Source of the DNA: Chitinophaga pinensis
GTDB taxonomy: Bacteria; Bacteroidota; Bacteroidia; Chitinophagales; CAMDFR01
Length of the DNA stretch: 40,878 nucleotides
NCBI GenBank assembly: GCA_945860705.1
Contig: CAMART010000028.1
Span: 1 to 40,878 of the forward strand
Reading direction: 5' to 3'
Shown here: positions 1-40,878 of the stretch, in pieces
Numbering within the stretch: the stretch's first letter is position 1
How the letters are laid out: every line of letters starts with the position of its first letter
The notes under the pieces: generated by a model
Seen by the model: only the letters and a program-made list of their open reading frames with translations
What the model was told of the DNA's origin: nothing
Databases searched by the model: none
Made by a program: the position numbers and the translations under genes

Positions 1-765
1 GTGCCTGCCGTACTTCTGTTTACTCCATTGAAGTTATATGTAGTTCCTGCACAGATGCTTTGATTGATAGTACCTGTTGTGGTTGGACGGATTGTAAGAT
101 TTAATGTTACTACTGAATCACATCCATTACTTCCTACTAGTGTATCTAAATAAGTGCCTGCCGTACTTCTGTCTACTCCATTGAAGTTATATGTTGTACC
201 TGCACAGATGCTTTGATTGATAGTACCTGTTGTGGTTGGACGGATTGTAAGATTTAATGTTACTACTGAATCACATCCATTACTTCCTACTAAGGTATCT
301 AAATAGGTGCCTGCCGTACTTCTGTTTACTCCATTGAAGTTATATGTAGTTCCTGCACAGATGCTTTGATTGATAGTACCTGTTGTGGTTGGACGGATTG
401 TAAGATTTAATGTTACTACTGAATCACAGCCGTTTACTGCAGTGAAGGTGTCTAAGTATGTTCCTGTGGTATTTCTATTGATACCGTTGAATAAATAAAA
501 CTGATTAGAACATATTGTAGCTGAAATAGATCCTGTCCTAGTTGGATTTACAATTAAATTTAATACCACTAATGAATCACAGCCTCCCGTATTCAATAAG
601 GTATCTCTGTATGTACCAGCAGTATTTCTATTTACACCATTAAATAAAAAGAACTGATTTGAACAAATTGTGCGTGTAATATAAACTGAATCTTTTGCTC
701 TAATAGTAATAGTAGCTGTATCTCTATCAATACATGTACCAGCAGTTGTTATAATTATATAATTA
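1..765 (-). repeat. Tandem 153-bp (51-residue) coding repeats
   Basis: Units begin at 1, 154, 307, 460 and 613, an exact 153-bp period. The first three are nearly identical at DNA level; the fourth is diverged and the fifth is recognisable only in part. Each unit encodes a stretch running from CAGTTYNFNGV to CDSVVTLNLTI. The period keeps the reading frame, so copy number can change without breaking the gene. The array reaches the left edge, so its full copy number is unknown. Confidence 0.9.
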
Positions 766-3700
766 ATAGTTGTAGAAGTTGTAGCAAGAGGATTTAATAC
801 TGTAGTGGAACTTAAGCCAGTGGTAGGTGCCCAAGAAAAAGTAACTGCTGTGACACTTCCAGTTGTGACAACAGGTGTAAATCTATAGGATGTATTAGTG
901 ACTAACGTAGGCCATGCTACACCATTTCTCCCCGGCGCAGTATAGGCCAAGGTCCCCGTAGCATTTTCAATACCAGCTGTACCAGGATTAATTCCTGCTG
1001 CGGAAGTAATGTGCAATTCTATTACATTGGTCGTTTCATAAAGAATTAGTTGTCCGCTTGCAGCTGGTGTGCTTCCGCAACAAAGCGGAATATTTGTATA
1101 ATTCACCACCAAGACTCTATTAGGACTTATTCCACTAACAAAATAATTAATCGATCCTGCACCAGGTGGATACAAGTCATCCCAAAATAGAGCAATCAAA
1201 TTATTAGGATCTAAGGCATTAGGTAGCACTTGACCACCGCAGCAGCCGCTTCCAGATGCTCCGTTGAATGTTATAAATCCATTGGAACTGACATAAAAAT
1301 TGCTGTAGTTATTGCAGAAAAAATTAAAATTGAATCCAATAGGTAAAGCTACTGAAACTTGATCATCGCTCAAGAAAACTCCGCTACCTGAACCAGTTGT
1401 ATTTAATGCATATGGAATGGTAGCAACCGTATACGAATCGCAACGAGCAACAGCGGTTGTTCTGATAGTATCATAAACAATTATTGCATTCAATCTTACG
1501 GGCATACCTGCACAAATAGTAGTATCTGGTGTTACTCTCACATCTAATCTAGGAGCAACATTTACAGTGTCAATTATTGAACACCCACCTCTAGATACGG
1601 TCACATAATAGGAACGTGGCGTAGTAACAATATGTCTAGTAATAGCAGTATCAGTTCTAGGAAACAAACCTGTAGTAGGCGTCCACGAATAAATATAAGG
1701 AGTGGTAGAAAAAACAACAGGTGTAAATCTCCAAGCTTCATTTGCGGTAATCCAATTTCCACTATTACGCCCTGGAGGGGAAAACCCTCTTGTACCAGTA
1801 CTATTTTCAATCCCTGCAGTGTGCGTAGAACCATCATCTGTTACATTGGTTAGAAATAAATCTATAACATTTGTAGTTTCATATAATACTATTTGACCTG
1901 TATTAGTTGCTCCTGCACTACAACAATGATTTATAGCATTGAAATTTATAACAAATCTTCTATTTGGTGCTATTCCTGTTGTATAATAGTTTATTGTTCC
2001 ACCAGCTGGCGGATACAAATCGTTCCAAAATAAAGAGATTATATTATCTACACCATCTGCAGTCGGAATAGTACCGCCAGAACAACAACCTGAACCAGAA
2101 GCGCCATTAAATGTTGCAAATCCATTTGAACTAATATAAATATTACTATAATTATTACAGAAAAAATTAAAATTAAATCCTATTGGAATTGCAGTTGAAA
2201 CTTGGTCATCGCCTAAGGTTATATTTGTACCTGTTGTAGTTAATGGTGTATGAGGAATAGATGCTACAGTGTACGTATCACATCTTGGGGCATCGACTGG
2301 TATATATGCATTAAAAGTAACTGTATCTCCATTACAATAATTAATAGGACTAATAGTTGCATCTACTATAGGTGAAGTATTAACAGTAATTATAACTGTA
2401 TCATATGAATAACAGGTACCCACTGCTCCTCTTAAAACATAAGTAGTAGTTATTGTAGGTGTAGCAAGAGGGCTTGCTATATTTGGATTTGATAAGCCTG
2501 TTGAAGGAGTCCAAGTATAACTTATTCCTGAGGTTACACCAGTTGAAGAAGTATTTAATACAACACTTCTACCTGCACAAATTGTAGTATCTGTTCTTGA
2601 ATTTACACTAAAAAAAGGCACTGTAACAACAGTAACTGTATCACTAACAGGACAACCTGATGGTGCAGTACCTACTACTCTATATCTAGTAGTTATAGTA
2701 GGATTAACTGTAGTAGGATTACAAGTAGTACAAATAAGACTTGTTAAATCTCCTGAAAGCACGCTCCATGTATAGCCTGTAGAACTACCTACGGCAGTAA
2801 GTGAAATAGGAGTTGCAGAAGACAAACACCTACTAATAGTATCAGTTGCATCTATTCTTACTCCAGAAACTATTATTTCATAACCATTTGTAGTCTGTCC
2901 GAATATTGGGCATGCATTATCTCTAGATGTTACAGAAAACGCATTAAATCCAGTAGATGCAACTGTAGGTGTCCAATTCACTATCAATGTATCGGGGTTT
3001 CTTCCTCTAATAGAAAAAGTAGCACCCGGTAGTGCAACTGCGACATTGGTAATAAATCCCAAACTATCTAATGGATTTAGATCCGAACCAATGACCATAA
3101 AACTTATTGGGGAACCTACGCATACATTGATTAAATTTGAAGAAACTAATACCCCACCTGTAACACCAGTATATCCTGATAAAGTAGGTGGATTATTTGT
3201 ACAAGATATGACTGTTAGTTGAATATCCCTTACCACAGAACCAATTAAAACACCTCCTCTATATTCGTATACTCTTACTGCTATAGCTCCAACTTGTATT
3301 GCTGATGGTGTAGCAGTAATAGTCCCATTATTTGGATCTATTGCTATAGTTGTAGAAGAGCTAAATGGAGTAGTAGCTGAAAATCCTGCTCCATAGGCAA
3401 CAGATGTACCAGCAAGTGTTAAACAAGGAACCAATTCATAGTATAGAGAATCTCCATCGGCATCAAATGCACCATGATTGTATGAAAGTGGTTGTCCTAA
3501 ACAAACATAGGGCACTGGAAGATTAAAAAAAGTAGGAGAAGAATTGCAAGTAACAGTTAAATTATTTAATCTTGATTCTATATATATATTTTCAGCGGAA
3601 GGTGATGTTAATGTATTGATTGTATTATTTCGACAACATTCGGTAACACTGAGAATCCAATCTGAACAATTTGCTGGCAATGTAATAATACCTTCATAAA

Positions 3701-4082
3701 CATATTGTTGTACACCAGGAAGAGTACCTCCATTACATCTTGAATTAATAATTTGTGAGGCGCATAGAGGAGAAACTTCAATAGGATATCCAGTAAGTAA
3801 ATTTAGAGTAGCTGTTAGATTTTGAGAACAACTTACTGAACTGTAATTCATACTAAAACTTGATGAAGGACTTATCCCACCACAATCACGATAAAAACTT
3901 AAACGAATTCTATATTGATTTCCTCCTAAACATTGGTATGTTAAATCTGCACCCATTGCATGAGAAGCATGTGATTCATTACTTTGAAAAATAAAAATCA
4001 AAGTAAATAATATACTTAATAATAAGTACTTAAATCGAATTCCAAATTTATAAATAGTGGGTACGTGTAAAATTAGATTCAT
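1..4082 (-). CDS. Giant secreted repeat protein, N-terminal part (runs off the window)
   Basis: I read one open frame from the ATG at 4082 down to the left edge, at least 1360 codons with no stop seen in the stretches I checked. The N-terminus has a hydrophobic signal segment (about residues 18-36) followed by SHAMGADLTYQ and a FYRDCGG motif. This opening is common in giant Bacteroidota surface proteins of the gliding/T9SS-exported kind. The middle holds Ig/SprB-like segments and two copies of a Cys-rich nidogen-like module of about 280 residues. The visible end is a run of 51-residue repeats of the type CDSVVTLNLTI. Such proteins usually end in a T9SS sorting domain, which would lie outside the window, so T9SS export and an adhesin role are inferences. 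No close neighbour shares its strand; the M20 peptidase gene follows 226 bp upstream of its start. The product name is uncertain, but its being a gene is not. Confidence 0.85.
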   Translation of the reverse strand, partial: MNLILHVPTIYKFGIRFKYLLLSILFTLIFIFQSNESHASHAMGADLTYQCLGGNQYRIRLSFYRDCGGISPSSSFSMNYSSVSCSQNLTATLNLLTGYPIEVSPLCASQIINSRCNGGTLPGVQQYVYEGIITLPANCSDWILSVTECCRNNTINTLTSPSAENIYIESRLNNLTVTCNSSPTFFNLPVPYVCLGQPLSYNHGAFDADGDSLYYELVPCLTLAGTSVAYGAGFSATTPFSSSTTIAIDPNNGTITATPSAIQVGAIAVRVYEYRGGVLIGSVVRDIQLTVISCTNNPPTLSGYTGVTGGVLVSSNLINVCVGSPISFMVIGSDLNPLDSLGFITNVAVALPGATFSIRGRNPDTLIVNWTPTVASTGFNAFSVTSRDNACPIFGQTTNGYEIIVSGVRIDATDTISRCLSSATPISLTAVGSSTGYTWSVLSGDLTSLICTTCNPTTVNPTITTRYRVVGTAPSGCPVSDTVTVVTVPFFSVNSRTDTTICAGRSVVLNTSSTGVTSGISYTWTPSTGLSNPNIASPLATPTITTTYVLRGAVGTCYSYDTVIITVNTSPIVDATISPINYCNGDTVTFNAYIPVDAPRCDTYTVASIPHTPLTTTGTNITLGDDQVSTAIPIGFNFNFFCNNYSNIYISSNGFATFNGASGSGCCSGGTIPTADGVDNIISLFWNDLYPPAGGTINYYTTGIAPNRRFVINFNAINHCCSAGATNTGQIVLYETTNVIDLFLTNVTDDGSTHTAGIENSTGTRGFSPPGRNSGNWITANEAWRFTPVVFSTTPYIYSWTPTTGLFPRTDTAITRHIVTTPRSYYVTVSRGGCSIIDTVNVAPRLDVRVTPDTTICAGMPVRLNAIIVYDTIRTTAVARCDSYTVATIPYALNTTGSGSGVFLSDDQVSVALPIGFNFNFFCNNYSNFYVSSNGFITFNGASGSGCCGGQVLPNALDPNNLIALFWDDLYPPGAGSINYFVSGISPNRVLVVNYTNIPLCCGSTPAASGQLILYETTNVIELHITSAAGINPGTAGIENATGTLAYTAPGRNGVAWPTLVTNTSYRFTPVVTTGSVTAVTFSWAPTTGLSSTTVLNPLATTSTTINYIIITTAGTCIDRDTATITIRAKDSVYITRTICSNQFFLFNGVNRNTAGTYRDTLLNTGGCDSLVVLNLIVNPTRTGSISATICSNQFYLFNGINRNTTGTYLDTFTAVNGCDSVVTLNLTIRPTTTGTINQSICAGTTYNFNGVNRSTAGTYLDTLVGSNGCDSVVTLNLTIRPTTTGTINQSICAGTTYNFNGVDRSTAGTYLDTLVGSNGCDSVVTLNLTIRPTTTGTINQSICAGTTYNFNGVNRSTAG
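718..2280 (-). repeat. Duplicated protein module of about 280 residues
   Basis: Two copies lie at about 718-1437 and 1561-2280, about 843 bp apart. Each encodes YTVA(S/T)IP, then IGFNFNFFCNNYSN, a FNGASGSGCC segment, LFW(D/N)DLYPP and LYETTNVI, and ends in an Ig-like stretch. The DNA is clearly diverged but the protein is very similar. The fold looks nidogen/beta-sandwich-like, but I cannot assign a family firmly. Confidence 0.75.
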
Positions 4083-4256
4083 TCAACTGGTATAAGGTGT
4101 TAATATTATATATTAAAAAAAATACTAAATTATAAAAAATAAAAAATTGTTAAATTATGATACTGTTTAAATAATTTAAAAATTATAACAGATAGCTAAA
4201 TTATGTTAATTTATATTAATTACCAAATAAATATAGATTTTATTCAATTAATCTAA

Positions 4257-4277
4257 TAAAATACAAGTATTGTTTTA
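4257..4277 (-). terminator. Weak AT-rich hairpin after the M20 gene
   Basis: TAAAATACAA and TTGTTTTA can pair around a 3-nt loop with one bulge, about 30-50 bp past the M20 stop. It has no GC clamp, so it is only a possible terminator. The rest of 4083-4308 is AT-rich and shows no clear promoter for the giant gene. Confidence 0.2.
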
Positions 4278-4308
4278 TACAAAAAGATTTTTGAATGTAT
4301 ATAAAAAA

Positions 4309-5487
4309 CTACACTATTGAAGAAACAAGCAACATTACCCCGAATTTTATAGATGAATCATCTATATTAAAAATTGATGTATGCAATTTCTTTCCCAATT
4401 GGGTATTATTATTACTAGTGCCTAGCCTGTAGAAACATGAAGGAACTTGATGAGAGTAATAAGCAAAATCTTCAGCACCCATTCTAATAGGCATTTCTAT
4501 TAAATTTTCATTGTCAAATAGATGTTGTAACTTATTTATTGATTGATTGATGAGAAATTCGTCATTGAGCACATATGGCAATCCTTCAGGTATTTCTATT
4601 TCACAAGTAGCCCCCATACCTTCCGAAATACCTTTTGTTATAGATATTATTTTTTCGTGAATATCACTGCGCCAAGTTTCATCGAAAGTTCTAAGAGTAC
4701 CTTTGATTTTTACTTCTGTAGGTATAATATTAGTGGCACCATATCCATGTATATCTCCAAAACTTAATACGGTTGGCATTAAAGGGTCAGCATTTCTACT
4801 CACTATTTGTTGTAATGCAACAATCACATGAGATGCTACGAGTATAGTATCAACAGATTTATGAGGTTGTGAGGCATGCCCTCCTGGTCCTTTGATAGTG
4901 ATATATATTTCATCTGCACTAGCCATAAATTTACCGGCTCTATAACCAATTTTACCACACTCTAGCTCTGGTGTAACATGTAGTCCATAAATTTCATCGA
5001 CTTTTGGATTTTCTAGAACTCCTTCTTCTATCATTTTTTGTGCGCCACTTGGTTGTTTTTCTTCAGATGGTTGAAAAATAAATTTTATAGTACCTTCTAT
5101 TTCATTTTTCAATTCTTTTATCACTTTTATGGCACCCATCAAACAGGCCATGTGTACATCATGACCACAGGCATGCATTACTCCATCGTTACATGATTTA
5201 TACGACACTTCATTTTCTTCTTGTATGGGCAATGCATCCATATCTGCACGTAAAGCTATACATCTAGATTCTGGATTTTTACATTTTATATTTCCTACTA
5301 TTCCATATGAAGCAATAATAGAATATTCTATATTTTCTTTTTGTAAAAAATCTTGAATATATTTAGAAGTTTGGCTTTCTTGCCAAGACAATTCTGGATA
5401 AGCATGCAAATGTTTCCTATGAGTCAAAGCTTCCTCATATACTTGCTCTGACAATATTTTTATTTTATTTGCTAATTCTTTATTCAA
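4309..5487 (-). CDS. M20D-family amidohydrolase (N-acyl-amino-acid/hippurate hydrolase type)
   Basis: This 392-residue enzyme belongs to the M20D metallopeptidase/amidohydrolase group, which removes acyl groups from N-acylated amino acids or related amides. Expected metal ligands are visible: Cys107 and His109 in MHACGHDVH, Glu142-Glu143 in PSEEK, His170 in GLHVTPEL and His369 in KLHTSIF. The dimerisation domain with GGHASQPH lies near residues 201-209. No signal peptide is seen, so it is probably cytoplasmic. It starts 5 bp after the SPOR gene stop and is likely the last gene of the secA-deoC operon. The exact substrate cannot be read from the sequence. Family confidence is high. Confidence 0.92.
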   Translation of the reverse strand: MNKELANKIKILSEQVYEEALTHRKHLHAYPELSWQESQTSKYIQDFLQKENIEYSIIASYGIVGNIKCKNPESRCIALRADMDALPIQEENEVSYKSCNDGVMHACGHDVHMACLMGAIKVIKELKNEIEGTIKFIFQPSEEKQPSGAQKMIEEGVLENPKVDEIYGLHVTPELECGKIGYRAGKFMASADEIYITIKGPGGHASQPHKSVDTILVASHVIVALQQIVSRNADPLMPTVLSFGDIHGYGATNIIPTEVKIKGTLRTFDETWRSDIHEKIISITKGISEGMGATCEIEIPEGLPYVLNDEFLINQSINKLQHLFDNENLIEMPIRMGAEDFAYYSHQVPSCFYRLGTSNNNTQLGKKLHTSIFNIDDSSIKFGVMLLVSSIV

Positions 5488-5492
5488 AATAA

Positions 5493-5867
5493 TTATCTAA
5501 TTTTTACATCGTCTCTTACAGTAAAAGCACTTGGATAAACTGAAGTGATTTTTACAAAATTTTTGGTTAGTTGCAATTTATTTCTAAAATCTCCTACTCT
5601 CAATTTATAATATGGCTGTTCGTAATCTACGTATGCTCTTATGTTTGGAAAGTTTTGATAAAACTTTGTTTTGGCAGCATTAGTCTCTTCACGAGTAGCA
5701 CTATACATGACCTGAAATCTATATCCTGGGGCTTCTTCTACAGTTTTCATATACTGATCATATTTAGCAGACAATCCGTCAAAATTTCCTGTATTCATTT
5801 TCACCACCTGAGATTTAGCAGATATGACAATAAAAATTATTATTACAAAAAAGAGTATTTTTTTCAT
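5493..5867 (-). CDS. Small exported SPOR-domain-like protein
   Basis: This is a 124-residue protein with an N-terminal signal peptide (about residues 1-19, ending ISAKSQ). The rest resembles a SPOR domain: GYRFQVMYSATREE, a central helix, then YEQPYYKLRVGDF, the usual two halves of the fold. SPOR domains bind denuded glycan strands of peptidoglycan, often at division sites. It begins 1 bp after deoC and stops 5 bp before the M20 gene, so it is co-transcribed with housekeeping genes. Short periplasmic SPOR proteins of this form are frequent in Bacteroidota. Its cellular role is inferred from the family. Confidence 0.8.
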   Translation of the reverse strand: MKKILFFVIIIFIVISAKSQVVKMNTGNFDGLSAKYDQYMKTVEEAPGYRFQVMYSATREETNAAKTKFYQNFPNIRAYVDYEQPYYKLRVGDFRNKLQLTKNFVKITSVYPSAFTVRDDVKIR

Positions 5868-5868
5868 T

Positions 5869-6531
5869 TTATTCTTCTATTTGATTTACAAAACTTACAG
5901 AAGCTGATGCTCCAATTCTATCTGCACCTGCTTCTATTAAATCTTTTACTTGTTCTAATGTTTTGATGCCTCCACTTGCTTTTACTTTTATTTTTGCTGG
6001 AAGTATTTTTTTGAGCAAAATAATATCTGCAGTAGTAACTCCCCTTCCAATTACACCTGTTGAAGTTTTAACAAAATCCACTCCTACTTCCTCGCAAACT
6101 TTACAAGTATTAATAATTTCTTGTTGGCTTAATAAACCTATTTCAATGATTACTTTTACTATATGATTTTTGATATGAGTATAGGTACAAATACTTTCCA
6201 ACTCGTTTTTGATATAATTATAATCACCCGCTTTTATAGCTTGAATATTTACTACGACATCTAACTCATGTGCACCATCATTCAGTGCTCTTTTCACTTC
6301 TTCTACTTTAGCAGCAGCACAAGAATAGCCCATAGGAAAACCTATAACAGTAGCCACTTTCACATCACTATGCTTTAGTTTTTCAAAAGCATGTTTTACA
6401 AAATAAGGACTCACACATACTGCTTTGAAATTATGCTCCAATGCCTCACCACAAAGTTGCTCTATAGCCATTTTTGTTGCGTCTGGCTTGAGATTAGTGT
6501 GGTCTATATATTCATTTATTTTTATGTCCAT
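5869..6531 (-). CDS. deoC: Deoxyribose-phosphate aldolase
   Basis: DeoC splits 2-deoxyribose-5-phosphate into glyceraldehyde-3-phosphate and acetaldehyde in deoxynucleoside breakdown. The 220-residue length fits the family. Asp91 lies in ELDVVVN, the Schiff-base Lys155 in DFVKTSTG, and the second active-site lysine, Lys184, in VKASGGIK, matching the Asp102/Lys167/Lys201 triad of the E. coli enzyme. It begins 3 bp after secA and is followed after 1 bp by the SPOR gene, so all are probably translated from one message. There is no functional link to secA beyond shared transcription. Confidence 0.96.
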   Translation of the reverse strand: MDIKINEYIDHTNLKPDATKMAIEQLCGEALEHNFKAVCVSPYFVKHAFEKLKHSDVKVATVIGFPMGYSCAAAKVEEVKRALNDGAHELDVVVNIQAIKAGDYNYIKNELESICTYTHIKNHIVKVIIEIGLLSQQEIINTCKVCEEVGVDFVKTSTGVIGRGVTTADIILLKKILPAKIKVKASGGIKTLEQVKDLIEAGADRIGASASVSFVNQIEE

Positions 6532-6534
6532 TTT

Positions 6535-9500
6535 TTATACTAATTCTTCTTTTCCATGACATGCTTTATACTTTTTACCACTTCCACAAGGACATGGGTC
6601 ATTTCTTCCTACTTTAGGACCAACTCTTATTGGTTCCATTTTAGGTTTTGGCTCTTCTGTATTCATTTCTCCACCATTTGGATTTGGTCTTGACTCTAAC
6701 AAACTGTTATCTCTACCTGTTTTTAACTGATTATTAGTAGTCCTTTTTTGTTCTCTTGCTTCTTTTACATCATTATTGTTTTCTGAATGAGGTAGTCCAC
6801 CTTTGAATAAAAATGAGCATATCTCTTTATTGGTATTGCTAACCATTTCTTTAAAAAGATTATACGATTCTAGTTTATAAATCAGTAATGGATCTTTTTG
6901 CTCATAGGTAGCATTTTGTACTTCTTGTTTCAAATCATCCATAGCTCTCAAATGCATCTTCCATGCCTCATCTATAAATGATAAAGTAATATTACTTTCA
7001 AATGCACTGATTACTTCTCTGCATTCAGAGTTTACTGCTTTTTCAAGATTTACAACTACGTTCATTTCCGTTTTACCATCGCTCATAGGTATCACTACAT
7101 TTTTTATTTGAGCTCCATTTTCATCATACATTCTTTTCAAAACTGGAAAAGTTGTCTGTCTAAGATGATTGCATTTCATCTCATAATTTTCCATCACATC
7201 ATCATACAAATGATGAGTCAAATTATCTACTTTGGATGAATTAAATTCTTCTGCAGTGATTTTTGTAGCTAAAGAAAAATATCTAATAATATCTAATTTG
7301 AAACTATCATAATCGTGTTCATTTTTAGTATTATTTACTATTTCTTCGCACATTTCAAAAATAGTATTCAATATATCTACTTTGAGTCTCTCACCAAATA
7401 ATGCATGTCTTCTTCTAAGATAAATAGCATTACGTTGATTGTTCATCACATCATCATATTCTAGTAATCTTTTTCTGATACCAAAATTATTTTCTTCTAC
7501 TTTTTTTTGTGCTCTTTCTATAGAATTGGTAATCATACTATGTTGAATCACTTCACCTTCTTCGTAGCCAAATCTATCCATTACTTTACTGATTCTATCG
7601 CTACCAAAAAGACGCATCAAATCATCTTCTAAACTAACAAAAAACTGAGATGAACCTGGATCACCTTGACGACCAGCCCTACCTCTCAACTGTCTATCTA
7701 CTCTTCGTGAATCATGTCGCTCACTACCTACAATAGCTAATCCACCTGCAGCTTTTACTTCTGGAGACAACTTGATATCCGTACCTCTACCAGCCATATT
7801 TGTAGCTATTGTTATCTGTCCTGTTTTACCAGCTTCTGTTACTATTTCTGCTTCACGTTGGTGTTGTTTTGCATTCAATACATTATGAGCAATTTTTTTC
7901 TGAGTAAGTATTCTACCTATTAACTCCGATACCTCTACACTTGATGTACCTACTAGGACTGGTCTTCCAGCTTCTTTCAATCGAATGATTTCTTCAATAA
8001 TAGCTGCGTATTTTTCTCTTTTGGTTTTGTATACCAAATCTTCTTTGTCTTCTCTTATCACATCTCTGTGTGTAGGAATCACAGTTACATCTAGCTTGTA
8101 GATATCCCATAACTCGCCTGCTTCAGTCTCTGCAGTACCTGTCATACCAGCAAGTTTGTGATACATACGGAAGAAATTTTGCAATGTAACTGTAGCCCAA
8201 GTCTGTGTAGCACTTTGTACTTTTACATTTTCTTTGGCTTCTATAGCTTGATGCAAGCCATCGCTATATCGTCTACCATCTAAAATACGACCTGTATTTT
8301 CATCTACTATTTTTACTTTGCCGTCCATCACTACATATTCTACTTCTTTTTCAAAAAGAGCATATGCTTTTAGTAACTGCTGAATTGAATGAACTCGTTC
8401 GCTTTTCACAGCAAAATTTCTCATCAATTCATCTTTAAGATTGAATTTTTCTTCCTCGCTTACTGCCATTTTTTCTATCACAGCTATCTCGCCTCCTACA
8501 TCTGGAAGAACAAAAAAATCTTTATCTTCTCCACCACCAGTGATCATCTCAAGACCTTTTTCAGTAAGATCTATTGAATTGTTTTTTTCATCAATGATAA
8601 AGTATAATTCTTTATCACATTCTTTCATTCGTTCTTGATTATTTGAAAGATATACCGACTCTGTTTTGGTCAATATTTGTTTCATACCAGGCTCACTCAA
8701 TAGTTTTATTACAGCTTTGTTTTTTGGCAAACCTCTATGTGCTCTTAGAAGTGCAAGACCTCCCATACCTTCTTCTGCTCCGTCTTTACCCTCTTTGATA
8801 AGTGCACGAGCATCTGTCAAAAATTTTGTAACAGTCCTAGTCTGTGTATCAAATATTTTTTGAATCCTTGGTTTTAGTTCATAGAAATCTTTTTCATCAC
8901 TACTTTCTACCGGACCTGAGATAATTAATGGTGTACGTGCATCATCTATCAATACTGAATCGACCTCATCTACTATAGCATAGTGAAACTTTCTTTGTAC
9001 CATTTCTTCGGGCGTACGAACCATATTATCTCTAAGGTAATCAAAACCAAATTCATTGTTTGTACCATAAGTAATATCGCAATTGTATGCGCCTCTACGT
9101 TCATCAGAATTTGGTTGGTGTGCATCTATACATCCTACTGTTAGTCCTAAGAAATTATAAATAGGCGCATTCCATTCGCTATCTCTTTTTGCTAAATAAT
9201 CGTTTACAGTAACTAAGTGAACTCCTTCTCCAGAAAGCGCATTGAGATATACAGGTAGTGTAGATACTAGCGTTTTTCCTTCCCCAGTTTTCATCTCAGC
9301 TATCTTACCTGAGTGAAGTACTTTACCACCAATCAACTGTACATCATAATGTACCATATCCCATTTGATAGGGCTACCTGCAGCAAGCCATTCATTTTTA
9401 TATACTACTTTATTATCTCTAATAATGATATGCGGACGAGTCACTGACAAATCTCTATCTAGTTGTGAAGCAGTAGCTTCAAGTTCTGGATTGTTTGTAA

Positions 9501-9876
9501 ATCTATAAGAAGCTTCTTTTATCACAGCAAATGCATCTGGAAGAATTTCTTCTAAAATCACTTCGAGTTGCTTATCTTTTTCTTTTTTTAGTTTATCTAC
9601 TTCCGTATAGATAGATTCTTTTTCTTCCAAATCTGTAGAACTATCATCTTTGGCTTTTAGCTCTAGTGTATTTATTTCACTTTCTATATCTGCTAAATGA
9701 GCACTGATTTTAGATCTAAACTCATTTGTTTTATTTCTCAATTCATCATTGCTCAAAGATTTCAACTGCTCGTATTTTGAGTTGATTTCATTAACTAATG
9801 GTTTTAAATTACTAACATCTTTTTCGTGTTTATTTCCAAAAATTTTACCGAAAAAATTACTTAAAAAATTTGCCAT
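6535..9876 (-). CDS. secA: Preprotein translocase ATPase SecA
   Basis: SecA is the ATPase that drives proteins through SecYEG at the inner membrane. This 1113-residue copy shows the Walker A motif MKTGEGKT (residues 195-202), a DEVD Walker B region, helicase motif GTDIKLSP and [13 protein letters not shown], and a C-terminal zinc-binding tail ([13 protein letters not shown]) that contacts SecB and phospholipid. It is longer than the E. coli protein, with a charged coiled insert at about residues 60-110 in the first nucleotide-binding domain, as is usual in Bacteroidota. It is the first gene of a likely four-gene minus-strand operon (secA, deoC, SPOR, M20) and diverges from the ABC permease at 10097. 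Confidence 0.98.
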
Positions 9877-9945
9877 ACTTGATTTTTTTTAGACGTTCTA
9901 TAAAAGAAAAGTCTACTTCTTATTATTAATATTTTTTATTGACTT

Positions 9946-9953
9946 CAAAATTA
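9946..9953 (-). promoter_or_regulatory. Candidate -7 element for secA
   Basis: TAATTTTG on the minus strand fits TAnnTTTG and lies about 70 nt before the secA ATG. No matching -33 TTTG sits at the usual spacing. The remainder of 9877-10096 is AT-rich divergent promoter space with no other feature seen. Confidence 0.3.
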
Positions 9954-10082
9954 AGAAATAATAGCATTTTATGCTTATTAAATCGAATAAATGAGAACTA
10001 TATTTTCAAATCAACAATAAAGCCATAAAGAAAAAGACAGAAATATGGCAGAAAATAAGTAAAATAGTCTGAATAAAACCTC

Positions 10083-10090
10083 TATTTTTG
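10083..10090 (+). promoter_or_regulatory. -7 promoter element of the ABC permease gene
   Basis: TATTTTTG fits TAnnTTTG and ends only 6 nt before the ATG at 10097, so the message would be leaderless or nearly so. The -33 region is not convincing. Confidence 0.45.
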
Positions 10091-10096
10091 TCATAG

Positions 10097-11320
10097 ATGA
10101 AATTTACTGAATACATACAACTTGCTTGGCGCTCTATCATGAGTAATAAACTTCGTACATTTTTGACAATGTTTATTATCAGCTTAGGTATAGGCTCTCT
10201 TGTAGGTATCATTACTTCTATCAATGCTCTTGAAAATAGCATGCGTGGAAATTTTGCGACTATGGGTACCAATACTTTTAGCATAATCAATCAAGGGATG
10301 GTATTTGATGGTAGACCAGATGAAAAAGTAAATAAGAAAATAGATATCAAACAAGCATTACAATTTAAGGAAGCATACAAGTTTCCAAGCAAAGTAGCAG
10401 CGCATGTAAGAGTAAGTGGAAATGCAGTATGCAAATACGAAAATCAAAAAACTAATCCTAATGTTAGTGTAAAGGCTATTGATGAAGAGTACTTGACTAT
10501 TGCAGGTATGACAGTAGGTGAAGGAAGAAATTTTTCTAAAATGGAAATTGAAAATGGAGTAAACCTATGTATAGTAGGCGAAGAGATAATAAAGAAACTC
10601 TATAAAGATAGAAAAAAAACAATAGGTTCTTTACTTACTATAGGTAGTGCAAAATACAGAGTAATAGGCACTATAAAAAGTAAAGGACAAAGTATGGGAG
10701 GCACTGATAATATTGCATTGATAGGATATAACAGTGCTAGACAAAACTACGATATGAAAGATGTGAGTTATGAAATAAGTGTATTCATAGCAAAAGCTGA
10801 AGATATGAATAGAGCCATAGAAGAAGCATCTGGATTATTTAGAAATTTAAGAAAAGTACCACTAAGTAGTAAAGAGGATTTTGAAATTCAAAAAAGCGAT
10901 AGTAATGCTGAAAAACTGATAAGTGTATTGTCTAGCATCAAAATGGCGACAATTTTTATAGGAATACTCACGCTTATAGGTGCTGGAATAGGCCTAATGA
11001 ACATCATGCTGGTGAGCGTAAATGAACGCACCCGTGAAATAGGTGTAAATAAAGCTATTGGAGCTAAGGGAATAGATATACTTATACAATTCTTAAGTGA
11101 AAGTGTTTTGATATGTATATTAGGTGGTATATTAGGTATAGTATTGGGAATAATACTTGGTAGTATCGTAGCATTATTCTTAAAAACACCAATAGTCATT
11201 CCATGGAATTGGATTTTGATTGGTCTTACATCATCATTTGTTATTGGGTTGTTAGCAGGTATCTATCCAGCTGTAAAAGCTCTTCGATTGAATCCTGTAG
11301 AAGCGCTTAGATATGAGTAA
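10097..11320 (+). CDS. ABC transporter permease, MacB/FtsX family
   Basis: This is a 407-residue inner-membrane permease with the MacB layout. One N-terminal helix (TFLTMFIISLGIGSLVGIIT, about residues 22-41) is followed by a large periplasmic domain of about 230 residues. A C-terminal FtsX domain then has three helices; its first is followed by the conserved NERTREIGVNKAIGA segment, and the protein ends in YPAVKALRLNPVEALRYE. MacB-type systems couple ATP hydrolysis in the cytoplasm to efflux or lipoprotein release through the periplasmic domain. No ATP-binding subunit or membrane-fusion partner is encoded next to it, so its partner must lie elsewhere. Substrate is unknown. It diverges from secA. 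Confidence 0.92.
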   Translation: MKFTEYIQLAWRSIMSNKLRTFLTMFIISLGIGSLVGIITSINALENSMRGNFATMGTNTFSIINQGMVFDGRPDEKVNKKIDIKQALQFKEAYKFPSKVAAHVRVSGNAVCKYENQKTNPNVSVKAIDEEYLTIAGMTVGEGRNFSKMEIENGVNLCIVGEEIIKKLYKDRKKTIGSLLTIGSAKYRVIGTIKSKGQSMGGTDNIALIGYNSARQNYDMKDVSYEISVFIAKAEDMNRAIEEASGLFRNLRKVPLSSKEDFEIQKSDSNAEKLISVLSSIKMATIFIGILTLIGAGIGLMNIMLVSVNERTREIGVNKAIGAKGIDILIQFLSESVLICILGGILGIVLGIILGSIVALFLKTPIVIPWNWILIGLTSSFVIGLLAGIYPAVKALRLNPVEALRYE

Positions 11321-11346
11321 GTTTATAAATAATTTTTTAATTTTAT

Positions 11347-11354
11347 TATATTTG
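11347..11354 (+). promoter_or_regulatory. -7 promoter element of the first TPR gene
   Basis: TATATTTG matches TAnnTTTG and ends 8 nt before the ATG at 11363. TTTA, 21 nt upstream of it, is a 3-of-4 match to the -33 element. The gene is therefore probably transcribed apart from the permease gene. Confidence 0.5.
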
Positions 11355-11362
11355 TCATACAA

Positions 11363-12403
11363 ATGGATAAAATATTAATAACCCAAGAAATCATAACCGA
11401 GTTAAAGCTCAAAATAAAAGAGCAACATAAAGACACCTATAAGTATGCTAATCAAATTTATAATACATATGATAAGTTTGGTGACTTTAGTTTAATAACT
11501 CAGTTTACCATTTTATATTCAAGAGTATTAGGCATATATAAATCTAATTATGAAAAATCAATAGATGTATTAAATAAAATAAAAAGAAATGAACGACTAA
11601 CAGAGTGCCCATTAGTTTTAATAGCAGAAGTTGATTTTTATCTTGGTTATAGTCATCAATATTTAGGAAATTTTATAGATTCTTTTATCTGCTATAATAA
11701 TGCCATTCAAAACTTTGAGAAAATAGATTTTATAAAACCAAACGAAGAATTAAACATAGCAAATGCACTTATTAATATCGTTGCTCTTCATAAATTGAAT
11801 GACTATGAAGAATATGACAAAAAGGATGTGAGCAAAGCATTAAGTATCTATAAAAAACATAAAGCAAAATTTGGTATCCCAGGTTGTTACAATCTTTATG
11901 CTGCATTTAGCCTACATAATAAGAACTATAAAGATGCCATGATGTATGCTAAAAGAAGTTTGAGTCTTTGTATTGAATTGAATAATGAAATTTATACTAG
12001 TGTATGTTTTTCTAATATTGCCAATATCCATGCATTAACAGGAGAATTTGATAAAGCATTTTTATACATGAAGAAATGTCAAAATATAATTGAAAAATAT
12101 AATAACGAATTTCATAATGCTCTATTTGATAAAAATTTAGCAGACATATATTCACTAAAAAATGATTTAAAAAAAACCATAACACACTATAGAAAAGCTC
12201 TTGATTTTTTTGAAGCAAAAGGAAACAAAGATATATTATTAGAAATATACAAAGGACTTACTGAAATATACGTTAAGACAAATCAATACAAGAAAGCGTT
12301 TATGTTTCAACAAAAATATTTAGACATAAAACAAAGCATTTTTAAATTTGATAAATTAAGTGCACTTTATAAAAATAACTCTAAGATATTAGAAAATCTA
12401 TAA
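11363..12403 (+). CDS. TPR protein, kinase-less paralogue of the next gene
   Basis: This 346-residue protein is almost all helical TPR-type repeats, with no signal peptide or membrane segment, so it is cytoplasmic. It aligns end to end with the TPR half of the next protein: ITQEIITELKLKI against ITDELLDLVTQKI at the start, and FDKLSALYKNN against FDKETALINNK at the end. It stops just where the neighbour enters its coiled coil and kinase. It is thus either a truncated duplicate or a sensor-only partner. TPRs mediate protein binding; the ligand is not known. It has its own probable promoter. Confidence 0.8.
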   Translation: MDKILITQEIITELKLKIKEQHKDTYKYANQIYNTYDKFGDFSLITQFTILYSRVLGIYKSNYEKSIDVLNKIKRNERLTECPLVLIAEVDFYLGYSHQYLGNFIDSFICYNNAIQNFEKIDFIKPNEELNIANALINIVALHKLNDYEEYDKKDVSKALSIYKKHKAKFGIPGCYNLYAAFSLHNKNYKDAMMYAKRSLSLCIELNNEIYTSVCFSNIANIHALTGEFDKAFLYMKKCQNIIEKYNNEFHNALFDKNLADIYSLKNDLKKTITHYRKALDFFEAKGNKDILLEIYKGLTEIYVKTNQYKKAFMFQQKYLDIKQSIFKFDKLSALYKNNSKILENL

Positions 12404-12518
12404 ATTTATTTAGTGTAAGCAATTCGCTTTATTTCCCTTACATATAAGCATATTTTTACATTTGAAATTGCAGAACAACATTATTAATTTTATATATTTC
12501 TTTAAATAAAATTTTTGA

Positions 12519-14267
12519 ATGAGTAGCATTGATATTACAGACGAATTACTGGATTTGGTAACTCAAAAAATAAATAATAGAGATAAAGACACTTTTAAAT
12601 TTGTCACTAATATCTATAATAATCATAATCCTAATATTAATATTTTACAATTAATAAAATTTCAAATACTTCACGCTACAGTATATGCTCATATAAACTA
12701 CAACTATAAAAAAGCTATAGTATTATTAAATAATTTATTAAAGTATAAAGAACTTGAAAAAGAACATATAATAAAAGGCAAAATTTTATACAAATTAGGA
12801 ACTTATCATAATCAATTTGGAAACTATACAGAATCATATATAGCTTTCACAAAAGCCATTGAAATTTTTAGAATAGCTTTAAAAAAGAACACAGAAGCAG
12901 AAATACTAATAGCTCATTGTATAATTAATCTTGGTATACTAAGTAGGATTTCTAATTTCAACGAGTTTAATAAAAAAGACATACAACTAGCAAAAAAGAT
13001 ATACGAAAAAGCAAAGGATATAAAAGGAATAGAAAATTGCTATGATCTTTATGCCTCATATTACCAGCACATAAATAATAATAAAAAAGCGACCATTTAT
13101 TTATTAAAATCACTAGCAATTTCTGAAAAAACAAATAACCTAAAAGCTATGGCTATTAGTTATAACAATATAGCATCTTCATATGCGATTGTTGGTGATT
13201 TTATTAAAGCTTTTGACTACCATACAAAAAGTTATTCAATCAGAAAAAAACTAAATGACAAATATTTATTAGCTGTACACTATATGCACCTTGCAAAGTC
13301 ATATCAACTATATAAGGACTATCACAAATCAATTTTAAATAATAATAAGGCTAAAAAATTTTTTGAACAATTTGGCTACAAAGCAGAACTTGCTACCATT
13401 TACAAATCTTTATCTGATTCGTGTATAAAATTAAATCAGCATAAGAAAGCTAATATATATCTTTTAAAATATATTGAATTGCAAAATATAATTTCTGTAT
13501 TTGATAAAGAAACTGCATTAATCAATAACAAACTACAATTCTCATTACAGACAAAAGAAAAAGAAGCAAAAGCATTAAAAATAAAAAATAAAGAATTTGA
13601 GCAACTCAATAATGAACTTAACCAGTTTGCTTATATAGCATCGCATGACCTCAAAGAACCAATTAGAACTTTAAATAGTTATATACATCTTTTGAAAAGG
13701 TCTTTCAATAATTTGAATTCAGAACAAGAAGAATATTTTAATTATATTAAACTCTATTCTGAAAGAATTTTTTCATTAATAAACGACTTAAATAACTTCA
13801 CTACAATTCAAGCACCAATAGAAAAGACCAAAATAGATTTAAATGAAATAGTAGACATTTGTATCGAAAACTTAGGACTTTTGATCAAAGAAAGAAACGT
13901 AAAAATTATAATCAAAAAATTACCTATAATACATGCACCAAGTTCGCATATTCAGGACCTATTTTTAAACCTATTACAAAACGCTATAAAATATAACAAG
14001 AGTTCTATTCCTACTATTAATATAAATTATAAGAGCACAGAAAAATCACATGTTATTTCTATAAAGGATAACGGTATAGGTATTGATAAGAAATTTTATA
14101 ATGATGTATTTTTCGTATTTAAAAGATTACATACAAAAAATGAATACGATGGTACTGGTATAGGTCTTGCTATATGCAAAAAAATAGTAGAACAAAACAA
14201 AGGACAAATTTGGGTTGAGTCTGAACTTGGAAAAGGTAGTACTTTTTATATCTCTTTCCCTAAATAA
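12519..14267 (+). CDS. TPR-containing cytoplasmic sensor histidine kinase
   Basis: This 582-residue protein has TPR repeats at about residues 1-330, a short coiled coil (residues 345-365) and a HisKA/HATPase kinase. The phospho-acceptor is His376 in ASHDLKEPIR. The N box is NLLQNAIKYNK, the G1 box is DNGIGID, and the G2 box is GTGIGLAI, followed by GQIWVESELGKGSTF. No membrane helix or signal peptide is seen, so it senses through the TPRs inside the cell. No response regulator is encoded nearby, making it an orphan kinase. Its TPR part is paralogous to the preceding gene. The 115-bp gap before it has no clear TAnnTTTG box. Confidence 0.92.
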   Translation: MSSIDITDELLDLVTQKINNRDKDTFKFVTNIYNNHNPNINILQLIKFQILHATVYAHINYNYKKAIVLLNNLLKYKELEKEHIIKGKILYKLGTYHNQFGNYTESYIAFTKAIEIFRIALKKNTEAEILIAHCIINLGILSRISNFNEFNKKDIQLAKKIYEKAKDIKGIENCYDLYASYYQHINNNKKATIYLLKSLAISEKTNNLKAMAISYNNIASSYAIVGDFIKAFDYHTKSYSIRKKLNDKYLLAVHYMHLAKSYQLYKDYHKSILNNNKAKKFFEQFGYKAELATIYKSLSDSCIKLNQHKKANIYLLKYIELQNIISVFDKETALINNKLQFSLQTKEKEAKALKIKNKEFEQLNNELNQFAYIASHDLKEPIRTLNSYIHLLKRSFNNLNSEQEEYFNYIKLYSERIFSLINDLNNFTTIQAPIEKTKIDLNEIVDICIENLGLLIKERNVKIIIKKLPIIHAPSSHIQDLFLNLLQNAIKYNKSSIPTININYKSTEKSHVISIKDNGIGIDKKFYNDVFFVFKRLHTKNEYDGTGIGLAICKKIVEQNKGQIWVESELGKGSTFYISFPK

Positions 14268-14271
14268 AAAA

Positions 14272-15459
14272 CTAACTTAAACTAATTTTAATCTGTTCAT
14301 TGATAATTTTACAAATCTCTAATATTTCTTCCTCTGTGATAATCAATGGAGGGCAGACACGCAAGCAATTTGGTGCAAATAAAAACCAATCTGTAATGAG
14401 TCCATTCTCTATACAGGCATCTATTATTTTTTTATTGAGTTCAAATGAATCAAACTCTAAAGCCATCATCAATCCTTTTCTTCTATAAGCTTTTGCTTTA
14501 TGATGGTGTAGATTTTTTTCAAAAAGCAATCCTTTTGATTCTACTGAAGCTATCAACTGTTCGTTTTCTATAACTTCTATACAAGCAAGTGAAGTAGCCG
14601 CAGTGACTGCATTGCCTCCAAAAGTAGTGATATGACCTAGAATAGGGTTGTCCATAAATGCACTCATGATTTTTTTATCTGCGATAAAAGCACCAATAGG
14701 TAATCCTCCACCCATGCCTTTTGCCAATAGCAAAATATCTGGTACTACATGATATTGTTCGAAAGCAAACATAGAACCTGTGCGTCCAAAACCAGTTTGT
14801 ATTTCATCAAAAACTAAAAGCGCTCCAACTTCATCGCATTTTTTTCGGAGTGCTTGCACATATTCTATAGTTGGGATATATATCCCACTTTCTGCCTGTA
14901 CGGGCTCAAAAAATACTGCTGCAGTTCTACAATCTATCTGATTGAGTTCTTCTATATTTCCATAATTCAGTTGCAATGTATCTGGCAATAGTGGACGATA
15001 CATTTCTTTGAAATACTCATCCCCTATCAAACTCAATGCACCATTGGTACTGCCATGATATGATTTTTTGAAAGAGATTAATTTGCTTCTGCCTGTATAT
15101 TTTTTGGCTAGTTTTATGGCTCCTTCTGTAGCTTCAGCACCACTATTTACAAGATATACATTATTGAGCGAACTGGGCAATATACCTACAAGCTTTTTAC
15201 AAAGTTTTACTTGAGGCGAATAAATATATTCTCCATACACCATCAAGTGCATATACTTACTTGCTTGTGTTTGTATGGCTTGCACTACATGTGGATGACA
15301 ATGTCCCACATTACTCACACTGATACCAGAAATAGCATCTATATATTTTTTACCATCAGGACTATACAAATAAATACCTGCTGCCCTATCTATTTCTAGA
15401 GCCAATGGCGTAGCTATAGTCTGCGCTACATGTGATAGATATATTTGTCGGTTGGTCAT
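14272..15459 (-). CDS. Class III pyridoxal-phosphate aminotransferase
   Basis: This is a 395-residue PLP enzyme of the acetylornithine/ornithine aminotransferase group. Visible motifs are NSGAEATEGAIKLA (cofactor phosphate binding), a FDEIQTGFGRTG segment with the PLP-contacting Asp, and the Schiff-base lysine in LLAKGMGGGLPIG. I chose the ATG at 15459 (MTNRQIYLSH) because a further 14 in-frame codons upstream would be made only of a repetitive intergenic sequence. It could act on ornithine, acetylornithine or another omega-amino acid, and the sequence does not decide this. It converges on the histidine kinase gene with 4 bp between stop codons. Confidence 0.92.
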   Translation of the reverse strand: MTNRQIYLSHVAQTIATPLALEIDRAAGIYLYSPDGKKYIDAISGISVSNVGHCHPHVVQAIQTQASKYMHLMVYGEYIYSPQVKLCKKLVGILPSSLNNVYLVNSGAEATEGAIKLAKKYTGRSKLISFKKSYHGSTNGALSLIGDEYFKEMYRPLLPDTLQLNYGNIEELNQIDCRTAAVFFEPVQAESGIYIPTIEYVQALRKKCDEVGALLVFDEIQTGFGRTGSMFAFEQYHVVPDILLLAKGMGGGLPIGAFIADKKIMSAFMDNPILGHITTFGGNAVTAATSLACIEVIENEQLIASVESKGLLFEKNLHHHKAKAYRRKGLMMALEFDSFELNKKIIDACIENGLITDWFLFAPNCLRVCPPLIITEEEILEICKIINEQIKISLS

Positions 15460-15465
15460 AATTTT

Positions 15466-15574
15466 AGTATCAAGTATCAAGTAGTAAGTAGTAAGTATCA
15501 AGATTTATATCTAATATGATTAGTAAAATACTTATATCTTGATACTTATATCTTGATACTTGTATCTTGATACT
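15466..15574. repeat. AGTATCAAG/CTTGATACT repeat cluster forming an inverted repeat
   Basis: AGTATCAAG occurs at 15466, 15473 and 15494, and its reverse complement CTTGATACT at 15538, 15552 and 15566; the last three are spaced exactly 14 bp apart. The two groups can pair into a long hairpin in the short gap between the aminotransferase and the small exported protein. It could be a terminator or an intergenic repeat element of this genome. Confidence 0.75.
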
Positions 15575-15576
15575 AT

Positions 15577-15936
15577 TTATTCAAACTTAAAACTCTTTAC
15601 TTTTACTTTTAACTTCTTGTAGCCTTTGCCTACTTTCACAGCCGTAAGTTTTAATGGTGTTCCTACCATTCTAAAATTTGGTGGTACTTTTCCTATAATA
15701 CCCGAACAGATTAAATTTAAACCGTCCTTTTTATAAACATCTGGCAAATTCACTGCATAATATCGCTTACTATCATCTTTTGTGTCTTGAAGTACATACG
15801 AATCTTCATTGAGCATTTTCACTCTGAGAGCAGCATCTTTTAGTTCGCCTGCTTTTTCGTATGGAAAATCATTGCCCTGTGCATGTAAGTTTATACTTAG
15901 GCAAACTACTACTAATATTATCAAAATCTTATTCAT
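15577..15936 (-). CDS. Small exported protein of unknown function
   Basis: This is a 119-residue protein with a clear signal peptide (about residues 1-19, ending NLHAQ). The mature part is rich in lysine and beta-strand-like segments, ends in KKLKVKVKSFKFE, and contains one Cys. I do not recognise a family. It is separated from the aminotransferase gene by the repeat cluster and from glyS by a 239-bp divergent region. Compact size, a normal signal peptide and typical local codon use make it a real gene. It is probably periplasmic or surface-exposed. Confidence 0.7.
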   Translation of the reverse strand: MNKILIILVVVCLSINLHAQGNDFPYEKAGELKDAALRVKMLNEDSYVLQDTKDDSKRYYAVNLPDVYKKDGLNLICSGIIGKVPPNFRMVGTPLKLTAVKVGKGYKKLKVKVKSFKFE

Positions 15937-16069
15937 TGTGTTTTATTTCTGTTGTAATATTAAAAAATATATATCAATTCTATTGCCAAATCTTTCTATA
16001 AGCCCAAATTACGCGATAGGAATTGAGGGACGAGAATTCTAGCGTGTTAGTTGGGTCTATCCCGTATTA

Positions 16070-16111
16070 GTGTTTGTTTTAATAAATTTTAATTTATTGA
16101 AATACAAACAC
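16070..16111. promoter_or_regulatory. Long imperfect hairpin upstream of glyS
   Basis: GTGTTTGT (16070-16077) pairs with ACAAACAC (16104-16111), and AATAAATT (16081-16088) pairs with AATTTATT (16091-16098), leaving a small internal loop and a 2-nt apical loop. It lies before the glyS promoter. It may be a terminator for unseen upstream transcription, an operator, or chance in AT-rich DNA. Confidence 0.4.
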
Positions 16112-16118
16112 TTTGACG

Positions 16119-16141
16119 ATTCAGCATTTCTACTGCTGAAT
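16119..16141. promoter_or_regulatory. Perfect 8-bp inverted repeat touching the glyS -33 box
   Basis: ATTCAGCA (16119-16126) and TGCTGAAT (16134-16141) are perfect arms around a 7-nt spacer. The last base is also the first base of the -33 TTTG. A dimeric regulator bound here would sit on the promoter. Its function is inferred only from position. Confidence 0.4.
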
Positions 16142-16171
16142 TTGGGATAAAACTCTAAATCCTTATCTTTG
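16141..16171 (+). promoter_or_regulatory. glyS promoter (Bacteroidota type)
   Basis: TTTG at 16141-16144 and TATCTTTG at 16164-16171 match the -33 and -7 consensus exactly, with 19 nt between. The ATG follows 4 nt after the -7 box, so transcription should begin at or next to the start codon. Confidence 0.75.
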
Positions 16172-16175
16172 CGCT

Positions 16176-17711
16176 ATGAGTAACGACAAAGACCTTTTTA
16201 AGAATATCATATCGCATAGCAAAGAGTATGGATTTATTTTTCAAAGTAGCGAGATCTACGACGGACTGAGTGCTGTATATGACTATGGCAACTATGGTGC
16301 CCAACTAAAAAATAATATCAAAGAATATTGGTGGAAAGCCATGGTGCAAATGCACGAAAACATAGTAGGTATTGACTCTGCTATTTTTATGCATCCCAAA
16401 GTATGGAAAGCTAGCGGACACGTAGACGCTTTTAATGATCCTTTGATAGACAATAAAGATTCGAAAAAAAGATATAGAGCCGATGTATTGGTAGAAGATT
16501 ATACGGCTAAAATACAAGGCAAGATAGACAAAGAAGTAGAAAAAGCAGCGAAACGATTTGGTGAAACATTTGATGCAGAGATGTATAAAAATACCAATCC
16601 ACGTGTGGTAGAATATGCAAAACAAATCAGTGATACAGAAGCTCGAATGAAAAAACTGCTTGAAGATAATGATTTGGTAGCTTTCAAACAGCTAATCGAT
16701 GACTGCGAAATAGCATGCCCAGTAAGTGGTACTAGAAACTGGACGGAAGTAAAACAATTTAATCTCATGTTTGCGACAGAGCTAGGTGCAGTGAGTGGCG
16801 AAAGCGAAACTATCTATCTAAGACCAGAAACAGCTCAAGGTATTTTTGTTAATTTTTTGAATGTACTCAACACTTCGCGTCAACGATTACCTTTTGGTAT
16901 AGCGCAGATTGGTAAAGCATTTAGAAATGAAATCGTAGCACGTCAGTTTATTTTTAGAATGCGCGAATTTGAACAAATGGAAATGCAGTTTTTTGTTAAA
17001 CCTGGTACACAAAAAGAATATTACGAATACTGGAAAAGTGCACGTATGAAATGGCACAAAGCTCTTGGGCTTGGTGAAACAAAATACAAATTTCATGACC
17101 ACCTCAAAACTGCACACTATGCAGATGCAGCAGTAGATATAGAGTTTGAATTCCCATTTGGATTTAAAGAACTAGAAGGGATACATTCTAGAACAGATTT
17201 TGACCTTACACAACATCAAAACTTGAGTGGTAAAAAACTTCAATACTTTGATCCTGAACTTAACGAAAGTTATGTTCCATATGTTGTAGAAACTTCAGTA
17301 GGATTGGATAGAATGTTTTTGGCTGTAATGAGTGCAGCATATAAAGAAGAAAAACTAGAAGATGGAAGTGAGCGTGTAGTACTTGCATTTCCTCCAGCAC
17401 TAGCACCCAATAAAATAGCGATACTTCCATTGATGAAAAAAGATGGCTTGTCTGAAAAAGCAATGGAGATTTTTAATTTATTGAAAATAGAACACTACTG
17501 CCAGTATGATGAAAAAGACAGTATAGGTAAGCGATACAGAAGACAAGATGCTATAGGTACTCCATACTGTATCACTATAGACCATCAAACACTTGAAGAC
17601 AACACAGTGACTATAAGAGATAGAGATACTATGCTACAAGAACGTGTATCTATATCAGAACTAAATGCCATCATCAGCAAAAAATGTAGCTGGATAGGGT
17701 TGATGGGATAG
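16176..17711 (+). CDS. glyS: Glycyl-tRNA synthetase (single-chain, dimeric type)
   Basis: This enzyme charges tRNA-Gly with glycine. The 511-residue chain is of the alpha2 type found in Bacillus, Thermus, archaea and Bacteroidota, not the E. coli alpha/beta type. Class II motif 2 is seen in GKAFRNEIVARQ, followed by REFEQMEMQFF; motif 3 is in VETSVGLDRM. The C-terminal anticodon-binding domain starts near LAPNKIAILPLM. The start at 16176 is supported by the perfect promoter immediately upstream. The next gene follows after about 90 bp. Confidence 0.97.
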   Translation: MSNDKDLFKNIISHSKEYGFIFQSSEIYDGLSAVYDYGNYGAQLKNNIKEYWWKAMVQMHENIVGIDSAIFMHPKVWKASGHVDAFNDPLIDNKDSKKRYRADVLVEDYTAKIQGKIDKEVEKAAKRFGETFDAEMYKNTNPRVVEYAKQISDTEARMKKLLEDNDLVAFKQLIDDCEIACPVSGTRNWTEVKQFNLMFATELGAVSGESETIYLRPETAQGIFVNFLNVLNTSRQRLPFGIAQIGKAFRNEIVARQFIFRMREFEQMEMQFFVKPGTQKEYYEYWKSARMKWHKALGLGETKYKFHDHLKTAHYADAAVDIEFEFPFGFKELEGIHSRTDFDLTQHQNLSGKKLQYFDPELNESYVPYVVETSVGLDRMFLAVMSAAYKEEKLEDGSERVVLAFPPALAPNKIAILPLMKKDGLSEKAMEIFNLLKIEHYCQYDEKDSIGKRYRRQDAIGTPYCITIDHQTLEDNTVTIRDRDTMLQERVSISELNAIISKKCSWIGLMG

Positions 17712-17803
17712 GGAATAAGATTTAAGTAAAAAGTATAAAGATTTAAGTATTCATTAAGAAAATAAATTTAACAAAAAAAACATTATGCAATTAGGAAGAT
17801 TTT

Positions 17804-18088
17804 TTGGAATTATTTATACTTATTGGAGGTTTTCTTTCAGCATTTGCATATAAAATGCTTCAAGATGAAGGCTCTATTTTTAAAATTTTTATTGCTGGTC
17901 CATCATTGTTTTTAATAGGAATTTCTTTTTTATTTTTTAGTGGAGGTAATATCACTCTAGACGAAAGCAAAACACAACAAAAAGACCCTAGTGTTATTTT
18001 TTCAGAAGCACCCACTTCACATAAAATAGCTTGGGCTATTGCAGGTATATTGGGTATAGCTATAGCTTTCTACTTTATAAAATTTTAA
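17804..18088 (+). CDS. Small membrane protein, start uncertain (possible homopolymer frameshift)
   Basis: The 94-residue product has two hydrophobic helices, one near the N-terminus (ELFILIGGFLSAFAY, with a second hydrophobic run after it) and one at the C-terminus (IAWAIAGILGIAIAFYF), joined by a polar loop. I recognise no family. In frame, the only usable start is TTG at 17804, with AGGAAG 5 nt before it. An ATG at 17785 is in another frame and would join this frame (MQLGRFLELFILIGG) if the T6 run at 17800-17805 had one T fewer. So the true start is either the rare TTG, or the ATG with an indel or slippage. Confidence 0.6.
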   Translation: MELFILIGGFLSAFAYKMLQDEGSIFKIFIAGPSLFLIGISFLFFSGGNITLDESKTQQKDPSVIFSEAPTSHKIAWAIAGILGIAIAFYFIKF

Positions 18089-18140
18089 TCTAAAATTGGT
18101 ATTTTATACTTAATTTCACTTCGTATTCGTTTTAGTTTAT

Positions 18141-19025
18141 ATGAAGTATTTTTTACTATCTATCTTATCATTTTTCATGTGTTCTATTTATGCTCAAAAG
18201 CATAGTATAGATACACTTCATATATTCTATCAATTTGATGAATCTACTTTGGCTCGAGAATCGAAGTTGATACTAGATGAATACATGAAAAACATCAATA
18301 GTCAAAAAGACTCAGTAGAAATAGACATACTTGGATATACAGATAAAAAAGGAAGTAACGAATACAATCTAAAACTCTCCCAAAATAGAGCTAATAGTAT
18401 AGAAAAATACTTATCTAATATCGGAGTAAATACTACTTTTATTCAGTCTGTAAAAGGATTTGGGAAAACAGATATTTCACAAGTACTTCCAAGCAGAATG
18501 ACCGATAGCTTATGTAGAAGAGTTGATATATACATTAGTTATATCAGCAAACCTTCTAACAATATTGCTTCTAAAAAATCTACTAAAAACACTTCCACCA
18601 AAAAGGTAGTAGAAGAATATGTACCTATTCTTAGTGTAGATGATTTTAAAAGAGGGCAAAAATTAAACATACCCAACTTGCTCTTCTACCCCTGCCAGCA
18701 CAGACTTTATGAAGACTCGTATAATGAACTAAAAAACATAGCAAAAATTTTAAAAGAAAATCCATATATAGAAATACAAATCAATGGACATGTTTGTTGC
18801 CTAGAAGACACCATGCAAGATGGCTACGATATGCAAACAAAAACTTGGGATTTATCTGTAAGAAGAGCAAAAGCAATATATGATTTTTTTAGAAGCTATA
18901 GCATAGATAGATCTAGAATCAACTACAAAGGTCTATCAGACACTCAAAAAATAGTAGAAAATGAAGTGACCGAAGCAGACAGAGAAAAAAATAGACGCGT
19001 AGAAATAATAGTGATTAGGCAGTAA
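18141..19025 (+). CDS. Exported protein with two tandem OmpA C-terminal domains
   Basis: This is a 294-residue protein with a signal peptide (about residues 1-18, ending SIYAQ). Two OmpA-like peptidoglycan-binding domains follow. The first (about 24-140) contains DILGYTDKKGSNEYN and LSQNRANSIEKYL. The second (about 170-294) contains IQINGHVCC and LSVRRAKAIYDFF, and ends NRRVEIIV. The second domain has an unusual insertion after GHVCC. There is no beta-barrel, so it probably binds peptidoglycan from the periplasm. It converges on the DUF389 gene with 3 bp between stops. Confidence 0.85.
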   Translation: MKYFLLSILSFFMCSIYAQKHSIDTLHIFYQFDESTLARESKLILDEYMKNINSQKDSVEIDILGYTDKKGSNEYNLKLSQNRANSIEKYLSNIGVNTTFIQSVKGFGKTDISQVLPSRMTDSLCRRVDIYISYISKPSNNIASKKSTKNTSTKKVVEEYVPILSVDDFKRGQKLNIPNLLFYPCQHRLYEDSYNELKNIAKILKENPYIEIQINGHVCCLEDTMQDGYDMQTKTWDLSVRRAKAIYDFFRSYSIDRSRINYKGLSDTQKIVENEVTEADREKNRRVEIIVIRQ

Positions 19026-19028
19026 AAT

Positions 19029-20075
19029 TTATTTTTTATTAATCTGATTTTTCAAATCTTGTATCTCTTTTTTCAGAATATTTATTTCATCTGATGTTGC
19101 TTCATAATTGGCTTCTACACTCTGATACACTTTTAATTTTGTTGTATTCAATCCTTCACTTTTTAATATATTCTCGATGTCTTTATCGATATTCTTATCA
19201 AATTTTTTTGATAAAACATCTAATGTAATATTTTTATTGGATGCATCTACTTTATAACTAATGACATGAAATTTTTCTTCTAATTTATTTTTTATCAAAT
19301 CATCTACTTTTGATTTATATATATTTTCTTGTGCCATGCCTACAGCAAAATATAATGCTGGCAATATGAATAATATAGACAAAACAGTAAAATAGCTATT
19401 GATTGATTTCAACTCTTCATTTTTTACTTTTTTAAAACGAAGATATTTTGCTATAATATAAGTACCTATACAAATAAATAAACAATTGATTAGATAGGTA
19501 TACATGCCTCCCCACACATAATTAAACTGAGCTGTAGCAATACCAAAACCTACAGTGCACAATGGTGGGATACAAGCTGTAGCTACTGCCACTCCTACTA
19601 AAACTCGATTGCCATCTGCTCTAGATATAGCTATAAAACCCGCCATACCTCCAAAAAGTGCTAGTAAGATATCAAAAATAGTAGGTCTTGAAAAAGATAT
19701 CAATTCGTCAGTAGCTATATGATATGGTGATAATAAATAATAAAGAGTAGAAAAAAACAAACAAAAAATAACTATAGTAATATAGTTTTTGAAACTAAGT
19801 TTTAGTAATGCTATATCTGATGTAGCTAATGAAAATCCGATTCCAAAAATTGGTCCCATAAGTGGGGAGATAATCATTGCCCCAATCACTGCTGCTTTAG
19901 AATTTATATTGAGTCCAATGCACGAGATGAGCATTGCAAATGCCATTACCCAAAAATTCGTACCTTTGAAAATAGCCCCAGTTTTGACTTCATTATAAGT
20001 TTCTAATTCATTTTCTTGATCAGCTTTTAGATTAAAAATATTTTTTAATTCTTTGGAAATATTTTGCAATAACAT
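19029..20075 (-). CDS. DUF389-family integral membrane protein
   Basis: This 348-residue protein has about six to seven membrane helices and the family hallmark AAVIGAMIISPLMGPIFGIG near residues 61-80, followed by a SRADGNRVLVGVAVATACIPP segment. A soluble domain follows the helices and the protein ends in a short coiled coil (INILKKEIQDLKNQI). DUF389 proteins have no firmly known function. It is the last gene of the long minus-strand cluster, 3 bp after the monooxygenase gene, which suggests co-expression with the SDR and monooxygenase but does not define its job. Confidence 0.88.
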   Translation of the reverse strand: MLLQNISKELKNIFNLKADQENELETYNEVKTGAIFKGTNFWVMAFAMLISCIGLNINSKAAVIGAMIISPLMGPIFGIGFSLATSDIALLKLSFKNYITIVIFCLFFSTLYYLLSPYHIATDELISFSRPTIFDILLALFGGMAGFIAISRADGNRVLVGVAVATACIPPLCTVGFGIATAQFNYVWGGMYTYLINCLFICIGTYIIAKYLRFKKVKNEELKSINSYFTVLSILFILPALYFAVGMAQENIYKSKVDDLIKNKLEEKFHVISYKVDASNKNITLDVLSKKFDKNIDKDIENILKSEGLNTTKLKVYQSVEANYEATSDEINILKKEIQDLKNQINKK

Positions 20076-20078
20076 GGA

Positions 20079-21551
20079 TTATATATTTTGTATTATTTCA
20101 AAATCATTCAAATCATATTTCCTCATTTCTTTTCTAAACTGATTATTCAATTTTGGATAGATAGTAGTATTCACACCTTTCGAATCTAAATACCAGCTTT
20201 TACATCCACTGCTCCAAACCGTATTTTTCAAATTTGATTGTAGATTATTATTATATTTTTCTTCTACTTCTTTTTTAATATTGAGTAATTGATGTTCGTT
20301 TAGTTTATTAGATTCTTTGATATGTTTTAAAATGTATATCATTTGTGATTCCATCATATGCACTACAGAATTGTGCCCTAATCCAGTATTTGGTCCAAGT
20401 ATAAAAAATAAATTTGGGTAGTTATGAGTCATACATCCTTTGAAAGCATGTACGCTAGTTGTTTTCCATTGGTCAATTAAATTGATGCCATCTATTCCTA
20501 TTATTTTTGTTTTTACTTGTATTTCTGCAGCTTCAAAACCTGTAGCCATGATGAGCGTATCTACTTCTATCTCTTCATTATTTTCAAAAACAATTGTGTG
20601 CTCTTTGATTTCTTTAATTGAATCTGTAATCAAACTTACATTTGGCTTACTAAAAACAGGATAATATTTTTTTGACACCAAAACTCTTTTGCAACCTAAT
20701 TTATACGTAGGAATTAATTTTTTTTGAAGTGCTTCATTAGGTACTTTTTTCTTTAAATAGTTGATAGCAAAATTTGTTACGAATTTATTTACGGTTTCAT
20801 TACCTACAAATGCTAATCCAAATAATTCATTCATCCAATAGAGTTGTTCTCTTTTTAGTTTTTCAAGAACAGGAAAAAGCCTATATATTTTTTTAGTAAA
20901 ATCAGAAATCTTTGGATTGGCTCTAGGAAGTATCCAAGCCGCCGACCTCTGCAAAATATTTAGATGTGCTACCTCGTCTACTATATTTGGTATCACTTGT
21001 ATAGCACTTGCTCCTGTGCCTATCACAGCTACTTTTTTATTTTTTAGCACATGCGAAGTATCCCAATGAGAAGTATGAAAATAGGTTCCTTTGAAATTTT
21101 CAAGTCCTTTAAACTGAGGAATAACCGCTCTATTTAGTGGGCCTTGAGCAAGTAGTACATATTTAGCTTTAAATACATTTTTATTCTGGTCAAATAAATT
21201 CCAAACTTGTTCTTGATTTTCAAATTCTATTTTTACAACTTCCGTATCAAATTTTATTTTTTCGTTGAGTTTATTTTTAGCTACTATATTTTTTAAATAC
21301 GCAAGAATTTCTTTCTGTGAAGAAAACATATTTGACCAATCTGGATTTGGCTCATCATGTATTGAATATAAGTAAGACGAAACATCACACGCACAACCTG
21401 GATATACATTATCTCTCCAAGTACCCCCAATTTCAGATGCTTTTTCAAACATCATGATAGATTGGAAATTATTTTTTTGCAATTCAAGTGATGCTATGAT
21501 TCCTCCAAATCCAGTTCCTATTATTGCAAACTCTACATCATAGTTTTTCAT
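20079..21551 (-). CDS. Flavin-containing monooxygenase (Baeyer-Villiger-like)
   Basis: This is a 490-residue NAD(P)H- and FAD-dependent enzyme. The FAD Rossmann motif IGTGFGGI lies at residues 11-18, followed by GGTWRDNVYPGCACDV. FKGTYFHTSHW fits the FxGxxxHTxxW fingerprint of Baeyer-Villiger/flavin monooxygenases. A second Rossmann motif, VIGTGASAIQ, binds NADPH. Substrates of this group are ketones, aldehydes or heteroatoms and cannot be read here. Its start overlaps the SDR stop by 4 bp, a strong sign of translational coupling, so the pair likely works on the same lipid or carbonyl compound. Confidence 0.92.
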   Translation of the reverse strand: MKNYDVEFAIIGTGFGGIIASLELQKNNFQSIMMFEKASEIGGTWRDNVYPGCACDVSSYLYSIHDEPNPDWSNMFSSQKEILAYLKNIVAKNKLNEKIKFDTEVVKIEFENQEQVWNLFDQNKNVFKAKYVLLAQGPLNRAVIPQFKGLENFKGTYFHTSHWDTSHVLKNKKVAVIGTGASAIQVIPNIVDEVAHLNILQRSAAWILPRANPKISDFTKKIYRLFPVLEKLKREQLYWMNELFGLAFVGNETVNKFVTNFAINYLKKKVPNEALQKKLIPTYKLGCKRVLVSKKYYPVFSKPNVSLITDSIKEIKEHTIVFENNEEIEVDTLIMATGFEAAEIQVKTKIIGIDGINLIDQWKTTSVHAFKGCMTHNYPNLFFILGPNTGLGHNSVVHMMESQMIYILKHIKESNKLNEHQLLNIKKEVEEKYNNNLQSNLKNTVWSSGCKSWYLDSKGVNTTIYPKLNNQFRKEMRKYDLNDFEIIQNI

Positions 21552-22405
21552 GAGTATACTTTATCTATATTGTTAAGTGATTTTGGATAAAATATTTTTG
21601 TTATCAAATCAAATACCTGCTGATATCTTGCAGGAAATAATCTAACAATAATATCAAATACTTTTGCATCTGCTCCTATGAGTAGGCGTAGCTTTTTATT
21701 TTCGATTGCGTCTACAATATTTTGAGCTGCTATATCTGGTGAAGTTCTAGCTTGTTTGAGAAATAATTTATTGACTCGTTCTTTAGTATCTTCATTTATT
21801 TTTGAACCCATCAATTTAGAATTGACATTGATATTCGTTCTTATTCCACCAGGATGCACACAAGTTGTATAAATATTAGTTCTAGCTAATTCCATTCTTA
21901 GAGCTTCCGTATAACCTCGCACTGCAAATTTTGAAGTGCAATAAGGCACACAGGTTTTTACACCAAACAATCCAAACACACTAGATACGTTTACAATATG
22001 ACCTTCATTTTTGGCATGCATGTATGGAAGTAGATTCTGTGAGAGATAAACTATGCTCCAAAGGTTTGTCTTCATAAGCCATTCAAATCCTTCTAGTGGT
22101 GTATCTTTCATAAATCCACTTATAAGATTTGCGCCTGCATTATTTATCAATATCAGTTTTCTGTTATTTATCTTCGATAAAATATCAAAAGATAATTTTT
22201 CAATTTCTTCTTTAATAGAAAGATCAGTAATATATGTAAAAAAATCAGTATTGAAATTATTTTGTAATGAAGTAGCAAGGGATTCTAACTCAAGTATATT
22301 TTTATCAATAGCATACACTGCTACTCCTTTTCTGTTATAATTTTCGCAAAGCGCTCTGCCTATTCCAGAAGCTGCACCAGTAATGACTACAAAATAATTA
22401 TTCAT
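21548..22405 (-). CDS. Short-chain dehydrogenase/reductase
   Basis: This is a 285-residue classical SDR. The cofactor motif TGAASGIG lies near residue 9, NNAG near residue 89, the catalytic Ser in NVSSVFG, and the YCTSK motif carries the catalytic Tyr and Lys. SDRs interconvert alcohols and ketones with NAD(P)H. It overlaps the monooxygenase by 4 bp; an alcohol-to-ketone step followed by oxygen insertion is a plausible pair of reactions, but that is inference. It starts 6 bp after the 1497-residue protein gene. Confidence 0.92.
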   Translation of the reverse strand: MNNYFVVITGAASGIGRALCENYNRKGVAVYAIDKNILELESLATSLQNNFNTDFFTYITDLSIKEEIEKLSFDILSKINNRKLILINNAGANLISGFMKDTPLEGFEWLMKTNLWSIVYLSQNLLPYMHAKNEGHIVNVSSVFGLFGVKTCVPYCTSKFAVRGYTEALRMELARTNIYTTCVHPGGIRTNINVNSKLMGSKINEDTKERVNKLFLKQARTSPDIAAQNIVDAIENKKLRLLIGADAKVFDIIVRLFPARYQQVFDLITKIFYPKSLNNIDKVYS

Positions 22406-22411
22406 CTTTTT

Positions 22412-25400
22412 TTATTTATGGTCTAATGCATATGCTTTCATCTTTTCTACAAATGCTTTCATTTTTGTTTGAGAGCCTAATGCGAAAATATAGAATTTAC
22501 CGTTATCTCTAGTTACCTTACGTTTGTCAGGCTCAACTGCTGATACTAAACCATTTACTTCATCATAAGAAGTAAGGAAAGTAACATTATTCGATTTATA
22601 GGTAATAAACATCCAATCGCCTAAACTACTTTTAAAATAGATGTTAAAATAACCGCTACTTCTATTTGCTCCCATTTCTATATATCCATCTACTTTTTTC
22701 TCCAGACTTTTCTCACCATAAGACAATACTCCTATTGGACCAATACTTTTATAAGTCATATCTATAGGATCGAATACAAATTTCAGATCTGATAAAATAA
22801 GATTGTATCCTAGACTTTTTGGTTTCACAGATAGACCAGATTTGTTGAGCTCTTCAAAATATTTAGTTTCATCTTTTTTATCATCAATCATCTCAGTCAT
22901 TTGTTTAGCAAATTTATCTGTACTTACATCTAAATCACCGTTTTCAAAATCTGTTTCTAGCAACAATGCTATTTTCTCATTCATATCTTTAGAAAACTCT
23001 AGATTAAGTGCGAGCGTCATATCAAATTTATACTTATTATCTTCATTGATATTTGTAGTGATAGTTCCTGCTGCTAAATTTTCAATAGCTCCAAAATCTA
23101 TTCCTAATCCCAGCTTCCCATCACAAGTGACAGCCCCAGTATTATCGTTATATTTCATCACATTACCTTCTACTGCATCGCCCAATATTCTTGCACTATC
23201 GCCATATGTGTATTCACCTGTAGCTTCATTTTGCACTATTATTCCTTTTGCTTCAAAAACATTGTCATCACTTCTAGAGCTTTTGCTTCCCATTAGTAAA
23301 GTATATATCCCATTTGAATCTCTAGTGTTTAATGCTATACCAGCAAGTATTGAATTTCCTTCTGGAGATTTTGGAGTAGAGTATGTAATGTTTAATTTAT
23401 TAGCATCCACTTGCTGATTGATGCTAAACCAATCTGTTTTAGCTTTAGTGTTTTTATAATTTAGTTTTGCAAAACCATTCATGGTTACATCCTTATCTTT
23501 TGTGTAAAATTCAATACCTCCTTTATAAGAAATACCAGGATATATACTAAATTTTTCTGCTTCTTCAATACTTCCTTTTGCAAAAACTCTATATTCTGTT
23601 CTAGCTTCTTTCCCTTCTCCTATTGTTATTGGATTTACTTTTATTTCAGAAATCTTTACTTTTTCTTCAATAGTATTTTTCATTTTGTAAGTATAAGTTC
23701 CCGTACCACTCATAGATCTTAATCCTGTGATATCTAAAGTCACTTTATCTATTTTTTGATAGCCTTTGGTAGTATCTCCAACTATTTTTGCATTGGTGAG
23801 TGTACGCATTTTAGCTTCTGGCTCTATGATCACTTTATTACTATCAGGAATTACTCTTGAGTCTGCTACAATTATTTCGGGTACTTGTAAAAGCTCTAAT
23901 ATAGAAGTTCGTAAATTATATATTCCTCTTTTTGCTAATACTTTCAATTCATTTTGCTCAGGTTTAGTAGATATGAAATATGCTCCAGGACTATCTTTTG
24001 CAGATTTAAAATCCAATATTTTTTTATCCATATCCCAATCAAATTCGTTGATATAAGTTTTATATTGATTGTATGCAAAATCAGTTGGAATATCTTTTAC
24101 GTTTGAAACGAATTTTCCTAATTTATTTTTAAAATCAATTTTTGCATGAACATTAGGAGTGATAAAAGTAACTCTATCACCAAATTTAGATTTTATTTGA
24201 AGATTTGCAGTATCAGCTTCTAAATCTTCTGCTTGAAATTTTATTCTTTTAGATGCTAAACTAGCTTCGTCCCATTCAAGAGTACCATTGCCATACAGTC
24301 CTTTTGTACCAAGCAATAGAGAACCATCAAATGTAGTTTTATCATCATACATTTTGAAAGCACTATCACCTCGAGCTATACTCATCTCATCTTGGTATGG
24401 ACGCCAATGTATTTTATTATGCGTACTACTAGAGACTGGAGTACTCACCCCTGTGGCTGTTTTTGCAATAGTAAACTGATCAGCAACTGTATTCATACTA
24501 TCTGGGAAAAAAGTAATATCACTACATGCTAATTTTGACGATAGATATTCTACTTGCCCTGTACCTTTCAATCCGTCTAAATCTAATTTAAGAACCCCTG
24601 TATACTTCCCTTTATCTTTATATGCACTAAATCCAGCCATTGATGCTTTAGTATTAAATCCTAGAGAGAAATCTGGCATTTTTATTAAAGCTTCTTTGAA
24701 TGGTGGAAAGATATCAGAGCTTGTAAGTACTCCTGCAAATGACATAGCATTCTCATCAAATATTCTTAAACTATCCATTTTAAATGGATCATTTGTAAAA
24801 TAAAATGACTTACGAGGATATACACCATTCAAAATTCTTTTTTGGTCGTAATATACGTAAGAGTTTTTCAAACTTGTAAGCATTGGAAATTGTTTGAGTG
24901 GACTTCTTCCAGATTTATTAAGTTTATGATCTATTTCTAATAGTCCGTCTACTTTTTCTATTTTAGAATTCATAGGAACGAGTATCAATTCATTATTTTC
25001 ATCATATGCCCCATCGCCTCTTGGTATATTTAATACTATACTATCTATTTTTGGCATCTCTACTTTGAATGCATCATAGTTGAATCTATGTCCATCTCCT
25101 ACTAAATCTAATCTTGCTGCTAGTACCATACCACTAAATTCCATATCTCTATTTTTGCCTAATTTCATACTATCATTTTTAGGAAAAAATTGCACTTGAC
25201 TAGAATCCGCAATTGGAATTGTTCTTACACCATTGAAATCTATATTATAATTTTTTAAATTTATAACACCAACTGGGTTTGTAAGACTTTTTGCAAGTGC
25301 GCCAAAATTGATAACATCAAAATCTGTTTTATTAGACTTTGCTAATACGAAAGCGGTTGTCTTTGGCAAAATCTTTACTATTTGCAAATCTTTATTATAA

Positions 25401-26905
25401 TAAATAAAACCTTCTTGAGCTAAGAAATAAATCATCGGCAAAACTTGTTCTGCTGTAAGATGTGGATCCATTACTTTTGCAAAAGTGGCAGCATCCAGTG
25501 AATCGGTATTGTTTTTTTCTTTAAAGATTTTTAGTTTTGATAATGGATTGTATTCGTTAGTACCTTGAATTTTACGCATCATCAGATCACTATAAAAATT
25601 TTGAGAAGAAATATAGGAGAGCTTTTGCCCTGCACCTTCTTCCATCATCATATTAATACTTTCTTTATCTAATATCCAGGTCAAAGCATCTGCTTCCAAT
25701 TCTGTTTTGTGGTAAGAGTCAATAAATTTTGCTGCTGCTAAACCGTCTTTACCTCTTGAAATTCTAAGTTCCTTTTTTGCAATCTTATAGTTAATATTTA
25801 CACTTGGATGATAGATAGAATCTTTACCAAAATATAACGTCATTTCTGCTTCTCTAAAATTCAATTCAACTGGTTTTCTGATGGTAATATCTTTACCTTT
25901 TGCTACTAGTGCTTTTGTTTTACCATCTGCCAAATAAAAAGTAAGTGTCGCTCTTTCATTATTTTTGCCTGCTCCATATATTTTATATCCATACAAATTA
26001 AATGCCCCCACATAAGTAACATTCTCAGCAAGGTTATTGATTTTTACATTTGCATCAAAGGAATTAAATCTTGGGTAGGTGGCATTTTCTTCATTTGAAT
26101 TTGTAATCAACTTATCATAAAACGAACCTTGGATAGGAGTTGTAAAGAATATACCAAATACAAAATCTACAGTATCTACACTAAACTCTTGTTTACTCAT
26201 ATCGATTCTGTATTTTTTGAAAGTAGCAAAAATATTATTTGCATCCATTCCAGCCCTAGACCAGTTTACCTTACCTCCACTACCATCCCAATTATTGTCG
26301 CTTAGTGTATATGTTCCCGAAGTATTATATACTATCGTACTATCTCCTGCTACATATCCAACTATATTTGTAGTTGGCACTTTTACTACTACATCATTAT
26401 TTTCATAACTTAAAGTAAAGTTTGGATTTTCAAAATACCACGTTTTGAAATCAGAACTAAATAAAGCATTATGCTTGATCAATCCATTTGTAAAATTTAA
26501 AAAAGCTAAAAACTTTTTATTGTCTCCAATTCTTTGATTGTTGATTACTTGGTCTAATATTATTGTCCAATTTTTAATAAAATTTGCATCTTTATTACAA
26601 TTGTATACGATATCTAACGCATTGCAATACTCCATATAATATGGATTTGCAGTGAGATTTCTTTTTGCTAAAAGATTAGCCGAATTTATGACTGCTGTCA
26701 TAGCATCTCCACTTAGTTTCCCAGACTTTTGAAGATTTATTAATTTTTCTCCTGCTAGCTTACAATCATCTCTTTTAGTTATATTCAAAAAATCATTCAT
26801 CTGCGCAACAAATTTTACTGGATCTTTATCAAATTCTTTGATAGTTTGTGCATAGAAGCTATTTGAAAATAATAGTGCTATAAATAATATTGAGATTCTT
26901 TTCAT
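22412..26905 (-). CDS. Very large exported protein of unknown function (1497 residues)
   Basis: I place the start at 26905 (MKRISILFIALLF), which gives a typical signal peptide ending SFYAQ; 28 upstream in-frame codons lie over the prmA end and look like non-coding. The mature protein is rich in short beta strands and recurrent K/D-rich motifs such as the GLYGNGTLEWDEASL type. There is an alpha-helical N-terminal region (about 25-180), and no membrane helix beyond the signal. The strand pattern recalls large envelope beta proteins, but I cannot name a family. It lies 10 bp after prmA and 6 bp before the SDR, inside one likely transcript with tpiA and prmA. It is probably periplasmic or outer-membrane associated. 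Confidence 0.8.
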   Translation of the reverse strand: MKRISILFIALLFSNSFYAQTIKEFDKDPVKFVAQMNDFLNITKRDDCKLAGEKLINLQKSGKLSGDAMTAVINSANLLAKRNLTANPYYMEYCNALDIVYNCNKDANFIKNWTIILDQVINNQRIGDNKKFLAFLNFTNGLIKHNALFSSDFKTWYFENPNFTLSYENNDVVVKVPTTNIVGYVAGDSTIVYNTSGTYTLSDNNWDGSGGKVNWSRAGMDANNIFATFKKYRIDMSKQEFSVDTVDFVFGIFFTTPIQGSFYDKLITNSNEENATYPRFNSFDANVKINNLAENVTYVGAFNLYGYKIYGAGKNNERATLTFYLADGKTKALVAKGKDITIRKPVELNFREAEMTLYFGKDSIYHPSVNINYKIAKKELRISRGKDGLAAAKFIDSYHKTELEADALTWILDKESINMMMEEGAGQKLSYISSQNFYSDLMMRKIQGTNEYNPLSKLKIFKEKNNTDSLDAATFAKVMDPHLTAEQVLPMIYFLAQEGFIYYNKDLQIVKILPKTTAFVLAKSNKTDFDVINFGALAKSLTNPVGVINLKNYNIDFNGVRTIPIADSSQVQFFPKNDSMKLGKNRDMEFSGMVLAARLDLVGDGHRFNYDAFKVEMPKIDSIVLNIPRGDGAYDENNELILVPMNSKIEKVDGLLEIDHKLNKSGRSPLKQFPMLTSLKNSYVYYDQKRILNGVYPRKSFYFTNDPFKMDSLRIFDENAMSFAGVLTSSDIFPPFKEALIKMPDFSLGFNTKASMAGFSAYKDKGKYTGVLKLDLDGLKGTGQVEYLSSKLACSDITFFPDSMNTVADQFTIAKTATGVSTPVSSSTHNKIHWRPYQDEMSIARGDSAFKMYDDKTTFDGSLLLGTKGLYGNGTLEWDEASLASKRIKFQAEDLEADTANLQIKSKFGDRVTFITPNVHAKIDFKNKLGKFVSNVKDIPTDFAYNQYKTYINEFDWDMDKKILDFKSAKDSPGAYFISTKPEQNELKVLAKRGIYNLRTSILELLQVPEIIVADSRVIPDSNKVIIEPEAKMRTLTNAKIVGDTTKGYQKIDKVTLDITGLRSMSGTGTYTYKMKNTIEEKVKISEIKVNPITIGEGKEARTEYRVFAKGSIEEAEKFSIYPGISYKGGIEFYTKDKDVTMNGFAKLNYKNTKAKTDWFSINQQVDANKLNITYSTPKSPEGNSILAGIALNTRDSNGIYTLLMGSKSSRSDDNVFEAKGIIVQNEATGEYTYGDSARILGDAVEGNVMKYNDNTGAVTCDGKLGLGIDFGAIENLAAGTITTNINEDNKYKFDMTLALNLEFSKDMNEKIALLLETDFENGDLDVSTDKFAKQMTEMIDDKKDETKYFEELNKSGLSVKPKSLGYNLILSDLKFVFDPIDMTYKSIGPIGVLSYGEKSLEKKVDGYIEMGANRSSGYFNIYFKSSLGDWMFITYKSNNVTFLTSYDEVNGLVSAVEPDKRKVTRDNGKFYIFALGSQTKMKAFVEKMKAYALDHK

Positions 26906-26915
26906 TTCTGTTTTT

Positions 26916-27737
26916 TTATTTTTTAGTAAAATACATAGCTGACCACGCATCTTTTTGTACTGTATATTCATGTTTAATATTATATTCATTCATCTTTTGT
27001 ATCATTTCTACTTCATCGGTATTGAGAATTCCACTTATCAAAAGTATTCCTTTATTTTTCACAGCATTTGTAATAACGTTTATGTTGTCCAAAATAATAT
27101 GTCTGTTGATATTTGCTAATACTATATCATATACACTTTCTATTTTCTCTTCCTCACCTAGTATAAACTTACAATTATCACAATCATTCCTTTCTGCATT
27201 TTCTATACTATTTTCTACTGCCCATTCCTCGTTGTCTATTCCCAATACATAGGAAGCCTTCAACTTAGATGCCAAGATAGCCAAGATACCCGTACCCGAT
27301 CCAAAATCCAGTACTTTTTTATCTGTAAAATCAATATTTAACATCATTTCACACATCATATAGGTAGTAGCATGATGTCCAGTACCAAAAGACATTTTTG
27401 GTTCTATCACTAATTCTATATCTGAACCTATTTTATTGTGAAAAGGTGCACGTATAGAAAATTTAGAATTGATAATAACTGGGTCAAAATTTTTCTCCCA
27501 TTCTTCATTCCAATTTTTTTGCTCCATCAGACTTACTTGATAAGTAAGAGTTGGCTGATCTATTCTATCAAACACATCTGTAAGATCAGATTCATTGAAC
27601 AAATGTGAAGGAATGTATGCATATAAATGATGCTCATCACTATCAAACGAATCAAAATCATACTCTGCTAAATATGCAGTAAGTATCTCTTGAATTTCTT
27701 GTTCACTTGTAAGAATTGTTATTTTTGAATATTGCAT
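26916..27737 (-). CDS. prmA: Ribosomal protein L11 methyltransferase
   Basis: PrmA methylates lysines and the N-terminus of ribosomal protein L11 using S-adenosylmethionine. The 273-residue chain has the N-terminal substrate-recognition domain (about 1-90), then PKMSFGTGHHATT (residues 113-125), which is typical of PrmA, and the SAM-binding motif LDFGSGTGILAI (about 143-154). LANINRHIIL is the later catalytic motif. It overlaps the tpiA stop by 1 bp, consistent with one message. Confidence 0.93.
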   Translation of the reverse strand: MQYSKITILTSEQEIQEILTAYLAEYDFDSFDSDEHHLYAYIPSHLFNESDLTDVFDRIDQPTLTYQVSLMEQKNWNEEWEKNFDPVIINSKFSIRAPFHNKIGSDIELVIEPKMSFGTGHHATTYMMCEMMLNIDFTDKKVLDFGSGTGILAILASKLKASYVLGIDNEEWAVENSIENAERNDCDNCKFILGEEEKIESVYDIVLANINRHIILDNINVITNAVKNKGILLISGILNTDEVEMIQKMNEYNIKHEYTVQKDAWSAMYFTKK

Positions 27738-28498
27738 TAAAATGATTGTATAATACTAATGAAATCCGAAGCTACTAATGATGCGCCACCTATCAATCCT
27801 CCATCAACATCTGTTTGAGAAAATAATTCTTTTGCATTTTTCGGATTGCAACTTCCACCGTAAAGGATAGAAGTATCATCTGCTATAGCTTGTCCATATT
27901 TTGAAGCTAAAAATTTTCTAATTTCAGCATGCATTTCTTGTGCTTGCTCTGTAGATGCAGTAACTCCTGTACCTATTGCCCATATTGGTTCATAAGCTAT
28001 CACTATATTTTTAAAATCGCTATCACTTAAATGAAATAAACTATTTTGCAACTGAGTAGTAACAAACGAAACATGATTTCCACTATTTCTAATATCTAAA
28101 CTCTCCCCACAACAGAAAATCACTTTTAGTCCGTTAGCCAGTGCTGTATTTACTTTTGTAGCCAGCATTTCGTCAGACTCATGATTGTACATTCTTCTTT
28201 CGCTATGACCTACTAGTGTATAAGTAGCGCCTACTGACTTAATCATTTTTGCACTTATTTCTCCAGTATACGCGCCACTTTCATGCGTATGACAATTTTG
28301 AGAAGAGCTGTACATTTTTGACGAATTACTAATTTTTAAAGTCACATCTTGCAAGAACAATGCTGGTGGACATAATACAATTTCATCTGTATTATGATCT
28401 AGATTTTTTAATCCAACTACTAATTGAACAACTAACTCTTCAGCTTCATCACAGTTTTTATTCATTTTCCAGTTGCCTGCTACTATTTTTTTTCTCAT
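27737..28498 (-). CDS. tpiA: Triose-phosphate isomerase
   Basis: TpiA interconverts dihydroxyacetone phosphate and glyceraldehyde-3-phosphate in glycolysis. The 253-residue chain shows all active-site parts: Lys11 in GNWKMN, His98 in VGHSERR, Glu170 in AYEPIWAIGTG, and the phosphate-binding YGGSCNPKNA and GGLIGGASL loops near the C-terminus. It starts 3 bp after the GlmU-like gene and overlaps prmA by 1 bp. Confidence 0.98.
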   Translation of the reverse strand: MRKKIVAGNWKMNKNCDEAEELVVQLVVGLKNLDHNTDEIVLCPPALFLQDVTLKISNSSKMYSSSQNCHTHESGAYTGEISAKMIKSVGATYTLVGHSERRMYNHESDEMLATKVNTALANGLKVIFCCGESLDIRNSGNHVSFVTTQLQNSLFHLSDSDFKNIVIAYEPIWAIGTGVTASTEQAQEMHAEIRKFLASKYGQAIADDTSILYGGSCNPKNAKELFSQTDVDGGLIGGASLVASDFISIIQSF

Positions 28499-28501
28499 CT
28501 T

Positions 28502-29662
28502 CTAGTTTCTATATTTTTTTGTTTGATTAAATACTTCTTTTAAAATTTTTCTATCTATATCTGTAAGAGGAATTTTTCTTCTTTCCATCATTCTTTCTGC
28601 TACTTCGTATGCCTTGTCTAGCTTAAATTCTTCTGTACTTTCAGCACCTCCCCAAGTATAAGATGGAATATGTTTGGCAGGAAAATCCGCACCAAAAACA
28701 TTGGCGCATACTCCTACTACTGTACCAGTATTAAACATAGTATTGATACCACTTTTTGAGTGATCACCCATCATCAATCCACAAAATTGCAAGCCACTAT
28801 TTTCTTCTTTTTCAGAATCATAGTTCCATACTTTTATTTCTCCGTAATTATTTTTCAGATTTGAATTATTAGTATCTGCTCCTAGATTGCACCACTCACC
28901 TAGTACACTATTGCCTAGAAAACCATCGTGTCCTTTATTGCTATATCCAAAAATGACTGAATTATTCACTTCTCCTCCTACTTTCACATGAGGACCTAAC
29001 GTAGTAGCACCATAGATTTTTGTACAAAGTTTTGTAGCTGCATGCTCACACATAGCCAGCGGACCACGTATTACAGAACCTTCCATTACTTCTGCATCTT
29101 TACCTATATATATAACTCCTGTATTGGTATTAAGAACACTAGCCTCTACATACGCTCCTTCTTCTATAAATAATTTTGAAGTATCACCAATTAGCGTATT
29201 AGTTTCACTAAGAACTTGTGATTTTCTACCTTTAGTTAGCTTTTCAAAATCATAGGTCATTACTTTTTCATTTTGCTGAAAAATATCCCATTTCTGAGAT
29301 ATAATGAGAGGAGAACTATGTGATTGAACAGCTATTTTGTTGGATGTATTATTTTTATATGCTAGTATAATATTGTTATCAGTTAATAGTTCATTTTCTT
29401 TTAATGAATTTATTTCTGAGACTAACGCATCTGAAGGTATAAATGAAGCATTGATATATAAAGTGTTTTCTTTTTGCTGAAAAACACCATACTTCTCTTG
29501 TAAGTATGATTCTGTTAAAATATTTATATCAGCATAATAAAGATTCCATTTTTCTTTAATAGTAGTGATACCGATTCGTATGTCGGCAATTGCTCTTGTA
29601 TATGTAAAAGGCAATAAGTTTTTTCTTAGTTGCTCATCGTCAAATAGAATTACGTTTTCCAT
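28502..29662 (-). CDS. GlmU-family putative sugar nucleotidyltransferase/acyltransferase
   Basis: This 386-residue protein has an N-terminal nucleotidyltransferase-like half (starting MENVILFDDEQLRKNLLPFTYTR) and a C-terminal left-handed beta-helix with hexapeptide turns (about residues 180-350). It matches the Bacteroidota GlmU-family variant proposed to make UDP-N-acetylglucosamine; the usual LAAGxGTRM motif is absent, so catalysis is not assured. I start at 29662, not further upstream, because the N-terminus there fits the family and a -7 box lies 5 nt before it. It is the first gene of a likely seven-gene cluster down to 19029. Confidence 0.88.
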   Translation of the reverse strand: MENVILFDDEQLRKNLLPFTYTRAIADIRIGITTIKEKWNLYYADINILTESYLQEKYGVFQQKENTLYINASFIPSDALVSEINSLKENELLTDNNIILAYKNNTSNKIAVQSHSSPLIISQKWDIFQQNEKVMTYDFEKLTKGRKSQVLSETNTLIGDTSKLFIEEGAYVEASVLNTNTGVIYIGKDAEVMEGSVIRGPLAMCEHAATKLCTKIYGATTLGPHVKVGGEVNNSVIFGYSNKGHDGFLGNSVLGEWCNLGADTNNSNLKNNYGEIKVWNYDSEKEENSGLQFCGLMMGDHSKSGINTMFNTGTVVGVCANVFGADFPAKHIPSYTWGGAESTEEFKLDKAYEVAERMMERRKIPLTDIDRKILKEVFNQTKKYRN

Positions 29663-29667
29663 ATAAA

Positions 29668-29675
29668 CAAAAATA
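29668..29675 (-). promoter_or_regulatory. -7 promoter element of the GlmU-tpiA-prmA cluster
   Basis: TATTTTTG on the minus strand matches TAnnTTTG and ends 5 nt before the ATG at 29662, giving a leaderless or nearly leaderless message. No clear -33 TTTG is seen. Confidence 0.45.
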
Positions 29676-29743
29676 AGGGGATTGTACCATATATAATAGA
29701 ATCTTTTTACACAGGTTTTATCTACATTTTTAAAATTAATGCC

Positions 29744-29751
29744 TAAATTTG
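29744..29751 (+). promoter_or_regulatory. -7 promoter element of the thioesterase gene
   Basis: TAAATTTG matches TAnnTTTG and ends 17 nt before the ATG at 29769. It is back to back with the minus-strand element at 29668-29675. Confidence 0.45.
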
Positions 29752-29768
29752 ACATATAGAATAAGTAT

Positions 29769-30197
29769 ATGAGCATATTTAAAACACCAATTTCACTGGA
29801 CATCCTTAATAACAACCTTGGCAACAACATGACTCATCACTTAGGTATCGTTTTTACCGAGTTTGGTGATGATTTTTTGAGTGCAAAAATGCCTATAGAT
29901 CATAGAACTACTCAACCATATGGTATACTTCATGGTGGTGCTTCTGTAGTACTCGCTGAGACACTCGGAAGTGTAGCTGGATATTTCTGTGTAGATATAA
30001 GCAAACAACGTGTGGTAGGATTGGAGATCAATGCCAATCATATACGTGGTGTAAGAGAAGGATTTGTATATGGCACTACAAAACCTATTCATATAGGGAG
30101 CAAAACACAAATTTGGTCAATAGAAATCAAAAACGAAGAAGGCAAAATGGTATGTATCAGTAGAATAACCTTAGCTGTATTAGACAATGAAAAATAA
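29769..30197 (+). CDS. Hotdog-fold acyl-CoA thioesterase (PaaI/YbgC-like group)
   Basis: This is a 142-residue single hotdog domain. The conserved HHLGIVFTEFGDDFLSAKM opening and the QPYGILHGGASVVLAETLGS segment, with the active-site loop and catalytic Glu, place it with PaaI-type thioesterases. These include the 1,4-dihydroxy-2-naphthoyl-CoA hydrolase of menaquinone synthesis, which Bacteroidota need, but no other men gene is nearby, so the substrate is open. Its last 11 bp overlap the start of the PorE-like gene, indicating joint transcription. Confidence 0.9.
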   Translation: MSIFKTPISLDILNNNLGNNMTHHLGIVFTEFGDDFLSAKMPIDHRTTQPYGILHGGASVVLAETLGSVAGYFCVDISKQRVVGLEINANHIRGVREGFVYGTTKPIHIGSKTQIWSIEIKNEEGKMVCISRITLAVLDNEK

Positions 30198-32220
30198 AAA
30201 TATTTTAACTATTCTTTTATTATTAAGCTTTAGTTTTTTTGTTCAAAATATTAATGCTCAAAAAAATAAAAACAAAACTCAAGAAACTGTTTTGGGAGAG
30301 GAAGAATCTGCTGAAGTAGATTCGAGCAAAATTGAAAAAAATATTTCTGAAGACAAAGAAGAAATATGTCAGATAAATGACAAAAAAGCGCTAGAGCTAT
30401 ACGACATGGCAATAAAGGACTACAGAAGTGGCAAATCTACAGACGCAAAATTAAAAATAGAACAAGCTTTAGAACGTGAACCAAATTTTGCAAAAGCGTA
30501 TATATTTCTTGGAGAGATGGCTTATAAAAGTAATCCAAAAACAGCTACGGAACATTTTGAAAAATCTTTATCTATCTGTTCGAATGCAGACGCTATGCTT
30601 TTATACAAGCTTGCAAAACTTTATTATGCAGATAAATCATATGTGAAATCAAAAGAAAAATTTACTGCGTTTTTAGATGCCAATAGTAATAAACCCGATT
30701 TGATGAAAGAGGCCGATAGCCTTGTAATAGTATGTGATTTTTATGATAAAATATTGAATCATCCTGTTCCTTTCAATCCTACACCTGTAGCAGGAGTCAA
30801 CACCAATGCAGATGAATACTTGCCAATTATTTCACCAGATAACGATATACTATTATTTACGAGAAAATACATGAAACAGGCAGATAAATTTTCAGCATTT
30901 AGTGGCGGTAAAATGGTAGAAGAATTTACTATAAGCAAAAAAATAGATGGGAATTTTGATAAAGGCAAAGCGCTCCCTCCTCCCTTTAATAGTGGACTTA
31001 ATGAAGGTGGAGCTTCATTGACTATAGACAACAAACAAATGTATTTGACTATTTGTAATGTAAAAGGTGGTATGGGAAGTTGTGATTTGTGGACTACACA
31101 ATATAAAAATGACAAATGGCAAATGATGCAAAACCTCGGTTCCAGTGTAAATGATAGTACCTGGCAAAGCCAAGCTAGTGTGAGTAGTGACGGCAAAATA
31201 ATCTATTTTAGCAGTGATAGAGAAGGTGGATTTGGAGGAAAAGACATCTATAAAATAGTGAAAGATGAAAAAGGATATTTCGGTGAACCAATTAATTTGG
31301 GTGAAAAAATAAATACTGCAAAAGATGAGAAATCTCCATTTATACATACAGATAATAAGACACTTTATTTCTGTTCAAATGGACAATTGACTATTGGCGG
31401 ATTTGATATCTATTATGCGAGACTAGATAGTAGCAATAATTGGCAGAAGCCAGAAAACATTGGCTCTCCAATCAATAGCCCAAATGATGATTTAGGGTTT
31501 TTTGTAAGTACAGATGGAAAACAAGGCTACTTTACATCCAATAAAATGGCCGGAGCTGGAGGTTGGGATATTTATTCGTTCGATTTATACGAAACTGCTC
31601 GACCACAAAAAGTACTTTTTATGAAAGGGAAAGTGCAGGATGAAAAAGGTCAAGTAATTCAAGATGCAAAAATGCAATTGAAAGATTTGCAAACTAATGA
31701 GAGTATAGATATAGCTGTAGACAGCAATGGAGAATACGTTTTTGCAAGAGCAATGGATCACGATCAAATGGTTTTGGTAAATAAAGACGGTTATTTTTAT
31801 AACTCACAAACCATCAAAGCAAACGATGCGAAATTTGAAGGCGTGAGTAAAAAGAATTTTGATATAGAAGAAATTCAAACTGGTAAATCATACAAAATAA
31901 AAAATTTAGTTTTTGCTAATAACTCTAGCGAACTAAATTCTGATGCTCAATTTGAATTGATGAACTTAGTTAATTTTTTAAATACAAGTACAGATATAAG
32001 AATAGAAATAGCAGGTCATACAGACAATGTAGGAAATGACCAAACCAATTTAGAGTTATCACAAAATAGAGCCAAAGCAGTTTATCAATTTTTGATAGAA
32101 AAAGAAATAGACACATCTCGTTTGAGGTACAAAGGCTATGGCGAAACGAAACCTAAAGCTGATAATAATACAGAAGCTGGAAGAGCTATTAATAGAAGAA
32201 CAGAGATTACTATTTTATAA
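30187..32220 (+). CDS. PorE-like OmpA-family protein (TPR, PD40 propeller, CRD, OmpA)
   Basis: The 677-residue chain has a signal peptide (about 1-25, ending NINAQ) and four parts: TPR repeats (about 60-180), a WD40-like PD40 beta-propeller with repeated SxDG and GGxDIY motifs (about 195-475), a carboxypeptidase-regulatory-like beta domain (about 485-560), and a C-terminal OmpA peptidoglycan-binding domain with AGHTDNVGNDQTN and NRAKAVYQFL. This order and length match PorE of the type IX secretion system in Porphyromonas gingivalis, which ties the secretion machine to peptidoglycan. A lipobox is not seen here. The assignment rests on architecture; many paralogues share it. It overlaps the convergent L,D-transpeptidase by 11 bp. 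Confidence 0.85.
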   Translation: MKNKNILTILLLLSFSFFVQNINAQKNKNKTQETVLGEEESAEVDSSKIEKNISEDKEEICQINDKKALELYDMAIKDYRSGKSTDAKLKIEQALEREPNFAKAYIFLGEMAYKSNPKTATEHFEKSLSICSNADAMLLYKLAKLYYADKSYVKSKEKFTAFLDANSNKPDLMKEADSLVIVCDFYDKILNHPVPFNPTPVAGVNTNADEYLPIISPDNDILLFTRKYMKQADKFSAFSGGKMVEEFTISKKIDGNFDKGKALPPPFNSGLNEGGASLTIDNKQMYLTICNVKGGMGSCDLWTTQYKNDKWQMMQNLGSSVNDSTWQSQASVSSDGKIIYFSSDREGGFGGKDIYKIVKDEKGYFGEPINLGEKINTAKDEKSPFIHTDNKTLYFCSNGQLTIGGFDIYYARLDSSNNWQKPENIGSPINSPNDDLGFFVSTDGKQGYFTSNKMAGAGGWDIYSFDLYETARPQKVLFMKGKVQDEKGQVIQDAKMQLKDLQTNESIDIAVDSNGEYVFARAMDHDQMVLVNKDGYFYNSQTIKANDAKFEGVSKKNFDIEEIQTGKSYKIKNLVFANNSSELNSDAQFELMNLVNFLNTSTDIRIEIAGHTDNVGNDQTNLELSQNRAKAVYQFLIEKEIDTSRLRYKGYGETKPKADNNTEAGRAINRRTEITIL

Positions 32221-33883
32221 TCGCTTCTAACAAACGTTCATCTCTCCCATAAATATCATTGCGCAAATTCAGATTGCCTTTGCTATCTACCCATGAAGTA
32301 AAGTATACAATATAAACTGGAATTGGATTTGGAATAGTATATCTAATTTCATGATCTTGCATCATAGATGTATCTATTCGCATTTCATTCCATGTGGTAT
32401 CATTGCGCAAAATATATTGCGCCAATTTTTTAGGCTCCGCCAATCGAACACATCCATGACTAAAGGTTCTAGTTTGTTCTGCAAAATAACTTTTTGCAGG
32501 TGTATCATGCATATAAATATTGTATGAGTTGGGGAACAAAAACTTCACTCTACCCAACGCATTATCATCTCCAGATTTTTGCACAATTTTATAAGGTAAG
32601 GTATTTGCTGTATACTTATTCCACTTTACCGTATACGGATTCACCACATTTCCATCAAAATCTACTACCTCAAAATTTTTCTTAGCCAGATAACCTATAT
32701 TTTTTTTGATAGCAGGTAGCACTTCTGAAGCAATAATAGAGGAAGGTATAGTCCAACGTGGACTAAAAACAATATACTTCATATCGCCATGAAATATAAC
32801 CGTCTTCGTCAATACTTTGCCAACTACTACATTCATATTCCAAGAAAAAGTATCGTTTTCAAAAACATATAATTTAAAATCTGGAATATTTATAACAAAA
32901 TAATCTTTATAGGTCTCACTTGGTAGCCACCTACATCGCTCCATATTTACCATTAATTTTTGAATGATTGTTTTAGCAGGAATATTCATTTGCTTGATTA
33001 AGTTTTTACCAATAACTCCATCTGCTTTTAGTCCATTCCTACTCTGATAATTCATTATACCATATTTTAAAATACTATCAAATCTAGCGCTAGCAATATT
33101 TTCATCAATATCTTTTTCTTGATACAATCGTTTTCTTATTAATACTAAAACATCATTACTATCACCAATAGAAAGTTTTGTTACATTTAAATACAAGGAA
33201 TCAAATCCTCCGTTTTTTTCTATGGTTTTATAGATTTTCAATTTATTTTTCAATAGCGCATATTGAGGATAGAGTGGTTCATTTTCAAAAATATTTTTAG
33301 CACCTAGCGTAAGTGTGTCAAGCAGGTTGGAGTAAGACAATTTTTTTCGTGGTATAAACCAACCCGATTTTAATCGAGCACTGTCATCACCACCTTCCCA
33401 AACTTGTTTGGCATAATTGAAGTACTGAGCTGTAAGCATCAATTCTTTATATATAGTAAGGCTATCTTTTGTATTAAAAACAGAATCGGTATTGCCTAGC
33501 GTCATCAAGTTTATAAACTCTTGTCGATGAGGAATAGCAATATCTACCTCATCTGAATCTGTATATACTAAGTGATTAATCAAGTTGGATGCTTGCTCAA
33601 GCATACCATTTTGGTCAAACCAAGCAAAACTATAATTCCTATTGGAATAAAACTGAGCAATATCATTTTTTAAATATGCAAATGAAGTATATGTATTTAG
33701 AAATCTATTTAATTTTAAACTATCAAAGACTAAGGAAGTATCTCCGTTGAATTGTTCTATTTCATTGATTTCTTGAATAACTTCTTTTACCTCTTTTTTC
33801 TTTGGCTTCTTGCAAGTATTGATACAAGAACTTAGAAATAAAACTAAGATTAGAAATAAGAATAAATTTGAGCTACTTTTCAT
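32210..33883 (-). CDS. L,D-transpeptidase lipoprotein (YcbB/LdtD-like)
   Basis: This 557-residue enzyme makes 3-3 or protein-peptidoglycan cross-links in the periplasm. From the ATG at 33883 the N-terminus is a lipoprotein signal with FLSSC and a lipidated Cys20. A peptidoglycan-binding helical domain with YQSRNGLKADGVIG precedes the YkuD catalytic domain, whose active-site motif is FSHGCVRL (His and Cys both present). YMHDTPAK is the upstream conserved His motif. I reject an upstream start because it would add 16 residues before a clear lipoprotein signal. TATATTTA, one mismatch from TAnnTTTG, lies 5 nt before the ATG. Its stop overlaps the PorE-like gene. Confidence 0.92.
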   Translation of the reverse strand: MKSSSNLFLFLILVLFLSSCINTCKKPKKKEVKEVIQEINEIEQFNGDTSLVFDSLKLNRFLNTYTSFAYLKNDIAQFYSNRNYSFAWFDQNGMLEQASNLINHLVYTDSDEVDIAIPHRQEFINLMTLGNTDSVFNTKDSLTIYKELMLTAQYFNYAKQVWEGGDDSARLKSGWFIPRKKLSYSNLLDTLTLGAKNIFENEPLYPQYALLKNKLKIYKTIEKNGGFDSLYLNVTKLSIGDSNDVLVLIRKRLYQEKDIDENIASARFDSILKYGIMNYQSRNGLKADGVIGKNLIKQMNIPAKTIIQKLMVNMERCRWLPSETYKDYFVINIPDFKLYVFENDTFSWNMNVVVGKVLTKTVIFHGDMKYIVFSPRWTIPSSIIASEVLPAIKKNIGYLAKKNFEVVDFDGNVVNPYTVKWNKYTANTLPYKIVQKSGDDNALGRVKFLFPNSYNIYMHDTPAKSYFAEQTRTFSHGCVRLAEPKKLAQYILRNDTTWNEMRIDTSMMQDHEIRYTIPNPIPVYIVYFTSWVDSKGNLNLRNDIYGRDERLLEAIIK

Positions 33884-34041
33884 ATTTGTAAATATAAAAA
33901 GAAAAGACCATAGATAGATTTCTAAAATCAACGTTTAAATCGATATAATAGAATGGATAAATAAATGAAAAAGAAATAAATAGAAATAAGATAAGAAACA
34001 AAAGCCTACTAAAAAACTGCACAACTAGACTATTTACAAAT
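33884..34041. other. Intergenic DNA before the CRISPR locus
   Basis: Apart from the short L,D-transpeptidase promoter region, I see nothing I can support here. A long minus-strand open frame crosses this stretch and the tracrRNA, but its start region is the anti-repeat, so I do not call a gene. Confidence 0.5.
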
Positions 34042-34063
34042 AAAAAACCGAGTTGCCCCGGTT
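34042..34063 (-). terminator. tracrRNA terminator hairpin
   Basis: AACCG (34063-34059 on the minus strand) and CGGTT (34050-34046) enclose an 8-nt loop, followed by a run of six T. The hairpin also serves as the 3' stem-loop of the tracrRNA. Confidence 0.8.
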
Positions 34064-34115
34064 TAAATGTTTTCACAACGGAATAATCCTTATTGTGAAT
34101 TGCTTTCAAATTGTA
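34042..34115 (-). ncRNA. tracrRNA of the type II-C CRISPR system
   Basis: On the minus strand, 34115-34093 is a 23-nt perfect match to part of the CRISPR repeat (it includes TTTGAAAGCAATTCACAA) and forms the anti-repeat. It is followed by AAGGATTATTCCGTTGTG, the usual nexus-like part of Bacteroidota tracrRNAs, and by a hairpin with arms AACCG/CGGTT and a T run. Predicted size is about 74 nt. It would pair with the first half of the repeat as transcribed from the minus strand, guiding RNase III processing and Cas9 binding. The 5' end is inferred from the -7 box at 34119-34126. Confidence 0.9.
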
Positions 34116-34118
34116 AAA

Positions 34119-34149
34119 CAAATATAATATTTATTTTTCACAATGCAAG
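34119..34149 (-). promoter_or_regulatory. tracrRNA promoter
   Basis: TATATTTG (34126-34119) is an exact -7 element; CTTG (34149-34146) is a 3-of-4 match to the -33 box with 19-nt spacing. Transcription would start at about 34112-34115, at the first base of the anti-repeat. Confidence 0.65.
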
Positions 34150-34169
34150 TACATTGCCTTTTGCTTTTG

Positions 34170-34177
34170 TATATTTG
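34170..34177 (+). promoter_or_regulatory. -7 promoter element of the cas operon
   Basis: TATATTTG matches TAnnTTTG and lies 42 nt before the cas9 ATG at 34220. No good -33 box at 19 nt is seen. It diverges from the tracrRNA promoter with 43 bp between the two -7 boxes. Confidence 0.5.
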
Positions 34178-34219
34178 ATTAAATAATTAATTTTTTACAA
34201 CATAACAAAAAATAACAAT

Positions 34220-34330
34220 ATGAAAACAATTTTAGGATTAGACCTAGGTACAAATAGTATTGGCTGGGCATTGATAAAGCAAAATTTCGAAAACAAAAAG
34301 GAGAAATTAGTGGAATTGGAAGTCGAATAA
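34220..34330 (+). CDS. cas9: Cas9 N-terminus with RuvC-I, out of frame with the rest
   Basis: From the ATG at 34220 the frame encodes MKTILGLDLGTNSIGWALIK, the standard Cas9 start with the RuvC-I motif and catalytic Asp8, then ends at TAA 34328-34330 after 36 codons. After FENK the true protein sequence (KGEISGIGSRIIPM) continues in the frame of the downstream long reading frame. Adding one A to the A5 run at 34295-34299 joins both into a 1526-residue Cas9. So this piece is the displaced 5' end of cas9, not a separate gene. Confidence 0.85.
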   Translation: MKTILGLDLGTNSIGWALIKQNFENKKEKLVELEVE

Positions 34331-34335
34331 TTCCA

Positions 34336-37300
34336 ATGTCGCAAGATATACTAGGAAAGTTCGACAGCGGAGTTTCTATATCACAAACAGCCGAACGTAC
34401 TGCATTTAGAGGGGTTAGAAGATTAAGAGAAAGACATTTACTACGTAGAGAAAGATTACATAGAGTTTTAAATATTTTAAAATTTCTACCTGATTATTAT
34501 GCGTCTCAAATTGATTTTGAAAAGCGACTAGGACAATATAAGAGTAACACAGAACCTAAATTAGTTTATGATGAACAAAATCAATTTATATTCAAAAAAT
34601 CTTTTAATGAAATGGTTGCTGAGTTTAAAAAATCACAACCACAATTATTTTATAATAAAACTAATGGAAAAGAAACTCTCATTCCTTACGATTGGACAAT
34701 TTATTATTTAAGAAAAAAAGCATTATCTGTTAAAATAGAAAAAGAAGAACTGGCTTGGTTACTTTTAAACTTTAACCAAAAACGTGGCTATTTTCAATTA
34801 AGGGGAGAAGATGAAGCAGAATTTCCTAACAAAAAAGTAGAATTTCATTCATTGAAAGTTATCGATGTTACAGCTGATGAGCCTCAAAAAGGGAAAACAG
34901 ATATCTGGTATAATATAATTTTAGAAAATGGATGGATATATAGACGTGCAAGCAAACTAGCTTTATTTGATTGGAAAAATAAGATTAAAGAGTTCGTAGT
35001 TACTACTGATTTGAATGATGATGGAACAGATAAAACTGATAAAGATGGAAAAGTTAAACGTTCATTTAGAGCGCCAGCAGAAACCGATTGGACTTTAGTA
35101 AAAACTAAAACAGAACAAACCATTGATAAATCTAACAAAACAGTTGGGCAATATATTTATGGCACTCTTTTAGAAAATCCTACACAAAAAATCAATGGTA
35201 AACTAGTTCGTGTTATAGAACGTAAGTTTTATAAAAAAGAATTAGAACAAATATTAAAAACGCAACTAAAGTATCACGACGAACTAAAAAATTTAGAATT
35301 ATATAACGCTTGTATTGAAGAGTTGTATGAACATAACGAGGCACATAGAAACAATATAGCTAAAAGAGATTTTGTACATTTATTTTTAAATGATATTATT
35401 TTTTATCAACGACCATTAAAAAGCAAAAAATCTTTGATTAGCGATTGTAAATTTGAAAGTAGAAAGTATATTAAAGATGGAATAGAGCAAAATGAAGCAT
35501 TAAAATGCATTACGAAATCTCATCCATTATTTCAAGAATTTAGGCTCTGGCAATGGATACAAAACCTACATGTTTTTGAAAAAGAAAATAATGATACACC
35601 TATTACAGAAAAGTTTTTAAAATCAGAAGATGATTTTGTAAAATTGTTTGATTTTTTAAATGATAGAAAGGAAATAGAACAAGAAGGTTTAATTAAGTTT
35701 TTACTTTCTCCATTAAATTTAAAACCAAAAGAGCTTAAATTAGAATCTGCAAAATATCGTTGGAATTTTGTAGAAGACAAAGCATATCCTTGCAATGAAA
35801 CAAGAGCATTAATGCTTACCAAATTGGAAAAATGCACTAGCATTCCTAATGATTTTTTAAGTAAAGAAACTGAAGAAGCCTTATGGCATATATTATACTC
35901 TGTAAATGATAAGGAAGAAATAAAATCAGCTTTAGGTAAGTTTGCACATAAGCATCAATTAAGTAATGATTTTGTAGAGCAATTTATGAAGCACCCTCCT
36001 TACAAAAATGAATACGGAAGTTATTCATCTAAAGCAATTAAAAAATTATTACCTCTTATGCGAATGGGTAAATATTGGAATGAGGAAAACATACACCCAC
36101 AAACTAAGAACAGAATTGAGAAAATAATTACAGGTGAATTTGATGATAGCATTAGAAATAGAGTAAGAGAAAAAGCGTATAAGCTTAATGATATTAATCA
36201 TTTTAGAGCATTTCCACTATGGTTGGTTAGTTACGTAGTATATGACCGACATGCAGAAGATGGTAATTTAGAAAAATGGAAAACACCTGAAGATTTAGAA
36301 AATTATTTAAGATCGTTTAAACAACATTCTTTAAGAAATCCAATCGTAGAACAAGTATTAACTGAAACACTACGAGTTGTTAAAGACATTTGGAAACATT
36401 ATGGATATAGCAAAGAAAACTTCTTCGATGAAATTCATATTGAACTAGGTAGAGAAATGAAAAACCCAGCTGATAAACGTAAGAAGATGACAGAGCAAGT
36501 TACTACTAATGAAAACACTAACTTACGTATCAAATCATTATTAGCTGAAATGATTAATTTTAAAGATGTTGAGAATGTTAGACCACATTCACCTATGCAA
36601 CAAGAAATTCTAAAAATATATGAAGATGGGGTTTTAAATTCTGGTATTGATATAGATGAAGATATTCTAAAAATAAGTAAAACAGCACAACCAAATAAAG
36701 CAGATTTATTGCGTTATAAATTATGGTTAGAGCAACGATATAAATCTCCCTATACAGGCGAAATAATACCATTAAATAAACTGTTTACTCCTGCTTATGA
36801 AATAGAACACATTATTCCACAAAGTCGATATTTTGATGATTCATTTAGCAATAAGGTAATTTGTGAAAGTGAGGTAAATAAAGATAAAGACAACTGTTTA
36901 GCATTTGAATATATTTCGAATAATGAAGGAAAAAAAATTGAATTAAGTGTAGGGAAATTTGCAACACTATTTACTACTGAACAATACGAACAGTTTATTA
37001 AAACCAATTATGCAAAAAATTATAGTAAGGGTAAAAAATTGATGCTATTAGATATTCCGGAGAAAATGATTGAGCGTCAAATGAATGATACTAGATACAT
37101 AAGTAAAGAAGTGAAAAATCTATTGTCAAAAATTGTTAGACAACAAAATAATGATGAAGGTACAACAGCCAACAATTTATTAAGTACTAACGGACAAATA
37201 ACATCTGCATTAAAACAAGATTGGGGTTTGAATGAAATCTGGAACGAGCTTATAGCTCCTCGTTTTGAGCGATTAAATGAAATGACTAATTCTAGAAATT

Positions 37301-38795
37301 TTGGAGATATTAATCCTAATACCAATAAATTTTTACCAACTGTTCCATTAGAATTGCAAAAAGGATTTAATAAAAAACGTATTGACCATAGACATCATGC
37401 TTTAGATGCTTTAGTTATTGCATGTGCTACACGAAATCATATAAATTATCTCAACAATCAAAATGCTTTAGATAAAGATAAAAAGAAAGGTCAAGAAACA
37501 AGAGAGGATTTAAAAAGAACCTTATGTGACAAAAAATATAATGCTGACTCAGAAAAAAATTATCGTTGGATTTTTAAACAACCTTGGGATACTTTCGTAT
37601 TAGATGCAAAACATTCATTAGATACTACCATTATTAGTTTTAAACAAAACTTACGTGTAATCAATAAAACCGTGAATAAATATGAAAGTTATAAAAATGA
37701 GGATGGTACATTAAGATTAGATGAAAATGGTAAACCAGTAAAAGACATAATAAAACAAATCAAAGGTGATAGTTGGGCTATTAGAAAACCTTTACATACA
37801 CCAATGCCTTATTCAGAAAATAAATATCAATTTGATTTCCTTAAAATAAGTGAAAATTTAGGTAAAACATCATTAATAATCAATTTAGAAATTAAAGATA
37901 AAGTAATTTCACTACTAAACTCAAATGGTAATAAAATTGGATTAGTTCAAAAAATTCTAAAGTCAAATCCAATAGTTGCTAATAACGGGAAAACTGTAAT
38001 TGAAACAGAATACAAAATTAATAATACAAAATTCAGAAAGAGAAAACCTATAACAGATTTAGCAAATAGGAGTAGCCAAGGAGGAATCACATCATTAGAC
38101 GCAATGCTAAAAATATTAAATAAAATTTATGATTTTGAATTGAAAAAGCAATTATTTAAACATTTAGAAATTAATGGTAATGATATTGACAAAGCATTTT
38201 CAATTGAAGGAATTGAACGTTTTAATGAATTAAGAAAAATACCAGTTTACAAACTTCCGATAGCAGAATCAAGTTCAGAAAAATTTCGCATTTCAGAGAA
38301 TAATCGGAAAAGACATATGTTTTTTGAAGCAGAAAAAGGTACAAACTTATTTTTTGCTATTTATAAAGATGAAATTGGAAAAAGAAATTTTATAACTATT
38401 CCATTTAATGAAGTAGTAGAAAGCCAAAAACAAAGTGCTACATTAAATCAAAAACCTCAAAGTGTTCCACTTAAAAATGAAAAAGGAGAAGATTTAGTTT
38501 TTCATCTTTCGCCAAACGATTTAGTTTTCGTTCCTTCTAAAGAGGAAATAGAAAATCCTAATTTAGTTGATTTTAATATATTAAATAAAGAGCAAGTAAA
38601 TAGAATTTATAAATGTGTAAGTTTTAGTGGTGCTGATTGTTTTTTTGTAAGAAATGATATCGCAAGTTCTATTGTAAATAAAGTTGAATTTTCAACATTA
38701 AATAAAACTGAAAGAAGCTTTGAGGGAACTCAAATAAAATCATGTTGTTGGAAGCTAGGTGTAGATAGATTAGGCAATATTACAAAAGTAATAAA

Positions 38796-38799
<4 letters not shown>
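34336..38799 (+). CDS. cas9: Type II-C Cas9 (frame lacking RuvC-I unless frame is restored)
   Basis: Cas9 is the crRNA/tracrRNA-guided DNA endonuclease. The long frame (1487 residues from this ATG) has the Arg-rich bridge helix (FRGVRRLRERHLLRRERLHR, residues about 24-43), RuvC-II with Glu703 in HIELGRE, HNH with His825 in EIEHIIPQS and SNKV downstream, and RuvC-III with His1021 and Asp1024 in HHALDALV. A PAM-interacting C-terminus follows. RuvC-I and the true start (34220) are in another frame, one base off. If only this frame is made, RuvC is dead and the enzyme could at most nick through HNH. The frame is open upstream only to 34258 and has no standard start before 34336. Cas1 overlaps its stop by 4 bp. 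Confidence 0.93.
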
Positions 38800-40050
<1,251 letters not shown>

Positions 40051-40052
40051 AT

Positions 40053-40086
40053 AATAAAATCCTACCTCATAGGGTAGGATTTTATT
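40053..40086. terminator. Two-way terminator between cas2 and the CRISPR array
   Basis: AATAAAATCCTACC (40053-40066) and GGTAGGATTTTATT (40073-40086) form a perfect 14-bp stem with a 6-nt loop, 2 bp after the cas2 stop. Both ends are T/A-rich, so it can stop the cas transcript from the left and the crRNA transcript from the right. Confidence 0.8.
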
Positions 40087-40101
40087 AAAATCTTTGCATT
40101 T

Positions 40102-40157
40102 TTTTCTTTTCAATATTTGATATAACAACTTGGTAGACAATTTTATGTAGCACTTAG
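40102..40157 (-). repeat. Degenerate terminal CRISPR repeat and last spacer
   Basis: Minus-strand sequence ending at 40129 begins GTTGT and keeps scattered similarity to the first 22 nt of the repeat (CAAATATTG against CAAATTGTA). The 28 bp at 40130-40157 then have spacer size. This would be the leader-distal, decayed repeat. Similarity is limited. Confidence 0.4.
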
Positions 40158-40878
40158 GTTGTTTATCAATACGTCAAAGATACAATTTGAAAGCAATTCA
40201 CAACGAATAATAGAACGGTCAAATATTAAGCAAAGTTGTTTATCAATACGTCAAAGATACAATTTGAAAGCAATTCACAACATTTAATTTATCTAATAGT
40301 TCAGCTATTTGTTGTTTATCAATACGTCAAAGATACAATTTGAAAGCAATTCACAACAACTTCATCTCTCTCAAATAAGCTATTAAGTTGTTTATCAATA
40401 CGTCAAAGATACAATTTGAAAGCAATTCACAACTGAATTGTTGGCTAGATACTACTCCAATTGTTGTTTATCAATACGTCAAAGATACAATTTGAAAGCA
40501 ATTCACAACTTGGTCAAGCATCGTGTTGTTATGCATATAGTTGTTTATCAATACGTCAAAGATACAATTTGAAAGCAATTCACAACTGTCCTCTACTATT
40601 ATCTTATTCATAACCTGTTGTTTATCAATACGTCAAAGATACAATTTGAAAGCAATTCACAACTATTTTGAAGAGGTAAAATTGTTATAATCGTTGTTTA
40701 TCAATACGTCAAAGATACAATTTGAAAGCAATTCACAACAAAACTAATAAAGCAATAGAATTTAATAAAGTTGTTTATCAATACGTCAAAGATACAATTT
40801 GAAAGCAATTCACAACTAGGTAGAAAAAACGATTTAACATGTAATTGTTGTTTATCAATACGTCAAAGATACAATTTG
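40158..40878 (-). CRISPR. Type II-C CRISPR array, ten 47-bp repeats (last one cut by the edge)
   Basis: Repeats start at 40158, 40235, 40311, 40387, 40463, 40540, 40617, 40693, 40770 and 40847; the last shows 32 of 47 bp. All appear identical. Nine spacers of 29-30 bp separate them and all differ. Pairing to the tracrRNA shows that crRNAs come from the minus strand, so the leader and newest spacers lie past the right edge and the cas2 side is the old end. In that sense each repeat starts GTTGTGAATTGC, has TATCTTTG at positions 23-30, and ends AACAAC. I could not match any spacer to this window by eye. Targets are unknown. Confidence 0.98.

Follow-up and report, generated by a model that had tools for sequence, protein, structure and literature searches.

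Putative Bacteroidota-type promoters within the repeats of a type II-C CRISPR array

Each repeat of the type II-C CRISPR array described here very probably carries, to judge from its sequence, a promoter of the sigma-ABfr type, recognised by the primary sigma factor of Bacteroidota, and each guide RNA would probably be made separately. The -33 element would be the TTG of the GTTG that opens the repeat, and the -7 element would be TATCTTTG at repeat positions 23-30, with the tracrRNA-pairing stretch (about positions 2-24) filling the interval between them. Because the sigma-ABfr consensus is centred on -7 (PMC7366714), RNA polymerase is predicted to start at repeat position 34-37, about 4-7 nt past the box. 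The primary RNA would then consist of a repeat tail of 10-14 nt, one spacer and the next repeat, inside which tracrRNA and RNase III would cut. Transcription would head to cas2, against the cas operon, and the newest spacers would need no leader promoter if the array has Riemerella-like polarity.

The locus and its repeats

The window, that is the whole stretch of 40,878 nucleotides analysed here, is an entire contig (C28) of a draft genome of 2.94 Mb. The locus is of type II-C, with cas9 (TIGR01865; 34220..38799), cas1 (TIGR03639, type II; 38796..39722) and cas2 (TIGR01573; 39712..40050) on the plus strand, a tracrRNA gene upstream of cas9 on the minus strand, and neither csn2 nor cas4. The tracrRNA gene comprises an anti-repeat that matches repeat positions 2-24 (34093..34115) and a terminator hairpin followed by a T-run (34042..34066). 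The reading frame of cas9 is broken near 34300. Its RuvC-I segment (34220-34328; MKTILGLDLGTNSIGWAL...) and its main ORF (34336-38799, 1487 aa) are in different frames, the break lying near an A-run (34220-34342). The break is either a genuine mutation or a sequencing error; in the former case, this strain may have an inactive locus.

The array (40158..40878) contains ten repeats of 47 nt separated by spacers of 29-30 nt. The repeats start at 40158, 40235, 40311, 40387, 40463, 40540, 40617, 40693, 40770 and 40847. All ten are identical, the last one being truncated by the contig end, and the complete repeats read GTTGTGAATTGCTTTCAAATTGTATCTTTGACGTATTGATAAACAAC on the minus strand. The anti-repeat sets the minus strand as the crRNA strand, opposite to the cas genes. 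Copies of the array's repeat also take up the end of a second contig, C5, of this genome (134952-135808). The array thus extends onto C5, with a total of at least about 20 repeats. Between cas2 and the array, where no ORF of at least 90 aa is found, stands a strong hairpin (40054..40086; -17.1 kcal/mol, z -5.6) that has T-runs on both strands; it is probably a terminator for two converging transcripts. An Rfam search of the window returned nothing, and comparison of the array with phage records gave no match.

The original prediction located a TAnnTTTG box and a GTTG in every repeat, on either side of the tracrRNA-pairing half. This arrangement is confirmed. TATCTTTG is found, as an exact match, at positions 23-30 of all ten repeats, always on the crRNA (minus) strand (40175..40182 in the cas2-adjacent repeat; left ends at 40252, 40328, 40404, 40480, 40557, 40634, 40710, 40787 and 40864 in the others). 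GTTG occupies positions 1-4 of every complete repeat (40201..40204, minus strand, in the cas2-adjacent one). Its first letter is G and not T, so that the proposed -33 element matches through a TTG placed 18 nt before the box and not through a full TTTG. The pairing stretch, which spans about positions 2-24, does sit between the two elements. In shuffled 47-mers an exact TAnnTTTG occurs in 5.3% of cases, and in 0.25% with a TTG 17-21 nt upstream as well. Chance is not negligible for a single repeat, and the significance of the box rests on the comparison across repeats.

Elsewhere in the window, TATCTTTG has a single plus-strand copy (16164-16171) and, apart from the array, a minus-strand copy at 12226. 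The plus-strand copy is the one that had been claimed as a -7 box before glyS. It is present, but only 4 nt ahead of the ATG. The ORF concerned is a 511-aa class-II tRNA synthetase ORF, and its transcript would be leaderless or nearly so, unless the start codon lies further downstream. A related box, TATATTTG, is found on the minus strand just ahead of the anti-repeat (34119..34126), as the -7 element of a proposed tracrRNA promoter with a TTG at 34146-34148 (gap 19). The same TATATTTG lies upstream of cas9 on the plus strand (34170..34177) and is the probable -7 box of the cas promoter.

The host uses the -7 consensus in its own promoters. In a sample made of 400 kb of its genome plus the window, TAnnTTTG reaches a density of 2.93/kb upstream of genes versus 0.83-1.03/kb in coding sequence, an enrichment of about threefold. 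It is found in 88 of 202 upstream regions, mostly less than 60 nt from the start codon. The spacing of TTG relative to these host boxes is weakly visible, with 10 cases at gaps 19-21 versus 5.6 expected and one at gap 18.

Enrichment, conservation and spacing among Bacteroidota repeats

Type II-C loci were picked by Cas1, with protein or TIGR03639 searches, so that the box was not favoured by the choice. Arrays were located by script and the repeats were oriented by their tracrRNA-pairing signature, blind to the box. After filters, 190 arrays gave 137 distinct Bacteroidota II-C repeats, which fall into 73 clusters according to their 3' part. An exact TAnnTTTG after position 16 is present on the crRNA strand of 44 of the 137 repeats, versus a mean of 2.0 in shuffles, and in 27 of the 73 clusters versus 1.2. 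On the opposite strand of the same 137 repeats there is none, nor is there any on either strand of 34 type I-B/I-C repeats from the same phylum. TAnnTTTG is the most frequent pattern of the shape XXnnXXXX in the repeat tail (27 clusters versus 1.4 expected). The contiguous TCTTTG is somewhat commoner (32), because some families retain GATCTTTG, GTTCTTTG or TTTCTTTG. The array is antisense to the cas genes in all but 6 of the 190 loci. In L013/L072, L019/L078 and L208 the pairing signature sets the crRNA strand codirectional with cas1; no exact box is present in L013 or L019, and TAnnTTAG is all that the L208 consensus shows.

Conservation of the box relative to its flanks was measured in 23 pairs, each made of a box-bearing repeat and the nearest other repeat, which was not selected for the box (1-8 differences per pair). 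Changes affect 2 of 92 positions in TTTG, 1 of 46 in TA, 4 of 46 in the free nn and 37 of 182 in the tail. Expressed along the repeat, this corresponds to 3% of positions 1-16, 15% from position 17 to the box, 2% for TA, 9% for nn, 2% for TTTG and 20% for the tail (TTTG versus tail, P = 1e-5). The order of the change rates is unchanged at wider divergence. As the original prediction would have it, the flanks vary more than the box does. In near relatives, substitutions in TA and TTTG are about ten times rarer than in the adjacent tail. Three repeats of one genus, GTAATTTTG, GTAGATTTG and GTAGTTTTG, illustrate this, since their differences within the box are confined to the free positions. Pairing with the tracrRNA mostly stops at positions 22-26 and cannot therefore account for the TTTG. 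Judged by these substitution patterns, the box is maintained by selection in many relatives. Constraint of this kind at equal divergence argues against a reading in which transcription of the array comes from a single promoter outside its old (5') end, or from read-through, with the box a functionless inheritance from a common ancestor. We consider this reading unlikely; the evidence on its side comes from the Cas1 tree and from the oldest repeats, and is discussed below.

The spacing of the two elements was compared with that of tracrRNA promoters. Of 101 loci, 40 have a TAnnTTTG in the 40 nt that precede the anti-repeat, versus 2.1% of control windows, and most of these boxes stop 2-5 nt short of the anti-repeat. 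A TTG stands at gap 19 (9 cases) or gap 20 (12 cases) in 21 of 41 such promoters, with 1.2 expected per gap; gap 18 is also seen, 19-20 being preferred. The gap of 18 in the source genome is slightly under this optimum. In most repeats, the TTG of the GTTG is found 18-21 nt ahead of the box. Where the box is shifted to repeat positions 30-32, a second TTG is found at positions 9-11, 18-20 nt upstream. Altogether, 23 of 27 clusters have a TTG at 18-21 nt, versus 8.2 under random box placement, in clusters that are not wholly independent. A box that slides and keeps its distance to a TTG also speaks against functionless ancestry.

Motifs inside the repeat steer integration in some systems. The conserved block could accordingly serve not as a promoter but as a recognition motif or ruler for Cas1-Cas2 when spacers are integrated, the more so as the repeat ends, GTTGT...ACAAC, are conserved in any case. 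Yet the distance from the box to the repeat end ranges from 4 to 17 nt, when a ruler should fix it. Moreover, the motif coincides with the promoter consensus of the phylum and is present at tracrRNA genes, where Cas1-Cas2 does not use it, and related Cas1 enzymes act on repeats that have no box. We regard this explanation as very improbable.

Within the promoter reading, the -7 box may suffice on its own, the GTTG being a by-product of the need of the integrase for GTTG at the repeat end. Several points go in this direction. No -33 motif could be found in Flavobacterium johnsoniae (PMC7366714), TTG is weakly placed upstream of the host boxes, and the eroded oldest repeats retain the box and usually lose the TTG. 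Against it stand the TTG at gap 19-20 of the tracrRNA promoters and the second TTG at positions 9-11 that precedes the boxes at 30-32 by 18-20 nt. A promoter reduced to its -7 box is thus conceivable, and we find it rather doubtful.

Array polarity, oldest repeats and distribution of the box

At the 5' end of the array on the crRNA strand, located on C5, the repeats are degenerate, whereas those on the cas2 side are perfect. This designates the C5 end as old and the cas2 side as young. We infer from this arrangement a Riemerella-like direction of spacer acquisition in the source genome; in Riemerella, the young end was placed at the cas2 side by experiment (PMC6008519). With this old-to-young order, crRNA transcription would be directed at cas2, and a leader promoter on the cas2 side could not serve. 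A promoter in each repeat would explain how new cas2-adjacent spacers are expressed when transcription runs toward the leader.

The first relic on C5 retains ...CAAATTGTATCTTTGACGTATTGATAAA, that is the box and the tail, and its tracrRNA-pairing 5' part is gone. It is divided from the second relic by a perfect hairpin, TCTCGTC-AATAAA-GACGAGA, with no spacer (L009 8960-9025, corresponding to C5:134959-135024), and the repeat that follows the hairpin is without its first nucleotides. In L181, L224 and L108, similar GC hairpins stand where the oldest repeat would have its 5' half. In other loci too, the first repeats are often eroded from the 5' side, with box and tail left, in agreement with the published erosion pattern of II-C first repeats (PMC12080349). 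The -33 TTG of these eroded repeats is mostly lost, 1 of 16 keeping a TTG at 18-21 nt. Some relics are altered only at the free nn of the box (L212, TATATTTG; L216, TAGCTTTG). Erosion was considered as a proof of selection and rejected: across 25 variant copies, changes fall in the box and in the tail at similar rates (9 of 150 versus 13 of 223 positions, no difference), and a gradient of decay from the outside in fits equally well.

This lack of sparing of the box in degenerate repeats counts in favour of functionless ancestry combined with transcription from beyond the array, as does the fact that, in the source genome, the crRNA strand of the array can be entered only at its oldest repeat, on C5. 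Weighing on the other side, hairpins or terminators immediately upstream of the first repeat have been published for II-C arrays (PMC12080349), and on C5 the first two relics have a hairpin between them. The same reading draws further support from the Cas1 tree, where the box label shows strong clustering: 13 changes account for it, at least 7 of them on well-supported branches, versus 34 for shuffled labels. The sequence clusters are therefore not fully independent. The presence of a box in the repeat is associated with that of a box at the tracrRNA (P = 0.006), and the association is gone after pairing on the tree.

The box is a trait of many, not all, Bacteroidota II-C repeats and is near-universal only in Bacteroidales. 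With records assigned to groups by their titles, 22 of 26 Bacteroidales arrays have the exact box (21 tabulated plus L176, for which the opposite strand of the array was read), another 3 carry TTAG or TTCG and 1 has none. The exact box is absent from the 7 Chitinophagaceae arrays, 5 of which have TTAG, from the 6 Sphingobacteriaceae arrays and from the 4 arrays of Ignavibacteria and Melioribacter. Among 36-nt repeats, 4 of 30 have it. TAnnTTTG is used elsewhere in the genomes that have box-free arrays, so that expression of these arrays would proceed by other means or from a weaker site.

TAnnTTAG and TAnnTTCG were considered as equivalent boxes and not retained, since the regions upstream of genes show no clear excess of them in the hosts whose repeats bear them (0.5-fold for TTAG). 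Close to their 3' ends, the Chitinophagaceae repeats L158, L169, L183, L218, L219 and L221 show TA(G/A)CTTAG and then (C/T/A)TCTT, and TTAG gives no promoter signal in those hosts. Repeats of the Sphingobacteriaceae type (L154, L155, L161, L166, L173, L201 and L215) have no TAnnTTTG. They retain TTCTTTG at positions 18-24 and AC(T/C)GATATT at 29-37, a second conserved element; GATATT also terminates many 36-nt repeats (e.g. L148).

Comparison with known repeat and phylum promoters

The elements proposed here derive from the Bacteroides sigma-ABfr promoter, which has TTTG at -33 and TAnnTTTG at -7 (PMC7366714). In comparison, the array has an exact -7 box and a TTG at 18 nt, with GTTG replacing TTTG, and the pair is iterated in all repeats. 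We lean slightly towards a broader reading, in which the 46-48-nt II-C repeat of Bacteroidota, chiefly Bacteroidales, would be a composite of a sigma-ABfr promoter interleaved with the tracrRNA-pairing stretch. Transcription would start inside the repeat, primary crRNAs would bear a 5' repeat tail of 10-14 nt, and the repeat would owe its extra length to the promoter.

Within the phylum, a repeat promoter was proposed in Flavobacterium columnare from a TTG 33 bp upstream of the spacers and eight reads (Hoikkala 2021, PMC8092290). The same TTG proposal was made in 2023 for F. psychrophilum, where TAnnTTTG was noted for cas9 only (PMC10309648). Our proposal shares with these a TTG near the repeat start as -33 element and transcription toward the variable end. 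The Flavobacterium proposals named TTG alone (33 or 35 bp upstream of spacers) and no -7 box, whereas both elements are found here; in our comparative set, the 36-nt repeats ending in GATATT have no TAnnTTTG. A study of Riemerella found no promoter in the repeats (PMC5006608). The array of Prevotella intermedia was treated as leader-driven (PMC5608340); the repeat printed in that paper contains, on the crRNA strand, TATCTTTG with a TTG 19 nt upstream. In the accessible portions of the open-licence literature that treats TAnnTTTG together with CRISPR, none places the box in repeats. As far as these portions go, the -7 box in repeats seems not to have been described before, nor do its conservation and spacing; the principle of a repeat promoter was already known. 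The box supplies the missing half of a promoter for the II-C arrays of a major gut phylum.

Repeat-borne promoters are established for the II-C system of Campylobacter jejuni and for that of Neisseria meningitidis, as described in the same work (Dugar 2013, PMC3656092). In C. jejuni, an extended -10 element, GGTAAAAT, lies at the extreme end of the repeat and the RNA begins at spacer position 5 (PMC3656092). The present array resembles both systems in being II-C, in having a promoter element in the repeat and a tracrRNA that pairs with the 5' half of the repeat, and in the use of one start per spacer unit, which is here predicted from the sequence. Unlike them, it has a sigma-ABfr type TTG/TAnnTTTG pair placed mid-repeat, in repeats of 47 nt, and a predicted start within the repeat. 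A promoter in the Bacteroidota repeat thus suggests that two distinct sigma consensus sequences have been built into II-C repeats in separate phyla.
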